DNA from: Ruminiclostridium cellulolyticum H10
GTDB lineage: Bacteria; Bacillota; Clostridia; Acetivibrionales; DSM-1351
Length of the DNA: 64,000 nucleotides
Direction: 5' to 3'
Assembly: GCF_000022065.1 (NCBI RefSeq)
Contig: NC_011898.1
Span: forward strand, 186,001-250,000
Within the stretch, counting starts at the first letter, position 1, and each line of letters begins with the position of its first letter. This document shows, piece by piece, positions 1 to 64,000 of this stretch. The notes beneath the pieces are model-generated. The model was not told the DNA's origin and ran no database searches. It saw only the letters and a list, made by a program, of their open reading frames with translations. Position numbers and translations under genes: made by a program.

Positions 1-25
1 AACAGAAATAAGTTTCGGGCAATAA
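1..25 (+). CDS. C-terminal tail of an upstream gene (partial)
   Basis: In frame 2 the first bases read TEISFGQ followed by TAA at 23-25, directly before a terminator hairpin. Other frames either stop earlier or run through the hairpin. In Firmicutes the gene before this methyltransferase is often a PSP1/RicT protein, but seven residues cannot confirm that. This is inference from position only. Confidence 0.35.
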
Positions 26-64
26 GGGTCAGATAAAGGGTCATCCTTTATTTGGCCCTTTTTT
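26..64 (+). terminator. Rho-independent terminator
   Basis: Imperfect 14-bp stem (26-39 with 45-58, including G-T pairs) followed by a T run. It separates the upstream gene tail from the methyltransferase gene. Confidence 0.7.
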
Positions 65-95
65 CAGGGAAAAAATAATGATAAGGGGTGTACTT

Positions 96-860
96 TTGGT
101 TACTATCAGGGATAAAGAGCGTATAGATGATTTGCAGCTCCATGGCTTAAAGTTGATACAAAATACAGAAAAGTTCTGCTTCGGAGTGGACGCAGTACTG
201 CTGTCTGATTTCGCCGATGTTAAGAGAAACAGCAAAGTTCTTGATATAGGAACGGGATCTGGGATAATACCGGTACTTCTGGCAGGAAAGACAAAGGCTG
301 CTAAGATTGTGGGTATTGAGATTCAGGAAGAAATGGCTGAGATGGCGTCCAGAAGTGTATTGATGAACAGACTTTCAGACAGGCTTGAGATAGTACAAGG
401 TGACATAAAACTTTATCGAGAATACTTTAGAAAATCCAGTTTTGATGTTGTAGTTTCCAATCCTCCTTACACTAACAAGGGCTGCGGACTTGTAAATCCC
501 ATGGACAGCAAGGCTATTTCCCGGCATGAGATTTTATGCAGTCTGGAGGATGTTGTAAGTGCAGCTGCTGCACTTCTGGTTCCGGGAGGCCAGCTTGCGA
601 TGGTACACAGGCCCGAAAGACTGGCTGATATCATATGCAGTATGAGGAATAATGGGATTGAGCCAAAACATTTGAGGCTGGTACACCCAAAACCCGGCAA
701 GAAACCAAACTTGCTCCTTATTAAGGGAAACAGAGGGGGCAACCCTGAACTTAAAGTAATGGAACCGTTGTATGTATATAACTCGAATGGAACATACTCG
801 GATGAGATAAATAAAATATATGGAAGAGCAGAGGAAGAAAAAATTGAGCGAAAAGGGTAA
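96..860 (+). CDS. trmN6: tRNA1(Val) (adenine(37)-N6)-methyltransferase family protein (YabB-like)
   Basis: SAM-dependent methyltransferase expected to modify adenine 37 of a tRNA in the cytoplasm. The SAM-binding motif I reads VLDIGTGSGI and the catalytic motif IV is NPPY (VVSNPPYTNKG), as in N6-adenine methyltransferases. The family-typical N-terminus ERIDDLQLHGLKLIQ is present. I chose TTG at 96 because AAGGGG (83-88) lies 7 nt upstream and the protein then starts MVTIRDKERID, as family members do; an ATG at 78 would add six residues and has a weaker site. The gene overlaps rsmI, suggesting translational coupling. The family is clear; the exact tRNA substrate is inferred. Confidence 0.85.
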   Translation: MVTIRDKERIDDLQLHGLKLIQNTEKFCFGVDAVLLSDFADVKRNSKVLDIGTGSGIIPVLLAGKTKAAKIVGIEIQEEMAEMASRSVLMNRLSDRLEIVQGDIKLYREYFRKSSFDVVVSNPPYTNKGCGLVNPMDSKAISRHEILCSLEDVVSAAAALLVPGGQLAMVHRPERLADIICSMRNNGIEPKHLRLVHPKPGKKPNLLLIKGNRGGNPELKVMEPLYVYNSNGTYSDEINKIYGRAEEEKIERKG

Positions 861-1692
861 ACTATATCTGGTAGCAACACCTATTGGTAACCTGCAAGAT
901 ATAACTTTCAGAGCAATAAATACTTTGAAGGATGTTGACTTTATTGCGGCGGAGGATACCAGACAGACAATCAAGCTTTTAAACCACTTTGAGATAAAAA
1001 AACCTCTTGTCAGCTATTATGAGCATAACAAGTTAGTAAAGGGTAATTATCTGATAGAGCAGCTGCTTTCAGGAAAAAACATAGCTCTGGTATCTGATGC
1101 GGGAAGCCCGGGAATATCAGACCCCGGAGAGGATTTAGTGAGACTTGCCATAGAAAACGGCATTGAGGTAACTATGATTCCCGGGCCTGTTGCAGCGGTT
1201 ACAGGACTTGTAATATCAGGTCTGCCTGCCGGAAGATTTGTATTTGAAGGCTTTCTTCCTATGAATAAGAGATCTCGACAGGAAAGGCTTCAACAGTTGA
1301 AAAACGAAACAAGAACAATTATATTCTATGAAGCTCCTCATAAACTGTCATATACCTTGAAGGATATATACAATGCATGGGGGGACAGAAGAATAGCCCT
1401 TGCAAGAGAGCTTACAAAAAGATTTGAAGAGGTCATAAGATGCAGCCTGTTTGAAGCAATGGAAAGATTTCAGACTGAAGCTCCAAAAGGTGAGTTTGTT
1501 GTAATCATTGAGGGACAGGATGAAGCTTTGCTTGTGGAACAGGAAAGGGAAAAATACTCTGAAATCAGTATAGAAGACCATGTAAATAGGTACGTTGAAG
1601 AGGGGCTTACAAAAAAGGAGGCTATAAAAAAAGCCGCTGAGGACAGGGGATTGAACAAAAGAGACATATATAATGCTGTAATGAAAAAATAA
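844..1692 (+). CDS. rsmI: 16S rRNA (cytidine(1402)-2'-O)-methyltransferase
   Basis: Methylates the 2'-hydroxyl of C1402 in the 16S rRNA decoding centre using SAM. The tetrapyrrole-methylase fold is recognisable from LYLVATPIGNLQDIT near the N-terminus, the SAM loop VSDAGSPGISDPG, and IIFYEAPHKL followed by ALARELTKRFEE. About 282 residues from the TTG at 844, normal for RsmI. That TTG has GAGGAAG 6 nt upstream; the ATG at 820 has no ribosome site. It overlaps the end of trmN6 by 17 nt, so the two are probably co-transcribed. This trmN6-rsmI-abrB order is typical of Firmicutes. Confidence 0.93.
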   Translation: MSEKGKLYLVATPIGNLQDITFRAINTLKDVDFIAAEDTRQTIKLLNHFEIKKPLVSYYEHNKLVKGNYLIEQLLSGKNIALVSDAGSPGISDPGEDLVRLAIENGIEVTMIPGPVAAVTGLVISGLPAGRFVFEGFLPMNKRSRQERLQQLKNETRTIIFYEAPHKLSYTLKDIYNAWGDRRIALARELTKRFEEVIRCSLFEAMERFQTEAPKGEFVVIIEGQDEALLVEQEREKYSEISIEDHVNRYVEEGLTKKEAIKKAAEDRGLNKRDIYNAVMKK

Positions 1693-1695
1693 AAA

Positions 1696-1738
1696 GAACC
1701 TGTGATTTATATCACGGGTTCCTTCTATTTTGTTTTTT
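1696..1738. terminator. Bidirectional terminator between rsmI and abrB
   Basis: 11-bp stem (1696-1706 with 1711-1721, one G-T pair) with T-rich sequence on the right and, read on the other strand, a T run on the left. It serves the two convergent genes. Confidence 0.85.
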
Positions 1739-1760
1739 AAATGTAAGAATAGTTGGTTGA

Positions 1761-2000
1761 TTACTTCTTTAGTTCTTTCATACACTCAGGGCAGATATTC
1801 TTCCCTTTGTATACAATGACATCTTTGGCATTACCACAGAAGATACATGCAGGCTCATATTTCTTCAATATAATGGTTGCCTCATCAACATAGATTTCCA
1901 AAGCATCCTTTTCTGCAATATCCAATGTTCTGCGAAGCTCGATTGGAAGAACAACTCTTCCCAGCTCATCAACTTTCCTTACAATACCAGTAGATTTCAT
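1761..2000 (-). CDS. abrB: AbrB-family transition-state regulator
   Basis: DNA-binding regulator that in Bacillus and clostridia represses post-exponential and sporulation genes. The swapped-hairpin domain is highly conserved (MKSTGIVRKVDELGR, PIELRR, AEKDALEIYVD). I start at the ATG whose first base is 2000, with GAGGAGG 9 nt upstream, giving 79 residues; a longer reading from 2039 lacks a site. The C-terminus carries two CxxC pairs (C52/C55 and C70/C73), which look like a small zinc-binding knuckle absent from B. subtilis AbrB; that metal role is inference. It is transcribed alone, convergent with rsmI, from a strong sigma-A promoter. Confidence 0.95.
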   Translation of the reverse strand: MKSTGIVRKVDELGRVVLPIELRRTLDIAEKDALEIYVDEATIILKKYEPACIFCGNAKDVIVYKGKNICPECMKELKK

Positions 2001-2050
2001 CAAAATTGACCTCCTCATATGCACTACATATTTCGACAAACTTCGAATTT

Positions 2051-2079
2051 ATAATACCATAAATTCCAATAAACGTCAA
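2051..2079 (-). promoter_or_regulatory. Sigma-A promoter of abrB
   Basis: On the minus strand, TTGACG (2074-2079) and TATTAT (2051-2056) are separated by exactly 17 nt, and the abrB ribosome site follows about 35 nt later. Confidence 0.75.
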
Positions 2080-2293
2080 CTCATAAATTTCCTAGTATTT
2101 TCTTATTTTTGTTATTTAAATACTTTATAAGCCAGTAATTTCAAGGCTTATAACAAAAATAAATAAAAAATCTAAAATGTTACGAATTTGTTAAAATTTT
2201 TGATTAATTTAATTTTGACAGAGTTTCAAAAATAATACTGGAAAACCTTTCATATGTTTTGAAGATATTCGACAAAAAAATCTATTATTCTGT

Positions 2294-2324
2294 CTCATAA
2301 AAAAATGTGTCCAGGCATATATAA
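2294..2324 (+). promoter_or_regulatory. Possible sigma-E/G-like sporulation promoter for spmAB
   Basis: CTCATAA (2294-2300) and CATATATA (2316-2323) are separated by 15 nt and resemble the -35 (ATA) and -10 (CATA-rich) elements of sporulation sigma factors. The spmA start lies 45 nt downstream. The rest of the 2040-2367 gap is A+T-rich with no other gene seen. Tentative: short A+T-rich matches occur by chance. Confidence 0.35.
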
Positions 2325-2367
2325 CTAGGAGTAACTTTTCCATATAACGGCCAGAAAAGGGGTATTT

Positions 2368-2955
2368 ATGCTTAACTATATTTGGATTGGGCTGTTAATG
2401 ATAGGGTTTGCTTTCGGAATCGTCAACGGCAGACTGGATGCTGTAACAAAGGCTGCAATGGATTCAGCCCAGACAGCAGTTAACGTATGTATAGGCTTGT
2501 TGGGAGTAATGTGCCTTTGGACAGGGTTAATGAAAATAGCGGAGAAAAGTGGACTTATAAGGATAATAGGACGTGCAGTAAGACCAGTCCTAGGGTTTCT
2601 TTTCCCGGAGATACCGAAAGATCATCCTGCTCTAGGTGCTATAGTAATGAACCTTGTAGCAAATTTCCTTGGTCTTGGTAATGCCGCTACTCCGTTAGGT
2701 CTGAAAGCAATGAAAGAATTACAAAGTATTAACAGGGATAAAAGAACAGCTACCAATGCAATGTGTATGTTTCTGGTTTTAAATACTGCGGCAATTCAAC
2801 TTGTACCTGCAAGTATTATTGCACTTAGAACCTCGGAGGGTTCAAAAAAGCCTGCTGAGATAATAGTATGCATATGGATTGCATCAGTGTGTGCAACTAT
2901 CATGGGTATTATAGCCTCAAAGCTTCTTTCGTTAGTGTGGAAAAAAGACAATTAA
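2368..2955 (+). CDS. spmA: Spore maturation protein A
   Basis: Integral membrane protein of the nucleoside-transporter gate-domain superfamily, needed in B. subtilis for dehydration of the spore core. It has 195 residues, matching the family, with several hydrophobic segments and the conserved NLVANFLGLGNAATPLGLKAM signature near residues 92-112. AAGGGG sits 6 nt before the ATG. spmB follows after 15 nt, as in other spore formers, so the two form an operon. Expression during sporulation is expected from the family and weakly supported by the promoter-like sequence upstream. Confidence 0.93.
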   Translation: MLNYIWIGLLMIGFAFGIVNGRLDAVTKAAMDSAQTAVNVCIGLLGVMCLWTGLMKIAEKSGLIRIIGRAVRPVLGFLFPEIPKDHPALGAIVMNLVANFLGLGNAATPLGLKAMKELQSINRDKRTATNAMCMFLVLNTAAIQLVPASIIALRTSEGSKKPAEIIVCIWIASVCATIMGIIASKLLSLVWKKDN

Positions 2956-2970
2956 GAAAAGTGGTGGGAT

Positions 2971-3501
2971 ATGATTTTTATTAGACATTTGTCTGACTTT
3001 GCTGTTCCAGCCATATTTATAGTAATAATAGGTGTGGCAGTTCTGAAAAAAGTAAAAGCCTATGATGTATTTGTAGAGGGTGCAAAGGACGGAATAGACA
3101 CGATTATAAAAATAATTCCTTCACTGGTTGGTCTTCTGGTTGCCGTAGGTGTTTTTAAGGCATCCGGTGCCATGGATAGTCTTATACTTCTGCTGAGGCC
3201 TTTGACTGATCTGCTTGGAATGCCTCCTCAGGTTGCCCCTCTTGCATTACTGCGTCCTATATCGGGAAGTGCCTCCTTTGCTTTTGTAACAGAGATTATA
3301 AAGTCCTTTGGGCCGGACTCCTATGCCGGCAGGGTTGCAGCAACTATGATGGGTTCCACTGAAACAATTTTTTATACTCTTGCGGTTTATTACGGTTCGG
3401 TAGGAATAAAAAATATCAGATATACGCTTATTGCTGCAATAATGGCTGACATTATAAGTGTTATCGCATCGCTATGGGCATGCCAGTTTATATTCGGCTA
3501 G
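2971..3501 (+). CDS. spmB: Spore maturation protein B
   Basis: Partner of SpmA in spore core dehydration; multi-pass membrane protein with the same gate-like fold. It has 176 residues, near the usual 178. Characteristic features are the RPLTDLLGMPPQ stretch, LLRPISGSASFAF, and GSTETIFYTLAVYYG near the C-terminus. A GTGG-type ribosome site precedes the ATG. Its last four bases overlap the end of the convergent DUF2600 gene, so there is no intergenic terminator there. Confidence 0.93.
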   Translation: MIFIRHLSDFAVPAIFIVIIGVAVLKKVKAYDVFVEGAKDGIDTIIKIIPSLVGLLVAVGVFKASGAMDSLILLLRPLTDLLGMPPQVAPLALLRPISGSASFAFVTEIIKSFGPDSYAGRVAATMMGSTETIFYTLAVYYGSVGIKNIRYTLIAAIMADIISVIASLWACQFIFG

Positions 3502-4556
3502 AATTTATTTAATGCTCTAAGGATTTTAGCAGATAGGGAATATAGCCACATACCTTTTCCTCCTGTCTTATACAAACTCTTGCTAGTAATACTGTTCATT
3601 CCCTCATTGGCTTTGGGGTCGGTAGTAAACAAGCTCAACAGAATTTTAAGCACAGATTTTACATTACCTCTATACTTTGTCTTGACAGAAAGAGACTTAT
3701 TTGTAAAAAACTCAATTCTATCCTCGTATTCCTTGAGGCTGCCGTAATAAAAAATATAGTTAAGGCTTCCGGTGGAAAGATCATCATTATATTTAAGGTA
3801 ACACTCCAAAATTTTATGTATGCAGCTTACCCATGGGAAGAACGCTGTGTGTATGCTATCAACATCCTCCTCGGTTAAATCAGGATTTGTCGCAAGAGCC
3901 AGAAGAAGCTGTATATCCAGGCCGGAATCTATACACATACAGAACTCCCAGTTCGACAGTTCGGGATATTTCTGACCGTGTGCCGAACTCCACCTTATCA
4001 GATTTACTTCTTTCTCATTGTCGTTGGAGGAGTATTTTGTTACCTGCAAGTCTATGTATAATGCCAGAAAAGCAGATATATTGTCCCTGACAATATTAAA
4101 GGAAGGTAAAAGCTGAATTTTTTGACGGCACTTTTCAACAAGGATACTAAGATAGCCGTTGTCATCCTTTGAAGGGAAAAACGTAAAATATTTCTCAAAG
4201 GATTCATTACGTATATTTGCAGCATCTTTTAATGAGGAAAATATTACTCTGATAAAAGCCTCTGTGACAACGGCTGAATTTTCACACATTTTATTAAGAT
4301 AGCTTACAATAGCCAGAAATGAAAAAATAACCTCAGAGGCAAGCTTGACATTAACTCCCGGCCACAATGTGCATACTGACGAAACCGCCATGTCAAATTG
4401 GCTTTCTTTCAGGGCTTCCTTAGCATTTCTTTTAAGCTTGTATTTTACTATGCGTCCTGTATAGTTGTAATACTCCTGGGACCTTTTTTGAACAACGGGA
4501 TGTATTTTTTTAGCGTATCTGTTTGTAAAACGTATACAGTCAATGATATTTTTCAT
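3498..4556 (-). CDS. DUF2600 / YtpB-like protein (large-terpene synthase family)
   Basis: 352-residue all-helical protein resembling B. subtilis YtpB, a tetraprenyl-beta-curcumene synthase that cyclises C35 prenyl diphosphate to sesquarterpenes found in spores. Shared stretches, compared from memory, include DDNGYLSILVEKCRQKI, LPSF, ALYIDLQVTKY and SNWEFCMCIDSG. The aspartate-rich metal-binding motif that I recall as DYLDNLCD is here SYLNKMCE, so the key aspartates appear changed. Catalysis may therefore be lost or altered. Placement next to spmAB fits a spore-related role. The gene is convergent with spmB and overlaps it by 4 nt. Family membership is fairly sure; activity is not. Confidence 0.75.
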   Translation of the reverse strand: MKNIIDCIRFTNRYAKKIHPVVQKRSQEYYNYTGRIVKYKLKRNAKEALKESQFDMAVSSVCTLWPGVNVKLASEVIFSFLAIVSYLNKMCENSAVVTEAFIRVIFSSLKDAANIRNESFEKYFTFFPSKDDNGYLSILVEKCRQKIQLLPSFNIVRDNISAFLALYIDLQVTKYSSNDNEKEVNLIRWSSAHGQKYPELSNWEFCMCIDSGLDIQLLLALATNPDLTEEDVDSIHTAFFPWVSCIHKILECYLKYNDDLSTGSLNYIFYYGSLKEYEDRIEFFTNKSLSVKTKYRGNVKSVLKILLSLFTTDPKANEGMNSITSKSLYKTGGKGMWLYSLSAKILRALNKF

Positions 4557-4807
4557 AATAAATCCCCTAAATAAATATTCTAACGCTTATCTGGTTGCTT
4601 TTTATGACTAGATTTTTACCATATAACATACCGTTTAAACGCTAGCATTTATCCTTGAAATATTTTATATAAATATGTATAGTAGTATCAGTAGCCATTT
4701 ACAATTTTCTACTTAAAACGATAAGTATAGGGTAAATTATACCATGTTAGCTGTTAAATATCCAAATTGACAGAAATGTAAATAAAAAATAGAACCAGGT
4801 GAAAGTT

Positions 4808-5575
4808 TTGATATTTGATACTCATGCACATTATGATGATGAAAAATTTGATGAGGACAGGGACGGTTTGCTGCAAGAGCTTTATAGTAATGGAATAGGC
4901 TATATTGTAAATGCATCTGCTGATATAAATTCACTGGATGCCTCAATTGAGCTTTCAGGTAAATATGACTTTGTGTATGCTGCTTTGGGTATACATCCTC
5001 ACTATGCCGATCAGATAAATGATGAGGTAATTGAAAGGATAAAAAAGCTATGCAAAAACAGTAAGGTTGTAGCTATTGGAGAGATAGGACTTGATTATTA
5101 TTATGACAATTCCCCCAGAGATATCCAGAAGCATTGGTTTGAAAGGCAGATTGAGCTGGCAAAGGAGCTTGAGCTCCCCATAATAATCCATGACAGGGAT
5201 GCCCATGAGGATACTCTAAATATAATCAAAAAAACCAATGCACAGCAGGTGGGCGGCATATTCCACTGTTTTACAGGAAGCAGGGAAATGGCGTTGGATG
5301 TACTAAAACACAATTTATATATTGCAGTTGGCGGGGCGGTAACCTTTAAGAACTCCAGAAGAATAAAAGAGGTTGTTGAAGCTGTTCCACTGGACAGGCT
5401 AGTCATTGAAACAGACTGTCCGTACCTTACACCTGAACCTTACAGGGGCAAACGCAATAATTCCGGGTATTTGATTCACATTATAGAAAAAATCGCTGAA
5501 ATTAAAGGTGTAAGCTCTGAAGAAATAGAAGAGGCAACACTCATTAATGCTAAAAAAGTTTTTAAATTAGTTTAG
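4808..5575 (+). CDS. tatD: TatD-family metal-dependent hydrolase
   Basis: TIM-barrel metallohydrolase of the TatD DNase family, with reported 3'-exonuclease and D-aminoacyl-tRNA deacylase-like activities in homologues. Motifs in order: FDTHAHYDD (HxH metal ligands) at the N-terminus, GEIGLDYYYDNSP, IIHDRDAHEDT, GIFHCFTGS and ETDCPYLTPEPYRGKRN. I start at TTG 4808 because AGGTGA ends 5 nt before it and the protein then begins MIFDTHAHYDD like its relatives; GTG at 4799 overlaps the ribosome site. The protein has 255 residues, the normal length. In many Firmicutes tatD also precedes the YabE-like gene and rsmA, as it does here. Confidence 0.92.
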   Translation: MIFDTHAHYDDEKFDEDRDGLLQELYSNGIGYIVNASADINSLDASIELSGKYDFVYAALGIHPHYADQINDEVIERIKKLCKNSKVVAIGEIGLDYYYDNSPRDIQKHWFERQIELAKELELPIIIHDRDAHEDTLNIIKKTNAQQVGGIFHCFTGSREMALDVLKHNLYIAVGGAVTFKNSRRIKEVVEAVPLDRLVIETDCPYLTPEPYRGKRNNSGYLIHIIEKIAEIKGVSSEEIEEATLINAKKVFKLV

Positions 5576-5626
5576 AAAAATAAAATAAGCCCTTAATGTT
5601 AAATTTAATATTTAAGGAGAAAAAAT

Positions 5627-6322
5627 ATGAAAAGATTTATTATTATTATAGTATTTCTATTTCTCATTGCATTACTTATTTCATTCAACTATTTACTATG
5701 GGATAGGGAAAAGCAGCTTGAAAATTTTCAGGATTTAAGAGATGCTAAAAACTTCACAATAGATACTCTTGGTGAAAAAAATAACGCTCTTGATAAAAAG
5801 AACAGAGAATTAACAGAAAAGATTGATTCTCTTAATTTGGCTATTTCAGATCTTAAGGATGAGTTTAACCGTCTTTCGGTTGAAAATACAGATCTTAAGA
5901 ATCAGGTGAGTGATTATGCAGACTTGATTAATCAATTCAAAAAAAACATGAATACTATGCCCATAAATGGACTTATAAAAAATTGGTTTGAGGCAATTAA
6001 CACAAAGAACTACAAAGTCGCCAGTGCATTAATAAGCAAGAATTCACATGATGAGATTTTAAATAATCCTGCGAATTTCAGCAAAACATACCAGGAGGAA
6101 ATTAAATCCATTAACCTAAAATCGTTACATATTTTTACCGATCTGTCGGATCAGGAGCATTTGGGAAAAATTCAATTTAGGATCATTACAGAAGTGGAAA
6201 AACCTGAATCACAGCAGACAGATAAGTTGTACAAAAGCGGTGATAATGAAAAGTATATAACGGTAGAATTTAATACACAATCCAAAGAGTGGCTTATACT
6301 GGAGGTTTCGGATAAGCCATAG
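5627..6322 (+). CDS. Membrane-anchored coiled-coil protein of unknown function
   Basis: 231 residues that I do not recognise. A single hydrophobic segment (about 4-24) anchors it to the membrane. Residues 30-110 form a heptad-rich coiled coil full of Lys, Glu, Asn and Leu. The C-terminal 115 residues form a compact domain (GLIKNWFEAINTKNYKVASALIS) resembling extracytoplasmic NTF2-like folds; that resemblance is inference. A strong AAGGAG lies 8 nt before the ATG. It sits between tatD and the YabE-like cell-wall gene, which fits an envelope role. Confidence 0.7.
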   Translation: MKRFIIIIVFLFLIALLISFNYLLWDREKQLENFQDLRDAKNFTIDTLGEKNNALDKKNRELTEKIDSLNLAISDLKDEFNRLSVENTDLKNQVSDYADLINQFKKNMNTMPINGLIKNWFEAINTKNYKVASALISKNSHDEILNNPANFSKTYQEEIKSINLKSLHIFTDLSDQEHLGKIQFRIITEVEKPESQQTDKLYKSGDNEKYITVEFNTQSKEWLILEVSDKP

Positions 6323-6490
6323 TCCTATAAAAAATTTCCCTTTTTAAATCCCCATATATAAGCGGGCTTCAGCGAATTGGTTGTTAAAAGATAACATAAA
6401 TCTCCTTATTGAATAGTATATTAACATCTAGTTAATAATTTATTACAAGGGATGAATTGTCAAACGTATTTCCATAAACAGGCAATAAAT

Positions 6491-6519
6491 TTGACAAAAA
6501 AATGGGTATAGAATAAAAT
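6491..6519 (+). promoter_or_regulatory. Sigma-A promoter of the YabE-like gene
   Basis: TTGACA (6491-6496), 17-nt spacer, TAAAAT (6514-6519). The start codon is about 43 nt downstream. Confidence 0.8.
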
Positions 6520-6561
6520 ATTCACGGTCCCTTTGAATATTTCTAACAGGAGGTTGGAGTT

Positions 6562-7632
6562 GTGACACCGATTGCGAAGAATATTAAAAGGTATTTTTCT
6601 GAATTAAAAATCAGGTCATTGGATGTTGCAATAGTATGTATTGTCGTTGTTATATCCGTTACAGCGGGGTTCCTTGTTTTTAATGGACTCAATAGGCACG
6701 TTGTAATCAATGATAATGGGCATACCATTGCGGTAAAGACAATGAGAACAACAGTGAAAGAGGTATTGGAGCAGACGGGCATCAAAGTTGACAAAGCAGA
6801 CTATATTAGTATGCCGTTTGACGCGAAGCTCACAAAGATTCATCAGAATGTCATAAATATAAAAAGAGCGGTACCTGTTTCAATTAAGGTTGATGGAAAA
6901 GAGCTGGATGTAAAAACATGTAAAGATACGGTTAGTGAAGTTTTGAAGGATAATAATATAAGTGTGGATTCGGATGACAAGTTTGTAGGGTCTCAATTAG
7001 GAGACAAAATCGTATCAAATATGAAAATTTCAATTGTTCGTGTAGAGGAGAAAACAATCACCGAGACATTGCCTATTCCATTTAAAACCATTACAAAAGA
7101 AAACAAACGATTAGATAAAGGAGTACGGAATACAGTCAGACAAGGAAAAGAAGGCGTCAGAGAAAAATTATACAAGGTAGTTTTTGAGGATGGAAAGCAG
7201 ACCACTAAGCAGCTTATAAAGGATTTTGTAGCTACGAATCCTTTAAATTGCATCGTTGAAGTCGGTACGGTTTTAAACTACAATACAGCAAGAGGCGAAA
7301 CAATAAGATTCTCAAAGGTGCTGGATATGAGGGCAACCTCGTATACCGCTTCTTTTAAAGACACAGGTAAAAGACCCGGAGAGCCCGGGTTTGGGATTAC
7401 AGCCACAGGAGCAAAAGTAAGAAGGGGTATAATAGCAGTAGACCCCAGAGTAATACCCTTGGGAACAAGAGTATATGTAGAGGTTCCCGGGAAGGCAGCC
7501 GATTATGGATATGCGGTTGCATCAGATACAGGAGGAGCAATAAAAGGCAACAAAATTGATGTTTACCTTGAATCAGGCAGTCAAGTTGATGCCTGGGGTG
7601 TAAAAAAAGTAAAAGTTTATATACTTAAATAA
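6562..7632 (+). CDS. YabE-like cell-wall protein: DUF348 repeats, G5 domain, 3D domain
   Basis: 356-residue exported protein likely to act on or bind peptidoglycan. A cytoplasmic N-terminus and one hydrophobic segment (about 23-45) come first. Two DUF348 repeats follow (roughly 47-100 and 105-160), then a G5 domain (about 170-250), then a C-terminal 3D (Asp-Asp-Asp) domain with DMRATSYTAS, GVKVxRGIIAVDPRVIPLGT-type sequence and ASDTGGAIKGNKIDVY. This is the Rpf/YabE architecture; the 3D fold resembles the MltA lytic transglycosylase. GTG start with AGGAGG 7 nt upstream. It lies just before rsmA, as yabE does in Bacillus. Lytic activity is inferred, not shown. Confidence 0.88.
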   Translation: MTPIAKNIKRYFSELKIRSLDVAIVCIVVVISVTAGFLVFNGLNRHVVINDNGHTIAVKTMRTTVKEVLEQTGIKVDKADYISMPFDAKLTKIHQNVINIKRAVPVSIKVDGKELDVKTCKDTVSEVLKDNNISVDSDDKFVGSQLGDKIVSNMKISIVRVEEKTITETLPIPFKTITKENKRLDKGVRNTVRQGKEGVREKLYKVVFEDGKQTTKQLIKDFVATNPLNCIVEVGTVLNYNTARGETIRFSKVLDMRATSYTASFKDTGKRPGEPGFGITATGAKVRRGIIAVDPRVIPLGTRVYVEVPGKAADYGYAVASDTGGAIKGNKIDVYLESGSQVDAWGVKKVKVYILK

Positions 7633-7686
7633 GATATGTGTTTTAAAGTGTGTAAACAAATAAAAAAGTATTAAAGGGACTGTTAG

Positions 7687-7718
7687 AGCTAATCCAGGTT
7701 TTGGGATTGGCTTTTTTT
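7687..7718 (+). terminator. Rho-independent terminator
   Basis: 9-bp stem (7687-7695 with 7704-7712, one G-T pair) followed by seven Ts. Confidence 0.85.
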
Positions 7719-7774
7719 CTTGAAGCAATCATAATTTTTCATTAAAAAGTCGAATATATTATTTAATACTATTG

Positions 7775-7783
7775 TGTTATAAT
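7775..7783 (+). promoter_or_regulatory. Extended -10 promoter of rsmA
   Basis: TGT-TATAAT (7775-7783) gives a perfect extended -10, about 39 nt before the start codon. The -35 position 17 nt upstream (TATATT) is weak. Confidence 0.5.
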
Positions 7784-7821
7784 ATTTGACAATGTGTTAA
7801 TTTAAAGGTTAAGGAGTACCT

Positions 7822-8694
7822 ATGATTAAAAACAATACGTCTGAAATAATAAAAAAACATAGATTAAAGCTAACTAAGGCCTTGGGGCAGAACTTTCTGA
7901 CTGATTTCAGTGTGGTAAAAAGGATAGTTGACGCTTCAGATATTGATAAAGATACTCTTGCAATAGAAATAGGGCCGGGCGTGGGAAGCATGACACGTGA
8001 GCTGGCAGCAAGGTCTGCCGGAGTAGCAGCTATAGAAATTGATAAAAGGCTTATTCCTGCTTTGAATGACAATTTGAGCGATTATTCCAACGTGAGCATA
8101 ATCAACGAAGATATAATGAAAGCGGACATTGATACAATCATAAATAAGTACAGGGAAGTATATAACGCAAAAAGCGTAAAGGTTGTTGCAAACCTGCCAT
8201 ATTATATTACTACGCCTATAATTATGCGTTTTCTGGAGGAAGTCAAAGGTGTTGACAAGATGGTATTCATGGTGCAAAGGGAGGTTGCGGAAAGAATGGT
8301 TTCAGGCCCGGGTACCAAGGACTACGGGGCACTTTCAGTGGCAGTCCAGTTTTACTCAAAACCTGAAATTATTTTTGACGTTCCTCCCCACTGTTTTATA
8401 CCCCAGCCGGAAGTACATTCAACCATAATAGGGCTTGATATTCTGAGTGAACCGCCAGTGGAAGTTATTGACCGCAACCTATATTTTAAAATAGTAAAAG
8501 CGTCATTTGGGCAGAGAAGAAAAACTCTTGTAAATGCATTATCAAATTCAGGATTTTTTAATAAAACCAAAGAGCAAATAAAGCAAATACTTAAAGAAAT
8601 GGGAAAAAGTGAGAACATTAGAGGTGAAGTTTTAACAGTTGCACAGTTTGCACAGCTTTCAAACCTTATGATAAACGAGCATCAGAAAGATTAA
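7822..8694 (+). CDS. rsmA: 16S rRNA (adenine(1518)-N6/adenine(1519)-N6)-dimethyltransferase
   Basis: KsgA/RsmA dimethylates A1518 and A1519 in the 3' terminal helix of 16S rRNA late in 30S assembly. Visible motifs: LGQNFL at 21-26, the SAM motif IEIGPGVGSMT at 48-58, NLPYYITTPI (catalytic motif IV) near 123, and MVQREVAERM. It has 290 residues, the usual size. AAGGAG precedes the ATG by 7 nt. It has its own extended -10 promoter and a strong terminator, so it is probably monocistronic. Confidence 0.96.
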   Translation: MIKNNTSEIIKKHRLKLTKALGQNFLTDFSVVKRIVDASDIDKDTLAIEIGPGVGSMTRELAARSAGVAAIEIDKRLIPALNDNLSDYSNVSIINEDIMKADIDTIINKYREVYNAKSVKVVANLPYYITTPIIMRFLEEVKGVDKMVFMVQREVAERMVSGPGTKDYGALSVAVQFYSKPEIIFDVPPHCFIPQPEVHSTIIGLDILSEPPVEVIDRNLYFKIVKASFGQRRKTLVNALSNSGFFNKTKEQIKQILKEMGKSENIRGEVLTVAQFAQLSNLMINEHQKD

Positions 8695-8728
8695 ATAAGA
8701 CTATCAAAAAAGATAGTCTTATTTTTTT
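8694..8728 (+). terminator. Rho-independent terminator of rsmA
   Basis: 12-bp perfect stem (8694-8705 with 8712-8723), A6 loop, followed by a T run. Confidence 0.92.
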
Positions 8729-8788
8729 ATTTTTATCATATATTTTTACTGTTAGGAGTAATATGCTTAAAAAAAGGAGAAATCTGCA

Positions 8789-10132
8789 ATGGGAAATGCA
8801 TATGAGCGACAGTATCATATATTTAAGACAATGGATAATAATTGGGAAAACCCCAGCGGATTTATAAAAGTGGAAATCAACGACGATAATACTCGTTTTC
8901 AGCTTTCTTTGAATAATTTATCCGACAATAAGGATTCAACCTATAGCTTGTACGGTATACAAAAAGATAATAGTACATTGGAATATACAGACATATGCCG
9001 TATACTGCCTGTTAACGGCAGGGTTGATATAAAAACAAATTTTTCTTCTGATGAGATAGGCTCAAACAAGCTTAACGTGCATGATATAAATATTTTTGCA
9101 GTAATATACCGCAGTACGGATAAGTCTTCGGGTACGGTAAAGTGCCCCTTGGTAGCATACGCAAAAGGTGAACAGGTGTGGAAAGGAGAATTTGAAAGAG
9201 TTCTTGAGCAGCCCTCTTTGAAAATTGAAGCTTCTGCTGCTGCAATAGACGCCGATGACACTGCGGAAATTCCTGTAGCAATACAAAATGAAAAAAACGA
9301 CGAACCTGAAACAGAGGATATTAACATACAGTCTTGGACTGTTCTTGATGATGAATATAGCAAAAATCCGATTGAACTGCTCGAATCCGAAGGTACAGAG
9401 CGGGAACAGGAGAACATAGAAACATATGTTTCAGAAGAGGTGTCAGGACAGGAGAACATAGAATCATATGTTTCTGAAGAGGTGTCAGGACAGGAAACAG
9501 ACATCTCAGACCTGTCAAGTAAATTTCAGGGTGACTTATCAAGTGTGTATCAAGATTCGTTTGAGGGAGAAATGGAGGAAAACGATGAAAGCGGAGATAA
9601 TTCACAGGAAACGGGAGAAGTACAGGATGTTTGGAAAAAGATTCAGGATGATTTTAATGATATATCTTCAATAAGAATAGATGAATCTGCAAATATGGAT
9701 AAGTCCGAAACAGACATAGAACATCCTTTAAACATACAGCTTTTAAAACAGGAGCTTGACAATAGCTTCGAGGAGTTTAACCCGTTCAAGACCAGAAACA
9801 GAAGCTATAAATGGTGGAAGATAAACAGTCCCGGATTTCTAAACAACATTCTTTTCAGGAATAATATTAAGACATATCTTTTGTTTAATCCAAAGGTAAT
9901 GCTTGCCCATTATAAATACAGGTATATTATCCTTGGGCTAAGAAACAACAGGCAGCCACAAAGAGAAAGGCTCATTTGCGGTATCCCCGGAGTTTACAAC
10001 ATAGATGATAATCCCTTTGGCAGTGAGGGCAGCTGGGTACAAATGGAGGGATACAGACCCAAATACGGAGCGTTCGGATATTGGATTGTAACGCTTGATC
10101 CAAGAACAGGCAAAATATCAAAAATGAAATAA
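8789..10132 (+). CDS. Clostridial protein of unknown function with acidic repeat linker
   Basis: 447 residues with no signal peptide. The N-terminal ~140 residues look like a beta-rich domain (FIKVEINDDNTRFQLSLNNL, YSLYGIQK, RVDIKTNF, INIFAVIYRS). Residues about 150-325 are acidic and low-complexity, with a tandem 14-residue repeat. The C-terminal ~120 residues form a second domain rich in aromatics (YKWWKINSPGFL, YRYIILGLR, YGAFGYWIVTLDP). I cannot name either domain; the two-domain-plus-linker plan recurs in clostridia as far as I recall. A good ribosome site (AAAGGAG) lies 10 nt before the ATG. A hemerythrin gene follows after 74 nt with no terminator between. Confidence 0.75.
   Translation: MGNAYERQYHIFKTMDNNWENPSGFIKVEINDDNTRFQLSLNNLSDNKDSTYSLYGIQKDNSTLEYTDICRILPVNGRVDIKTNFSSDEIGSNKLNVHDINIFAVIYRSTDKSSGTVKCPLVAYAKGEQVWKGEFERVLEQPSLKIEASAAAIDADDTAEIPVAIQNEKNDEPETEDINIQSWTVLDDEYSKNPIELLESEGTEREQENIETYVSEEVSGQENIESYVSEEVSGQETDISDLSSKFQGDLSSVYQDSFEGEMEENDESGDNSQETGEVQDVWKKIQDDFNDISSIRIDESANMDKSETDIEHPLNIQLLKQELDNSFEEFNPFKTRNRSYKWWKINSPGFLNNILFRNNIKTYLLFNPKVMLAHYKYRYIILGLRNNRQPQRERLICGIPGVYNIDDNPFGSEGSWVQMEGYRPKYGAFGYWIVTLDPRTGKISKMK
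9407..9490 (+). repeat. Two tandem 42-bp units within the coding region
   Basis: Units 9407-9448 and 9449-9490 differ at only a few positions and encode ENIE(T/S)YVSEEVSGQ twice, with a partial third start (CAGGA) after 9490. This is an in-frame tandem duplication in the acidic linker. Confidence 0.9.
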
Positions 10133-10206
10133 AAATCATTGTTTTGGACCGATTCAGGCCGGGTATATATTGAACATACAAATTTTGATATATTGGAGGC
10201 GGGAAA

Positions 10207-10605
10207 ATGGCTATAAAATGGAGAGACAGCCTGGCTATAGGTATAACAGAAATAGATGATCAGCACAAAAAACTTTTTGAAGCTATAGATAAGCTGTTTA
10301 CAGCATGTGTACAGGGAAAAGGAAAAGAGGAAGTGGTTAACACTATTAAATTTTTGGAGGACTATACCATAGTGCACTTCAATGATGAACAGGAAATGCA
10401 TAAAAAGTACAACTACCCTGAACGGGATGCTCATAGAAAAATACATGATAATTTTCTTAATAGCTTCAGTAAACTCAAGGAGCAGTTTGAACAGGAAGGT
10501 GCCGGGCCGCTTTTTATTTCTACAATAAACAAACAGGTTGTTGATTGGCTAATACAGCATATAGGTAAAGCAGATAAGGCTTTTGCGGCGTATGTTAAGG
10601 GTTAA
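10207..10605 (+). CDS. Bacteriohemerythrin
   Basis: 132-residue oxygen-binding or oxygen-sensing di-iron protein. All expected ligands are visible: H20 (DDQHKK), H57 and E61 (HFNDE), H76 and H80 (HRKIH), and H118 and D123 (HIGKAD). Length and the opening KWRDSLAIGITEIDDQH are typical of single-domain bacteriohemerythrins. In an anaerobe it may scavenge or store oxygen. The ribosome site TTGGAGG is 7 nt before the ATG. It is either co-transcribed with the preceding unknown gene or has an unseen promoter. Confidence 0.95.
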   Translation: MAIKWRDSLAIGITEIDDQHKKLFEAIDKLFTACVQGKGKEEVVNTIKFLEDYTIVHFNDEQEMHKKYNYPERDAHRKIHDNFLNSFSKLKEQFEQEGAGPLFISTINKQVVDWLIQHIGKADKAFAAYVKG

Positions 10606-10661
10606 AAATGGTAAATATACCTAGTAATTCAACAAATTCTCAAATTTGCATAAGAATTTAT

Positions 10662-10691
10662 TTGCCGAATTATGGTGCTATATAGTATAAT
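10662..10691 (+). promoter_or_regulatory. Sigma-A promoter of zapA
   Basis: TTGCCG (10662-10667), 18-nt spacer, TATAAT (10686-10691). AAGGAG and the zapA start follow about 25-40 nt downstream. Confidence 0.7.
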
Positions 10692-10729
10692 TAAGGGTGA
10701 GGTTAACAATTTTAAGGAGCTGATATCCC

Positions 10730-11167
10730 TTGACTGCAAAAAATAAGGTTGTTATACGTATAGCCGGCAAGGATTATACTCTGGTTGGAAGTGAACCTGA
10801 CGAATACATACACAAAGTTGGCCTTTATATTGATAAGAAGATGAATGAGATAATGCTCCGCAACAGCAGACTTAGCACGTCTTTTGCTGCTGTACTTACC
10901 GCAATCAATGTAGCGGACGATTATTTTAAATCAAAAGCTGAGGAGATTTCACTTGGAAAAGAAAAAGACGAGCTTGTCAATGAAACGGAAAAGCTAAAGT
11001 GTGAAATTGAACAGCTGAGGGAGCAAAATGAAGAGTTGGTTGCAAAAAATACATCTTTGCAGGTTGAATTGGCAAAGAGAGAGGCCGAACTTGGTGAAGT
11101 AAGAAATTCCATAAGCAAGGATAACCGGGTGATAGCTCAGAAAAGCCTTGCCGGATATGACATCTAA
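10730..11167 (+). CDS. zapA: Cell division protein ZapA
   Basis: ZapA bundles FtsZ filaments at the division ring. The N-terminal ~75 residues carry the family fold (VVIRIAGKDYTLVGSEPDEYIHKV, then ALTAINVADDYFK-type helix). Residues 75-130 form a long coiled coil of Glu, Lys and Leu. The 145 residues exceed short ZapA proteins (~90-100) but fit clostridial forms with extended coils. TTG start with AAGGAG 10 nt upstream. zapA beside a U32 peptidase is common in Firmicutes and holds here, with one gene between. Confidence 0.9.
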   Translation: MTAKNKVVIRIAGKDYTLVGSEPDEYIHKVGLYIDKKMNEIMLRNSRLSTSFAAVLTAINVADDYFKSKAEEISLGKEKDELVNETEKLKCEIEQLREQNEELVAKNTSLQVELAKREAELGEVRNSISKDNRVIAQKSLAGYDI

Positions 11168-11187
11168 AAATATTCTGACTAATTACA

Positions 11188-11221
11188 AGCTGGAGGAAAT
11201 ATTAATTTCTCTGGCTTTTTT
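11188..11221 (+). terminator. Terminator-like hairpin after zapA
   Basis: About 11 base pairs with several G-T wobbles (AGCTGGAGG with CTCTGGCT region) followed by six Ts. Confidence 0.6.
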
Positions 11222-11309
11222 AATGAGAAAAATCCTTTTTTGCAGGAAGGGTAAAGTGGGGTAAAGTATTATATAATATATATAATGAAAAATCTTTAAG
11301 GAGAAGGCC

Positions 11310-12203
11310 ATGAAAGTTATTTTTACATTTTTAGACGGAGTGGGAATAGGTGAAAAAGATAGGATGGCAAATCCTGTGTATGCTACTGAACAACAGATAC
11401 TTGCCCAACTTATTGATAATGCCAAATTTCAGGCCGATGCGTCAATGGGTGTGGACGGTCTTCCGCAAAGTGCAACGGGACAGACCACAATATTCACTGG
11501 GGTAAATGCTCCCAAGATATTGAACAGGCATTTGAGTGGACAACCCACCATTTCTCTTAAAAAGGTAATATATAAATCAAATATGTTCAGTGAACTTATA
11601 AAAAGAGGTTTTAATGTTACAAGTTCAAATGTTTACAAGGATGAGTACCTGAAAAATATGCTTAACTCAAAGGACAGAAAGAATCGGCCTTCTGTAACCT
11701 CTGTCATGTGTATGGCATCCGGGATTGATTTCAGGACATTGAGTGAATTCATTAATGGCGACGGCGTATACCATGATATTACAGGAGATATACTAAAGGA
11801 GTCGGGTTGCCGGATTGAAACCGTTACACCACAGAAGGCGGCACAAAACCTTTACAAACTTAGCCGAAACTATGATTTTACATTGTACGAGCACTTTCTA
11901 ACGGATATACAGGGCCATAAAGCGGATTTTTATGAAGCGGCAAAATTAATAGACAGACTGGACAGCTTCCTTGATGAATTAATAAAGCAGATGGATTTTG
12001 AAGAAGATGTACTTATTATTACCAGCGATCATGGGAATATAGAGGATATAAGTATTCATACACATACAATGAACAAGGTACCTGTTATAGTATTGGGTAA
12101 AAAAGCGGAAAAAGTAAAGACAGAGATACATTCATTGATAGACATAATGCCGTTTGTGCTTGAATTATTTTCAGGGAATAGACGCGGAAGTGAAGTAACT
12201 TAA
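11310..12203 (+). CDS. Alkaline-phosphatase-superfamily metalloenzyme (phosphopentomutase/phosphoglycerate-mutase-like)
   Basis: 297 residues. The metal-site start FTFLDGVGIGEKD, the nucleophile region GLPQSATGQTT (Thr/Ser after GQ) near 48-58, and the C-terminal metal motif ITSDHGNIED followed by HTHTMNKVPV mark the two-metal binuclear fold. It lacks the large cap domain of full phosphoglycerate mutases. The substrate is unknown. AAGGAG lies 8 nt before the ATG, and a U32 peptidase gene follows after 21 nt, probably in one operon. Confidence 0.82.
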   Translation: MKVIFTFLDGVGIGEKDRMANPVYATEQQILAQLIDNAKFQADASMGVDGLPQSATGQTTIFTGVNAPKILNRHLSGQPTISLKKVIYKSNMFSELIKRGFNVTSSNVYKDEYLKNMLNSKDRKNRPSVTSVMCMASGIDFRTLSEFINGDGVYHDITGDILKESGCRIETVTPQKAAQNLYKLSRNYDFTLYEHFLTDIQGHKADFYEAAKLIDRLDSFLDELIKQMDFEEDVLIITSDHGNIEDISIHTHTMNKVPVIVLGKKAEKVKTEIHSLIDIMPFVLELFSGNRRGSEVT

Positions 12204-12224
12204 AGGATATTTGGAGGTAGCAGG

Positions 12225-14732
12225 TTGGCAAAAAAAATAGAATTATTGGCACCGGCGGGGACATATGATGCCTTTTTGGCTGCAATAGAAAATGGGGCGG
12301 ATGCGGTATATCTTGGAGGAAAACTGCTTAATGCCAGACAGTTTGCAGGAAATTTTGATGATGACCAGCTGGAACGGGCATTGGATTACGCTCACACCAG
12401 AGATGCCAGTGTGTTTCTTACTATGAACACTCTGGTTTTGGATTCCGAAATGCAGGAGGCGGTAGAATATGTCGCTAAGGCATATGAAAATGGAGTAGAT
12501 GCCTTTATAGTACAGGATTTAGGTTTAGCTGCCAATTTAAAAAAACTCATTCCGGGAATTACACTACATGCCAGTACACAAATGACAGTATACAGTACCG
12601 AAGGTATAAATGCTTTAGATTCACTGGGATTTGGAAGAACAGTACTGGCCAGGGAGCTGAATCTCGAGGAAATAAAGAAAATTTGCAGACAAACTCCTCT
12701 TGAAATAGAAGTTTTTGTACATGGTGCTTTGTGTATATGTGTTTCGGGACAATGCTATATGAGCAGTATGATTGGAGGAAGGAGCGGAAACCGCGGGAAA
12801 TGTGCTCAGCCATGCAGACTGCCATATTCCATAAAGAGAGACAGCAGTGAATTTGACAGCGGATATCTTATTAGTCCTAAAGATATATGCTATATAGACC
12901 ATTTGTCTGACCTTATTGATGCGGGGGTAACCTCTCTAAAGATAGAAGGACGAATGAAAAGTCCTGAATATGTGGCCACGGTAGTTGGCACGTACAGGAA
13001 ATATCTTGACTTAATTTATGAGAAAAGAGACTTGTCCCCCAGCATATCAAGTAGACATAAAGTAGAACAGGAGGATAGGCACAAACTGCTTCAAAGTTTT
13101 AATAGAGGCGGATTTTCTAAGGGTTACCTTTTAGGAAAAACTGGCCCGGAGATGATGGCTTATGAAAAACCTAAAAACTGGGGAACACCTTTGGGAAATG
13201 TGGTTTCGCAGGACAGAAACACTAATTCCGTTCTGATAAAGCTTGAAAATACACTGGGAATGGGTGACGGAATTGAAATATGGTCCGGCAGTAAGTTTCA
13301 GGAAAGTCCGGGCGGTATAATTACAAAAATTGTAAAAGATAAGAAATTAGTAAGGAAGGCACATAAAGGTGATACTGTATGGGTTTCAGTTATAAAGGGA
13401 AAGGTTCAGAAGGGAAGCAGGGTCTATAAGACCTCTGATAAAGAAATGCTGGAACAGGCGGCTGCAACCTATTCAAAGGCAGGTAGAAAATCACCAATAA
13501 AAGCAAGCTTCACCATGAAATACGGACAAGTACCGGCATTAACTTTACAAGATGCATATGGAAACATTGTTTCAGCAGTAGGAGAGCAATTTCCTCAAAA
13601 GGCTATAAATAAGCCTTTAACAAAGGATCGAATTCTTGAACAATTGAAAAAGATGGGTTCAACACCTTTTAATATAGCGGAGATTACCCTTGACCTTGAT
13701 GAGGGTGCAGTGATTCCAATAAGTGAGCTTAATAATATAAGAAGAAGTGCAGGTGAACAACTGGAACAAAAAAGAATATTGTCCCTTAAAAAAGAATCAG
13801 TGAACTTTGATAAAAGAACATTTAAATCAATTTCATATTTCCCGGGAAATGTTCAAAAAATAAATATAGATACAAAAATAGCTGCAATGTTTTATGATTA
13901 TCCTGACGGAATGGACTTTGGGGACTTGGACGTTGACAGAGTGTATCTACCGTTTACGGAAATAATGGGAAATGAAGGACTTCTGCGGGCAAAACACATT
14001 CATGAGACAGGCAGGGAATTATATGCCTATATCCCGGCTGTTATAAGGGGACATTACACAGACATACTGAAAAAAAATCTAAAAAATGTTTCCCAGACCG
14101 TAGACGGGTTTCTGGCGGGGAGTCCTGCTGTTTTTGAAATAATACGGGAAAAGTTGGGTAACAGTGTGCCAGTAGTCGGTGACTATACTATAAATATAAT
14201 TAACAGTTATTCTTTGAATAAGTTAAAAGAGCTGGGATTCACCGGAGGAACTCTCTCTTGTGAATTGAATCTGTCTCAGATAACTGAACTGAAATATCCT
14301 GCGGATTTTGATACTGAACTTGTGATCTACGGTAAAATCCCGGTTATGACCAGCGAATACTGTCCTATAGGCGGAAGTGTGGGAAAATGTGAACCCAGAA
14401 AGTGCGGCAAGCTTTGTAAAAAAGGGGTTTACAGGCTAAGTGACAGAAAGGGTGTTGAATTTATTGTAAAAAGTGATTGCATTGACTGCCGCAGCACAAT
14501 ATTCAATTCCAATGTACTATTTGCTCCTGAGCTTTCAGAACAGATAAGCAGGACTGGTGTTAACTATTTCAGGTTGAGTTTTGTAGACGAAGGTAAAAAA
14601 GATATTCATAATATATGTGCTTTATATAGAAGTTTGCTTGAGCATAAAAAAACAGAACCTGATATGGAAAAGCTGATTGAAAGGGTTAAAGCATCAGGGT
14701 TTACAAAAGGGCATTTGCAAAAGGGAATATAA
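12225..14732 (+). CDS. Peptidase U32 family protein with DUF3656 domain (RlhA-like)
   Basis: 835 residues, the length of long U32 proteins. The N-terminus KIELLAPAGTYDAFLAAI and the signature EVFVHGALCICVSGQCYMSS followed by GNRGKCAQPCRLPY carry the conserved cysteines. Residues about 375-500 match DUF3656, and the C-terminal third has further cysteines (EYCPIGG, CEPRKCGKLCKKG, CIDCRS) that may bind a cluster. The E. coli relative RlhA makes 5-hydroxycytidine in 23S rRNA; other members act as collagenases or in tRNA and ubiquinone hydroxylation. The exact role here is inferred. TTG start with GGAGG 9 nt upstream. Confidence 0.87.
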   Translation: MAKKIELLAPAGTYDAFLAAIENGADAVYLGGKLLNARQFAGNFDDDQLERALDYAHTRDASVFLTMNTLVLDSEMQEAVEYVAKAYENGVDAFIVQDLGLAANLKKLIPGITLHASTQMTVYSTEGINALDSLGFGRTVLARELNLEEIKKICRQTPLEIEVFVHGALCICVSGQCYMSSMIGGRSGNRGKCAQPCRLPYSIKRDSSEFDSGYLISPKDICYIDHLSDLIDAGVTSLKIEGRMKSPEYVATVVGTYRKYLDLIYEKRDLSPSISSRHKVEQEDRHKLLQSFNRGGFSKGYLLGKTGPEMMAYEKPKNWGTPLGNVVSQDRNTNSVLIKLENTLGMGDGIEIWSGSKFQESPGGIITKIVKDKKLVRKAHKGDTVWVSVIKGKVQKGSRVYKTSDKEMLEQAAATYSKAGRKSPIKASFTMKYGQVPALTLQDAYGNIVSAVGEQFPQKAINKPLTKDRILEQLKKMGSTPFNIAEITLDLDEGAVIPISELNNIRRSAGEQLEQKRILSLKKESVNFDKRTFKSISYFPGNVQKINIDTKIAAMFYDYPDGMDFGDLDVDRVYLPFTEIMGNEGLLRAKHIHETGRELYAYIPAVIRGHYTDILKKNLKNVSQTVDGFLAGSPAVFEIIREKLGNSVPVVGDYTINIINSYSLNKLKELGFTGGTLSCELNLSQITELKYPADFDTELVIYGKIPVMTSEYCPIGGSVGKCEPRKCGKLCKKGVYRLSDRKGVEFIVKSDCIDCRSTIFNSNVLFAPELSEQISRTGVNYFRLSFVDEGKKDIHNICALYRSLLEHKKTEPDMEKLIERVKASGFTKGHLQKGI

Positions 14733-14769
14733 ATTGTTTGATTTAGTTTACATAATAGGAGGAGTTTGA

Positions 14770-15273
14770 ATGTCTGTAGAGATATTTTTAGAGATATGTA
14801 GGAAGGATACTGTCTTACCAAAGTATGCTAATCCGGGAGATGCAGGAATGGACGTTTATGCAGCGGAAAGTGTAATGATTGCACCCGGTGAAACAGTTGT
14901 TGTACCGACTGGATTAAAGGTGGCAATACCTGAAGGTTATGAAATACAGGTAAGGCCCCGAAGCGGGATATCCTTCAAAACACCATTAAGAGTTCCCAAT
15001 TCACCGGGTACTATTGACAGCGGCTACAGGGACGAGTTAGGCATAATTATTTCAAACAGCTCGGATATAGATGTTCCCGACAACAGGGAAACACCTTATA
15101 CACTGGAGGAAAAAGAAAATCGTAAGGGAACATATATCATAAGAAAAGGTGATAGGATTGCTCAGATAGTTTTGCAGGTTGTACCTAAGATGAAATTTAC
15201 CGTTGTTGATTCCGTCAGGGAAATAGGCAGTGACAGGGGCGGAGGATTCGGTTCTACAGGTGTTGCAAGGTAG
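14770..15273 (+). CDS. dut: dUTP diphosphatase
   Basis: Hydrolyses dUTP to dUMP and diphosphate, keeping uracil out of DNA and supplying dTMP synthesis. All five trimeric-dUTPase motifs are visible: AGMDVYA, RPRSGI, NSPGTIDSGYRDELG, KGDRIAQIVL, and the C-terminal RGGGFGSTG. It has 167 residues, slightly long because of an insertion (about 100-120, PDNRETPYTLEEKENRKGTY) before motif 4. TAGGAGG precedes the ATG. It sits between the U32 gene and hflX in the same orientation. Confidence 0.96.
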   Translation: MSVEIFLEICRKDTVLPKYANPGDAGMDVYAAESVMIAPGETVVVPTGLKVAIPEGYEIQVRPRSGISFKTPLRVPNSPGTIDSGYRDELGIIISNSSDIDVPDNRETPYTLEEKENRKGTYIIRKGDRIAQIVLQVVPKMKFTVVDSVREIGSDRGGGFGSTGVAR

Positions 15274-15302
15274 GCTTTATATAATGAAAGGAGGCTGATT
15301 TT

Positions 15303-17093
15303 ATTAAAGTAAATGGTAATATTCAATCAATAAAGGATAAGGTTCTTCAAGAATTGGAAGACTTATACGATAAAAAATACGGTTCGCGGGATTTGGTCCC
15401 CGAGGAACTTGCCCTAACTATTACAAGAATATCAGCAGAGATAAACCGAGAAATATCTGTGCTTCTTAATAGAAGAGGTGTTGTGGTTGACATAAGTATA
15501 GGTGACAGCGGAACTGTCACTCTTCCTCAAGTAGACGGAAGGCGTGGAACAGCAAGGCTTTCGGCAATAAGGTGTATTCATACGCACCCTAATGGAAGCG
15601 GGATGTTGTCACAGGTAGACGCAAGCACACTCCAAAAGCTCAGATTGGACGCCATGATAGCTGTAGGTATTACAGACGGACAGCCATCGGATATTTATGC
15701 GGGCTGCCTTAATCATGAGGAGGGCGTTGACATTTATGGCCCATTTGAGATAAGAGATACCCGTCTCAACTATATCTACAGAATAATAGAAGAATTGGAT
15801 GCCTCGGCAAAGAACGAAATTTATGAAAATGAAGAAGAAGCAGAGACTGCAATACTTGTGAGTTTGGAAACTTCTCAAAGCAGATTGGAGAATATAACCT
15901 CAAGAGATGCCCAAGAATCACTTGAGGAGCTTGAGGAACTGGCAAAGACCGCAGGAGCCGTGGTTGTGGACAAGGTATTACAGAAAAAGCAAACTGAGGA
16001 TTCTGCGTACTACATCGGAAAGGGAAAAATAGAGGAACTTTCTTTGATGTGTCAGGCAAGAGATGTTCAGCTTCTTATTTTTGATGATGAACTTTCTGGG
16101 GCTCAGATAAGGAATATTGAGGAGATGACAAAGGTAAGGGTAATTGACAGAACAACCCTTATACTTGATATATTCGCACAAAGAGCTGTTTCGAAGGAAG
16201 GAAAGCTTCAGGTAGAGCTGGCACAGCTTAAATACAAGCTTCCAAGACTTGTAGGGATGGGAACGGAGCTTTCGAGACTTGGTGGAGGTATAGGAACCCG
16301 GGGACCCGGAGAAAAAAAGCTAGAGGTAGACAGAAGGCATATACGTAGGAGAATAACAGGTCTTGAGCAGGAATTGAAACACCTGGAGAAGAGAAGGCAG
16401 TTTCTGCGCAGCAACAGAACCAGCAATAATACTCCGGTGGTAGCAATTGTGGGTTATACAAATGCCGGGAAATCAACACTATTAAACAGGTTTTGTGGTT
16501 CCTCGGTGTTTGTTGAAGATAAGCTTTTTGCAACTCTTGACCCGTCTGCCAGACAGCTTACACTGTCCGACGGAAGGGAGGCAGTTCTCATTGATACGGT
16601 TGGTTTTATAAGGAAGCTGCCTCATGATTTGATTGAGGCTTTTAAATCCACACTGGAAGAGGCAGTTCATGCAGATATGCTTTTGCACGTAGTAGATGCC
16701 TCAAATGAGAATGTTTCAATGCAAATATCCGTAGTGGAAAAATTGCTTGAAGAGCTGGGTGCTTCCACGAAAAGAACCATATTGGTGCTAAACAAGCAGG
16801 ATTTAGTTCAGGAAGACAGGAGAATAAGCTCTGTAGGTTATTCTGCGGTTTGTGAGATATCAGCTGTTACAGGATATGGTATAGAACAGCTGTTGGAAAA
16901 GATAACGGAAGGTTTTATGCATCAGCTAAAGGAGGTACAGCTTCTTGTACCTTACAATGATGGGTGGGTTATGCCGTATATCTACAAAAATGGCCGGATA
17001 ATTGACCAAGAATATGAGGAAGGAGGGATTAAGGTAAAGGCACTGGTTAAGGTGGAAAAAGTTAGCAGACTTACTGATTTTATGGTTGTATAA
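15303..17093 (+). CDS. hflX: GTPase HflX with N-terminal JAMM-like domain
   Basis: Ribosome-associated GTPase; HflX splits stalled 70S ribosomes under stress. The core is complete: the HflX domain with AGAVVVDKV, YYIGKGK and GGGIGTRGPGEKKLE, then the G domain with P-loop GYTNAGKS (367-374 counting from TTG 15354), DTVGFI and NKQD. The N-terminal ~150 residues are extra. They contain E33, H76, H78, S86 and D89 arranged as in JAMM/MPN metalloproteases (HTHPNGS followed by LSQVD). The strong AAAGGAGG at 15287-15294 sits 8 nt before an in-frame ATT at 15303 giving IKVNGNIQSIKD; the first standard start (TTG 15354) has only a weak site. ATT initiation is therefore plausible but unproved. Confidence 0.85.
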   Translation: MKVNGNIQSIKDKVLQELEDLYDKKYGSRDLVPEELALTITRISAEINREISVLLNRRGVVVDISIGDSGTVTLPQVDGRRGTARLSAIRCIHTHPNGSGMLSQVDASTLQKLRLDAMIAVGITDGQPSDIYAGCLNHEEGVDIYGPFEIRDTRLNYIYRIIEELDASAKNEIYENEEEAETAILVSLETSQSRLENITSRDAQESLEELEELAKTAGAVVVDKVLQKKQTEDSAYYIGKGKIEELSLMCQARDVQLLIFDDELSGAQIRNIEEMTKVRVIDRTTLILDIFAQRAVSKEGKLQVELAQLKYKLPRLVGMGTELSRLGGGIGTRGPGEKKLEVDRRHIRRRITGLEQELKHLEKRRQFLRSNRTSNNTPVVAIVGYTNAGKSTLLNRFCGSSVFVEDKLFATLDPSARQLTLSDGREAVLIDTVGFIRKLPHDLIEAFKSTLEEAVHADMLLHVVDASNENVSMQISVVEKLLEELGASTKRTILVLNKQDLVQEDRRISSVGYSAVCEISAVTGYGIEQLLEKITEGFMHQLKEVQLLVPYNDGWVMPYIYKNGRIIDQEYEEGGIKVKALVKVEKVSRLTDFMVV

Positions 17094-17168
17094 ATCCACC
17101 AGTTAGAGTATTATAATATTAACAGACAACTAAATAAAACTAAATTCTATCAGAAAGGGGTTTTGATT

Positions 17169-17582
17169 ATGCTTGTTAGAAACTGTGCAGGTGGAGTGGT
17201 CTTTTCTGGAGATAAAGTGTTTCTATTAAAAAATGAGAAGGATGAATGGGTACTTCCAAAGGGGGTAATAAGGAGTGGTGATTATCCCGATGAGGTAGCC
17301 AAAAGGAGAGTAAAGGAAGAAACGGGAATTGATGCCGAAATTGTTTTAGCAGCAGGCAATACCAATTATGAATTTTTCTCTGTAACACGTCAACGTCCAG
17401 TTTGTAATAAGATTACCTGGTATGTAATGAAATCCCTTAATGATAATTTTGAAATAAATAAAGGTGAGAATTTTAGTGAAGGCAGATATTTTTCCATTGA
17501 TGAGGCTTTGGAGAAGATTACTTACAGCCAAGACAGGGCACTTATAAATTTGTCTTACGCGAAATATAAACAGCTGGCTTAA
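17169..17582 (+). CDS. Nudix hydrolase family protein with variant Nudix box
   Basis: 137-residue single-domain Nudix protein, which would hydrolyse a nucleoside diphosphate linked to another group. The Nudix box reads GVIRSGDYPDEVAKRRVKEETGI: the consensus Glu after the first five residues is Asp, and the REUxEE core is RRVKEE, with the first catalytic Glu replaced by Arg. ATG 17169 is preferred over TTG 17163 because AAAGGGG lies 9 nt upstream. Substrate unknown; it may have reduced activity. It is followed by its own terminator. Confidence 0.82.
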   Translation: MLVRNCAGGVVFSGDKVFLLKNEKDEWVLPKGVIRSGDYPDEVAKRRVKEETGIDAEIVLAAGNTNYEFFSVTRQRPVCNKITWYVMKSLNDNFEINKGENFSEGRYFSIDEALEKITYSQDRALINLSYAKYKQLA

Positions 17583-17616
17583 CAATAAGTTTTAAGTAGT
17601 ATAATGCAATAAGTAT

Positions 17617-17648
17617 CAGCACTCCCGGTGTTTGGGAGTGCTGTTTTT
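17617..17648 (+). terminator. Rho-independent terminator
   Basis: Perfect 10-bp stem CAGCACTCCC with GGGAGTGCTG, 7-nt loop, then a T run. Confidence 0.93.
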
Positions 17649-17707
17649 AGATATGGGATAAATATAAAGGAAATAGTTGAAGAAATAATTGTAGCCGGGA
17701 GGTTAAC

Positions 17708-18358
17708 TTGTTAACTGAATATAAAACAATATTGAATACCGCAGAAGCGGAGTTTGAAGAAAAGAAGTCCAGATTTATAGCCAATGTCCGTCCTATAACA
17801 TGTGAGGAAGAAGCATTGGAATTTATCGAAGAAATGAGATCAAAGTACTGGAACGCAACACATAATGTGTATGCTTACAGTATAAACAATGGTACATTGG
17901 TTCAACGATACAGCGATGACGGGGAGCCTTCAGGAACAGCAGGAATGCCGACCCTCGAAGTAATAAAGCGTATGGGCCTGCAGGATGTTGTTGTAGTGGT
18001 GACACGCTATTTTGGCGGAACCTTGCTGGGTGCTTCCGGCCTTATACGTGCCTACAGCAAGGGTGCCTCCCTTGGACTTGAGGCTGCTGAAATAGTTACC
18101 CGTAAGCTATGCTATAACCTGAATATTATAATTGAATACACTATCTTTGGGCGCCTGCAGAACATGCTCATTTCAAACAATAATATAATAAAGGACATCA
18201 GATATGAACAGGATGTTGAACTTTGCGTTCTTATAGAGGTTGGAAATGAGGAAGAACTTATGAAGGATATTGTAGAGGTCTCCAATGGAAGGGCCGTCAT
18301 TGACCTTGGAGAAAAAACTTACATTACATTGGGCAGTGACGGAAGGTTGATTATTTAA
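17708..18358 (+). CDS. YigZ/IMPACT family protein
   Basis: 216 residues with the UPF0029 (IMPACT) N-terminal domain. Signature stretches are KKSRFIANV, WNATHNVYAY, RYSDDGEPSGTAGMP and VVVTRYFGGTLLGASGLIRAY, and the C-terminal ~70 residues match the DUF1949 ferredoxin-like domain. The B. subtilis homologue is YvyE; the molecular function is not settled, though eukaryotic IMPACT modulates translation control. TTG start with GGGAGG 5 nt upstream. The yebC promoter begins within its stop region. Confidence 0.92.
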   Translation: MLTEYKTILNTAEAEFEEKKSRFIANVRPITCEEEALEFIEEMRSKYWNATHNVYAYSINNGTLVQRYSDDGEPSGTAGMPTLEVIKRMGLQDVVVVVTRYFGGTLLGASGLIRAYSKGASLGLEAAEIVTRKLCYNLNIIIEYTIFGRLQNMLISNNNIIKDIRYEQDVELCVLIEVGNEEELMKDIVEVSNGRAVIDLGEKTYITLGSDGRLII

Positions 18359-18382
18359 CAAATAACTATTATAATTTATAAT
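18355..18382 (+). promoter_or_regulatory. Probable sigma-A promoter of yebC
   Basis: TTAACA (18355-18360), 16-nt spacer, TATAAT (18377-18382), about 70 nt before the yebC start and overlapping the yigZ stop codon. Confidence 0.5.
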
Positions 18383-18452
18383 GGATTTTAGTATTGTAAA
18401 CTAAAGCTTTAGCTTTTGAAAGAATATAAATAGGTTTTATTAGGAGGTAAAT

Positions 18453-19199
18453 ATGTCAGGGCATTCAAAATGGGCAAATATAAAACGCCAAAAAGGTGCA
18501 GCAGATGCAGTCAGAGGCAAAATTTTTACTAAGCTGGGAAGAGAAATCCAGATAGCTGTAAGGATGGGAGGAGCTGACCCAAGTTCAAATTCAAAATTAA
18601 AGGATGTTATAGCTAAGTGTAAAGCAAATAACATGCCTAATGACAATATTCAAAGAAGTATTAAAAGGGCTTCCGGTGAAACTGATGGTTCAAACTACGA
18701 AGAAATAACATATGAAGGCTACGGCCCGGGCGGAGTTGCGGTTATATGTGAATGTACAACAGATAACAGGAACAGAACAGCCGGTGACCTCAGACATTAT
18801 TTTGATAAATTTGGCGGAAATCTGGGACAAAGCGGCTGTGTTTCTTACATGTTTAATAAAAAAGGTGTTATAGTCATTGAAAAAAATGATAAGGTTAATG
18901 AAGAAACATTAATGATGGAAGCGTTGGATGCCGGAGCAGAAGACTTTGATTCAGACGACAACTGCTACGAAATAATAACTGATCCTGCTGATTTTTCAAC
19001 TGTTCGTGAGGCACTTGAGGCAAAGGGCTATGAATTCATTGAAGCAGAGGTTTCAATGATTCCGACCACTACTACCAAACTTACAGACCCGGAACAAATA
19101 AAGTTCATGGACAAGCTGATAGAAGCCTTGGAAGACCTTGATGATGTGTCAAATGTTTACCACAGCTGGGAGCAGGATGAGGAAAACGAGGAAGAATAA
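18453..19199 (+). CDS. yebC: YebC/PmpR family protein
   Basis: 248-residue cytosolic protein of the YebC/TACO1 family. Family members act as transcription regulators (PmpR) and, for some, help ribosomes through proline stretches. The start [19 protein letters not shown] and the stretch [11 protein letters not shown] are highly characteristic, as is [17 protein letters not shown] lies 6 nt before the ATG. It ends the conserved core; a perfect hairpin and a gene-poor accessory region follow. Confidence 0.96.
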
Positions 19200-19294
19200 G
19201 ATATTAGTGTTATTGCCAATTTTTTAGGGCAACTTTGAGCCGAGAGTATTCTGAAAGTACTGAACTTCTCTTTATGAAGTTAGTCTTACAACAG

Positions 19295-19340
19295 TGTACA
19301 GTAAACTTGAACACGAACAGTTGAACAAGTTTACTGTACA
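19295..19340. repeat. Perfect 15-bp inverted repeat downstream of yebC
   Basis: TGTACAGTAAACTTG at 19295-19309 and its exact complement at 19326-19340, with a 16-nt loop. No T run follows on the plus strand; on the minus strand there is none either. It may serve as a weak terminator for the convergent genes or be a mobile-element end. Confidence 0.85.
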
Positions 19341-19367
19341 TGATAATGAACAAGGTACTTTTGTCAA

Positions 19368-19874
19368 TTAGTATTTATATTTTTTATTTAGCATATCTAA
19401 ATAATCACTTAGGGGTTTTAGTTTCGTTGAATCTGATGGAGCGTAAAGAATATCTTTTAACATATAAAATATTTTCTTAGAATCTTTCATAATTTGAACG
19501 GAAGTATCGTCATCCTGCATTGCTCTCAAAAGGCTGTACAAAGTGACATCTATACTACTGTTAGTATTATCGTAGGTAGTATATTCTGCTAGAGAAAATG
19601 CGGAAGATAAATCGATTAAGCATTGAGAATATAATTTTTTACGAACATCTATCTGTTGAATTTTAAAAAAATCAGCTCCAAAATCAGATTGAGTTTGAGA
19701 TAAATAATTAATAAAATTTTTATCTATCAATTGCTGTTTTGCGTAATTTTCTTCAATTAAATGTGATTTATTATTGTTTAGTATCACTAGATATAGTGAT
19801 ACTAACAAAAGAAGTATTATTATTGAATTAACAAAATATTTTTTATGAATTAATTTGTTAACTTGGTTTAACAT
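19368..19874 (-). CDS. Small membrane-anchored protein of unknown function
   Basis: 168 residues from the ATG at 19874, which has AAGGAGA 6 nt upstream; a longer reading from 19907 lacks a site. One hydrophobic segment (about 17-35, NSIIILLLLVSLYLVIL) anchors it, with a mostly helical, Lys/Asp-rich extracytoplasmic part. I do not recognise the family. Base composition is more A+T-rich than the flanking core genes. It is downstream of the exported 334-residue gene in the same direction, separated by a long hairpin, and may belong to the same unit. Confidence 0.65.
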   Translation of the reverse strand: MLNQVNKLIHKKYFVNSIIILLLLVSLYLVILNNNKSHLIEENYAKQQLIDKNFINYLSQTQSDFGADFFKIQQIDVRKKLYSQCLIDLSSAFSLAEYTTYDNTNSSIDVTLYSLLRAMQDDDTSVQIMKDSKKIFYMLKDILYAPSDSTKLKPLSDYLDMLNKKYKY

Positions 19875-19895
19875 AGGATATCTCCTTAAAGTTCG

Positions 19896-19972
19896 TATAG
19901 CCAACATTTAAAAAGACAAAGACTATATTAAAAATAAATCGTAAGTAGGCTTTGTTAGAAATGTTGGCTATA
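19896..19972 (-). repeat. Long inverted repeat between two orphan genes
   Basis: TATAGCCAACATTT at 19896-19909 and its exact complement at 19959-19972 (14 bp) enclose 49 nt. Inside, ACAAAG and CTTTGT on the minus strand can extend the structure. It lies between the two minus-strand orphan genes and could attenuate transcription of the downstream one. Confidence 0.8.
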
Positions 19973-19991
19973 TATTCTCTGAATTTAGAAT

Positions 19992-20996
19992 TTAGTTAAC
20001 ATCAAAATTAGTATAAACAGTAGATGTTGTTATCTTTGAAGAAGCCGAAGGCCATGATGAAAAACTTATTCCCGCTGGGAAAGATACTCCAACACTATTA
20101 CTCCAAGTTAATGATTGTGTTTCATGTCCATAACTTCCTAAAACTCCATAGCTTTGTTTAGTTGTTGGTACTGAAATTTTATAAGTTAAATAGCCTCTTA
20201 AATCTTGTCTTTCATACCATTCTCTACTAGAGATAGGTGGACCATACGTTTCTGTTGGGACTTCATATTTGTATCCAACTCCAGTAACTTCTTCTTTAAA
20301 TGGAGAAGTTGTTGTAGAAACTACGTTCTCTGTAGTATAAAAAGTGCTATTACCATAGATATCTTTTTTATATATGTCCGATTTTACAAAAAAACTACTT
20401 GTATTTTGTTGCTTGGTACTTTTCCCATCATTAGACAATGCTAACATATCATAATAACACTGTGAAGGATGTGTTAGCCAATCAAACTGAGTTGCTATTT
20501 TATATGTTGTTCCACTGATATATGTAGCCCATACTTGAAGTTTTAGCGTTGAGATAGTATTTGAATTATATGAATTATTAAACCCAAATGTCGTTATTGC
20601 GTCTGGATCGTTAACTTTTGTTAAGATATCAACCTTTGATTGTAAATTTTCCCCATTTTCTTTCTCTGCTATTTTATAAGCATCTTCCTTTGAAACTTTT
20701 TGTCTTTTTACAAGTTTCACATCATTTTTTTTAGTAACAGAATTAAATGTACTACTATATTCATAAGTGTAGTATTCTTCAGTTTTTGAAACAAGCTTTG
20801 CATTTAGGTATTCCATAATTTCATTATCCGACAAATCATTTATAATCTTTTCTGAAAAACCCAAAGTTCTCATATTATCTTTTGCCTGTTCCAAAGAATT
20901 TGTTTCTGTCTGTGCAAACACTATTGTAGATGTAAGAATAATTGAAATTACTACCAAAACTAAGTTTCTGATTAAAAGATTAGCTCTTTCTTTCAT
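19992..20996 (-). CDS. Exported protein of unknown function
   Basis: 334 residues with a clear Sec signal peptide: basic start (MKERANLLIR), hydrophobic core (about 11-26), and a likely cleavage after VFA before QTET. The mature part is rich in Ser, Thr, Tyr and Asn, with beta-strand-like repeats near the C-terminus (QSYGVLGSYGHETQSLTWSN). No known domain recognised. Start ATG with AAGGAGG 7 nt upstream. Sequence is A+T-rich compared with the core genes, which suggests acquisition. Possible partner of the following membrane-anchored gene. Confidence 0.75.
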   Translation of the reverse strand: MKERANLLIRNLVLVVISIILTSTIVFAQTETNSLEQAKDNMRTLGFSEKIINDLSDNEIMEYLNAKLVSKTEEYYTYEYSSTFNSVTKKNDVKLVKRQKVSKEDAYKIAEKENGENLQSKVDILTKVNDPDAITTFGFNNSYNSNTISTLKLQVWATYISGTTYKIATQFDWLTHPSQCYYDMLALSNDGKSTKQQNTSSFFVKSDIYKKDIYGNSTFYTTENVVSTTTSPFKEEVTGVGYKYEVPTETYGPPISSREWYERQDLRGYLTYKISVPTTKQSYGVLGSYGHETQSLTWSNSVGVSFPAGISFSSWPSASSKITTSTVYTNFDVN

Positions 20997-21207
20997 AAAA
21001 TTTACCTCCTTATAATATCTTTCATTTACTCGTATTATCTCGCTTAATCTTAGAATTTCATATCAACCCGAGAGCGTTATTTGGACAAATATTCTGTATT
21101 AGTATAATACTGGATTATACTGGTTAGCCTTCGGCTAGACTGCGCTTGTTTTTTGCTATCACGCCAATGGCTTCCACATGTCTCTGGCGACAAACCTCCT
21201 ATGTCTC

Positions 21208-21291
21208 ACTGGGTCATGCCCTAAATTCCTTCGTCCTGTCTTGTCCAGAGGTGGAATGTCAGTCATGCTCCTAAACTGGGTCGTGCCCTAA
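21208..21291. repeat. Two 17-bp direct repeats in the IS110 flank
   Basis: ACTGGGTCATGCCCTAA (21208-21224) and ACTGGGTCGTGCCCTAA (21275-21291) differ at one base. They lie in the roughly 330-bp noncoding stretch just downstream of the IS110-type transposase. The surrounding gap 20997-21446 also has a small hairpin (TAGCC-TTC-GGCTA near 21125) and no gene that I can support. Confidence 0.8.
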
Positions 21292-21446
21292 TGGAAAATA
21301 TTCAACCTGACTATCCCGGCTCTCAATTGTCAATGCTCTTCTAAAACTAATCGATACACTTTAAACATCACTTTTTCTTACCATATATCCGTTACTCGCA
21401 GTCATTGGTTTCAGATTCTTTATGGCATAGTCCTCAAATCAGTAGG

Positions 21447-22730
21447 CTATGCTGCCTTCATCATTGGTCTTTTAATATCGTTCATCATCTTTTCAGCATC
21501 ATAGTGGCTACCTGTTTTTAGTATTGCATAAAATACTCTTATCAACTTGCCGCATAAGGCTACTATTGACTGCATTTTCTTAAGTGGCTTGTTATCTCTA
21601 TTAATGTAGTATAGGTGCAACTGCCTAAATTCAGGGTTTCTAGCTACTAATGGCAATACTGCTTGAAATATGGCATATCTGCCGTCAGAGCGTCCCCTTC
21701 TGGTTATTGTTGTTTTGCCTTGATGCTTGCCAGAGCTGTTTTCTCTTAGGTTTAACCCAAATAGTTTTACTATTTGCTCTGGAGCATCAAATCTACTAAT
21801 ATCTCCTACAGCACCTAAGAACCCTGCCACAGCTACAATTCCTATTCCTTTTATACCTAAAAGCATACTTGCACTCGGAATTTCTTTTACTTGTGCTTCT
21901 ACTTTTTGCATTATCAGCTCAAGCCTGTGACCATGAATCATATATTCGTCTAGAAGAGTTTCAATCTCCAGAACTGCTGATTCCAGACCATGCTTTAGTC
22001 CAATGGATTCTTCTGCTGCTTTTATGAGCTTCTGGGCATGTTTATGTCCAACCGCTCTTTTGACTTCCTCTTTCCATGTTGCTACTATTTTTTCCTCACC
22101 TGTTTTAATTACTGCCTGTGGAGTAGGAAAATGCTTCAGTGTAAGCAACGCCGCCTTTCCAGTCCATTTCTTGAAAACAGTACTAAACTCAGGAAAGTAT
22201 ATTGCTAACCATCGTTTTACTCTATTTTGTATGCTAATCAACTGCACAACATTTTGCCTGCGTAATTCCATCAGATTTCTTATTTCTCGATATACACCTT
22301 CAGGCATGTACGGTATTAGATATCTTCCGTCCTTGACTAGCATTGCAATCGTTTTTGGATCTTTACGGTCATGCTTGCTTGGGGTGTTATCATCTAGTTC
22401 CTTTGAGCGTTTTACATGGTAAGGATTAACCATACCAAACTCTACACCCATGTTCTGCAAGTGACTTCCAAACCCCTACCAGTAATGCCCGGTGGGCTCC
22501 ATTCCTACGAATGTTTTTGTCTTTTGATTTCTCTTCATCAGGTCTGTAACCCAAATATCAAAGGCATTGAAACCCTCTCTTGTATTCTCAAACCTAAATG
22601 CTCTTTTAGAAAATTCAAATCCTCTGAAATCAAAAGCCCTGGCGAAGTGGACCTCGCTACCGATATCTACTCCAACCACCATTGTTTCAGGTGTGATTTG
22701 CATTAACTTATTGTTTTGTGTACAATTCAT
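21447..22730 (-). pseudogene. IS110-family transposase, interrupted by an in-frame amber codon
   Basis: The two open segments 22730-22476 (84 aa) and 22460-21447 (337 aa) are in the same frame, joined through a single TAG at 22476-22478 after MEPTGHYW. The first part has the DEDD N-terminus (VVGVDIGSEVHFARAFD, VGMEPTGHYW); the second has DRKDPKTIAML and the Transposase_20 region (LLGIKGIGIVAVAGFLGAVGD, then GKHQGKTTITRRG near the expected catalytic serine). Apart from the stop codon it looks intact, about 427 codons. GGAGGG lies 8 nt before the ATG at 22730. One point mutation explains the break, so inactivation is recent unless the amber is read through. Confidence 0.9.
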
Positions 22731-22917
22731 ATTAGTTACCCTCCGTTTATTTGATTTGTGCCTTCATTTGTGGTGTTCAGCACATTTCATATTTTACGTG
22801 AGGGTATTAATTTTTTCAAAGACCATTTTTCTTACTTACAGGAATGCTCCTAAAAAATTTTTTAACTTGTATTCTACTAATTGGGATATCGTCAACGAAA
22901 CCGATAGGTATCACTTT

Positions 22918-22949
22918 AAGGCTGTAAGGCATTAAATGCCTGCCTTTTT
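22918..22949 (+). terminator. Terminator-like hairpin upstream of the IS110 transposase
   Basis: Two nested stems (AGGC with GCCT outside, AGGCAT with ATGCCT inside) followed by TTTTT on the plus strand. No plus-strand gene precedes it, so it could end an unannotated RNA or be part of the element's noncoding RNA read on the other strand. Confidence 0.45.
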
Positions 22950-23113
22950 GTAATATTTAATTGTGGCAGATAAGTACTGGTTTACGGATTTTGATCGTCA
23001 ATGGCTTAGCTTGTCACCTTAGTAAAGCTAGTTTGTTCCCAATGCTTCCCTAAACCGAGGTATTATTGGTAATGTTATATCTATCCCATTTATGTAAAAT
23101 TTACAAGCAAAAT

Positions 23114-23140
23114 CTATTATTACATAATAATGGGTTTTTT
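23114..23140. terminator. Hairpin terminator after the DUF4846 gene
   Basis: 9-bp A+T-rich stem (23114-23122 with 23125-23133), followed by GTTTTTT on the plus strand and ATTTT on the minus strand. It lies downstream of the minus-strand lipoprotein gene. Confidence 0.5.
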
Positions 23141-23183
23141 GTCAATTAATTAACTTAAAAAAACCTGAAGAAAATTGGCAATA

Positions 23184-24080
23184 TTAATTTTCAAACCTCA
23201 TCAGCTGGCTTTTGTCAAAATCCCATTCGGGTGTCTTCAACGTATTGCCAAAATTGGTTGAGTACCACGGACTTAGATTTTCATTTTCGGGGTTTTTAAG
23301 AATATGAATGCTTTGTGCAGGCATATAGCTCTGTGCTGTCAAAAATATCTTTTCGCCTGTCACTTTGTTTTCTGCCATGTCCAGTATTATAACAGTGTGC
23401 CCGGGAGTAGCACCCTTTAGAAATACATCTCCTATTTGCATGTTTTCTATAGATTCTTTTTTCATTTCTTTCGAAAGAGATAAGGTTCCTGCGTATGCAA
23501 AAACTATGTCCAGATACTTTCTGAAACTGCTATACTCATTTGAAGACTTTGTATTTTTAACCCAATAGGTCTTATTACCCTTAACTACAATCCTGTTTCC
23601 ATTCATCCATTTCCAGTAGTCGGCGTTAAAGCCATTTGTAAAATTAAAGTGTATTCTTTTATAAAGTCCCTGACTGTACAAATATTCTGCTCTTAATCTG
23701 ATAACTGCATCAGCACATTGCTGTAAATCTCTATTGCCTACATCAATATCAAGAACTGCAACATGAACATCTTTTTCCGTTACGTTACCGTTGTAAAGCT
23801 TTATTTTTGTACCATCAGGCTTTACCGGCAAATCTCTAAGGTATTGACAAAATGAGGTTTTATCTACCTTTATTCTTTCAAAGTCTGTGGGAACTCTAAT
23901 TCTTTCCGAGACAGTTTTTCCATTGACATTAATAAGATTCTCACGTTTTTCGATTGTATCAGAAGTTTTGGCAGATGCCTGCATTGGTTCACTGACCATA
24001 CTTTTAGTAGTTTGAGCAGGTTCTGTATTTGCACATGCAGTAAGTAATAGTAATAATATAATAATTGGGAATTTTTTCAT
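23184..24080 (-). CDS. DUF4846 lipoprotein
   Basis: 298-residue predicted lipoprotein: hydrophobic signal and lipobox LTAC with the lipidated Cys at 16, followed by a Ser/Thr-rich linker. The body matches the DUF4846 family (VAVLDIDVGNRDLQQCADAVIRLRAEYLY, GFNADYWKWMNGNRIVVKGN, GDVFLKGATPGHTVIILD). Function unknown; the GHTVIILD stretch has a conserved His as in NlpC/CHAP-like folds, but I do not claim that activity. GAGG-type ribosome site before the ATG. It is transcribed divergently from the AraC/GyrI regulator across a mirrored A+T-rich sequence. Confidence 0.85.
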   Translation of the reverse strand: MKKFPIIILLLLLTACANTEPAQTTKSMVSEPMQASAKTSDTIEKRENLINVNGKTVSERIRVPTDFERIKVDKTSFCQYLRDLPVKPDGTKIKLYNGNVTEKDVHVAVLDIDVGNRDLQQCADAVIRLRAEYLYSQGLYKRIHFNFTNGFNADYWKWMNGNRIVVKGNKTYWVKNTKSSNEYSSFRKYLDIVFAYAGTLSLSKEMKKESIENMQIGDVFLKGATPGHTVIILDMAENKVTGEKIFLTAQSYMPAQSIHILKNPENENLSPWYSTNFGNTLKTPEWDFDKSQLMRFEN

Positions 24081-24103
24081 TGTACCAACCTCCTGTATTT
24101 ATT

Positions 24104-24197
24104 ATACTAAAATTACTAATTTATGGGTGTTAATATTTTTATCGAACTTGCCGGGTAATTTTTTGGAAAAAAAATCGGGTAGCTAAAATTTTAGTAT
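24104..24197. promoter_or_regulatory. Divergent control region with 11-bp inverted repeat
   Basis: ATACTAAAATT (24104-24114) and its exact complement AATTTTAGTAT (24187-24197) overlap the likely -10 elements facing outward (TATAAT for the lipoprotein, TATGAT for the regulator). It may be a shared operator for the AraC-type protein or simply paired promoter elements. Confidence 0.5.
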
Positions 24198-24242
24198 GAT
24201 AATATATTCTCATCTTAAGAGACTAAAGGAGTACTTCTTTAA

Positions 24243-25601
24243 ATGAACTACTATGAAAGAATCCAAAAATCTATTGATTACATTGAAAGCAATGTCGAAA
24301 ACAAAATTAACATAGATTTTGCAGCTCAAACAGCATTTATGTCTTTGTCAAACTTTTACAGAATGTTTTTTGCACTGACAGGGTACTCGGTAAAAGAATA
24401 TATCAGATTACGCAGAATTAGCCTTGCGGCTATTGATATACAAGGCACCGACACTTGTTTAATTGATATTGCAATAAAGTTTGATTTTGAGAGTGGAGAC
24501 AGCTTTTCAAGGGCTTTCAAGCGAATAACAGGATTTCTGCCAAGTGATTATAGGAAAAAGAAAAGTTTGTACAAATTTGAAAGGATTGATATTATGGAAA
24601 AGTATTTTGATATTCAGGACAAAGAACTTATCGAGAATTATCCTGACATAAAGGTTTTGAAAGAAATGGAGCCAACTCGTGTAGCATATTTTTGCTATTA
24701 TGGGAAACAACCTGAGCACCATGCTTTTACTGTAATGGCACAATGGCTTAATAAGAATGGTCTCAATGTGAATGAACAGAATTTACGTATTTTCGGATAC
24801 AATAACCCGAGTCCGGCATCTCCTGATGAAGAAGAATACGGGTATGAAGTTTGTGCCACTGTTGCAGATAACATAGTTGTAAATGATGACCTTGTAAAGG
24901 AAAAAGTACTGGGCGGAGGACTTTACGCTGTTACGAACGTTAGACGCGGACAGGATGGCGATATAGGAGGCGAAATTATCAAGGCATGGAGCCGTTTTAA
25001 TAACTGGCTTTCAGATAGCAAGTACGTTTATGGCGGACACCAGTGGCTAGAAGAGCACTTGGGCTTTGATGATAATGCCAACCATATCGGCGGAATAGAC
25101 TTATATATGCCTATAGCTTTAAAATCCAAAGATTATGACATAACTAAAATTTTCGATAATGTAGAGCCTATGTTGACGGCAACATATACTGCAACCGGAA
25201 AAGATGCAGATGTAAAGGCACGTGATTTCTTTTTCAAATGGGCAGATTCCCAAGGCTTCTTTAATGACACCAAGCCACACAGATTTTTTGCTTACTATGA
25301 CCATGAAAGAATAGGCCATAATGATTTTTTCTATAAAATTCATGTTACAGTTGATAGGGAATTTAGTACTGACAATCCTTATATTAAGCTGGAAGAGTTT
25401 AAAGGCGGTTACTATGCCATAACGAAAGCAAAATATAGTTATAATGGCTGGGCATGGGGTGAGTTTCTTAAATGGTTATCTAAAAATAAGGAATTTGACT
25501 TGGGAAACTACTGGTTTTTTGAAGAATATAAGCTTAATAAACCTGAACTCGACATGGATACTGAGGTAGTTTTACATATGCCTATAAAACAAAAAGAGTA
25601 A
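24243..25601 (+). CDS. AraC-family regulator with two GyrI-like effector domains
   Basis: 452 residues. Residues 1-105 are an AraC/XylS HTH domain (FAAQTAFMSLSNFYRMFFALTGYSVKEYIRLRRI, then SFSRAFKRITGFLPSDYRK). Two GyrI-like (SOUL/BacT-like effector-binding) domains follow, about 140-290 and 305-450, each with the pattern of a Tyr-rich strand, a small-molecule pocket and DLYMPI or VVLHMPI at the end. Such regulators usually bind hydrophobic drugs or cationic compounds. Two effector domains in one chain are unusual; most have one. AAGGAG lies 8 nt before the ATG. It may control the divergent lipoprotein and the downstream genes. Confidence 0.9.
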   Translation: MNYYERIQKSIDYIESNVENKINIDFAAQTAFMSLSNFYRMFFALTGYSVKEYIRLRRISLAAIDIQGTDTCLIDIAIKFDFESGDSFSRAFKRITGFLPSDYRKKKSLYKFERIDIMEKYFDIQDKELIENYPDIKVLKEMEPTRVAYFCYYGKQPEHHAFTVMAQWLNKNGLNVNEQNLRIFGYNNPSPASPDEEEYGYEVCATVADNIVVNDDLVKEKVLGGGLYAVTNVRRGQDGDIGGEIIKAWSRFNNWLSDSKYVYGGHQWLEEHLGFDDNANHIGGIDLYMPIALKSKDYDITKIFDNVEPMLTATYTATGKDADVKARDFFFKWADSQGFFNDTKPHRFFAYYDHERIGHNDFFYKIHVTVDREFSTDNPYIKLEEFKGGYYAITKAKYSYNGWAWGEFLKWLSKNKEFDLGNYWFFEEYKLNKPELDMDTEVVLHMPIKQKE

Positions 25602-25613
25602 GGAAGAGCTAAA

Positions 25614-26171
25614 ATGTGTATAAGAATCACTCTGATATTTGAGAATATATATGATGAAGTTAGTATTAACTCTGTTGCAAAGAGTTATGATCGGAGATTT
25701 AAAATAGTAAACAATCCAATAATCTTAAGCCAATTACCTGACGGTGAAAGGTGGTTTGAATCTGCATATAGTAGTTGTGAGTGTAGTACTGGAATAGGTT
25801 CTTTCGAATTATTTACACGTAACGTAGAAAATGTAATTGAACAATTAAAAGATAAGAGTATTGCTGAAGAGGTCAGAACTGAAGAAGTAAAACGTAAATC
25901 TATGTACAAAAAAGATGTCGATAACTGGGGAGAATTTATTAAATCCCTTATACGCAAATATAATTTTAAAAGGGTAGGTTTACTAATGCATTTTACCGAT
26001 GATGATTTGGCTAGAGCTGATTTTCTAATATTGGACAAATACGTAGTTAAATATAGTGATATTAATCCTGAAGTACTAATGAAGATAAAAAATGAGTTAT
26101 ATATTATTTTGTGGATAATAAAACTGGTTAAAGCTAAACAAATAAAGGTAAGAAATATAAGAGAGGGTTAA
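25614..26171 (+). CDS. Protein of unknown function
   Basis: 185 residues, no signal peptide or membrane segment. It begins MCIRITLIFENIYDEVSINSVAKS and is rich in Lys, Glu and Ile. Residues 30-75 contain several Cys (YSSCECSTGIGSFELF). No family recognised. It follows the AraC/GyrI gene after 12 nt, with AAGGAAG about 8 nt before its ATG, so co-transcription is likely. A methyltransferase gene starts 6 nt after its stop. Confidence 0.7.
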   Translation: MCIRITLIFENIYDEVSINSVAKSYDRRFKIVNNPIILSQLPDGERWFESAYSSCECSTGIGSFELFTRNVENVIEQLKDKSIAEEVRTEEVKRKSMYKKDVDNWGEFIKSLIRKYNFKRVGLLMHFTDDDLARADFLILDKYVVKYSDINPEVLMKIKNELYIILWIIKLVKAKQIKVRNIREG

Positions 26172-26177
26172 TACACA

Positions 26178-26768
26178 ATGAGTGCAATCAGATTAATTGA
26201 AACAGAAATTAAAGGAATTAAAATGAAATTTAAGACATCCGGTAAAGTTTTTTCACCACAGAATATAGATAGAGGCACTTTGGCAATGCTATCACTTGCA
26301 GATTTTAAAGAAGGGGACAAAGTATTAGATTTGGGTTGCGGCTATGGAGTAGTAGGTATTCTTGCTTCAAAAATAGTAGGGCCGGAAAACGTAATTATGA
26401 CGGATGTAGATGAAAATGCAATTAAATTAGCTATTGAAAATGCCCTTATTAATAGTGTTGACAGTATTAAAATTTTAAAGAGTGATGGGTTTAAAGAATT
26501 GAAAGAAAGCGGATTTTCAATAATTCTCTCAAATCCACCATACCATACAGACTTCTCAGTTGCAAAAGAATTTGTTGAAAAGGGCTTCAACCGCTTAATT
26601 GTGGGTGGGAGAATGATAATGGTAACTAAAAGAAAAGATTGGTATAAAAATAAATTAACCTCAATTTTTGGTGGATGCAAAGCCTGTGAAATTGACGGAT
26701 ATTTCGTTTTTGTTACGGAAAAAAGAGAAACAACATATGCGAAGGTTAAGTCTAAAAAAGTGAAATAG
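26178..26768 (+). CDS. RsmC-type small-domain methyltransferase
   Basis: 196-residue SAM methyltransferase of the MTS domain type, with motif I LDLGCGYGVVGI and catalytic LSNPPYHTDF, as in 16S rRNA m2G methyltransferases RsmC/RsmD-like. It is short, a single domain lacking the N-terminal half of RsmC. The start is uncertain: ATG 26178 gives 196 residues; ATG 26223 has a better site (AAAGGA, 6 nt) and gives 181. Its substrate is probably rRNA but could be another nucleic acid. Third gene in the run that starts with the AraC regulator. Confidence 0.85.
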   Translation: MSAIRLIETEIKGIKMKFKTSGKVFSPQNIDRGTLAMLSLADFKEGDKVLDLGCGYGVVGILASKIVGPENVIMTDVDENAIKLAIENALINSVDSIKILKSDGFKELKESGFSIILSNPPYHTDFSVAKEFVEKGFNRLIVGGRMIMVTKRKDWYKNKLTSIFGGCKACEIDGYFVFVTEKRETTYAKVKSKKVK

Positions 26769-26839
26769 ATAAGAGACTCTTTAAAGTTTGATACTGCCAT
26801 AAATATCCTTTATACTATATTTAAAGGAAGGAAAATATT

Positions 26840-27262
26840 ATGAACAAAAAAATAGTAGTTATTGTCACAATAACTATTCTTATAGCTATTGCAGGCATTA
26901 AATATTTTAAACTTTTGGATATGCCAGTACATAAAAACATTAACAAAGAGGATGTTCTCAGTATCGAGAGTTGGAGTGATACCCACGGTATTACTGAAAT
27001 AAAAGATCCAGTTTTATTCGATAATATAGTAACATGGTTTAATAACTCGTCTGATATAAGAGAAAATCCAGAGTTTGCAGGAACGACTCCAGCGGTTGGC
27101 ATTAATATAAAATTAAAATCTGGTAAAGGCATAAGTATTTTAGAGGGAGCAATAGATTTCGAGGTACAGAGAAATGATGTAAGAGATAAAAATGTATCTT
27201 ATTTTGCAAAACAAAAAGATATTGCCAAGTATCTGGATAATTTATTTACAGGGGTGAAATAG
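26840..27262 (+). CDS. Small exported or membrane-anchored protein of unknown function
   Basis: 140 residues: N-terminal hydrophobic segment (about 5-22, IVVIVTITILIAIAGI) then a compact domain with DVLSIESWSDTHGITEIKDP and GVNIKLKSGKGISILEG-type beta strands. No lipobox. Function not recognised. AAGGAAGG lies 8 nt before the ATG, and the next gene begins directly at its stop codon, so the pair are one unit. Confidence 0.65.
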   Translation: MNKKIVVIVTITILIAIAGIKYFKLLDMPVHKNINKEDVLSIESWSDTHGITEIKDPVLFDNIVTWFNNSSDIRENPEFAGTTPAVGINIKLKSGKGISILEGAIDFEVQRNDVRDKNVSYFAKQKDIAKYLDNLFTGVK

Positions 27263-27646
27263 ATGACTGAAAAAAGACCGATAATAATAACAATAATTGG
27301 TGATTTATCAATTTTAGCTGCAATGCTTTCAATAGGAGTAACTATTTTTCCTGATTATTTTTCGAAATTAGGGTTTCACCATAACACTTTACCAATATAT
27401 TCAAACAGTGTAATGAATATATTACTCTCATTTGTCCTTATAACTGCGGCAGCTGGTTATTTGAACCTTAAAAAGTGGGGCTATTGGCTAATGATTATTT
27501 ACAATATTTTCCTTATGTTAGTAAATGTTATTTGGCGTTTACAAAATAAACAAATACCTTTTACAACAGGTATTATTGTTTTATCGATAGTGCTTATGAA
27601 TACTATTCGGTACAGAAAATACTTTATTTTGGGTGCTGAGGCATGA
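27263..27646 (+). CDS. Small multi-pass membrane protein
   Basis: 127 residues with about four hydrophobic segments (near 10-30, 45-65, 70-88, 100-120) and short basic loops (RRYRKY-type C-terminus). No family recognised. ATG begins immediately after the preceding stop codon, with GGGGTG 6 nt upstream. Translational coupling is likely; it probably works with the preceding exported protein. Confidence 0.65.
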   Translation: MTEKRPIIITIIGDLSILAAMLSIGVTIFPDYFSKLGFHHNTLPIYSNSVMNILLSFVLITAAAGYLNLKKWGYWLMIIYNIFLMLVNVIWRLQNKQIPFTTGIIVLSIVLMNTIRYRKYFILGAEA

Positions 27647-27694
27647 AAAATGAATTTGGCTATTTGAGAAATACAAAGACGGAGGAATACAGAT

Positions 27695-28720
27695 ATGCCC
27701 TTTATTATCGTCCGTCAGGACATAACGAAACTGAAGGTTGACGCTATCGTTAACGCCGCAAATACCGACCTGCGAATGGGAGGCGGGGTTTGCGGTGCCA
27801 TATTCAAAGCTGCCGGTGCGGCACAGCTTCAGGCCGTCTGTGACAAACTTGCACCGATTAAGACGGGCGAAGTGGTTATTACGCCGGGGTTCAACCTTTC
27901 GGCCAAGTTTGTTATTCACGCTGCGGGTCCTGTATATCGCCACTGGAACAGAGAGCAGGGCGAGCAATATCTCCGTGCCGCCTATACGAACTCACTTAAA
28001 TGTGCCGTTGAAAACAAGTGTGAGAGCATAGCCTTTCCGCTGATTTCAAGCGGCATTTACGGTTACCCGAAAGACGAGGCACTGCGAGTGGCGACTTCGG
28101 AAATTCATAACTTTATCACCGACCACGACATAGACGTAACACTTGTAGTGTTTGACAAGTCGGCGTTCACCGTCAGCCGTAAATTGCTTGGTGCAGTCGA
28201 AAGCTATATTGACGAACACTATGCCAATACCCACCAATTCAAGCGGCGGCAACTTCTTGATGTAGAGCGGGAAGCCTTATATGAAGCTGATGAAAGTGTT
28301 GGTATATACAGCGAGCCTGTTTTTCAAAAGACACTGTCTCCGTCCGTCGGTGCACCTTTGGATAATCTGGTTTCCAACCTTGACGAATCGTTTTCCAAAG
28401 TGCTCCTACGGCTGATTGACGCCAAGGGAAAAACAGATGTTGAAGTTTATAAACGTGCCAACCTCGACCGCAAGCTGTTCTCCAAGATTCGAAGTAATAA
28501 AGGATATATGCCAAGCAAGCGTACTGCGATTGCTCTTGCCGTGGCATTAGAGCTGTCCCTAGACGAAGCTGACGACCTATTGAAGTGTGCGGGCTATGCA
28601 CTTTCCCACGCCGTTAAGTTTGATGTGATAGTGGAATACTTTATCGTCAACGGCAAATATGATATATTTGAGATAAACGAAGTTTTGTTTAAGTATGACC
28701 AGCCGTTGCTGGGAGGGTGA
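27695..28720 (+). CDS. Macro-domain protein with C-terminal HTH-like domain
   Basis: 341 residues. Residues 1-170 are a macro domain binding ADP-ribose derivatives: DITKLKVDAIVNAANTDL, GGGVCGAIFKAAG, ITPGFNLSAKFVIHAAGP, and AFPLISSGIYGYP. The C-terminal ~110 residues (FSKVLLRLIDAKGKTDVEVYKRANLDRKLFSKIR, then ALAVALELSLDEADDLLKCAGYAL) look like a helical, HTH-like module seen in some phage- and defence-linked proteins. G+C is distinctly higher than in its upstream neighbours, pointing to acquisition. GGAGGA lies 8 nt before the ATG. The reductase and VWA genes follow closely. Likely ADP-ribose hydrolysis or sensing; role inferred. Confidence 0.85.
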   Translation: MPFIIVRQDITKLKVDAIVNAANTDLRMGGGVCGAIFKAAGAAQLQAVCDKLAPIKTGEVVITPGFNLSAKFVIHAAGPVYRHWNREQGEQYLRAAYTNSLKCAVENKCESIAFPLISSGIYGYPKDEALRVATSEIHNFITDHDIDVTLVVFDKSAFTVSRKLLGAVESYIDEHYANTHQFKRRQLLDVEREALYEADESVGIYSEPVFQKTLSPSVGAPLDNLVSNLDESFSKVLLRLIDAKGKTDVEVYKRANLDRKLFSKIRSNKGYMPSKRTAIALAVALELSLDEADDLLKCAGYALSHAVKFDVIVEYFIVNGKYDIFEINEVLFKYDQPLLGG

Positions 28721-28730
28721 GAATAAATAA

Positions 28731-29426
28731 ATGAAAGTAGTCGTTTTGCACGGAAGCCCACGAAAGGGGAATACATATTTGGCAACATCACTTTTCTTAG
28801 ACGAACTAAGAAAATGCGGTGGTGTAGATGTTGTTGAGTTTTTCCTGCAGAGAGCTATGCCTGAGTTCTGTACAGGCTGCCAACTTTGCTTAGGTAATCC
28901 TAATGAAAAATGCCCTCACGCCCGGTACGTTACTCCTATCTTGGACGCAATACTGAAGGCGGATGCCTTGATTTTCACAACTCCGCATTTTGGGGCTTGC
29001 AGTATGTCAGGCATTATGAAAAATCTGCTTGACCATCTGGACTTCCTGACTATGAATGTCTCCCCAAGGAAAGAAATCTTTCGTAAGAAGGCTTTTGTTA
29101 TCTCAACAGGAGCAGGTTCAACCGCAGCAATAAAGCCAATTAAGAGTTATCTCAAGAACTGGGGAATCAACCGTGTCTATACGTGTGGGATCAGAATGTT
29201 CACAAACAAGTGGTCTGCTATGCCAGTTGCCAAACAACGGAAATTTGAAAGAATGCTCTGCAAAGCAGCACAGCACTTTTACGCTGTTCCTAAAAGACAT
29301 CCTTACTTATCGACTGTGTTTATGTACTATATGAGCAAGTTTATATTGAAGAAGTTTGTCGGAGTCGGGAACTACCCTTATGAATATTGGAATAAGAATG
29401 GATACTTCACTAAGTGCCCTTTTTAA
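28731..29426 (+). CDS. NADPH-dependent FMN reductase / flavodoxin-like protein
   Basis: 231 residues with the flavodoxin-like FMN site (VVLHGSPRKGNTYLATS) and CTGCQLC followed by CPH, a cysteine motif of iron-sulfur flavoproteins. FTTPHFGACSMSGIMKNLLDHLDFL fits the FMN-binding loop. It probably reduces an unknown substrate with a flavin and perhaps a cluster. It starts 10 nt after the macro gene. GGGAGGG lies 11 nt before the ATG. Composition is between that of the macro gene and the local average. Confidence 0.82.
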   Translation: MKVVVLHGSPRKGNTYLATSLFLDELRKCGGVDVVEFFLQRAMPEFCTGCQLCLGNPNEKCPHARYVTPILDAILKADALIFTTPHFGACSMSGIMKNLLDHLDFLTMNVSPRKEIFRKKAFVISTGAGSTAAIKPIKSYLKNWGINRVYTCGIRMFTNKWSAMPVAKQRKFERMLCKAAQHFYAVPKRHPYLSTVFMYYMSKFILKKFVGVGNYPYEYWNKNGYFTKCPF

Positions 29427-29477
29427 AAATAACATTTGTCGCTTCCGAGGCGACCATTTACCCATTTGAAACCGTTA

Positions 29478-29506
29478 TCCTTAAGACATAACAAATCTTA
29501 AGGAGG
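29478..29506 (+). promoter_or_regulatory. Hairpin sequestering the VWA-gene ribosome site
   Basis: TCCTTAAGA (29478-29486) pairs perfectly with TCTTAAGGA (29496-29504). The right arm contains most of the AAGGAGG ribosome site that precedes the ATG at 29517. It could limit translation until the stem is opened. A second short stem (GTCGC with GCGAC) lies at 29438-29454. Confidence 0.5.
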
Positions 29507-29516
29507 ATATTTTACA

Positions 29517-30170
29517 ATGAGAAAAGGATTGACAGAACTGGTATTTATACTCGACAAGAGCGGCTCGATGAGCGGCCTGGAAACCGACACCATCGGTGGA
29601 TATAACTCCATGCTCGTCAAGCAGCAGGAGGTTGAGGGTGAATGCCACATTACTACAGTATTGTTTGACAACAACTACGAACTGCTCCACGATCGCATTG
29701 ACATCAGGGCGGTAAGCCCAATTACGGAGAAGGAATACCAAGTCGGCGGCTCCACCGCACTTCTCGATGCAATCGGCAGAACGATACATAAAATTGGAAA
29801 CGCCCAAAGACAAACCGCCGAAGATTATCGAGCCGAAAATGTGATGTTCGTAATTATCACAGACGGTGAGGAAAACTCAAGTCGCGAATACTCCGCCGAA
29901 AAGGTTAAGGTGCAGATTGAGCGGCAAAAAACGAAATATGGGTGGGAGTTCATCTTCCTCGGTGCGAACATCGACGCAGTTCAGACCGCAGGGCGTTTCG
30001 GGATTGCCCCTGAAAGAGCCGTTGACTATCTCGCGGACAGTAAGGGTACAGAACTGAACTTCAAGGTAATGAGTGCCGCTGTGGCGACTTTCCGTGAGGC
30101 GGGTATGGTTGACGAAGCTTGCTTTGAGGAAATACGCCAAGATGTAAAGCAGAGGGGATTACGGAAATAA
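29517..30170 (+). CDS. VWA-domain protein (TerY-like)
   Basis: 217 residues, essentially one von Willebrand A domain. The MIDAS metal site is intact: D13, S15 and S17 in LDKSGSM, then the Thr of GGSTALLDAIG and Asp in IITDGEENSS. This resembles TerY-type VWA proteins of stress and tellurite-resistance loci, which act as adaptors. Its G+C is high like the macro gene. The ribosome site is folded into a 9-bp hairpin. A terminator follows. Confidence 0.87.
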   Translation: MRKGLTELVFILDKSGSMSGLETDTIGGYNSMLVKQQEVEGECHITTVLFDNNYELLHDRIDIRAVSPITEKEYQVGGSTALLDAIGRTIHKIGNAQRQTAEDYRAENVMFVIITDGEENSSREYSAEKVKVQIERQKTKYGWEFIFLGANIDAVQTAGRFGIAPERAVDYLADSKGTELNFKVMSAAVATFREAGMVDEACFEEIRQDVKQRGLRK

Positions 30171-30309
30171 TTGGTATTTAAAAATACTCTATAAGCCAAC
30201 AACGGAGCTGGGGCTTAGTATCCTTGCGTACAACATAAGGAGAGCAATAAATATGGTAGGAGTCAAGAGGTGTAGGGAAAATTTTCATAGTTTTTCTTTA
30301 AAAAATAAA

Positions 30310-30355
30310 AGGATACCGTTTTAAGTTTTCACTTAATAAAACGGTGTCCTTTTTC
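30310..30355 (+). terminator. Rho-independent terminator
   Basis: 14-bp stem (30310-30323 with 30337-30350, one G-T pair) followed by a T run. It ends the macro/reductase/VWA unit. Confidence 0.9.
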
Positions 30356-30367
30356 ACTCATAAACGC

Positions 30368-30394
30368 AAAAAAGTCCGATGAAATCAGACTTTT
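30368..30394 (-). terminator. Terminator of the tRNA-Ser gene
   Basis: On the minus strand AAAAGTC and GACTTTT form a stem around TGATTTCATCG, followed by further Ts, just past the tRNA 3' end. Confidence 0.75.
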
Positions 30395-30404
30395 AAGACA
30401 ATTT

Positions 30405-30496
30405 TGGCGGAGAGAGAGGGATTCGAACCCTCGAACGGGTATTAGCCGTTACACGATTTCCAGTCGTGCGCCTTCGACCAGCTCAGCCATCTCTCC
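30405..30496 (-). tRNA. tRNA-Ser (anticodon GGA)
   Basis: 92 nt including an encoded CCA (30405-30407). The acceptor stem GGAGAGA pairs with TCTCTCC, the long variable arm is typical of a class II tRNA, the anticodon loop is ACTGGAAAT with GGA, and the T arm holds GGTTCGAATCC. It reads serine codons TCC/TCT. Confidence 0.97.
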
Positions 30497-30646
30497 ATTA
30501 AAATATTATATTCAGCTTTTTAAGCTGCTTTTTTATTTTACATTAGGTTTTGCTTATTGTCAACAAAAAACGATATAAAAAAAGAGACTTGTCTAAACAA
30601 GTCCGAAGGAGTATGTATAAATATATAAATAACTTTCAAATATAAA

Positions 30647-31933
30647 TTACAATGCATGCAGATTAAGCTCTTCATCAAAGTCAGGAAAGATTTCATTACA
30701 GCTTTGGAAAACAATCTCCTGAGAGGTACGTCTAATCTCGTTTATTTCTTCAATATTTTGGTTGAGACAATACTTTACATCATAATCAAGAGTCTTAATT
30801 CCATTAATAAGCTTAACCGTGTCTTTAAGAGACATGGCATGTCTATAAGGTCTTTCTTCCGCCATTGCTGTAAACATATCACTTACAGACAGAATTCTTG
30901 AACCTAAATCAAGACTTCTATAATCTAAACCAAAAGGATATCCGGTACCATCAAGCTTTTCATGATGAAATGCGGCCCAGTCCCGTACTTTTTCCAAACC
31001 TGGGATTGAATCTATTATTCTGTAAGTATGGTATGTATGGGCTTTCATCAGGTTAAATTCATACTGATCCAAGGGCCCCCGTTTTTCTAAAATACTCTCG
31101 GGGATACACAGCTTTCCCAAATCATGCATTAGTCCCGCCGAATGCATCAGTCTTGTGTCGCAAGAAGAAAAACCCAGCTTGGAGGCTAAGGCACTTGCAC
31201 TTGCAGCTACACCTATTGAATGTGTGGCTGTAAATTTACTTCTGAAGTCTATGATTCTGTGTGCAATGTTTGCGTATTGAATTAAGAGCTCACTATTAAT
31301 AAAAACCTTGTAAGGTGACATTATTTTGCGTATATGATTTTCGAGATAAACGCTGGTAATATCAAACCAGAAATAAGGCTTTGAGATAAGATTCTCAAAT
31401 GCATCCACTGCTTGGGGCATGAACATTTTATCTTTACCGTTATGGATCTTTTTGCTTATGTATTTTCTCTGCCCCAAGATTTCCTGATTTGGATTTATGA
31501 GTACATCAATTCTGTCCGCCAAATGAAGAATATGACTAAACTTTGGTACCTTGCTTGATACATAACGTTTGTGGGATATTTCATTCCAAAAAACATGGTG
31601 ATACTTTATAATTTCAGCAGCCTTACTTAATTCGGCAGCGTCTCTAAGGATATACCATCCTTTGTACCCATGGGAATGTCTGTCGGAATAGGAGTTCCCA
31701 AATTCGAATTCAAATATGGAACTCCTTTCAAACAAATTAACAGCTCCGCAATCATGGAGCAAGCCAGCCAGCACCAGATCCTTTATCTCATTTTCTGGAA
31801 AACCCATCTCTTTAGCTATGCTATAAGAGATATATGCCACTCTCTTGTGATGATTTGAAATATTAGGGTTTATCAAATCTATAGCACTGGAAAGGGCAAT
31901 AACAATATCTATTATCGGTATATATTGATCCAT
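30647..31933 (-). CDS. Two-HD-domain protein with HD-GYP domain
   Basis: 428 residues from the ATG at 31933, which has GAGGA 6 nt upstream (longer readings have none). An N-terminal HD-like domain (HKRVAYISYSIAKEM, LLHDCGAVN) is followed by a C-terminal HD-GYP domain with HSIGVAASAS, LMHDLGKLCIPESIL, HTYHTYRII and HHEKLDGTGYPFGL. Such proteins cleave cyclic-di-GMP, some 3'3'-cGAMP. No sensor domain or signal peptide. It is divergent from the ABC exporter genes. Confidence 0.9.
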   Translation of the reverse strand: MDQYIPIIDIVIALSSAIDLINPNISNHHKRVAYISYSIAKEMGFPENEIKDLVLAGLLHDCGAVNLFERSSIFEFEFGNSYSDRHSHGYKGWYILRDAAELSKAAEIIKYHHVFWNEISHKRYVSSKVPKFSHILHLADRIDVLINPNQEILGQRKYISKKIHNGKDKMFMPQAVDAFENLISKPYFWFDITSVYLENHIRKIMSPYKVFINSELLIQYANIAHRIIDFRSKFTATHSIGVAASASALASKLGFSSCDTRLMHSAGLMHDLGKLCIPESILEKRGPLDQYEFNLMKAHTYHTYRIIDSIPGLEKVRDWAAFHHEKLDGTGYPFGLDYRSLDLGSRILSVSDMFTAMAEERPYRHAMSLKDTVKLINGIKTLDYDVKYCLNQNIEEINEIRRTSQEIVFQSCNEIFPDFDEELNLHAL

Positions 31934-32072
31934 TTTATTCCTCAAATTATGTAGAAAAATGATACATTTTGCCGTTCTATGTATTATTTTACTACATAAA
32001 ATGACATAAGAAAACAAAAAAATCAAATATTTGCAAAATTATTTCTTTAGGAATATATTTTATAGTATATAG

Positions 32073-32101
32073 TTAATAATCTAAAGAAAATATAGTATAA
32101 T
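32073..32101 (+). promoter_or_regulatory. Probable sigma-A promoter of the ABC exporter
   Basis: TTAATA (32073-32078), 17-nt spacer, TATAAT (32096-32101), about 38 nt before the preferred start codon. Confidence 0.5.
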
Positions 32102-32138
32102 TTTTATAACATTAAATATTTATATGAAAGGCAAAAAT

Positions 32139-32852
32139 ATGCTTACAATAAGTAATTTATCCAAAACTTATAAAGGCGGTAAAAGGGCAGTAGACAATCT
32201 GACACTCGAAATTCAAAAGGGAGATATATACGGATTCATAGGACACAATGGTGCCGGAAAGACAACTACCATAAAGTGTGTTGCGGGGATTCTGGAATTT
32301 TCCGAAGGAGATATTCTTATAGAAGGAAAGTCTGTAAAAACAAACCCGTTGGAATGTAAGAGAATGATTGCATATATACCAGACAACCCCGACCTTTATG
32401 AAAATATGACAGGGATTCAGTACCTCAATTTTATTGCTGATGTTTTCTCAATTTCAGCAAACGAGAGAGAAAAATCTATTAAAGAGTACGCAGATATGAT
32501 GGAGCTTACAGAGAGCCTTGGAGACTTGATTTCATCTTACTCTCACGGAATGAAACAAAAGCTTGCCATTATATCCGCACTTGTTCATAACCCAAGCCTC
32601 TATATAATGGATGAACCCTTTGTAGGACTTGACCCTAAGGCTGCACATACACTTAAAGAAGTAATGAAGGAAAAGTGCAGGCAGGGAAGTGCTATCTTCT
32701 TTTCAACCCATGTTCTGGAGGTTGCTGAAAAGCTGTGCAACAAGATAGCCATTATAAAGGACGGCAAGCTGATTACAAGCGGTGAAACTGATAGTGTAAG
32801 GGGAAATAGCTCACTTGAGCAATTATTTTTGGAGTTGATAGATAATGAATAG
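32139..32852 (+). CDS. ABC transporter ATP-binding protein (ABC-2 exporter)
   Basis: 237-residue ATPase: Walker A GHNGAGKTT, variant signature SYSHGMKQK, Walker B LYIMDEP, and switch His in STHVLEVAEKLC. It resembles the ATPases of antibiotic or unknown-substrate exporters of the BcrA type. ATG 32139 has AAAGG 7 nt upstream; the ATG at 32124 has no site. Its end overlaps the permease gene by 8 nt, so the two form a pair. Confidence 0.92.
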   Translation: MLTISNLSKTYKGGKRAVDNLTLEIQKGDIYGFIGHNGAGKTTTIKCVAGILEFSEGDILIEGKSVKTNPLECKRMIAYIPDNPDLYENMTGIQYLNFIADVFSISANEREKSIKEYADMMELTESLGDLISSYSHGMKQKLAIISALVHNPSLYIMDEPFVGLDPKAAHTLKEVMKEKCRQGSAIFFSTHVLEVAEKLCNKIAIIKDGKLITSGETDSVRGNSSLEQLFLELIDNE

Positions 32853-34443
32853 CATTTTTCTTTTAATTAAGGCTAATATAATTAATTCTTGGGGAATAAA
32901 CAAGGCATTGAAGTCAAAATCCATGTCGGAAAAAATAAAGACCGTACTTTTGGGTTTACTTATAGTATACGCTTTTTGTATGCTAGCTTTCTCAATGTTT
33001 ATGTTAAACTACTCTCTGGGAAATATACTTGAAGAGTTGAATTCATTGGAGTTGCTTATAGCAAGCTCTATTTTGTCAACTACTCTGTTCTCACTTTTTA
33101 TAAGTATCTACAAAATACCTGGACACCTCTTTTCCTTCAAGGATTTTGATTTGCTTATGTCGTTGCCTGTAAAACCGTCGGCAGTTCTGGCAAGTAAGAT
33201 GATCTTTGTTTATCTTTCAAACCTTGCTATCAGTGTCCTTGTTGGAGGTCCTTCACTGGTTACTTATGGGATAAAAACCCATAGTGGGTTCATGTACTAT
33301 ATATTTGCTTTTCTGGCTACATTGTTTGTACCGCTTATTCCAATTACGATAGGTGCTGTTTTCGCTTATATACTTGGACGTATATCCTCAAAGTTCAGAT
33401 CGACAAATACTCTGATGCTTATAGGCTCCTTTATCCTTATTGCTGTATTTATGGTTCTGCCTAACATGCTTGCCGGAGTTAATCAAGATCAGGTTCAGAA
33501 TGCTATTCCGTCAATATCCGGTGTTACAAAGGTTCTTTTCTGGACGAACTTGTATATTAAAGCTTTAAGTAACACAAACATTTTGTATCTTGCCGCGTTT
33601 TTACTGGTGAGTGCGGCAGTTTTCGGTATATTTATTACAATATTCTCAAGAGGCTTTAAAACTATTAATTCAAAAATGTCCGAAAAATACAAAGCATCAG
33701 ACTATAAGATTACAAGGCTCAAGGCATCAAGTGTTATGAAGGCCTTGTATTTCAAGCAACTAAGATTCTATCTTTCTTCATATATATATGTAACCAATAC
33801 GGCAGTTGGGGTAATAATGATGCTGATTTTTTCCTTGGCAGTTGCTGTTTTTGGTAAGGAGGAGGTTGCAAAGGTATTGGAACTCCCGATGGCCGATGCA
33901 TATCTTGCACCTTTAGTCGCTCTGATATTTGGATTCTGTATTAGTTTTACGTTTGTAACAGCAGCATCAATATCTCTTGAAGGAAAAAGTCTTTGGATTA
34001 TCAAATCGCTTCCCTTAAAAATAGAAAGCATACTTTGGAGTAAAATACTTCTCAACCTTACACTGACTATCCCCGCACTGGTTATTAATACTGTAATTGT
34101 GGCGGTTTCCTTTAAATTAGGTGCTGAAACGGTTTCGGTTCTGTTTTTGGTTTCACTGTTGTTCAGTATAGTTTGTCCGATTATTGGCATTTTGGTAAAC
34201 TTGTTTTTTCCAAAACTGGAGTGGACTTCACAGGTTTCGGTAGTAAAGCAAAGTGCGAGTGTTTTTGTAACTATGATTATTAACGTTATACTGTTAGGGG
34301 TTCCTTTGGTTGTGTTTATTCTTATAAAGCCTTCTAACACTAATTTGTTTATGGAACTGGTTTCGGTTGTTTTGGCAATATTGGTGTTTATTCTTATAAA
34401 AGTATTAAATACAGTAGGGGTTAAAAAATTCAAGGAGTTGTAA
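32845..34443 (+). CDS. ABC-2 type permease, large
   Basis: 532 residues with about twelve hydrophobic segments; an N-terminal soluble stretch is short. It is the membrane partner of the preceding ATPase (overlap 8 nt). The length and the FSFKDFDLLMSLPVKPSAVLASKM stretch fit the clostridial single-gene permeases that dimerise internally (12 TM). Substrate unknown. GGAG lies 9 nt before the ATG. A CmpB-type protein follows. Confidence 0.85.
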   Translation: MNSIFLLIKANIINSWGINKALKSKSMSEKIKTVLLGLLIVYAFCMLAFSMFMLNYSLGNILEELNSLELLIASSILSTTLFSLFISIYKIPGHLFSFKDFDLLMSLPVKPSAVLASKMIFVYLSNLAISVLVGGPSLVTYGIKTHSGFMYYIFAFLATLFVPLIPITIGAVFAYILGRISSKFRSTNTLMLIGSFILIAVFMVLPNMLAGVNQDQVQNAIPSISGVTKVLFWTNLYIKALSNTNILYLAAFLLVSAAVFGIFITIFSRGFKTINSKMSEKYKASDYKITRLKASSVMKALYFKQLRFYLSSYIYVTNTAVGVIMMLIFSLAVAVFGKEEVAKVLELPMADAYLAPLVALIFGFCISFTFVTAASISLEGKSLWIIKSLPLKIESILWSKILLNLTLTIPALVINTVIVAVSFKLGAETVSVLFLVSLLFSIVCPIIGILVNLFFPKLEWTSQVSVVKQSASVFVTMIINVILLGVPLVVFILIKPSNTNLFMELVSVVLAILVFILIKVLNTVGVKKFKEL

Positions 34444-34494
34444 AATAAGATGGTTTAGGTAAATAGTCCTGTAAAATGGAATGGAGGAGCCAGA

Positions 34495-35310
34495 ATGGAT
34501 GTTTTTTATGAATTCATTATCTTTCTCACCATTTACAGCTTTATAGGATGGGTCTGCGAGGTCATATACTGCTCTATATTATCAAGGAAAATAGTAAACA
34601 GAGGCTTTCTAGCAGGCCCTGTTTGCCCGGTATATGGCTTTGGTGCAATGTTTGTAGTCTTTTTATTGAAACCTGCGGACTCCGGCATAATTGTAATTTT
34701 TCTGACAGGGCTTGCACTTACCAGTATACTTGAGTACATAACAGGCTGGCTGCTGGAGGCTTTTTTCAGTACAAAATGGTGGGACTATTCAAATAACAGG
34801 TTTAATCTGAACGGCAGGGTATGTTTAAAAAACTCGGTTTTATTCGGAATAATGTGCGTTGTTCTGGTAAAGGTACTGCATCCTGCAATAACTCATGTTG
34901 TAGCACTTATTCCTGAAATATGGGTAAGGGTATCGGGGATAGTACTTATTGCAGCGTTTGCCATCGATATACTACTTACTGTTAATACCCTGTTGAATCT
35001 TCATGATCGGCTTAAAAAGCTGCACGAGTTTACAGAAGACTTAAAAAAGAATGGAGAAATACTGGAATGGTTTAATGAACGGGAGCTGTTTAAAAGTTTT
35101 GAAAAACTCCGGCTTTTAGCTGAGGAAAGCAAAAATGAGCTTAACCTCAGATTGAGAGAGAAGTTTGAGACTCTTAGCCAGAAAAGAGGCAGCGGTCAGC
35201 GTTTGATTAAGGCATTCCCAAATATGAAAAGCATAAAGTACCAGGTTCAGCTTGATCATCTAAAATATATCCTCAAGCAACTAAGGGAAAGGGCCGGCGG
35301 AAAGCATTGA
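34495..35310 (+). CDS. CmpB-like putative ABC permease subunit
   Basis: 271 residues matching the ABC_trans_CmpB family: N-terminal half with about four to five membrane helices (FLTIYSFIGWVCEVIYCS, GFLAGPVCPVYGFGA, EYITGWLLEAFFSTKWWDYSN) and a C-terminal cytoplasmic coiled segment (about 180-265). The function of the family is unproved despite its name. GGAGGAG precedes the ATG. It follows the exporter by 51 nt and may be co-transcribed with it. The two-component genes converge on its end. Confidence 0.85.
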   Translation: MDVFYEFIIFLTIYSFIGWVCEVIYCSILSRKIVNRGFLAGPVCPVYGFGAMFVVFLLKPADSGIIVIFLTGLALTSILEYITGWLLEAFFSTKWWDYSNNRFNLNGRVCLKNSVLFGIMCVVLVKVLHPAITHVVALIPEIWVRVSGIVLIAAFAIDILLTVNTLLNLHDRLKKLHEFTEDLKKNGEILEWFNERELFKSFEKLRLLAEESKNELNLRLREKFETLSQKRGSGQRLIKAFPNMKSIKYQVQLDHLKYILKQLRERAGGKH

Positions 35311-35321
35311 TTGAATGCTTC

Positions 35322-36926
35322 CTAGGCCTTTTGCAGCTTATATTCGGCAAAGGATATTCCTGCAACCTTTTTAAAGCACTTTACAAAGTAGTTAGGGTCT
35401 GGGATTCCAATCATCTCTGCAAGCTGATAAGCCTTGTAATCCTGAGATTTCAGTATTGATTTGGCATTATCTATCCGCACTTTTGTCAGGTACTCTGAGA
35501 ATGTTATGCCGGTACCTTTTTTAAATATACGGCTTAAATAGCTTGAATTAATATAAAATTTATCAGCGACTACCTTTAAAGTAAGGCTATTGTCACTATA
35601 GTTTCGATCTATATAATTTTTAACTTCGTCTACAATTGACTTGCTTTTATTATTCAGTGCTTCTGTTATAAGATCCGTAGCTTTTTCTACAATACCAAGA
35701 ATAGTAACTTCTATATCTACATACTTTTCAAGCTTGAATATGTCCAGTAAAAAGTCACCCGATAACGAAAGAGTTCCAGTAAAGGGAATCTTCATTTCAG
35801 AAAGAAGCTCCTTTATATAATTGCACATATTAATTGAAAATATTTTAACTGCGTCCAGATCGTTTATGTTTTCCCTAGTATAGTTATATAAAACCTTTCT
35901 GGTTATCTCCAAAGCTTGTGATGTTGCCCCCGATTTAATTGCAAGTTTCATATTATCAGTCAGAAAACTTCTGTCGAAGGCTGTATCATTCTCGGCTTCG
36001 CTCGCTTGGGAATCCGCATAAGTAATTTCTTCTCCTGTAATATAGCACATGTTCAACGCATTCAAGGCTTGATGGTAACTTTTGTAAACATTATCTAGAG
36101 CATGTACCTCAAGGCCTATACCGCAGGAAACGGAAACTGAAAATTGTTCTCTAAAGTAAAGTGAGGCATGTTCGGAAATATCACTTAATGAAATTGAACT
36201 ATCATTATTCAGCAATACTATGTTGCTTTGAATATCTGTAAAAACATAGGCAAGGCCTTTTTTAAAATAAAAGTCCCTGATGTAATTGCAGCAGTTTTCC
36301 AGAAGCATTTGTCTTTCCAGATTTGTATATCTGTTCTTTTCAATTCCTACATTAATTAATGAAACCTGATACAAGTTATAGTCGGTATCAAACCTTATTT
36401 CCATCATTTTCAGTTCATGAGGCTGAAAGGTAAAATTACGGTTTAAAACAAGATCATTCAGAACCTTGTTCTGGAAGACCATGATATTACTCTGCATATA
36501 CTGGTGGGACAGCTCCAGCCTTCCGAGACGTTCCCGGGTTGATCTTATACTGTTGCCCACCTTCGAAAGAGTTTCAAAAATAGTATCCTTGTTAACAGGC
36601 TTAAGGATAAAGTCGGATGCTCCTAGGGAAACGGCATTCTGGGCATAGGCAAACTCATCGTGTGCAGTGAGAATAATTATTGAAATATCCGGGTGTCGTT
36701 CCTTTATATTTTTACTAAGTGTCAGTCCGTCCATATACGGCATCTGAATATCCGTAATTACAATATCGGGGTTCAGTTCATCCAGCATGTCAAGAGCTTC
36801 AAGCCCGCTGGTGGCATCTCCTGCCGCTTCCATGCCGAGACCGTCCCAGTCAATTAATAATTTTAAAAGGTCTCTTGTGTTGCTTTCGTCATCAACTATC
36901 ATAACTTTCAAAGGATTGTCAGTCAT
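35322..36926 (-). CDS. YesN-type response regulator (REC plus AraC HTH)
   Basis: 534 residues. Receiver domain at the N-terminus with acidic pair D12-D13 and phospho-acceptor D59 (VITDIQMP), a switch Thr (IILTAHDEF) and Lys (LKPVNKD). The long middle section has no named domain. The C-terminal ~100 residues are an AraC HTH pair (ADKFYINSSYLSRIFKKGTGITFSEYL, then MIGIPDPNYFVKCFKKVAGISFAEY). It regulates sugar-uptake genes in relatives and is translationally overlapped by the kinase gene (8 nt). It likely controls the divergent transporter operon. Confidence 0.92.
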   Translation of the reverse strand: MTDNPLKVMIVDDESNTRDLLKLLIDWDGLGMEAAGDATSGLEALDMLDELNPDIVITDIQMPYMDGLTLSKNIKERHPDISIIILTAHDEFAYAQNAVSLGASDFILKPVNKDTIFETLSKVGNSIRSTRERLGRLELSHQYMQSNIMVFQNKVLNDLVLNRNFTFQPHELKMMEIRFDTDYNLYQVSLINVGIEKNRYTNLERQMLLENCCNYIRDFYFKKGLAYVFTDIQSNIVLLNNDSSISLSDISEHASLYFREQFSVSVSCGIGLEVHALDNVYKSYHQALNALNMCYITGEEITYADSQASEAENDTAFDRSFLTDNMKLAIKSGATSQALEITRKVLYNYTRENINDLDAVKIFSINMCNYIKELLSEMKIPFTGTLSLSGDFLLDIFKLEKYVDIEVTILGIVEKATDLITEALNNKSKSIVDEVKNYIDRNYSDNSLTLKVVADKFYINSSYLSRIFKKGTGITFSEYLTKVRIDNAKSILKSQDYKAYQLAEMIGIPDPNYFVKCFKKVAGISFAEYKLQKA

Positions 36927-38688
36927 CTTTATCCTCCTTTAAAGGAATTTTCAGTGTTATTTTTGTGCCGGAATACTTACTGCTTTCCACCGTATATATA
37001 TCATTGGTGCCGTAATACAACTTTAGACGCTGTATAGTTCCTCTAAGCCCAAAACTGGCTTGATTCCCTGCAAGGTTTTCATCTGAAATACTGTTAATTT
37101 CTTTTTCATCCATTCCAATACCGTTATCCTCTACCGACAAAATGAGGAGGTCGTCATTAATATGTGCTGATGTTTTTATAAAACCTGGTTCACCGCTAGG
37201 CCTGATACCGTGATATATACTGTTCTCCACCAAGGGCTGAAGTATATTCTTGAGTATTTTTATTTGGCTGGTTGCCGGAGCTATATCGTATTCATCGCTA
37301 ATCATCTCACCGTAACGAAGCTTTTGAAGCAGAAGATAGTTTTGTATCTGGCATATTTCATTTTCAAGACTGATAACTTCTGAACCCTTGCTGAGGCTTA
37401 TCCGACAAAAGCTCCCTAGGGCATTGACCGCTTCATAAACGGCTTGATTGTTTCCTGATAACGCCAAATATGAAATATTATCCAAGGTATTATATAAAAA
37501 GTGAGGCTTAATCTGTTCATTGAGAACATCGAGCTCAAATTTGCGTTTTTTCTTTTCTTCATCCAAAAGCTTTATTATAAGCTGATCTATTTCCATAATC
37601 ATCAGATTGTAATTGTTTTTAAGCTCACCTATTTCATCATTCCCAGTTCTGTAGCTTACCCGTTTAAATACACCATTAGATACGCCTTGCATAGAGTTGA
37701 TGAGATTCTTTATGGGAGAAGTTATCAGGCTCGCGGTAAAAAGTGACGCTACTATAAATAAAAACACCGTGATTCCAATAAACAGAATATATATAACGTT
37801 CAGTGTGCGTATGCCGGGTGACTTAAAGGAAAGGCTGGTACAATTTATTATTTTCCAGCCTGTACCCGGCAAAACAGATTCGAATACCAGTAGCTTTTTA
37901 TTATCAATGGTTATAATCTCTTCATGGTCTGCAATCCCTGTAAAATAGGGTTTATAAAGTTCGTAGGAACTGTCATTTTCAATGACGGGATTATTATCGG
38001 CATCCAGAAGTATAAAGGAGGAGCCTCCGTTTTCGCTGGTTTCATTAATAACCTCCGCAATACTATCCTGTGAAATGTTCAAAATGAGAACACCTATGGG
38101 CCTGAGACTGTCAAGATCATTCAAAACTCTCATTACAGATACCAGGTTTTTGCCAGAATATGTTTTAAGGGTGTTTTCTGCATTTATAGATATCTTATAT
38201 CCACCGTTAAGCCTTATAAGTTCATCAAACCACGGAGCCTTTTTCACATCCTCTACACTTGAAATGGTAAGGACTTTATTAGTTCGTAGCCCTGAACCAT
38301 GCAAGTCATAAAGGTAAATTGAATCTATATTCGGAAAGGTTATGTGGATGTTGAACATAACGTCATTGGCAGTTTTAGACAAACTCCGTGACGGCCTATC
38401 CGACTTAAGGTATGACCTTATGAGAGAGTTGGTGGTTAGCATCTTGGAAACATTATTTGTATTGTCAATCATTGTGTTAATATTTGTCCGTATAAGCTCC
38501 GTTGTTTCATAGGAACGCTGCCGAACCTGGCTTAAAGTTTCGTTTGTTATGACATTGTCATAAATCACCAGACTTATAATCACATAAAAAAGCATGAATG
38601 CCATGAAGATAATGAGCATTTTGCTTCTGATGGGGATATTTAAAAAAATGTTTTTTAGTGTTTCCATAAAATGCTTGAAAAAATTCAT
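36919..38688 (-). CDS. YesM-type sensor histidine kinase
   Basis: 589 residues. Two membrane segments (about 22-45 and 295-315) frame an extracytoplasmic sensor domain. A HAMP domain follows, then the His_kinase domain with H396 in PHFLYNTLDNI and an ATPase domain with NSIYHGIRP (N box), DNGIGMDE and FGLRGTIQRL (G boxes). This is the YesM/LytS-like family that pairs with AraC-type regulators to sense sugars. GGAG is 7 nt before the ATG. It overlaps the response-regulator gene by 8 nt. Confidence 0.93.
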   Translation of the reverse strand: MNFFKHFMETLKNIFLNIPIRSKMLIIFMAFMLFYVIISLVIYDNVITNETLSQVRQRSYETTELIRTNINTMIDNTNNVSKMLTTNSLIRSYLKSDRPSRSLSKTANDVMFNIHITFPNIDSIYLYDLHGSGLRTNKVLTISSVEDVKKAPWFDELIRLNGGYKISINAENTLKTYSGKNLVSVMRVLNDLDSLRPIGVLILNISQDSIAEVINETSENGGSSFILLDADNNPVIENDSSYELYKPYFTGIADHEEIITIDNKKLLVFESVLPGTGWKIINCTSLSFKSPGIRTLNVIYILFIGITVFLFIVASLFTASLITSPIKNLINSMQGVSNGVFKRVSYRTGNDEIGELKNNYNLMIMEIDQLIIKLLDEEKKKRKFELDVLNEQIKPHFLYNTLDNISYLALSGNNQAVYEAVNALGSFCRISLSKGSEVISLENEICQIQNYLLLQKLRYGEMISDEYDIAPATSQIKILKNILQPLVENSIYHGIRPSGEPGFIKTSAHINDDLLILSVEDNGIGMDEKEINSISDENLAGNQASFGLRGTIQRLKLYYGTNDIYTVESSKYSGTKITLKIPLKEDKDD

Positions 38689-38728
38689 ATATAACTCCGT
38701 AAAAATGCAGATAATAGTTTTTAAATGA

Positions 38729-38793
38729 GCGTATTAAATTATTATACCATACGCTAATTAAAGGTTGACATAACGATATCGTGCTAATTATAT
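38729..38793. promoter_or_regulatory. Divergent promoter/operator region of the sugar locus
   Basis: TTGACA (38765-38770), 17-nt spacer, TTATAT (38788-38793) faces the binding-protein gene. Direct repeats of GCTAATTA (38753-38760, 38783-38790) are 30 bp apart, three helical turns, and GCGTAT/ATACGC (38729-38734, 38749-38754) form an inverted repeat. The repeats are good candidates for binding of the AraC-type regulator. A minus-strand TATAAT (38741-38746) may serve the kinase gene. Confidence 0.5.
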
Positions 38794-38940
38794 GAAGTAT
38801 TTGGAAAACAGGGTTAAAGGCAATTTGAGCCAATTCTGTGAGTAAAAATAATGCACAATTATAGGTAACCATTTTACGTTTACTTTATGCAACATTACCT
38901 ATATTATTACCCTATCACATTATTTCAAGGAGGAATAACG

Positions 38941-40266
38941 ATGAACAAAGTGTCAGTGACAAAAAGAGGAGTAGCACTTATACTGGCTGGTGCATTAACC
39001 GTTGGAATGGCGGCTTGTGGCAAGAATACAACCAATAATAATGCTGCGGGCACAACTAATAATGCAGGTGGAAACAAGGCTAAAAATGTTGAAATTAAAT
39101 TCAGTCATATTTGGGGATCAGCAGCAGACCCCTTTACACCAGCTGCTAAGAAAGTTATTGAGGACTACCAGACTGCAAATCCAAATGTTAAGATCGCTGT
39201 CGATACAAACGAAAATGAAGCATATAAGACAAAAATCAAAGCAATGGCAGCAGCTAATGAACTGCCTGATATTTTTTCCACATGGGGCGGCGGATTCTCA
39301 CAGCCATTCATTCAGTCAAAATCAGTAGTACAACTTGATCAATATCTGACGGATGATATAAAGAACAAGCTTGTTAACGGTGCATTGACCAATGTGACTT
39401 ATGACGGGAAGGTGTATGGATTACCCTTCTTCTTGTCAGTAGGAGCAATGTTTGTCAATACAGAGCTTTTTGATAAAAATGGAGTCAAGGTTCCTACTAC
39501 ATGGGAAGAGCTTCTTACCGCAGTAAAAACCTTTAAAGCTAAAGGAATAACACCTATGGCTGTATCAGGTAAGGACAAATGGACAATAGCAATGTACTTT
39601 GACGTAATGGCACTAAGAGCTGCAGGCCCTGAAAAGGTAACCAAAACTCTTACAAAGCAAGGTTCATTCAAGGACCCAGAATTCCTCAATGCTGCTAACA
39701 GATTTAAAGAGTTAGTTGATGCAGGAGCATTCTCAAAGGGTGCTGCAGGTGTTTCAAATGATGAAGCTGAAGTACCATTTTTTGAAGGAAAAATTCCAAT
39801 GATGTTCAAAGGTAGCTGGACAGCAGGAAAAGCAGGTTCAAAGGATTCCAAGGTTGCAGGAAAGGTCAAGGCAATATCCTTCCCATCAATACCTGGCGGT
39901 CTGGGAAATCCAAAGCAGTTTACAGGCGGAGCTGTTGATGCTGTAATGGTAAGCGAAAATTCTAAGAACAAGGAAGAAGCAATTAAATTCCAGATATATT
40001 TCGCTGAAAATATGGCTAAAGAATCATACTTGTCCGGTGCATCAATGCCTGCATGGAAAACAGATGTTGACGAAAGCAAGGTTAATCCTTCGCTTGTTGA
40101 CGTTGTTAATCTGACTAAGGACGCTGAATCATATACAATCTGGTGGGATACACTTCTTGCCGGCAAAGATACAGAAACTTATCTCAATGCTTTGCAGGAA
40201 TTATTTATGGGTACAAAAACACCTCAACAGTTTGTTAACAGTTTGCAGACAATTTATGGTAAGTAA
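38941..40266 (+). CDS. ABC sugar transporter substrate-binding lipoprotein
   Basis: 441 residues from the ATG at 38941 (AAGGAGG 7-9 nt upstream; an upstream ATG at 38887 has none). Signal peptide with lipobox MAAC, lipidated C26, then an Asn/Gly-rich linker. The body is a family-1 extracellular solute-binding protein (ADPFTPAAKKVIEDYQTANPNVKI, PFFEGKIPMMFKGSWTAG, AINFQIYFAEN-like C-terminus) typical of oligosaccharide uptake. The operon has no ATPase gene, so a shared MsmK-type ATPase elsewhere is expected. Given the GH3 and CE7 genes nearby, xylo-oligosaccharide is a reasonable guess. Confidence 0.93.
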   Translation: MNKVSVTKRGVALILAGALTVGMAACGKNTTNNNAAGTTNNAGGNKAKNVEIKFSHIWGSAADPFTPAAKKVIEDYQTANPNVKIAVDTNENEAYKTKIKAMAAANELPDIFSTWGGGFSQPFIQSKSVVQLDQYLTDDIKNKLVNGALTNVTYDGKVYGLPFFLSVGAMFVNTELFDKNGVKVPTTWEELLTAVKTFKAKGITPMAVSGKDKWTIAMYFDVMALRAAGPEKVTKTLTKQGSFKDPEFLNAANRFKELVDAGAFSKGAAGVSNDEAEVPFFEGKIPMMFKGSWTAGKAGSKDSKVAGKVKAISFPSIPGGLGNPKQFTGGAVDAVMVSENSKNKEEAIKFQIYFAENMAKESYLSGASMPAWKTDVDESKVNPSLVDVVNLTKDAESYTIWWDTLLAGKDTETYLNALQELFMGTKTPQQFVNSLQTIYGK

Positions 40267-40281
40267 TAAAGAATAATAAAA

Positions 40282-40334
40282 GGCGTCCATTTGTTTGCTT
40301 TAAGCAAATAATATTTGGCAAAGAAATGGACGCC
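40282..40334 (+). promoter_or_regulatory. Two-tier hairpin between binding-protein and permease genes
   Basis: An 11-bp perfect outer stem (GGCGTCCATTT at 40282-40292 with AAATGGACGCC at 40324-40334) encloses a second hairpin (TTTGCTT with AAGCAAA, 40294-40308). No T run follows. Such structures often stabilise the upstream binding-protein mRNA and lower expression of the permeases. Confidence 0.7.
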
Positions 40335-40369
40335 AAACCATATGAACATATTTATAGAAGGAAGTGAGT

Positions 40370-41254
40370 TTGGTGGATAAAGTTTTGGGCAATAAGAAAG
40401 CTATAGTATTTTTCCTGTTTCCGGCTTTAGTTATATTTATTGGGTTAATAATTGTACCTATCATAATGTCAACGTACTACAGCTTGCAGGAATGGTCGGG
40501 ATTTGGCAAAGGTACTTTTATAGGTCTGCAAAACTATAAAGGACTTCTTTCTGATCCGATATTTATAAAAGCTGCAGTAAATTCACTGATTTTGGCATTT
40601 GCATCAGTATTTATACAGCTTCCGATTTCGCTACTTTTGGCTCTGACACTTGCGAAGGGTGTTAAGTTTGAAAAGAGCTTTGTGACTATTTATTTTATAC
40701 CGGTTATTATTTCCACAGTTGTTATCGGACAGCTTTGGATGAAAATATATAATCCTGATTATGGAATTCTAAATTTATTTTTAAAAAATATTGGACTGGG
40801 CTCCCTAGCATCAGAGTGGCTTGGTGACCCCAAAAGAGCATTGACTGCTACATTTATTCCGATAATATGGCAGTACATCGGATATCATATGCTTTTAATG
40901 TATGCAGGTATTAAATCAATTTCCACTGATGTTTTCGAAGCTGCTGTAATTGATGGATCTTCATGGTGGAATACATCTATGAAAATAACAATACCAATGT
41001 TGAAGCCTGTGTTGAATGTTTCGGTAATATTCGCTGTTACAGGTGCACTGAAGGTATTTGATCTTGTATATGTTTTAACAGGTGGGGGACCTGCACACGC
41101 TAGTGAAGTAATAGGCACATATATGGTTAGTACAATATTTAAAGGTAACCAGTACGGATATGGTAGTGCGATGGCCATATTTGTAATTCTTGAATGTTTT
41201 GTATTATCAATTCTTGTAGGTTTATTATTCAGAGAAAAGGGGGAAGCAAAATGA
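40370..41254 (+). CDS. ABC sugar transporter permease 1
   Basis: About 294-residue inner membrane permease of the MalF/UgpA type with six hydrophobic segments and the EAA motif (FEAAVIDGSSWWNTSMKITIPMLKP) that contacts the ATPase. Start is TTG 40370 or GTG 40373 (AAGGAAG 6-9 nt upstream); GTG 40364 overlaps the site. Its stop overlaps the next ATG (ATGA). Confidence 0.93.
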   Translation: MVDKVLGNKKAIVFFLFPALVIFIGLIIVPIIMSTYYSLQEWSGFGKGTFIGLQNYKGLLSDPIFIKAAVNSLILAFASVFIQLPISLLLALTLAKGVKFEKSFVTIYFIPVIISTVVIGQLWMKIYNPDYGILNLFLKNIGLGSLASEWLGDPKRALTATFIPIIWQYIGYHMLLMYAGIKSISTDVFEAAVIDGSSWWNTSMKITIPMLKPVLNVSVIFAVTGALKVFDLVYVLTGGGPAHASEVIGTYMVSTIFKGNQYGYGSAMAIFVILECFVLSILVGLLFREKGEAK

Positions 41255-42105
41255 GTGACATGGTTCGGGGAAAAATAACCAATTTTTCCATATCAAAGAT
41301 TCTTATGTATATAGCACTTTTAATAGTAGCAGTCATTCAGCTGTTTCCTCTTTATTGGATGTTTTCATTCTCTTTAAAGGATAATTCCGAAATTTTTGGA
41401 GGCAATCCCATAGGACTTCCGGGAAAGTGGCTGTGGTCTAACTACAGCAATGCTTTGACGCAGGGGAATGTCGGAAGGTATTTCACAAACAGCGTCATTG
41501 TAACAACAGTTACTATTCTATTGACATCTATTATAGCAGTTATGGCTTCATATGCATTGACCAGAATGGTATTTAGAATCAGAAAGCCGTTAAATTCGTT
41601 CTTTATACTTGGATTAACTGTACCTCTGCATTCTGCTCTCCTGCCGATATTTATTATGCTTAGAAGTCTTAAAATGGTTAATTCCTACTGGGCTTTGATA
41701 GCTCCCTATACCGCATTTGCAATACCAATGGCAATACTGATTTTTTCCGGATTTATGGGCTCCATTCCGAGGGAAATGGAAGAGGCGGCATGTATAGATG
41801 GCTGCAGCATCTATAAGATATTTTTTACTATCATACTTCCGTTAATGAGACCGGCAATTGCTACAGTTACAATTTTCACATTCCTTCAAGCGTGGAATGA
41901 GCTGATGTTTGCAGTAGTATTTATTAGTGATGCAAAATATAAGACACTGACAGTTGGTATTCAGTCTCTTGCAGGTCAGTATACGACAGAGTGGGGACCT
42001 ATAGGTGCAGGCTTGATGGTCGCTACCATACCGACACTTATAATTTATGCAATAATGAGTAAAAAAGTTCAGGATAGTCTTGTGGTTGGAGCCGTAAAAG
42101 GTTAA
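41251..42105 (+). CDS. ABC sugar transporter permease 2
   Basis: 284 residues, MalG-type permease with the EAA motif (EEAACIDGCSIYKIFFTIILPLMRP) and six membrane segments. ATG 41251 overlaps the preceding stop as ATGA with GGGGGAAG 5 nt upstream; the longer reading from 41194 starts inside the previous gene. Partner of permease 1. Confidence 0.95.
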   Translation: MSDMVRGKITNFSISKILMYIALLIVAVIQLFPLYWMFSFSLKDNSEIFGGNPIGLPGKWLWSNYSNALTQGNVGRYFTNSVIVTTVTILLTSIIAVMASYALTRMVFRIRKPLNSFFILGLTVPLHSALLPIFIMLRSLKMVNSYWALIAPYTAFAIPMAILIFSGFMGSIPREMEEAACIDGCSIYKIFFTIILPLMRPAIATVTIFTFLQAWNELMFAVVFISDAKYKTLTVGIQSLAGQYTTEWGPIGAGLMVATIPTLIIYAIMSKKVQDSLVVGAVKG

Positions 42106-42173
42106 AAAAAAAAAAAGACTATATAACATTCCCTAATATCCTGTATAATGGATAGGTGTGATATATTATTACT

Positions 42174-42185
42174 CGCATTAATGCG
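42174..42185. promoter_or_regulatory. Perfect 12-bp palindrome before the GH3 gene
   Basis: CGCATTAATGCG lies between a TATAAT (42144-42149, weak -35) and the GGAGG before the GH3 start. It may be an operator. Confidence 0.4.
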
Positions 42186-42203
42186 GATGGTGGAGGTTGG
42201 AAT

Positions 42204-44342
42204 ATGAATAAGCCGAAATATTTGGACAAAAGCCTTTCGTTCAAGGAAAGAGCTGTCGATCTTGTATCAAGAATGACATTAGAAGAAAAAGCTTCACAAT
42301 TGAGGTACGATGCACAGCCTGTCGAAAGACTGGGAATTCCCAGATATAACTGGTGGAACGAAGCTCTGCACGGAGTTGCAAGAGCGGGAGTTGCAACGGT
42401 ATTTCCACAAGCAATAGGGCTGGCTGCTATATTTGATGATGAATTTCTTGAGAAAATTGCAGATGTAATTGCAACAGAAGGACGAGCTAAATACAATGAG
42501 AGTTCAAAAAAAGGTGACAGGGATATATACAAAGGTATAACTTTCTGGTCTCCCAATGTTAATATTTTTAGAGATCCAAGATGGGGTCGTGGACATGAAA
42601 CATACGGAGAAGATCCGTACTTGACGTCAAGGCTTGGAGTTGCATTTGTAAAGGGTTTGCAGGGCGATGGTAAATATCTGAAATCTGCTGCCTGTGCAAA
42701 ACACTTTGCGGTTCACAGCGGCCCTGAGGACGATAGACACCACTTTAATGCTGTAGCTTCGCAGAAGGACATGTATGAAACATACCTGCCTGCTTTTGAA
42801 GCACTTGTCAAGGAAGCAAAGGTAGAATCCGTTATGGGAGCTTATAACAGAACTAACGGAGAACCATGTAATGGTAGCAAAACCCTTTTGAAGGATATTT
42901 TAAGAGACGATTGGGGCTTCGACGGACATGTAGTTTCAGATTGCTGGGCAATAAAGGATTTTCATGAAGGACACGGAGTTACCAAAACACCTACCGAATC
43001 TGTAGCTCTTGCATTGAAAAATGGATGTGACCTTAACTGCGGGAATATGTACCTTCTTATTCTCTTGGCATTAAAAGAAGGAAAAATAACTGAAGAGGAT
43101 ATTGACCGTGCAGCGATCAGACTAATGACAACCAGAATGAAGCTGGGTATGTTTGATGACGACTGTGAATTTGATAAGATTCCTTATGAAGTAAATGATT
43201 CTATAGAACATAATAAGCTTTCATTGGAAGCTGCAAGAAAATCCATGGTATTACTTAAAAATAACGGGTTATTGCCATTGGACAGCAAAAAAATTAAAAA
43301 TATAGCTGTTATCGGACCAAACGCGGACAGCAGTTTAGCACTCCGGGCCAATTACAGCGGAACGCCATCTCACAATATTACTATCCTTGACGGTGTACGT
43401 AGCAGGGTTTCAGAGGATACAAGGGTGTGGTATTCACTGGGAAGTCACCTATTCATGAATAGAGAAGAGGATCTCGCACAGCCTGATGACAGACTGAAAG
43501 AGGCTGTATCTATGGCAGAGAGAAGTGATGTAGTCGTCCTATGTCTCGGGCTTGACGCATCAGTAGAAGGGGAACAGAACGATCAGGGCACTGTTATACT
43601 GGATGCAGGAGGCGACAAGGCCGATCTCAATCTGCCGGAATCCCAGAGAAATCTGCTTAATGCAGTACTTGCAACAGGTAAGCCTACAATCGTAGCCTTG
43701 CTTTCAGGAAGTGCATTATCAATTGGAGATGCAGCAGATAAGGCGGCAGCCATAGTTCAGTGCTGGTATCCTGGTTCAAAGGGTGGACTTGCATTTGCAG
43801 AAATGATATTCGGAGATTATTCTCCAGCAGGAAGACTTCCTGTTACCTTCTACAAATCCACTGAAGAGCTTCCTCCGTTTGAAGACTACTCAATGGAAAA
43901 CAGAACCTATAAGTTCATGAAGGGCGAAGCCCTGTATCCTTTCGGATTCGGCTTATCCTATACTAACTTTGAATATTCCAATATTGTGTGCCCGCAGGCT
44001 GTAAATAATGGAGAGAGCCTGTCTGTATCAGTGGACGTACAGAATGCAGGAAGTGTTGATTCAGACGAGGTTGTACAGGTATATATAAAGGATATGGAAG
44101 CCTCGGTAAGAGTTCCTAATCATAGTCTTTGCGGCTTTAAGCGTATATTCTTGAAGAGCGGTGAAAAGAAGACCGTGACTTTTGAAATAGATTCAAGGGC
44201 AATGACTATAGTTGATGAAGAAGGAAAACGTTATATTGAAAATGGTGATTTTACATTGTATGTAGGCGGTGCACAACCCGATAATGTCAGCGAAAGATTA
44301 TTAGGTAAAAAGCCGTTGGTAGCATCATTTAACGTTAAGTAA
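42204..44342 (+). CDS. GH3 glycosidase (beta-xylosidase/beta-glucosidase type)
   Basis: 712-residue retaining beta-glycosidase without signal peptide, so it acts in the cytoplasm on imported oligosaccharides. The GH3 barrel has NWWNEALHGVARAG, FWSPNVNIFRDPRWGRGHETYGEDPYL, KHFAVHSGPE and the nucleophile D246 in HVVSDCWAI. The C-terminal alpha/beta sandwich (KSMVLLKNNGLLPL, DASVEGEQND) and an FnIII-like domain (about 600-700) follow. The NWWNEALHG motif suits beta-xylosidases. It follows the transporter genes after 98 nt with GGAGG at the start codon. Exact substrate inferred. Confidence 0.93.
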   Translation: MNKPKYLDKSLSFKERAVDLVSRMTLEEKASQLRYDAQPVERLGIPRYNWWNEALHGVARAGVATVFPQAIGLAAIFDDEFLEKIADVIATEGRAKYNESSKKGDRDIYKGITFWSPNVNIFRDPRWGRGHETYGEDPYLTSRLGVAFVKGLQGDGKYLKSAACAKHFAVHSGPEDDRHHFNAVASQKDMYETYLPAFEALVKEAKVESVMGAYNRTNGEPCNGSKTLLKDILRDDWGFDGHVVSDCWAIKDFHEGHGVTKTPTESVALALKNGCDLNCGNMYLLILLALKEGKITEEDIDRAAIRLMTTRMKLGMFDDDCEFDKIPYEVNDSIEHNKLSLEAARKSMVLLKNNGLLPLDSKKIKNIAVIGPNADSSLALRANYSGTPSHNITILDGVRSRVSEDTRVWYSLGSHLFMNREEDLAQPDDRLKEAVSMAERSDVVVLCLGLDASVEGEQNDQGTVILDAGGDKADLNLPESQRNLLNAVLATGKPTIVALLSGSALSIGDAADKAAAIVQCWYPGSKGGLAFAEMIFGDYSPAGRLPVTFYKSTEELPPFEDYSMENRTYKFMKGEALYPFGFGLSYTNFEYSNIVCPQAVNNGESLSVSVDVQNAGSVDSDEVVQVYIKDMEASVRVPNHSLCGFKRIFLKSGEKKTVTFEIDSRAMTIVDEEGKRYIENGDFTLYVGGAQPDNVSERLLGKKPLVASFNVK

Positions 44343-44359
44343 AATATAAAATTAATATT

Positions 44360-44396
44360 AACAGCCGGGAAATTTGTTTTTCCCGGCTGTTGTTAT
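44360..44396 (+). terminator. Rho-independent terminator of the GH3 gene
   Basis: 13-bp stem (44360-44372 with 44379-44391), then a short T-rich run. Confidence 0.85.
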
Positions 44397-44535
44397 GTCA
44401 AATTATTTATTAAAATATTGGTATAATTTCCTTTAATTTAGATAATTTATTTGTGTGGGAAAAAGTATATAATTCCAATAAGGCTTTTACATAATGAAAG
44501 TGACTTCAGATTGTGTAAAAAAGGCGGTGATTGGG

Positions 44536-45060
44536 GTGCACTGGTATGTACTTTTTGTCAAGTCAGGTCGGGAACATCGGGTTGAGCAATATTTAAAGAA
44601 AATAGTCGGTATTGATATGATTAACCCATTTATCCCATTGCATGAGTTTCTTTTTAAAATTTCAGGAACGGTAAAGAGAGAGCTAAAGCCACTGTTTCCC
44701 GGATATGTGTTTATAGAATCCGATATGGCTGGCCAAGAGTTTATAAGAAAGCTGTATAATAAAATTTATCTTTTAAGCGACATAGTGAGAATATTAAAAT
44801 ACTCCGATACGGAAATAGCAGTAAGGGATTCGGAAAAGCAAATGTTGCTTGATTTATGCAATAACGAACATTGTATTGAATCATCGAGGGGGGTTATAAA
44901 AGGAGACAGAATATATATAACAAACGGGCCTCTCAGGGGCAGGGAAAGCATAATAAAAAAAGTAAACAGGCATAAAAGGCAAGCCTTGGTAGAAATGGAA
45001 TTCATGGGTGATAAGAGACTCGTTAGCGTAGCTTTGGAAATAGTAGAAAAGGTAGTATAG
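44536..45060 (+). CDS. loaP: LoaP-type NusG paralogue (antiterminator)
   Basis: 174-residue specialised NusG relative with an N-terminal NGN domain (HWYVLFVKSGREHRVEQYL, PLFPGYVFIESDM) and a C-terminal KOW domain (GDRIYITNGPLRGRESIIKKVNR). LoaP promotes processive antitermination in long biosynthetic operons; target operons carry a leader hairpin. The start is GTG 44536 (AAGGCGG 8 nt upstream); ATG 44494 lacks a good site. An extended -10 (TGG-TATAAT, ending 44427) is seen upstream. The MetRS-like gene follows after 205 nt and may be its target. Confidence 0.85.
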   Translation: MHWYVLFVKSGREHRVEQYLKKIVGIDMINPFIPLHEFLFKISGTVKRELKPLFPGYVFIESDMAGQEFIRKLYNKIYLLSDIVRILKYSDTEIAVRDSEKQMLLDLCNNEHCIESSRGVIKGDRIYITNGPLRGRESIIKKVNRHKRQALVEMEFMGDKRLVSVALEIVEKVV

Positions 45061-45171
45061 ATATTAAAAAAAGTATATCATTATACGTGACAGAATTATG
45101 GAAATAATAATTAGAATAATGTTTATAAACTCTGTATATACCTATAATCATGAGTTTGACGACGTTATTAG

Positions 45172-45200
45172 TTTACATGAAAGATAAATAATGATACAAT
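45172..45200 (+). promoter_or_regulatory. Sigma-A promoter of the MetRS-like gene
   Basis: TTTACA (45172-45177), 17-nt spacer, TACAAT (45195-45200), 66 nt before the start codon. Confidence 0.7.
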
Positions 45201-45213
45201 TAGCTAAAAATAA

Positions 45214-45232
45214 ACAGATTAATGTAATCTGT
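45214..45232 (+). promoter_or_regulatory. Perfect leader hairpin before the MetRS-like gene
   Basis: ACAGATTA pairs with TAATCTGT around an ATG loop, right at the expected transcript start. No T run follows and no T-box sequence is seen. It could be the LoaP or another RNA-binding target. Confidence 0.6.
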
Positions 45233-45265
45233 CACAAATAATGGTATTAAGGAGATATCTATACT

Positions 45266-47302
45266 ATGAATAATCAGAAAGGAAAAAGTAATAGTCCAAT
45301 TGAGGAGTTTAATGTATCAGATTCAAGACCTAAGTTCCCTAAACGTGCTGTCGTAACTGCTGGTATGCCATATGGAAATAAGGAGCTCCACCTTGGACAT
45401 ATTGGTGGGGTTTTTATACATGCAGATACTTATGCTCGTTTTCTTAAAGATCGTATTGGTAAAGAAAATGTAATCTTTGTGTCGGGTACTGACTGCTATG
45501 GCTCTCCTATATTGGAATATTACCGCAAATTAGTTAGTAGTGGATCTTTTGATGGTACTATAGATGAATTTGTTACGTATAATCATAAAAAACAAAAAGA
45601 AGTACTTGATTCATATCAAATTGACATAAGTATTTTTGCTGCTTCAGCTCTGGGGCGTGCGGCCGAGATTCATGAAAAAGTTTCTTCTGATTTTATTAAT
45701 AAGCTGTACTCGAACGGACATCTTAAAAAGATTACTACATCCCAGTTCTATGATACAGAGCTTGATGTTTTTCTTAACGGCCGACAGGTTGTGGGCCAAT
45801 GTCCGATAGCAGGATGTTCATCAGAAAGGGGTTACGCTGATGAATGTTCACTGGGTCATCAGTATATGCCCGTAGATTTAATTAATCCTAAGAGTACCCT
45901 TTCTGGGAAAAAACCAGAAATGAGGGATGTTACTAATTGGTATTTTGAACTTGATGAATTTCATGATTTGCTGGCTCAATGGGTAAGTCAGCTGGAGCAG
46001 GACCCAAGTTCCAGAAAGTTTGTAATCAAGAGCATAGGGGAGTTTTTGGAGCCGCCTGCCATTTATGTAAAAAGAGACCATATTGAAGTGCTAGATTCTA
46101 TAAAGGATAAGCTCCCTGAATATGAATTGAGCGACGAAAAAAACAAGTCATCAGTACTTATGGTTTTCAAAAATCTGGAGGAGAGAGAAGCGGCCTGCCT
46201 TGTACTTGCTGAAAACGGTATTCGTTTCCGTACGGGAAAAACACTTGTACCTTTCAGATTGACAGGTAATGTCTCATGGGGAGTTCCTTCTCCTGTGCTT
46301 GAGGATATGAAGGATTTAACCATATGGGTTTGGCCTGAATCCCTTTGGGCTCCTATATCATTTACAATGACATATCTGGAGAACCAAAAAGTCGCCACCG
46401 ATACATGGAAAGACTGGTGGTGTTCTAAGGAGTCACAGGTATATCAGTTTATAGGTGAAGATAATATTTACTTCTACGGGCCTGTAGAAATGGCAATGTT
46501 TATGGGGAGCCAGGGTAAAGAGGTATCGGCTAATCCGCCGGAAGGAGACCTGCAGCTTCCGAAGCTTATTTGTAATAACCATGTATTGTTTTTAAGTAAA
46601 AAAGCCAGCAGCAGCAGCGAAATTAAGCCACCTAAAGCTGATGAATTACTTAACCACTATACATTTGAGCAATTAAGAGCTCATTTTCTAAGTCTCGGCT
46701 TAGGAATTAAAAGTGTTGGTTTCCAGCCTAAGCCTTTTAATCCTAAAGCCAATGAAAAGGACAGCGACCCTGTGCTAAAAGAGGGAAATTTGTTGTCAAA
46801 TGTATTCAACCGTGCTGTAAGATCATGTTTCTATACCACACAGAAGTATTATGATGGTAAAGTGCCGTTTGCAGAGGTAAGTAGTGAGATTCTTGAGGAA
46901 TCAAAAAAGACTATTCTTGAGTACGAACGGTTAATGTTCAAGACAGAATTCCATTTGGTTATGAGCCTCATGGACAGCTATATCAGAAATATTAATAAAT
47001 ACTGGTCAAAATATATTAAACAAGCGGAACAGGATAATGATGACGAACTCAGAACAAAGGTATTAGTTGATTCTTTTCATATGGTTAGAACCGCAACTGT
47101 TCTTATGCATCCCATTGCTCCTAGTGGAACAGAGATGATACTTGAGTATCTTAACCTTAATGAAGAATTTTGGAATTGGGATCGTATATTTGATACTATA
47201 TATGATTTTATGGAGAACCCTGAAAAGCATAAACTCAAGTTCCTTGAGCCAAGAGTTGATTTTTTTGAGAAGCATCCAAGTCAAATACAAGCTAAAAATT
47301 AG
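45266..47302 (+). CDS. Divergent methionyl-tRNA synthetase paralogue
   Basis: 678-residue class I synthetase of the MetRS kind. HIGH motif is HLGH (42-45); a zinc-knuckle-like region CPIAGC followed by CSLGH and YMPVDLINPKS matches MetRS. The KMSKS region is FLSKKASSS (442-449): it keeps Ser and Lys but loses the rest. An extra segment of about 60 residues (near 250-320) precedes the WGVPSPV region. Nine-tenths of the protein aligns with MetRS in order, but the active loop change suggests altered chemistry, a resistance paralogue or a transfer role. The chromosomal housekeeping metG is not in this window. Confidence 0.85.
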   Translation: MNNQKGKSNSPIEEFNVSDSRPKFPKRAVVTAGMPYGNKELHLGHIGGVFIHADTYARFLKDRIGKENVIFVSGTDCYGSPILEYYRKLVSSGSFDGTIDEFVTYNHKKQKEVLDSYQIDISIFAASALGRAAEIHEKVSSDFINKLYSNGHLKKITTSQFYDTELDVFLNGRQVVGQCPIAGCSSERGYADECSLGHQYMPVDLINPKSTLSGKKPEMRDVTNWYFELDEFHDLLAQWVSQLEQDPSSRKFVIKSIGEFLEPPAIYVKRDHIEVLDSIKDKLPEYELSDEKNKSSVLMVFKNLEEREAACLVLAENGIRFRTGKTLVPFRLTGNVSWGVPSPVLEDMKDLTIWVWPESLWAPISFTMTYLENQKVATDTWKDWWCSKESQVYQFIGEDNIYFYGPVEMAMFMGSQGKEVSANPPEGDLQLPKLICNNHVLFLSKKASSSSEIKPPKADELLNHYTFEQLRAHFLSLGLGIKSVGFQPKPFNPKANEKDSDPVLKEGNLLSNVFNRAVRSCFYTTQKYYDGKVPFAEVSSEILEESKKTILEYERLMFKTEFHLVMSLMDSYIRNINKYWSKYIKQAEQDNDDELRTKVLVDSFHMVRTATVLMHPIAPSGTEMILEYLNLNEEFWNWDRIFDTIYDFMENPEKHKLKFLEPRVDFFEKHPSQIQAKN

Positions 47303-47377
47303 CTAAACGTATAAATTTCTTGGAAACCTGCCAAAATAGATTTGAAATGTAATATATCTTTTGGAGGGAAGAAGCTA

Positions 47378-47488
47378 ATGTCAAAAAAACAACAGCCCGA
47401 TCAAAGGAAAGCAAGAGTTAAGACAAGTGCCGGACAGGTTCCTAATCCCGGACAAAAGGCGAATACTGAAGTTAATTATCCAAAGTAA
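47378..47488 (+). CDS. 36-residue basic peptide
   Basis: Short gene with GGAGGG 9 nt before the ATG and its own stop codon. The peptide begins MSKKQQPDQRKARVK and ends ANTEVNYPK; it is basic and has no signal. It lies 75 nt after the MetRS-like gene and before the reconstructed terminator, so it is part of the same transcript. No family recognised. Good ribosome site and clean length favour a real gene. Confidence 0.6.
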   Translation: MSKKQQPDQRKARVKTSAGQVPNPGQKANTEVNYPK

Positions 47489-47566
47489 GCTTATCTAAAA
47501 AAGCAAAACCATGTACCGACCCCCAAAAGTTAGACCATAATCTAACGATTGGAGGTCGGTATTTTT

Positions 47567-48145
47567 ATGGCTAAATATTCTTTTGAATTTAAGAAACAAA
47601 TTGTAAAAGCCTATCTAAATGGAGAAGGAGGATACGAGTATCTTGCAAAGCAGTATGATATCCCCTCGTTTAACAACATTAAGAAATGGGTCCTTAATTA
47701 TAATGCTTTTGGCGACGAAGGTTTGGTGCGTTCTCGCAAACAAAAAAAATACTCTTTCGAATATAAACTTCATGTTGTAGAATTATATTTAACAAGTGAG
47801 GTTTCATATCAAGAGTTAGCTATTCAAGAAGGAATTCGTAATCCTGCACTGATTGTTAAGTGGGTGAACGATTTTCGGATTGCTGGTCCGGATGCTTTGA
47901 GACCTAAGAAGAAAGGTCGGAAGAAACCATTGAGCCTAAAAAGAAAAGTAACAGATACCAATGCAACTGAATCAATTATTGTTGATACTAGTGCTGAATA
48001 TGTTAAACAGCTTGAAGATGAACTTTTAAAGTTACGTATAGAGAATGCCTATTTAAAAGAACTGAGGAGGCTGCGTTTAGAGGAGGAAACTCTTCTGAAA
48101 AAGCAGCGAGAATCGTCTACAGCCTCCGAGGAGATTTCAAACTAA
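47567..48145 (+). CDS. IS3-family transposase OrfA
   Basis: 192 residues with two HTH segments (KKQIVKAYLNGEGGYEYLAKQYDI and VELYLTSEVSYQELAIQEGI, each ending NxIKKWV or NPALIVKWV) and a C-terminal leucine-rich coil (EDELLKLRIENAYLKELRRLRL). ATG 47567 has GGAGG about 11 nt upstream; the reading from 47549 starts on the ribosome site. Confidence 0.93.
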   Translation: MAKYSFEFKKQIVKAYLNGEGGYEYLAKQYDIPSFNNIKKWVLNYNAFGDEGLVRSRKQKKYSFEYKLHVVELYLTSEVSYQELAIQEGIRNPALIVKWVNDFRIAGPDALRPKKKGRKKPLSLKRKVTDTNATESIIVDTSAEYVKQLEDELLKLRIENAYLKELRRLRLEEETLLKKQRESSTASEEISN

Positions 48146-48186
48146 AAGACATTCTCGCAGTAGTAGGCTTTCCTAAAGCAACATAT

Positions 48187-48987
48187 ATGTATTGGCAGAA
48201 AAGATTTGATAGAGAGAATCCAGACAAAGAACTGGAAGATAAGATATTGGAGATTCATGAGAATAATAAGAATTATGGATATCGTCGTATGTATGGTGAA
48301 CTCAGGAATCAAGAATTTATAGTAAACAAGAAGAAAGTACAGCGAATTATGCAAAAGCTTAGTCTTCAAGTTACTTCTTTTACCAGAAAAAGTCGCAAGT
48401 ACAGTTCTTATAAGGGAAAAGTTGGAACAGTTGCACCTAACAGAATCCGTAGACGTTTCAATACTCATATTCCACACCAGAAGATTACAACTGATACAAC
48501 AGAGTTTAAATACTACGAAGTTGATTCCAAGGGACATATGACAATGCATAAGCTTTACCTGGATCCTTTTATGGATATGTACAATAGTGAAATAGTAAGT
48601 TTCGGTATTGATAAACATCCATCTGCAGTAAATATTATGAGTGCACTTAATAAAGCTATTGAAATCACATCTGATTGTCCTTATAGAAGAACATTCCATT
48701 CAGATCAAGGTTGGGCTTATCAGATGAAAGTATACTCACATCGTCTCAAAGAAGAACGGATTTTTCAAAGTATGTCTAGAAAAGGTAACTGCCATGATAA
48801 TTCAGTAATGGAAAACTTCTTTGGTCTGCTAAAACAAGAGATATACTATGGAGTTGTGTACTACAGCTACGAGGACTTAAAAAATGCAATAGAACGATAC
48901 ATAAAGTATTATAACGAGCAAAGAATTAAAGAGAAACTAGGATGGCTGAGTCCTGCTCAATACAGACTTAGGCTCTTGGCTGCATAA
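48187..48987 (+). CDS. IS3-family transposase OrfB (DDE integrase)
   Basis: 266 residues from its first ATG; its frame stays open upstream to about 48103, where GAAAAAG in orfA suggests a -1 frameshift making an OrfAB fusion. DDE residues are visible: D in TTDTTEFKYY, D in HSDQGWAY, and E in NSVMENFFG, followed by the usual QEIYYG. It looks intact, so the element may be active. Confidence 0.95.
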   Translation: MYWQKRFDRENPDKELEDKILEIHENNKNYGYRRMYGELRNQEFIVNKKKVQRIMQKLSLQVTSFTRKSRKYSSYKGKVGTVAPNRIRRRFNTHIPHQKITTDTTEFKYYEVDSKGHMTMHKLYLDPFMDMYNSEIVSFGIDKHPSAVNIMSALNKAIEITSDCPYRRTFHSDQGWAYQMKVYSHRLKEERIFQSMSRKGNCHDNSVMENFFGLLKQEIYYGVVYYSYEDLKNAIERYIKYYNEQRIKEKLGWLSPAQYRLRLLAA

Positions 48988-49050
48988 AAAATGCGTAACA
49001 AATATCAAAATCTGTTACGCAATAAAGTCTAACTTTTTGGGGTCACATCA

Positions 49051-49077
49051 CCAGCCAATGGCTGGTTTTGCTTTTTT
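49051..49077 (+). terminator. Remnant of the terminator split by the IS3 element
   Basis: CCAGCC with GGCTGG and a T-rich tail remain. Joining the left part (47497-47511) to the right part recreates an 18-bp perfect stem, AAAAAAGCAAAACCAGCC with its complement, loop AAT. Confidence 0.8.
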
Positions 49078-49208
49078 AGTTTGTGCATCCAGCAAACCTG
49101 CATACGCATAAGGAATAACTAAATCCCATATTTCACCAAATACATTTAAAATTTAAAATCAAAATTGAGACATAAAAAAGTTTATTTTAAAGAATACTGT
49201 AAATAAGC

Positions 49209-49236
49209 TTGATAATCGAATAAAATGTGATACAAT
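49209..49236 (+). promoter_or_regulatory. Sigma-A promoter of the purine permease
   Basis: TTGATA (49209-49214), 16-nt spacer, TACAAT (49231-49236). No purine-riboswitch core is recognised in the leader that follows. Confidence 0.7.
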
Positions 49237-49272
49237 ATTCCTGTATTTTTGACAATATTACTCAAAATCCGC

Positions 49273-49315
49273 CATAAATCTACCTTATTTTTCAAACTAA
49301 GGTAATAAGTTTATG
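49273..49315 (+). promoter_or_regulatory. Leader stem-loop before the purine permease
   Basis: Inner stem TACCTTA (49281-49287) with TAAGGTA (49298-49304), outer stem CATAAA (49273-49278) with TTTATG (49310-49315). It lies shortly before the AGGAGG of the permease. It is not a known riboswitch as far as I can tell. Confidence 0.5.
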
Positions 49316-49340
49316 ACGACATGATTCAGGAGGGAAACTA

Positions 49341-50771
49341 ATGAGTTTTTTTGAAAGGCAATTCAAACTAAAGGAAAGTGGGACAAACGTTGCAACTGAA
49401 GCAATCGCAGGATTCACTACCTTTTTTACAATGGCCTATGTCATTTTTGTAAATCCTGCTATTTTAGGACAGACAGGTATTCCTAAGGGCGGAGTTTATG
49501 TTGCAACAATACTTGCAGCAGTTGTAGGAACTCTTATTATGGGGCTATTCGCCAATGTTCCATATGCACAGGCTCCGGGTATGGGATTAAACGCTTTTTT
49601 TACATTTACCGTTGTATTCGGATTGGGATACACTTGGCAGCAGGCCTTGGCGATGGTGTTTATCTGCGGTGTGATAAATATAATTATTACGGTAACTAAG
49701 ATAAGAAAAATGATTATCAAAGCGATACCTGAATCGCTTCAGTTAGCCATAGGCGGCGGTATAGGACTATTTATAGCCTATATTGGTTTTAAAAGTGCAG
49801 GATTTTTAAAATTTACATCTGAAGGAAAGGCTTATGCTCCGCTTAAAATCCTGGGAGATGACCCCACATCTGCTACGGTGGTAGCTGAGGGAGCAAATGT
49901 AGTTCCGGCTTTTGTAAATTTCACTAGCCCGGTTGCCCAGGTGGCACTAATAGGTCTTGTAATAACAGCTGTTTTAATGATACTCAAAGTAAAAGGTGCC
50001 ATACTTGTCGGAATACTCGCATCTACAGTAATAGGTATTCCGTTAAATGTAACTGACATTTCAATGTCTTCTTCATACAAGATAGCTGATGTTGCTCAGA
50101 CAGCATTTAAGATGGACTTTGTTGGTTTATTCAGTGATCCGGGGAAATTGGCTCTTGTTTTGGTAACAATTCTTGCATTCAGCTTATCGGACACCTTTGA
50201 TACAATAGGAACTTTTATCGGAACAGGCCGTAAGAGCGGTATATTCGATGATAAGGATGAAGCAGAGCTGTTTGCCGGAAAAGGCTTTAAGTCTAAAATG
50301 GATAAGGCACTATTTGCAGATGCTACTGCAACATCCATTGGTGCATTATTCGGTACGTCAAATACCACAACCTATGTTGAGAGTGCAGCCGGTATAGGTG
50401 CGGGAGGAAGAACTGGTCTTACATCGGTATTTACCGCCCTACTGTTTGCTTTGTGTCTGCTGTTTGCACCTATTGCGGGAGTAATTCCGGCAGCTGCCAC
50501 AGCACCGGCATTAATTATTGTTGGTGTGCTGATGATGGGAAGCTTTGCAAAGATAAAATGGGATGACTTTGAAGAGGCACTACCTGCATTTTTTACAGCA
50601 GCATTAATGCCTTTTGCATATAGTATTACAAGTGGTATTGCTTCAGGATTTATAATGTATATTATTGTAAAGGTTTTCAGAGGAAAGGCAAAGGCTGTGC
50701 ATCCTGTCATGTACATTGTAACAGGGCTCTTTTTACTGAATTTCTTATTATCTGCATTGCTTAAACTTTAA
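49341..50771 (+). CDS. NCS2-family purine permease (AzgA-like)
   Basis: 476 residues with about twelve membrane helices. Signatures: FTTFFTMAYVIFVNPAIL, GLFANVPYAQAPGMGLNAFF, ESLQLAIGGGIGLFIAYIGF and DATATSIGALFGTSNTTTYVESAAGIGAGGRTG. This matches the hypoxanthine/guanine/adenine AzgA/PbuG branch, not xanthine/uracil proteins. Uptake of free purines is proton-driven. AGGAGG lies 8 nt before the ATG. Confidence 0.95.
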   Translation: MSFFERQFKLKESGTNVATEAIAGFTTFFTMAYVIFVNPAILGQTGIPKGGVYVATILAAVVGTLIMGLFANVPYAQAPGMGLNAFFTFTVVFGLGYTWQQALAMVFICGVINIIITVTKIRKMIIKAIPESLQLAIGGGIGLFIAYIGFKSAGFLKFTSEGKAYAPLKILGDDPTSATVVAEGANVVPAFVNFTSPVAQVALIGLVITAVLMILKVKGAILVGILASTVIGIPLNVTDISMSSSYKIADVAQTAFKMDFVGLFSDPGKLALVLVTILAFSLSDTFDTIGTFIGTGRKSGIFDDKDEAELFAGKGFKSKMDKALFADATATSIGALFGTSNTTTYVESAAGIGAGGRTGLTSVFTALLFALCLLFAPIAGVIPAAATAPALIIVGVLMMGSFAKIKWDDFEEALPAFFTAALMPFAYSITSGIASGFIMYIIVKVFRGKAKAVHPVMYIVTGLFLLNFLLSALLKL

Positions 50772-50791
50772 AATACTATTCCCCCACTATA

Positions 50792-50850
50792 ACTCCCTTT
50801 GTAATGAATAGCCGTATTATAAGGCTGTTTATGAAAGGGAGTGTTTTTTT
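50792..50850 (+). terminator. Rho-independent terminator of the purine permease
   Basis: ACTCCCTTT (50792-50800) pairs with AAAGGGAGT (50834-50842), with an inner AGCC/GGCT stem, then a T run. Confidence 0.85.
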
Positions 50851-50948
50851 GTTTTTTAGGGAATGTTTAATATTTGACGCAGAAAAGACATTAATATAAA
50901 ATGATAAAAGTAAAGTACATGTATGAAAATGGAAAGGAAACTTAATAT

Positions 50949-51908
50949 ATGCCTTTAATTGACATGCCATTGGCAGAATTAAAAAAATATAATGGGATTA
51001 ACCCGTGTCCTGCGGATTTCAATGAATATTGGGATAAATCAAAAGAAGAAATGGAATCAACTGAATCAAATGTTGAGCTAATACCCTCTGATTTTCAGGT
51101 ACCCTTTGCTGAATGCTTCGACCTATATTTTACGGGAGTAAGAGGTGCCAGAATACACGCTAAATATCTACGTCCAAAGGGAATGAATGAACCTCATCCT
51201 GCTGTACTCCAATTCCATGGTTATACAAGTAACAGCGGTGACTGGAATGACAAACTGAATTTCGTTGCCATGGGGTACTCCGTTGCAGCACTCGATGCCC
51301 GCGGTCAAGGGGGTTATTCCCAAGATTTGGGAAGCGTAAAGGGTGATACTGTCCACGGTCATATAATGAGGGGGTTGGATGATAAGCCAGAAAATATGCT
51401 GTTCAGACACATTTTTCTAGATACTGCTCAACTGGCTAAAATCGTAATGGCAATGCCTGAGATTGACGAGAGCAGGGTAGGTGCTATGGGATTTTCACAG
51501 GGGGGAGCTTTGACTCTTGCTTGTGCAGCTTTGGAGCCCCGAATCAAGAAGCTTGCACCGGTCTATCCTTTTCTATGTGACTACAAAAGAGTTTGGGAGA
51601 TGGATCTGGCAAAGGATGCATACAATGATATAAGGGATTACTTCAGATTATTTGACCCCCTTCACGAAAGGGAAGACGAAGTTTTCGAAAAGCTGGGGTA
51701 TATAGATTTGCAGTATCTTGTCAAACATATAAAAGGGGAGGTTCTGATGGGTGTGGGATTGATGGATAATATATGCCCGCCTTCAACCCAGTTCTCCGCT
51801 TATAATAAAATAGCTTCTAAAAAACAAATGCTGATTTATCCTGACTATGGGCATGAAAATATCCCAACAATTATGGATAAAATCTATCAGTTTATGATGG
51901 GCCTGTAA
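50949..51908 (+). CDS. Acetyl xylan esterase / cephalosporin-C deacetylase family (CE7)
   Basis: 319-residue alpha/beta-hydrolase. Typical CE7 features: HGYTSNSGDW (oxyanion loop), LDARGQGGYSQD, catalytic S183 in GFSQGG, then a C-terminal Asp (MGVGLMDNICPP) and His (PDYGHENIP). No signal peptide, so it removes acetyl groups from imported xylo-oligosaccharides in the cytoplasm. AAAGGAAA about 10 nt before the ATG. The carbohydrate role is supported by the sugar locus 6 kb away. Confidence 0.95.
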   Translation: MPLIDMPLAELKKYNGINPCPADFNEYWDKSKEEMESTESNVELIPSDFQVPFAECFDLYFTGVRGARIHAKYLRPKGMNEPHPAVLQFHGYTSNSGDWNDKLNFVAMGYSVAALDARGQGGYSQDLGSVKGDTVHGHIMRGLDDKPENMLFRHIFLDTAQLAKIVMAMPEIDESRVGAMGFSQGGALTLACAALEPRIKKLAPVYPFLCDYKRVWEMDLAKDAYNDIRDYFRLFDPLHEREDEVFEKLGYIDLQYLVKHIKGEVLMGVGLMDNICPPSTQFSAYNKIASKKQMLIYPDYGHENIPTIMDKIYQFMMGL

Positions 51909-51912
51909 AACA

Positions 51913-51966
51913 AAAGCTCCCGGCTGGTTAATGTAACCGAAATAATATCAGCCGGAAGCCTTTTAA
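51913..51966. terminator. Bidirectional terminator
   Basis: CCGGCTG with CAGCCGG plus flanking AAAGCT/AGCCTTTT pairs, and an inner GGTTA/TAACC stem. It lies between the convergent esterase and ATPase genes. Confidence 0.8.
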
Positions 51967-51977
51967 AATAATATATT

Positions 51978-53078
51978 TTATACCATACTAAAAAAATAAT
52001 CGTCTATTTTAAGTCTTATATCCTGATGTATTTTATCTACTATGTCATAGTCTATTGCATCTATATATATGTTTTCAAGGTCATCATTAAAATCCTTAGC
52101 TTTTGAAAGATATTGTATACCTTCACGAATTATCCCCTTGTAGCGGGAGATAATATCCTCTAGTTGGGTCTTGAACTCCTCATCAGTACCCGGTTTTATA
52201 GCGTAGGAGTATACATCTATAATTCTATCGGTATCCTTAGAAGGAAAATACTCGTGGGGAGCGGTGCTGTCAAATACAGCTACTGACAGTTCCCTTATAA
52301 TAACCATGTCAAGACTGTCAGGATCAAAGCCGCAATGGTATATTTCTACATCGAATCCCTTGTCCTGTGCGGACTGGGCTATCTTTTTCAGCATTGTGGA
52401 TTTTCCCGAGCCGGGCCTGCCTTTAATGAAATACCTATTTGACATATCAGAGGTAAGGTCCATAACGAAATCAACTGATCCTTTAGGAGTGGCACCTCCG
52501 AAGAATCTGTTCTTGACATTAGCCTGATTATTTTTAACATTATTACCTATTATTGTATTAATAGTCTCTTGGGTAAGTTCATTTATTTTGCTAAAGTTAA
52601 TATTTGAAATGTATATCTTTTCCCATTCGTCATGAATTTTGAGTGCTTGTGAGAAAAGATTATAGGTATTTTTGTAACAGGAAGATATCTGTTTACTAAT
52701 AGCAAGAATCTCGTCTTTTTGAGGAATAAGCTTTTTGCTGTTCCACGCAGTTCCGAGGTTTATGTACTCTTCAATTGCTCCTGGAGCTCTGGGCTCAACG
52801 ACGTGAGGAAAGGTCCCGTCTACAACGCCTATTCCCAGAGAAGGAAAAATAATACCATCTACAGAGCTATTGTCACATGGGGAATGGATGTACTCCACGT
52901 CGAAACCTCTGTTGTACCATTCCTTGCCAAGCCTTTTCATAAGGGTAGATTTGCCGGTAGCAGGACCTCCTTTCAGAATAAAAAGTCTGTCCAGAAAATT
53001 GATGTTGTCATCCAAATAGTTTACAAACCCCTTTGCCGAGTTTGCACAGGCATAATAATTAATAATTTTTGCACACAA
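51978..53078 (-). CDS. Duplicated P-loop ATPase (PRK06851-like)
   Basis: 366 residues made of two similar ATPase halves, each with a Walker A: GGPATGKST near 42 and GRPGSGKST near 235. Both are followed by a long insertion and a Walker B-like acidic stretch. The first half has GFDVEYIHSPCD and the second GFDVEIYHCGFD, supporting an internal duplication. Function unknown; relatives are found in spore formers. I start at the TTG at 53078, which has AAAGGTGGAG 5 nt upstream; TTG 53096 is an alternative. It is transcribed alone. Confidence 0.82.
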   Translation of the reverse strand: MCAKIINYYACANSAKGFVNYLDDNINFLDRLFILKGGPATGKSTLMKRLGKEWYNRGFDVEYIHSPCDNSSVDGIIFPSLGIGVVDGTFPHVVEPRAPGAIEEYINLGTAWNSKKLIPQKDEILAISKQISSCYKNTYNLFSQALKIHDEWEKIYISNINFSKINELTQETINTIIGNNVKNNQANVKNRFFGGATPKGSVDFVMDLTSDMSNRYFIKGRPGSGKSTMLKKIAQSAQDKGFDVEIYHCGFDPDSLDMVIIRELSVAVFDSTAPHEYFPSKDTDRIIDVYSYAIKPGTDEEFKTQLEDIISRYKGIIREGIQYLSKAKDFNDDLENIYIDAIDYDIVDKIHQDIRLKIDDYFFSMV

Positions 53079-53404
53079 AAAGACTCCACCTTTCAATATC
53101 TTGGGTATTATATTTCAGAATATGCAGATAATAGTAATATTGCTAAACCTATTAACTAAAAATAACCACTTTAGCCAAGTGTGTCATGCATCATCAATAA
53201 TAAGAACATTTCGTTTTAGAATTAATAAAAATACATTGTATGTAATTGAAAACATACAGTATTTGGACGAAAGGCCTTGATTTGACTGGTGTACACTAAG
53301 AAAAAACTTTAAAAATTGATATGTATTAATATAAACACATGAATAATTTAATTTTAAAAGTTGCATAATTGATTAAAAAATTAAAAAAATGACAAAAACA
53401 TATG

Positions 53405-53433
53405 TTGAAATTTATAGTACTGTATGATAAGAT
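53405..53433 (+). promoter_or_regulatory. Possible promoter of pckG in a 456-bp A+T-rich gap
   Basis: TTGAAA (53405-53410), 17-nt spacer, TAAGAT (53428-53433). The rest of 53097-53552 is A+T-rich with no supportable gene, and a long leader (about 115 nt) precedes pckG. Confidence 0.45.
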
Positions 53434-53552
53434 TGTTAGTGAAAAAATTATCAAAATAGTTAGCTTGCCTGGAATACTGAATAGTACCGTGTTAATCACA
53501 AATACTACTCATTGATAGCAGTATATTTTTATAAATTGAAGGGAGAATTATA

Positions 53553-55346
53553 ATGACTACAAACAAGAAATTAGAAGCTTGGGTTAAAGAAATTGCCGAC
53601 ATGTGTCAACCAGACCAGATTTACTGGTGTGATGGCTCTCAGGAAGAAAACGATCGTCTCTTAAAAGAGATGGTGGATTCTGGAATGGCTAAACCTTTAA
53701 ATCCTGAAAAGCGTCCTGGATGCTACTCTTTCAATAGTGATCCTTCTGACGTTGCACGTGTTGAGAACAGAACATATATCGCTTCAAAAACAAAGGAAGA
53801 AGCCGGACCAACTAACAACTGGGTTGATCCAAACGAGTTGAAAGATACTATGAAAAATTTGTACAAAGGTTGCATGAAGGGAAGAACAATGTACGTAATT
53901 CCTTTCTCAATGGGACCTATCGGCTCACCAATATCAAAAATAGGTGTTGAACTTACTGACAGTGCATACGTTGTTGTTAACATGAGAATAATGACACGTA
54001 TAGGTAAAAAAGTATTGGAAACACTTGGTGACGGCGAATTCGTACCATGCTTGCACTCAGTAGGAGCTCCTTTGGCAGAAGGCGAAAAGGATGCAAAATG
54101 GCCTTGTGCTCCAATTGAAAAGAAATACATCAGTCATTTCCCAGAAGAAAAGACTATTTGGTCATATGGTTCTGGTTACGGTGGAAACGCTTTGCTTGGT
54201 AAGAAATGTTTCGCTCTTCGTATAGCATCAGTTATTGCACGTGAGGAAGGTTGGCTGGCTGAGCATATGCTTATCCTCAAGCTTACTGATCCTAAGGGTA
54301 ATGTAAAATATATCTGTGGTGCTTTCCCAAGTGCTTGCGGTAAGACAAATCTCGCTATGCTTGTTCCTACAATTCCAGGATGGAAAGTTGAAACAATCGG
54401 TGATGATATAGCTTGGATGAAGTTCGGAAAAGACGGAAGATTGTATGCTATCAATCCTGAAGCAGGTTTCTTCGGTGTTGCTCCTGGTACATCATTGGAT
54501 TCAAATCCAAATGCTATGCACAGCATTGAAAAGAACACTATCTTCACTAACGTTGGTGTAACCGACGACGGAGATGTTTGGTGGGAAGGTATGGGAGTAG
54601 ATGCTCCTGCTCACTTAATTGATTGGCACGGAAAGGATTGGACTCCAGGTTCAGAATCTCCTGCTGCTCATCCAAATGCTCGTTTTACAGCACCTGCAAG
54701 TCAGTGTCCTGTTATAGCTCCTGAATGGGAAGATCCTGCAGGAGTACCAATATCAGCTATATTAATAGGTGGACGTCGTCCAAGCACTATTCCATTGGTA
54801 CACCAGAGCTTTGACTGGAACCATGGTGTATTCCTTGGTTCAATAATGGGTTCAGAAATCACTGCAGCAGCTATCTCCGACAAGATCGGACAGGTTCGTC
54901 GTGATCCATTCGCAATGCTTCCATTCATTGGTTACAATGTAAATGACTATTTACAGCACTGGTTGGATGTTGGTGCAGCTAGCACAGAAGATAAGCTTCC
55001 AAAGATATTCTACGTTAACTGGTTCCGTAAAGATGAGAACGGAAAATGGTTGTGGCCTGGATATGGCGAAAACAGCCGTGTTCTTAAGTGGATCTGCGAA
55101 AGAGTATCAGGTGAAGGCAAGGCTGTTAAGACTGAAATCGGTTATATGCCTACTGAAGATGCTATCGATGTTGAAGGTTTAAACATTTCAGCTGAAGACA
55201 TGGAAGAACTTCTTAAGGTTAAGAAGGACGAATGGCTCAAAGAGGTTGAGTCAATCAAAGCTCACTATGAGACTTATGATATAAATAAGGTTCCTGCTGA
55301 ATTAAAGAAGCAGCTTGCTGATCTCGAAGCTAGACTCAAGGCTTAA
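53553..55346 (+). CDS. pckG: Phosphoenolpyruvate carboxykinase (GTP)
   Basis: 597-residue enzyme converting oxaloacetate and GTP to phosphoenolpyruvate, CO2 and GDP, or the reverse in fermenting clostridia. The P-loop FPSACGKTN (258-266) contains the hyper-reactive C262 and K264. Also seen: [13 protein letters not shown] (substrate loop), [13 protein letters not shown] (metal site), and [19 protein letters not shown]. Length is typical of the GTP form. AAGGGAG lies 7-8 nt before the ATG. Codon use looks biased as in highly expressed genes. A strong terminator follows. Confidence 0.97.
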
Positions 55347-55375
55347 TTGCTTGAATTAAAATTGACAAAACAGAT

Positions 55376-55413
55376 AAAAACCCGGAGGCATTTTAGCCGC
55401 CGGGTTTAGTTTT
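55376..55413 (+). terminator. Rho-independent terminator of pckG
   Basis: AAACCCGG with CCGGGTTT, inner AGGC/GCC pairs, then T-rich sequence. Confidence 0.9.
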
Positions 55414-55585
55414 GCCTAAAAAAATTAATTTACTTAATAAATCCGGAAATTTTAGCATTGTGTTCCCCTTCCCTTTGAAGCTCTAGTCCAGGGAATTACA
55501 GCAGCTAGGTGAAAGGAACGAAAATTGAATATTCATTTTTGCATAATTAACTTCTGTATGCTATATTTTTGATGGGGTGATTACA

Positions 55586-56248
55586 TTGAACAAAAAAATT
55601 CTTGGTATTCTTGGGGATTATTATCATGACCACGATATGGCTCTTGGAGCACTTAAAAAAGCAGTTGATATATTGAATAGATCAGGTTCAGATACATTTG
55701 AGCTTATTGATTCTAATTTTGAAGGCCTTGATAGTGCACTGTCCCAAAAGGTTGACCTTGTTATTTTAGGCAGTGAGAACAGAATTAATCCGACTGATGA
55801 AGTTGTTAACAATTGGATGACCTATGATATTGAGAAAAAGATTGTAGATTATGTAAATAACGGTGGGAGCTGGATGGCGTGGCACGCAGGCTTAGCATCT
55901 TATGATGAAACTGGAGAATACACACAGATGATAGGTGGATATTTTTTAAATCATCCAAGTGAACATAATATTGTCAGGTATATACCCAGAAAAAACAGCA
56001 GTGGAATCAGTCTGAAAGAAACCTTTGAGGTTATTGATGAACATTATTTTGTAAAATATAATCTTGATAGCAGCCTTATTTTCCTTCAAAGTGAATCCCC
56101 GTACGGTAAATCAAAGGCGGGATGGGCCCGTGAATGGGGAAATGGGAGAGTATGTTGTCTTACACCGACACATAGGGAGGAAGGACTTACAAATAAAGTA
56201 ATGCTGGAAGTTTTAGCTGATTGTATAGCTTGGTGCTGCAAGATTTGA
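55586..56248 (+). CDS. ThuA-like domain protein
   Basis: 220 residues with a class I glutamine-amidotransferase-like fold of the ThuA type: KILGILGDYYHDHDMALG, DLVILGSENRI, VNNGGSWMAWHAGLASYD and a C-terminal WGNGRVCCLTPTHREEG. ThuA proteins are linked to disaccharide and uronate catabolism, though their reaction is unproved. TTG 55586 has ATGGGGTG about 6 nt upstream. uxaC follows after 42 nt; both are probably one operon for uronate use. Confidence 0.82.
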   Translation: MNKKILGILGDYYHDHDMALGALKKAVDILNRSGSDTFELIDSNFEGLDSALSQKVDLVILGSENRINPTDEVVNNWMTYDIEKKIVDYVNNGGSWMAWHAGLASYDETGEYTQMIGGYFLNHPSEHNIVRYIPRKNSSGISLKETFEVIDEHYFVKYNLDSSLIFLQSESPYGKSKAGWAREWGNGRVCCLTPTHREEGLTNKVMLEVLADCIAWCCKI

Positions 56249-56290
56249 ATATTTGTATCTTTAAAACGACTAAATTCGGAGGTGTAAGCT

Positions 56291-57682
56291 TTGTTAAGCA
56301 ATAATTTTATTTTAAGTGGTAAAACAGCAGTATCTTTGTATGAGCGTTATGCTAAAGATGCACCCGTTTATGATTATCACTGCCACCTTTGTGCAAAAGA
56401 AATTTACGAAGACGAAGCTTTTAATGATATATCCTCTATCTGGTTGGGGTATGACCACTATAAATGGAGAACAATGCGTTTTGCCGGAGTACCGGAAGAA
56501 TATATAACGGGAAACGGTGACGGACGTACCAAATTCCGGGTGTGGGCAAAAACCTGTGAAAGGCTTATAGGAAGCCCACTTTATCATTGGGCAAACATGG
56601 AGCTTAAGACCTACTTTGGAGTTGACGAAATATTAAAGGAAAGCAATGCGGATAGAATATATGACCACTGCAATGCAAAAATCAAGGAGGAAAAGCTATC
56701 CCCTGTGAAGATGATAAAGGCCTCCAATGTAAGGTTGGTATGTACTACGGATGATCCTGTTGATTCACTTGAATACCATTTACTGCTGGGAAAGAATAGC
56801 GAAAAAGGATTTGATGTTTTCCCTACTTTCAGGCCGGATAATGTTTTAAAGATACTCAACGATAATTTTATTGAATATATAAGGAAACTCGAAGCCACTA
56901 CAAAGTTAAAGATTATAACTTATCAGGATATGTTAAATGTTCTGAAAAACAGAATCGAGTTTTTCAGACAGGCAGGCTGTCTTCTGTCGGATCATTCTCT
57001 TGAAAGTCTTGTTTACTTGCCGACGGATATTGTAGAAGCAGGTAGTATTTTCTTAAAGAGGCTTAATGGAGAGGTTATAACCACCCATGAGGCAGAAAAG
57101 TACAAGCTGTATACCCTTTCTTTTTTAGCCAGAGCATACAAGGAGGCCGGATGGGCTATGCAGCTGCATATAGGTGCTATTAGAAGCACGAATGATAATA
57201 TGTTGAAGAAGGCCGGCGTTGATTCCGGTTTTGACATTATGAATGATTTCCAGATTGCTGAACCTTTAGCAAAGCTTCTTAACGACATGGACAAAATGAA
57301 TTGTCTGCCTAAGACAATATTGTATACACTTAATTCAAAGGATAATCTGGTATTGTCATCACTTCCGCACTGTTTTACGGAAGATGGTGTTCCGGGAAAA
57401 GTTCAGTTTGGAGCCGCATGGTGGTTCAATGACCACAAGGAAGGCATAACAGCTCATCTTAAAGCTATTGCAGATCAGGGTATGCTAGCCTACTTTGTAG
57501 GGATGCTTACTGATTCCAGAAGTTTTCTTTCTTATGTAAGACATGATTATTTCAGAAGGATTTTGTGTTCATTTGTAGGAGACCTGGTTGAAAAGGGTGA
57601 ATTTGCTGATGATGATGCAATTTTGGGAGAAATTGTTGAAGGAATATGTTTTAAGAATATAGTAAGATATCTGGGTTTGTAA
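56291..57682 (+). CDS. uxaC: Glucuronate isomerase (uronate isomerase)
   Basis: Interconverts D-glucuronate with D-fructuronate and galacturonate with tagaturonate, an early step in uronic acid breakdown. TIM-barrel amidohydrolase of 463 residues: metal ligands H30 and H32 (YDYHCHL), later VCTTDDPVDSLEYH, MQLHIGAIR, and C-terminal LTDSRSFLSYVRHDYFRRILC. TTG start with GGAGGTG 7 nt upstream. A good fit with the xylan genes, since hemicellulose carries glucuronic acid side chains. Confidence 0.96.
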   Translation: MLSNNFILSGKTAVSLYERYAKDAPVYDYHCHLCAKEIYEDEAFNDISSIWLGYDHYKWRTMRFAGVPEEYITGNGDGRTKFRVWAKTCERLIGSPLYHWANMELKTYFGVDEILKESNADRIYDHCNAKIKEEKLSPVKMIKASNVRLVCTTDDPVDSLEYHLLLGKNSEKGFDVFPTFRPDNVLKILNDNFIEYIRKLEATTKLKIITYQDMLNVLKNRIEFFRQAGCLLSDHSLESLVYLPTDIVEAGSIFLKRLNGEVITTHEAEKYKLYTLSFLARAYKEAGWAMQLHIGAIRSTNDNMLKKAGVDSGFDIMNDFQIAEPLAKLLNDMDKMNCLPKTILYTLNSKDNLVLSSLPHCFTEDGVPGKVQFGAAWWFNDHKEGITAHLKAIADQGMLAYFVGMLTDSRSFLSYVRHDYFRRILCSFVGDLVEKGEFADDDAILGEIVEGICFKNIVRYLGL

Positions 57683-57694
57683 GTTTTAAAGCAG

Positions 57695-57738
57695 AAGGAT
57701 TATTTTACCAGAATTTCACAGTAAAATAATCCTTTTAA
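57695..57738. terminator. Bidirectional terminator
   Basis: Perfect 14-bp stem (57695-57708 with 57721-57734), T run on the right and a T-rich stretch on the complementary left side. It serves uxaC and the convergent YyaL-type gene. Confidence 0.93.
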
Positions 57739-57755
57739 TATTTGGTTAAATTATT

Positions 57756-59777
57756 TCAAGATAATACCTCACCTAACTTTTTTGGCTCTGTAATAGGCTC
57801 CATACAGGAAAAGTTACGGCATACATAAGCCATAGTTTTACCGTTCTGAGCCTTGTAGTCTCCAATGAAGGGTGCAATTTCAGTAAGCTCTGGAGATATA
57901 TTTGAGATAGCCACAGCAAAGGGTAAATATTTGTTGTTAAAGGTGTCAATCAAGCCCTTACCGTCTACTCCTGCAATAACCACTTCCGATGATATATCCG
58001 AAACGGAATACATATAGCTGCAAAGCATATAGCTATGCCCGGTGGGGGCTGCATTAATCTGAGTACCAAAGAAATCCATTATTGCTTTTGCCCTGTTTTC
58101 ATATTCGTGGCGACCTGTTATTCTTGCTAAACGGAGCAGGTTCATTGCTGCAACAGAGTTTCCTGATGGAATAGCACCGTCATAGCTCTCCCTTGGACGT
58201 GCTATGAGCTGCTCAGAATCATGTCCGTATAAAAACAATCCCGTAGAATTGTTTTCTCCAAAGAGATTTAACATTGCATCTGTTAGTTTTAAGGCTCTTT
58301 TAAGGTATAGAGTTGTAAAGGTAGCCTCGTAAAGTTCTAGCAATCCCCAGACAAGAAATGCGTAGTCTTCAAGGTATGCGGGGAAAACTGCCTCACCTTC
58401 ACGGTAGCGTGCAAGCAAACGTCCGTCAGTTCGGACAAGTTTTTTAGATATGAAATCAATGCACCTTTTGGCCGATTCAATGTATTTGTCTTCGCCCAAA
58501 ACCCTGCCACAGTAAGCCATAGCGGCTGTCATAAGCCCGTTCCATGCTGTAAGAATCTTATCATCCTTGTACGGGTGGATTCTTTTTTCTCTGTGGGTAA
58601 AGAGTTTTTTACGACAGTCCTCTGCAAAGCTTTTTTGTTGTTCAGGTAAAGTGCCTGTTTCAATAAGGTTTGGTATATTCAGGCCCTCAAAGTTGCCGGA
58701 TGGGGAAATGTCGAATATTCTACAATACTCTTCACCGTCTTTCGAGCCGAGAACGTTAATCACTTCCTCTTTTGACCAAATATAAAACTTGCCTTCAACA
58801 CCCTCTGAATCCGCATCTTCGGCAGAATAAAAAGCTCCTAATTGAGAGGACATGTCCCTTTGTACATAGTCAAGTATCTGTCGTGCAGTTTCCTCGTAAT
58901 TTTTGTTTCCGGTTGCAGAATAAGCCTCTCCGTATGCAATAGCTAAAAGTGCATTGTCATAAAGCATTTTTTCAAAGTGGGGAACAAGCCATTTTTTGTC
59001 GGTAGAATACCTACTGAACCCAAATCCTATATGGTCAAATATTCCGCCGTTTTTCATTGATTCAAGTGTTTTCTCAACCATTTCAAGTGCATAAGGCTCT
59101 TTTTTGGTGTACCAGTACCTAAGCAAAAAAAGTAATGTGTGCGGTGACGGGAATTTAGGTGAGGTTCCAAAACCTCCGTATTTGCTGTCAAAATTGTATT
59201 TAAAATGTGCAAATGCCTCTTGTATGATATCGCTTGATATTTTAGAATCCTTAGAGATGCTTTCCTTACTCACATGATTAATTATATTTTCAGCTGATAC
59301 CAAAAGATGCTCGCGTTTGTTGTCCCATGCTTCTTTTACTGACCCAAGCAGAGAAATAAGGCCCATAAGACCTTTGCTGTCTTCCTTTGGAAAGTACGTA
59401 CCCGCATAAAACGGCTGTTTGTCAGGAGTCAGAAACACTGTAAGAGGCCATCCGCCATGCCCGGTTAATGCCTGGCATACAGACATGTAAATGCTGTCTA
59501 TATCAGGCCTTTCTTCACGATCAACTTTTATACATATGAAATCCCGATTCAATATATGTGCGACTTCCTCATCTTCAAAAGATTCACGTTCCATTACATG
59601 ACACCAATGGCACGTGCTGTAGCCTATGCTTAGAAAAATAGGCTTGTCCTCGCTTACTGCCCTTGAAAAGGCCTCGGGACCCCATGGATACCAATCTACG
59701 GGATTGTGAGCATGTTGCAGAAGGTAGGGGGATTTTTCGTTAATTAACTTATTGGGCATTCTATTATTTGTTGTCAT
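57756..59777 (-). CDS. Thioredoxin-domain protein of the DUF255/YyaL family
   Basis: 673 residues. N-terminal thioredoxin-like DUF255 domain ([25 protein letters not shown], and C56-H-W-C59 in STCHWCH), then a long alpha/alpha-barrel part resembling N-acylglucosamine 2-epimerases ([34 protein letters not shown]). Human relative is SPATA20; reaction unknown, perhaps thiol-disulfide or sugar-linked. AAGGTGGTGA lies 6 nt before the ATG. A 45-bp relic of the same N-terminal coding region sits 180 bp upstream. Confidence 0.93.
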
Positions 59778-59960
59778 AGGGCATCACCACCTTATTTTAT
59801 TAATTAAAAAATACAATTTTAATATTATCTTTTTTTATCCATTATATTCTACATAACTATATTAAATATTGTTGTTGTTGATTTTTCTTTACTGGAACAG
59901 TTGAAAAGGATAAACAATAAAAGTCTATTTTAGCTTTTTCTTTGGTTATAGTGAGAGAGT

Positions 59961-60007
59961 GCCACCAATAACATGTACTATAGCCAATACTCAAAAATAA
60001 ACTCAGG
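59961..60007 (-). pseudogene. Relic of a yyaL-like N-terminal coding region
   Basis: Read on the minus strand this stretch encodes [15 protein letters not shown], which matches [15 protein letters not shown] of the neighbouring gene (59600-59640), with one catalytic Cys changed. Nucleotide similarity is about three quarters over some 42 nt by eye. Stop codons bracket it. The rest of the 59778-60090 gap is A+T-rich with the PadR promoter. Confidence 0.6.
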
Positions 60008-60012
60008 TATTA

Positions 60013-60076
60013 TTGACAGCCCTAGTACCTTGCGGTACAATATAGCTATGGTATATTGTACCGCAAGGTACTAGGG
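60013..60076 (+). promoter_or_regulatory. PadR promoter with a 25-bp perfect inverted-repeat operator
   Basis: TTGACA (60013-60018), 17-nt spacer, TACAAT (60036-60041). A 25-bp left arm (60020-60044) and exact right arm (60052-60076) flank a 7-nt loop, so the operator covers the -10 and the transcript start. Each arm contains its own dyad GTACC-N4-GGTAC (60025-60038 and 60058-60071). The right arm ends next to the AGGGAGGAGG ribosome site. Confidence 0.85.
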
Positions 60077-60090
60077 AGGAGGAGTAAAAC

Positions 60091-60420
60091 TTGGCTGATA
60101 GGTCACAGTTTCTTCGTGGAACATTGGAAGGCTGTATACTAAAGATTATAGAACACAATGAAACATATGGTTATGAGATTGCAGAGAAACTGCAGAAGTA
60201 TGGCTTTTCTGAAATTAGTGAAGGAACCATCTATCCATTACTTTTAAGGCTTGAAAAAAACGGAATGATAAATTCGGTAAAAAAAGTATCGGCATACGGA
60301 CCAAAGAGAAAATATTATAGCCTGACAGAAACGGGGAAAAAAGAAATCTTGGAGTTTTATACCATATGGTGTGAAATCCAAAACGCTATCAATCAAATAT
60401 TTAAAGAGGGAGTAGAGTGA
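60091..60420 (+). CDS. PadR-family transcriptional regulator
   Basis: 109 residues: winged HTH of PadR type (FLRGTLEGCILKIIEHNETYGYEIAEKL, then SEGTIYPLLLRLEKNGMI and GPKRKYYSLTETGKKEI). PadR proteins repress efflux or stress genes and usually bind their own promoter; the double dyad just upstream is the expected site. TTG start with GGGAGGAGG upstream. The DUF1048-like gene overlaps its end by 4 nt. Confidence 0.95.
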   Translation: MADRSQFLRGTLEGCILKIIEHNETYGYEIAEKLQKYGFSEISEGTIYPLLLRLEKNGMINSVKKVSAYGPKRKYYSLTETGKKEILEFYTIWCEIQNAINQIFKEGVE

Positions 60421-61100
60421 ATATGTTAAGCTTAGAATCTTTAAGAAATGAAAATAATCGGTTTAGTGAAAAGCTGAACAAAGAAAATAGAGACATTTAT
60501 ACTGATATTGTATGCTATCTAAGAGTAAGTTATTTGACGGATGTACAACAGGAAGAAATTATTAGCGATATTTTAAGCATGTTTTTTGATTGGGAAAAGC
60601 AGGGCAAAAAGGTAAAGGACATGATTGGAGAAGATTATAAAAAATTTGCCGATGATATCATTAATGCTGTAAATCCACATAAATCTATACTCGAAAAAAG
60701 TAAGGAGTATCTTTTTATTATTCTGGAAGCATTTTGTTATATGTTTACAATAGACTTTCTATTTTTATTGCCTAAAATCATAAAAGGGAACTTACATTTA
60801 ATGTACGATTACAGTTTAGATATGGCTTTGCGAAGCTTACTTATCCTTATTGTGGCAGTTTCTGTAATCAATTATATTGGAAGGAACAGTTTTAGTCTAA
60901 GAAAAAAAGCAATTTCTAAACCTACCCGTTTTTTAATTGGCTGTTGTGTTGGAGGGTTTTTTATTATTTCAGCATTTCTTCCAAAAGCTTTAAGCCATAT
61001 AATTTTTTTGTCAATTAATATACGTTATGTCATAGCTATTACTGTAGTATTTTGGATATATAAAGCTATTCGAAGGATTTTATTAAATTACTGTACCTAG
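60417..61100 (+). CDS. Membrane protein with DUF1048-like N-terminal domain
   Basis: 227 residues. The first ~90 residues resemble the DUF1048 module that often accompanies PadR regulators (IVCYLRVSYLTDVQQEEIISDILSMFFDWEKQG, MIGEDYKKFADDII). The C-terminal half has about four membrane segments. GTG start overlaps the padR stop (GTGA), implying coupled translation. It is likely the target or partner of the PadR protein. Confidence 0.8.
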   Translation: MNMLSLESLRNENNRFSEKLNKENRDIYTDIVCYLRVSYLTDVQQEEIISDILSMFFDWEKQGKKVKDMIGEDYKKFADDIINAVNPHKSILEKSKEYLFIILEAFCYMFTIDFLFLLPKIIKGNLHLMYDYSLDMALRSLLILIVAVSVINYIGRNSFSLRKKAISKPTRFLIGCCVGGFFIISAFLPKALSHIIFLSINIRYVIAITVVFWIYKAIRRILLNYCT

Positions 61101-61218
61101 TTATGCAAACAATATAGACCAATGATCCCATTAGTATTATAGTTTTATTTATGAAAGACTTATTTGGCATAGGAACTGTTTTCTTAGGTGTATTAGTTGC
61201 AAGAAAAGAAGGGATATT

Positions 61219-61857
61219 ATGAATATACATGAGCATATTGAAAAGTGGCAAGTAGAAGATGGGGTACACTTGTTTGATAAAATTAAATTACCTGATAACT
61301 CTGTACTTATTGATTTTGGATGTGGTTATGGTGAGTATACTATTTCATTGGCACTTTCTAAAAAACATAGCACTGTATTCTCTGTTGACAAGGATGAAAG
61401 GATGTTAAAAATTGTACAGGATAAAATAGAGAGCCATTCTATAACAAACGTACGTCTTATAAAGGCAGATGGGACTCTTTCAATAGCTTTCCCTGATTGC
61501 TATTCTGATATGATATTAATGTATGACTTTATTCACGGCAACACACAGGAGAAATTACCGATAAGATTTAAGTTTTTTGAGGAAGCCAGAAGGGTATTAA
61601 AACCAAATGGGATTCTTTCTATAGCACCATTTGAATGTGAATATCTTAGGGATTCAAGTGGAAAAAGAAGACGGTATTCTCTCGGAATGCTGATTTCTGA
61701 AATTGAAAGTTATGGATTCCGTTATTCCGAAAGTATTGACGGAGCAGTTCACTTTGACTATTATCACAGCCCATATCATTGGAAAAAATTAAATGGAGAG
61801 ATGTCATTTGATTATCTGGAAATTGGACCGGTTATGAATTTTTATAAGCAAAAGTAG
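61219..61857 (+). CDS. Class I SAM-dependent methyltransferase
   Basis: 212 residues with motif I LIDFGCGYGEYTISLAL, acidic VDKDERMLKIV and a post-motif SDMILMYDFIHG, the layout of small-molecule or ubiquinone/menaquinone-type methyltransferases (UbiE/COQ5 fold). Substrate unknown. AAGGGA lies 6 nt before the ATG. It follows the DUF1048 gene after 118 nt and may be a third member of the PadR-controlled unit. Confidence 0.85.
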   Translation: MNIHEHIEKWQVEDGVHLFDKIKLPDNSVLIDFGCGYGEYTISLALSKKHSTVFSVDKDERMLKIVQDKIESHSITNVRLIKADGTLSIAFPDCYSDMILMYDFIHGNTQEKLPIRFKFFEEARRVLKPNGILSIAPFECEYLRDSSGKRRRYSLGMLISEIESYGFRYSESIDGAVHFDYYHSPYHWKKLNGEMSFDYLEIGPVMNFYKQK

Positions 61858-62174
61858 TTGTATATTGTATTCATATATTATTTAATCCTCGAATTGTCAT
61901 GGAATCACTACATTTCTAATCTTATAGTCTTTCTACTATTTATACCATCCCCAATAAACCGAGTAATTGACAGAAGCGTACCAGGGGGAATTCTAAATCT
62001 CCCTAAACCCTATAATAAAATCTGGAAATGTGGAATAAATAAGCAGGAATTCTCACACAGATGTCGAATTGTCAAAATATAATACATATTGTTGAAATTA
62101 GTCGAATGCTGTCTTTTGTGTCTTATGCTTTTCTTAAAAAAATATATTTAGACATCTAAAATGGAGGAAAACTC
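61858..62174. other. A+T-rich gap before the chemotaxis gene
   Basis: Nothing convincing. A TATAAT occurs at 62078-62083 with a weak -35; no sigma-D-type chemotaxis promoter was seen. An open frame to 62082 lacks a ribosome site and shows no family resemblance. Confidence 0.6.
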
Positions 62175-63629
62175 ATGCAACAAAATTTATTATTAATTCA
62201 TGTAAAAAAGGTTAATAAGATTCTAAACTGGGTATTTTTTGCACTTGGATTTGTTATGTTAATTGCAGGCATCGCTACACGGACTATAGCTTCAAGTAGT
62301 ATACCTCTTGCGATAACAATCGCGTCAGCCTTTCTGGCTTTGTTTTTAAGGTATAAAAAGAAGGACATGGCGGCCAGTTATGTTCTAGTTGTATCCGCTC
62401 TAGCACAGGTACTCCCTTTACTACCAATGATGGGCGGTAATGCTTTTATTTTGGCTATGCTACCAATTACTGTTACTGCATTGTATTTAAATAAATGGAT
62501 TTTTATTTTCGTTGGAAGCATTATTAATGCCGTTGTGATTATATTACAAATAGTAATGCCAGGTTCTAACATAGAGGCTCACATATTTTCTGATGTTTTC
62601 CAATTACTTATAACACTTGTACTATTCTTATTAGTAAAAGATGGTGGAAAGCTGATACAGGGTTCGAGTGAAAATGCTGAACAAGCAAATAAATTATTAG
62701 ATGAGCTGCAAAATACTATGAATGTAGTTAAAACAAGCACATCTGGTTTAAATGTTGATATCTCTAAAGCTACTGAGAATCTTGAGGTGGTTCATGAGAT
62801 CAGCAGTTCAATTACAACATCTACTCAAGAAATTACTACAGGTATTGTAGGGCAAAGTTCAAGTGTTACTGAGATTAGCCAGATGATAAAAGAGGCAGAT
62901 AATAAAATTTCGGAACTAACAGAATTTTCGAACCAATTAGAGAACGTTTCAGCCAACGCAAGTAATGTTGTAACGGAAGGTTCGGAAAAGATAAATACTA
63001 TGGACAAGCAAATGGAAATAATCAATCAGGCCGTTGCTAAATCTTTTGAGACAGTTCAGGAATTGAATGAAAATATGGATGAAATAAATAATTTCCTTTC
63101 AGGAATAACACACATTGCAGAACAAACGAATTTACTTGCTTTAAATGCAGCCATTGAAGCAGCCAGAGCGGGAGAATCGGGAAAAGGCTTTGCTGTTGTG
63201 GCTGAAGAAGTTAGAAATTTGGCTGAACAAAGTGCAAATACAGTAGGACATATTTATCAGATTATTAATAAAATAAAGGAAAAGACTAAAAATGTTATTG
63301 ACGAAGTTAGTATAGGTCAGACAGCGACTCAGGACGGTGAGAAGGCTGTCAAGATTGTTAATAAAAACTTTGAAATGATTCAAGTATCTTTTAAGGATAT
63401 TGACAGGTACATATCTGATGAAATTAGTAGAATCGAGAATATTGCTGATTTATTCTCGCGAATTAATACGGAGGTAGAAAGCATTGCTAGCATTTCAAAG
63501 GAACAAGCTGCTTCAACAGAGGAATTATTATCAACTTTAGAAGAACAAAATTTAAACATTGAAAATATGTACGGACTAATTCAGGGTATTAAAACTTCCA
63601 GCGATAATTTGCAGGGTTTAATTAAATGA
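62175..63629 (+). CDS. Methyl-accepting chemotaxis protein, multi-pass N-terminus
   Basis: 484 residues. The N-terminal ~165 residues are mostly hydrophobic, with about five to six membrane segments and no periplasmic ligand domain; there is no HAMP domain. The signalling domain runs from about 190 with the conserved hairpin tip [20 protein letters not shown], followed by [16 protein letters not shown]. Methylation-type Glu/Gln helices flank it. Such receptors may sense membrane or cytoplasmic signals. GGAGGAAA lies before the ATG. No che genes nearby. Confidence 0.95.
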
Positions 63630-63689
63630 ATGTAGAACAGTTTGCCAAAAGTAGGATTACTTGTAAATAGCGTCTGCTCCTGAAATGAG

Positions 63690-63723
63690 AGAACGGATAG
63701 GCAACACTTGGCCTATCCGTTCT
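63690..63723 (+). terminator. Perfect hairpin after the chemotaxis gene
   Basis: 13-bp perfect stem AGAACGGATAGGC (63690-63702) with its complement (63711-63723), 8-nt loop. The T run normally expected is missing; IS insertion just downstream may have removed it. Confidence 0.65.
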
Positions 63724-63737
63724 ACGTAAAATTCATG

Positions 63738-64000
63738 TGTCCTGAACGGTACTTGGGTTGACACTCCTCTGGGAAATATTAAGTTTTGTTTATTCGGCAC
63801 TTCCAATATGGAGGTGCCTTTCTATGTCAAACCGGCGCCTGGTCTGATATCTTTTTTGCCCTCATCGCCGGGCGGGCTAGACCCTACAAATTAACTCGCA
63901 GGATCATTCAGGAGCTTCTCTCGGGCAAGAGGCAAGCTGTCAAGAAATGTCTGCATCGGCGTCTTGCCTTTACACCTTTTCCCCTGATGTGTTCGCTCTT
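63738..64000 (-). mobile_element. 3' end of an IS481-type element (continues past the window)
   Basis: TGTCCTGAACGG to GTTGACA at 63738-63763 looks like the terminal repeat of an IS481-like element. A hairpin GGCACTTCC/GGAGGTGCC (63796-63818) lies between it and the transposase stop. The other end is outside the window, so the extent is not known. Confidence 0.55.
63891..64000 (-). CDS. IS481-like transposase, C-terminal fragment (truncated by window edge)
   Basis: Minus strand in the frame starting at 63998 reads ERTHQGKRCKGKTPMQTFL, then DSLPLAREKLLNDPAS and stop at 63891. The RTHQGK and TPMQT patterns near the C-terminus are typical of IS481/IS3-type rve integrases. The start and the catalytic DDE residues lie outside the window. 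Its higher G+C differs from the surrounding sequence. Confidence 0.75.
   Translation of the reverse strand, partial: ERTHQGKRCKGKTPMQTFLDSLPLAREKLLNDPAS

Follow-up and report, generated by a model that had tools for sequence, protein, structure and literature searches.

In the genome of Ruminiclostridium cellulolyticum H10, the first 160 or so residues encoded by hflX (15303-17093, + strand) probably form a JAMM/MPN metalloenzyme domain, resembling RadC and Prok-JAB and carried on an otherwise ordinary HflX; this domain is predicted to be a zinc hydrolase that would cut a target held on the ribosome. The window, that is, the whole stretch of DNA analysed, comprises 64,000 nucleotides (NC_011898.1, positions 186,001 to 250,000), and feature coordinates are counted from its first letter. 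HflX has been studied as a factor in ribosome splitting and antibiotic tolerance and is regarded as a GTPase. The parts of the protein are of known kinds, and the JAMM-HflX fusion appears to be undescribed within the literature searched; open-licence literature on HflX in combination with JAB, JAMM, RadC, MPN, or Mov34 yielded no description of such a domain on HflX, in agreement with the suggestion of an earlier note on this DNA that it has not been noted as an enzyme. A word search of the 2006 survey of prokaryotic JAB systems returned no mention of HflX. According to a 2025 review, N-terminal extensions occur in the HflX of several Clostridium spp., and the available part of that review names neither a domain nor an enzyme for them (PMC12493154). 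A second, well-conserved predicted active site in many clostridia would imply that work on short-form HflX may miss part of the function.

Organization of the long-form hflX gene

The frame is already open upstream of 15303, ends with the stop at 17093, and provides 596 residues counted from 15303, of which about 195 precede the HflX core. The core and C-terminus (15888..17093, +) are covered by the Pfam models GTP-bdg_N (from residue 205), GTP-bdg_M, MMR_HSR1, and HflX_C, and by TIGR03156, whose match to residues 196-536 scores 469.9 bits against an equivalog cut-off of 216.75 and assigns the protein to HflX. The core thus matches like that of other bacterial HflX proteins, the difference being that here the match begins only at residue 196, after the N-terminal extension. 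None of the NCBIfam or Pfam models scored above its cut-off in these 195 residues. The genome encodes a single HflX; the five further matches, none better than E 5.5e-10, span the GTPase region only.

Three parts can be distinguished ahead of the core: a conserved N-terminal segment with a predicted helix at residues 12-23 (15303..15371, +), the JAMM/MPN domain at residues ~27-157 (15381..15773, +), and a linker to the HflX core (15774..15887, +) predicted to be helical at residues 153-177 and of low confidence thereafter. The first of these has the consensus I-x-G-N-x-x-G-x-K-K-S-x-L-x-x-L-E-x-L-Y in the alignment underlying the A1 profile (defined below), and its segment and helix blocks reach pLDDT 93-95 in the predicted model. 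The earlier note had ended the feature at 15650, whereas the domain extends further, to about 15773.

Distribution of the N-terminal domain

HflX was identified at E <=1e-60 in 107 of the 147 genomes of a class sample, and in 43 of these 107 (row count) the match reaches residue 12 or earlier, so that the N-domain is present; the remaining HflX matches of this sample begin at residue 164-206, and each of the 43 long-form genomes has one HflX match only at this threshold. The 43 proteins, together with those of six named contigs, constitute the first set (n=49, including a few near-duplicates); the contig proteins, five from Ruminiclostridium and one from a MAG labelled Eubacterium, are 77-93% identical to that of the window. 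A profile built from 47 of the 49 sequences, two near-duplicates being omitted (A1), detected the domain at E <=1e-6 in 56 of 299 genomes of a phylum sample, with one match each, and the earlier expectation that it would be widespread in clostridial long-form HflX is borne out by both samples. The full set (n=104) adds to the first set the 55 phylum matches other than the window; in 54 of these 55 the domain and a P-loop motif lie in one frame, and the other, L100, is a 324-residue frame without the P-loop motif. Apart from L100, the phylum sample contained no stand-alone copy of the N-domain at E <=1e-6.

A quick tree of HflX cores was derived from 144 proteins, namely 103 long forms (L100 left out) and 41 of the 65 class-sample rows without the N-domain, of which 115 proteins were retained after removing those at least 82% identical. 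At least eight changes between long and short forms are needed on this tree when site-less proteins are counted as long, compared with a mean of 33 after shuffling; well-supported branches make three of these changes obligatory for the short group, and the long-form trait is clustered on the core tree. A single origin of the fusion was considered and set aside, one gain followed by several losses being indistinguishable from transfer on the quick core tree. As a separate observation, a 99% complete genome of the same order (G139), belonging to a family that has the long form, showed no HflX at E <=1e-60, and in two genomes of one family the hflX frames contain internal stops (TGA and TAA in G056; TAA in G143).

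The JAMM motif, its conservation, and its loss

Residues E50, H93, H95, S103, and D106, numbered from 15303, make up an exact JAMM motif, E-x42-HTH-x7-S-x2-D. The earlier note had listed them as E33, H76, H78, S86, and D89 from a TTG at 15354, numbers that are lower by 17; all five are present as it stated, and the JAMM metal-site spacing it had recognized is the exact H-x-H-x7-S-x2-D. A search of all open frames in the window that are at least 80 aa long (29,486 residues in total) gave a single occurrence of the pattern E-x30-60-H[STN]HP-x6-S-x2-D. As set out in the available part of PMC300881, the histidines and the aspartate of JAMM proteins hold zinc, the glutamate orients the water and serves as the acid-base, the second serine of the motif is predicted to stabilize the intermediate, and Ser, Thr, or Asn is allowed between the histidines; every element of the motif given there is found in the window protein and in 92 of the 104 members, window included. 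By analogy, Glu50 (15450..15452, +), which aligns with the RadC glutamate, is the predicted general acid-base residue, His93-Thr94-His95 (15579..15587, +) provides two predicted zinc ligands (both histidines in 92 of 104 members), and the segment at 15609..15620 (+) contains the predicted transition-state serine, Ser103, and the predicted third zinc ligand, Asp106. Ahead of the metal motif lies a low-confidence loop, residues 70-81 (15510..15545, +), with pLDDT <50 in 70-73 and 75-81, presumably standing where the JAMM Ins-1 loop would be; a pair of neighboring basic residues with S, D, or G directly after it occurs within residues 69-90 in 54 of the 92 full-site members.

In the first set, E50 and G67 are invariant (49/49), H93, T94, H95, S103, and D106 are each conserved in 48/49, and P96 in 47/49; no columns of residues 1-160 are more conserved than those of the five site residues, G67, and T94, the one protein that departs from them being L034. 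All five residues are present in 92 of the 104 long forms and, wherever H93 is present, E50, H95, S103, and D106 are present as well (92/92), with T94 and the spacing H-x-H-x7-S-x2-D equally constant; the distance from the glutamate to the first histidine is 33-44 residues in these members, and 43 in 64 of them. After removal of sequences at least 90% identical, the site is intact in 84 and lost in 8 of the 92 remaining. The site residues, therefore, do not vary freely among homologues, in line with the earlier prediction that a conservation map across long-form HflX would retain them.

The other 12 long forms (L034, L119-L121, and L124-L131) lack H93 together with one or more of the remaining four residues, and both histidines are missing in 11 of them, L131 having a histidine aligned with H95 and none of the other four residues. 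The glutamate and the serine are retained in L125-L130, four of which also have the aspartate, only the glutamate in L034 and L124, and none of the five in L119-L121; E50 is accordingly kept in 100 of 104 members. On the quick core tree, in which six site-less rows were left after thinning, the loss amounts to three changes among long forms, two of them forced by well-supported branches. This pattern looks like loss of a catalytic site with retention of the scaffold and the GTPase, and these lineages may thus be natural pseudoenzymes. Retention of the domain in these 12 of 104 members despite an incomplete site indicates some use that does not depend on catalysis, and the natural loss in two or three lineages offers ready-made controls.

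Relationship to JAMM families and predicted fold

Database scores of the single window sequence are low. Residues 1-175 alone match Pfam RadC with E 0.12 and 12.8 bits, short of the family cut-off of 22.1; this is the sole Pfam match of the window's own domain, Prok-JAB (PF14464) giving no row, and with the whole window protein RadC is absent from the best 25 of 26 matches. The PADLOC JAB model touches residues 93-116 with E 0.015, and a phmmer search of PDB sequences with the window domain returned no JAMM protein. When 47 members were scanned singly against Pfam at E <=1, Prok-JAB matched 24 and RadC 18, with best E-values of 5.4e-5 and 9.3e-5, respectively, the other families listed matching one or two members each; the HflX frame of L134 scores 24.3 bits with Prok-JAB, just under the cut-off of 25.

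Profile searches point to the same superfamily. With A2, a profile of 87 full-site domains from which five of the 92 had been left out as near-duplicates, the best 14 distinct PDB sequences are AMSH, AMSH-like, and STAMBP/Sst2 JAMM proteases (best E 6.8e-5), so that deubiquitinases of the AMSH/Sst2 kind are the closest among solved sequences; the match to AMSH pairs HTHP and SxxD and spans approximately residues 66-139, Glu50 lying outside it. Next in the list are Prp8, itself an MPN protein, and then plastid ribosomal protein S19 (E 0.06), which is not MPN. The smaller A1 gave the same AMSH family with E 0.0026. In a profile-profile comparison with hhalign, all long-form N-domains, site-less ones included, were aligned with 27 RadC sequences bearing the HNHP/HSHP motif, drawn from 34 loci in related genomes, in which some genes are represented twice; the probability is 93.4% (E 2.5e-7 for the pair) over residues 33-113, with E50, H93, H95, S103, and D106 paired with the E, H, H, S, and D of RadC, in comparison with 1.5% for the HflX domain ND1 and 0.4% for the reversed N-domain as controls. 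Judged from its sequence, the domain is related to RadC without being a member of the RadC family (PF04002). HNHPSG is the RadC signature and stands in the aligned RadC row, whereas the window has HTHPNG; the five paired site residues and the fold match described below are shared with RadC, and the fusion to HflX sets the protein apart.

The AlphaFold2 model computed on A2 has pLDDT 89.7 and pTM 0.86. Its best VIA-align match is JAMM1 of P. furiosus (Z 8.3, 3.0 A over 108 residues), a Z of about 8 being modest by VIA-align's own note, followed by RadC (2qlc; Z 7.2, 3.3 A over 101 residues), an archaeal Rpn11 homologue, Rpn11, and a bacterial Ubl-deubiquitinase (Z 7.0 each), and AfJAMM (1oi0; Z 6.6). 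P. furiosus JAMM1 and AfJAMM are stand-alone enzymes; the fold is alike, but here the domain is joined to a GTPase. Of the best 50 VIA-align rows, 47 are JAMM/MPN proteins, and the titles of the remaining three (9is6, 9ea4, and 2kks) do not allow them to be placed. The same conclusion follows from the first predicted model, for which Z reached 7.4. Foldseek lends weaker support: neither model had a match under E 0.001, TM-scores were <0.5, and the rows, led by the JAMM/MPN kind, also included unrelated folds (deaminases, GAF, SH2). The MPN fold match that the earlier note had anticipated is consequently obtained, more clearly with VIA-align than with Foldseek. Because sequence and fold evidence agree, membership of the N-domain in the JAMM/MPN superfamily, with a motif of the JAMM+ type, can be considered established by prediction.

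Proposed function and alternative explanations

The N-domain is most likely a zinc (iso)peptidase brought by HflX to stalled or hibernating ribosomes, and we infer the zinc, the catalysis, and the substrate. H93, H95, and D106 would hold the zinc ion, E50 would activate the water, and S103 would steady the transition state; HflX would bind a ribosome that is stalled, blocked by an antibiotic, or hibernating, and split it with GTP, thereby bringing the JAMM domain to the intersubunit face of the 50S, as suggested by mycobacterial HflX, and a peptide or isopeptide bond would most likely be cut there in something held on that ribosome. Candidate substrates are a bound factor such as a hibernation factor, the tail of a ribosomal protein, or a modified nascent chain. 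The HflX of Staphylococcus has been reported to take apart 100S ribosomes, which makes a hibernation factor an attractive possibility. The extension of mycobacterial HflX, located at the same end of the protein, makes contact with uL16 and helix 38 and extends to the junction of helices 69-71; it differs in having 39-58 residues and, in the available part of the review, no JAMM domain is mentioned for it (PMC12493154). If the JAMM domain, which precedes ND1, were placed like this extension, it would be turned toward the intersubunit space of a 50S undergoing splitting, and a substrate on the intersubunit face would be the simplest reading.

The JAMM fold may instead serve mainly as a structural or ribosome-binding extension, with a structural metal and an enzyme activity that is vestigial or absent, an explanation we consider rather unlikely. 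The site-less members, which arose at two or three places of the tree, speak for it, the N-terminal helix outside the JAMM core is conserved too, and the mycobacterial extension disorders 23S rRNA helices (PMC12493154); nevertheless, E50 and S103 accompany H93 without exception and are not metal ligands in the JAMM site as described in the available part of PMC300881, and they would be dispensable if the zinc site were purely structural. A further alternative concerns the bond: a RadC-like hydrolase might attack a non-peptide bond at the split ribosome, whether in a nucleic acid, in tRNA, or in an ester linked to tRNA. This seems improbable, since all JAMM enzymes of known chemistry, to our knowledge, cut amide or similar bonds, and the best solved matches of the profile are JAMM deubiquitinases. 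In its favor, RadC is among the nearest families and its function is given as unknown in the available part of PMC300881, and a loop of the HflX helical domain reaches the peptidyl transferase center, as stated in the corresponding part of PMC12493154. The weak single-sequence scores are also compatible with a chance motif or a misread N-terminus in which no domain exists, but conservation, profile, profile-profile, and fold evidence all speak against this, and its probability is close to nil; a chance motif is ruled out by the conservation and profile evidence together, because the site residues are conserved in 48-49 of 49 and in 92 of 104 sequences.

Long-form clostridial HflX could be a two-enzyme rescue factor, in the sense of the new kind of rescue factor envisaged in the earlier note: it would combine a GTPase splitting stalled or hibernating ribosomes with a JAMM zinc hydrolase that, in the same step, cuts a ribosome-bound protein, and it would have been reduced to a pseudoenzyme in some lineages; this broader proposal is a substantial possibility that falls slightly short of being probable. 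Should it be true, long-form HflX would be a bacterial counterpart, in its logic, of the proteasome lid, where a remodelling NTPase is coupled to a JAMM isopeptidase.

Genomic neighborhood

In the window, hflX is followed at 17163-19199 by genes of the NUDIX, YigZ/IMPACT-like, and YebC-like kinds. Among the 104 long-form loci, relatives of these and other neighbors were found for YigZ-like in 19, NUDIX in 17, dUTPase in 7, U32 peptidase in 6, and YebC-like in 6, as counted in flanks of about 0.4-1.5 kb (3 kb for six loci), and the gene at 11310 had relatives in none of the 104; the locus of the window is included in all counts except that for 11310. The neighbors vary, and neither a Ubl gene nor another substrate gene is linked to long-form hflX in these loci; neighbors were discarded as a hint to the substrate, no general partner being apparent. 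A link to ribosome quality control through co-occurrence was likewise discarded, as RqcH (PF05833) is present in 138 of the 147 class genomes and is too common to separate long-form from short-form genomes.

Start codon and possible control by IF3

The earlier note had translation begin at the TTG at 15354; an ATT at 15303 (15303..15305, +) is instead the probable start, and a Shine-Dalgarno-like element, AAAGGAGG (15287..15294, +), lies 8 nt upstream of it. In 11 loci from Ruminiclostridium and two sister-family genomes, some of them near-duplicates, this position is always occupied by ATT (7) or ATA (4), with GGAGG at the same place in eight of these near relatives, window included, and other purine-rich elements in three. 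ATG, GTG, and TTG are absent from 15 codons before to 2 codons after the conserved glycine in 8 of the 11 loci, and in the others (L008, L010, and L015) a TTG or GTG overlaps the purine-rich element or sits just ahead of it; most other long forms compared have ATG at this position. The long-form hflX of Ruminiclostridium thus appears, from the aligned loci, to start at ATT or ATA.

AUU starts are a known target of control by IF3, and one infC gene per genome is usual. It is possible that hflX is subject to IF3-type start control as infC is, which would be sensible for a ribosome-splitting factor, an idea we infer from the start codons. The genome of the window contains three infC (IF3) matches above the family cut-off, at 1615755, 3153777, and 3213785 (L193-L195), and at least one of the three infC-like genes shows the same arrangement of GGAGG, 8 nt, and ATT, with an in-frame GTG overlapping its Shine-Dalgarno sequence.
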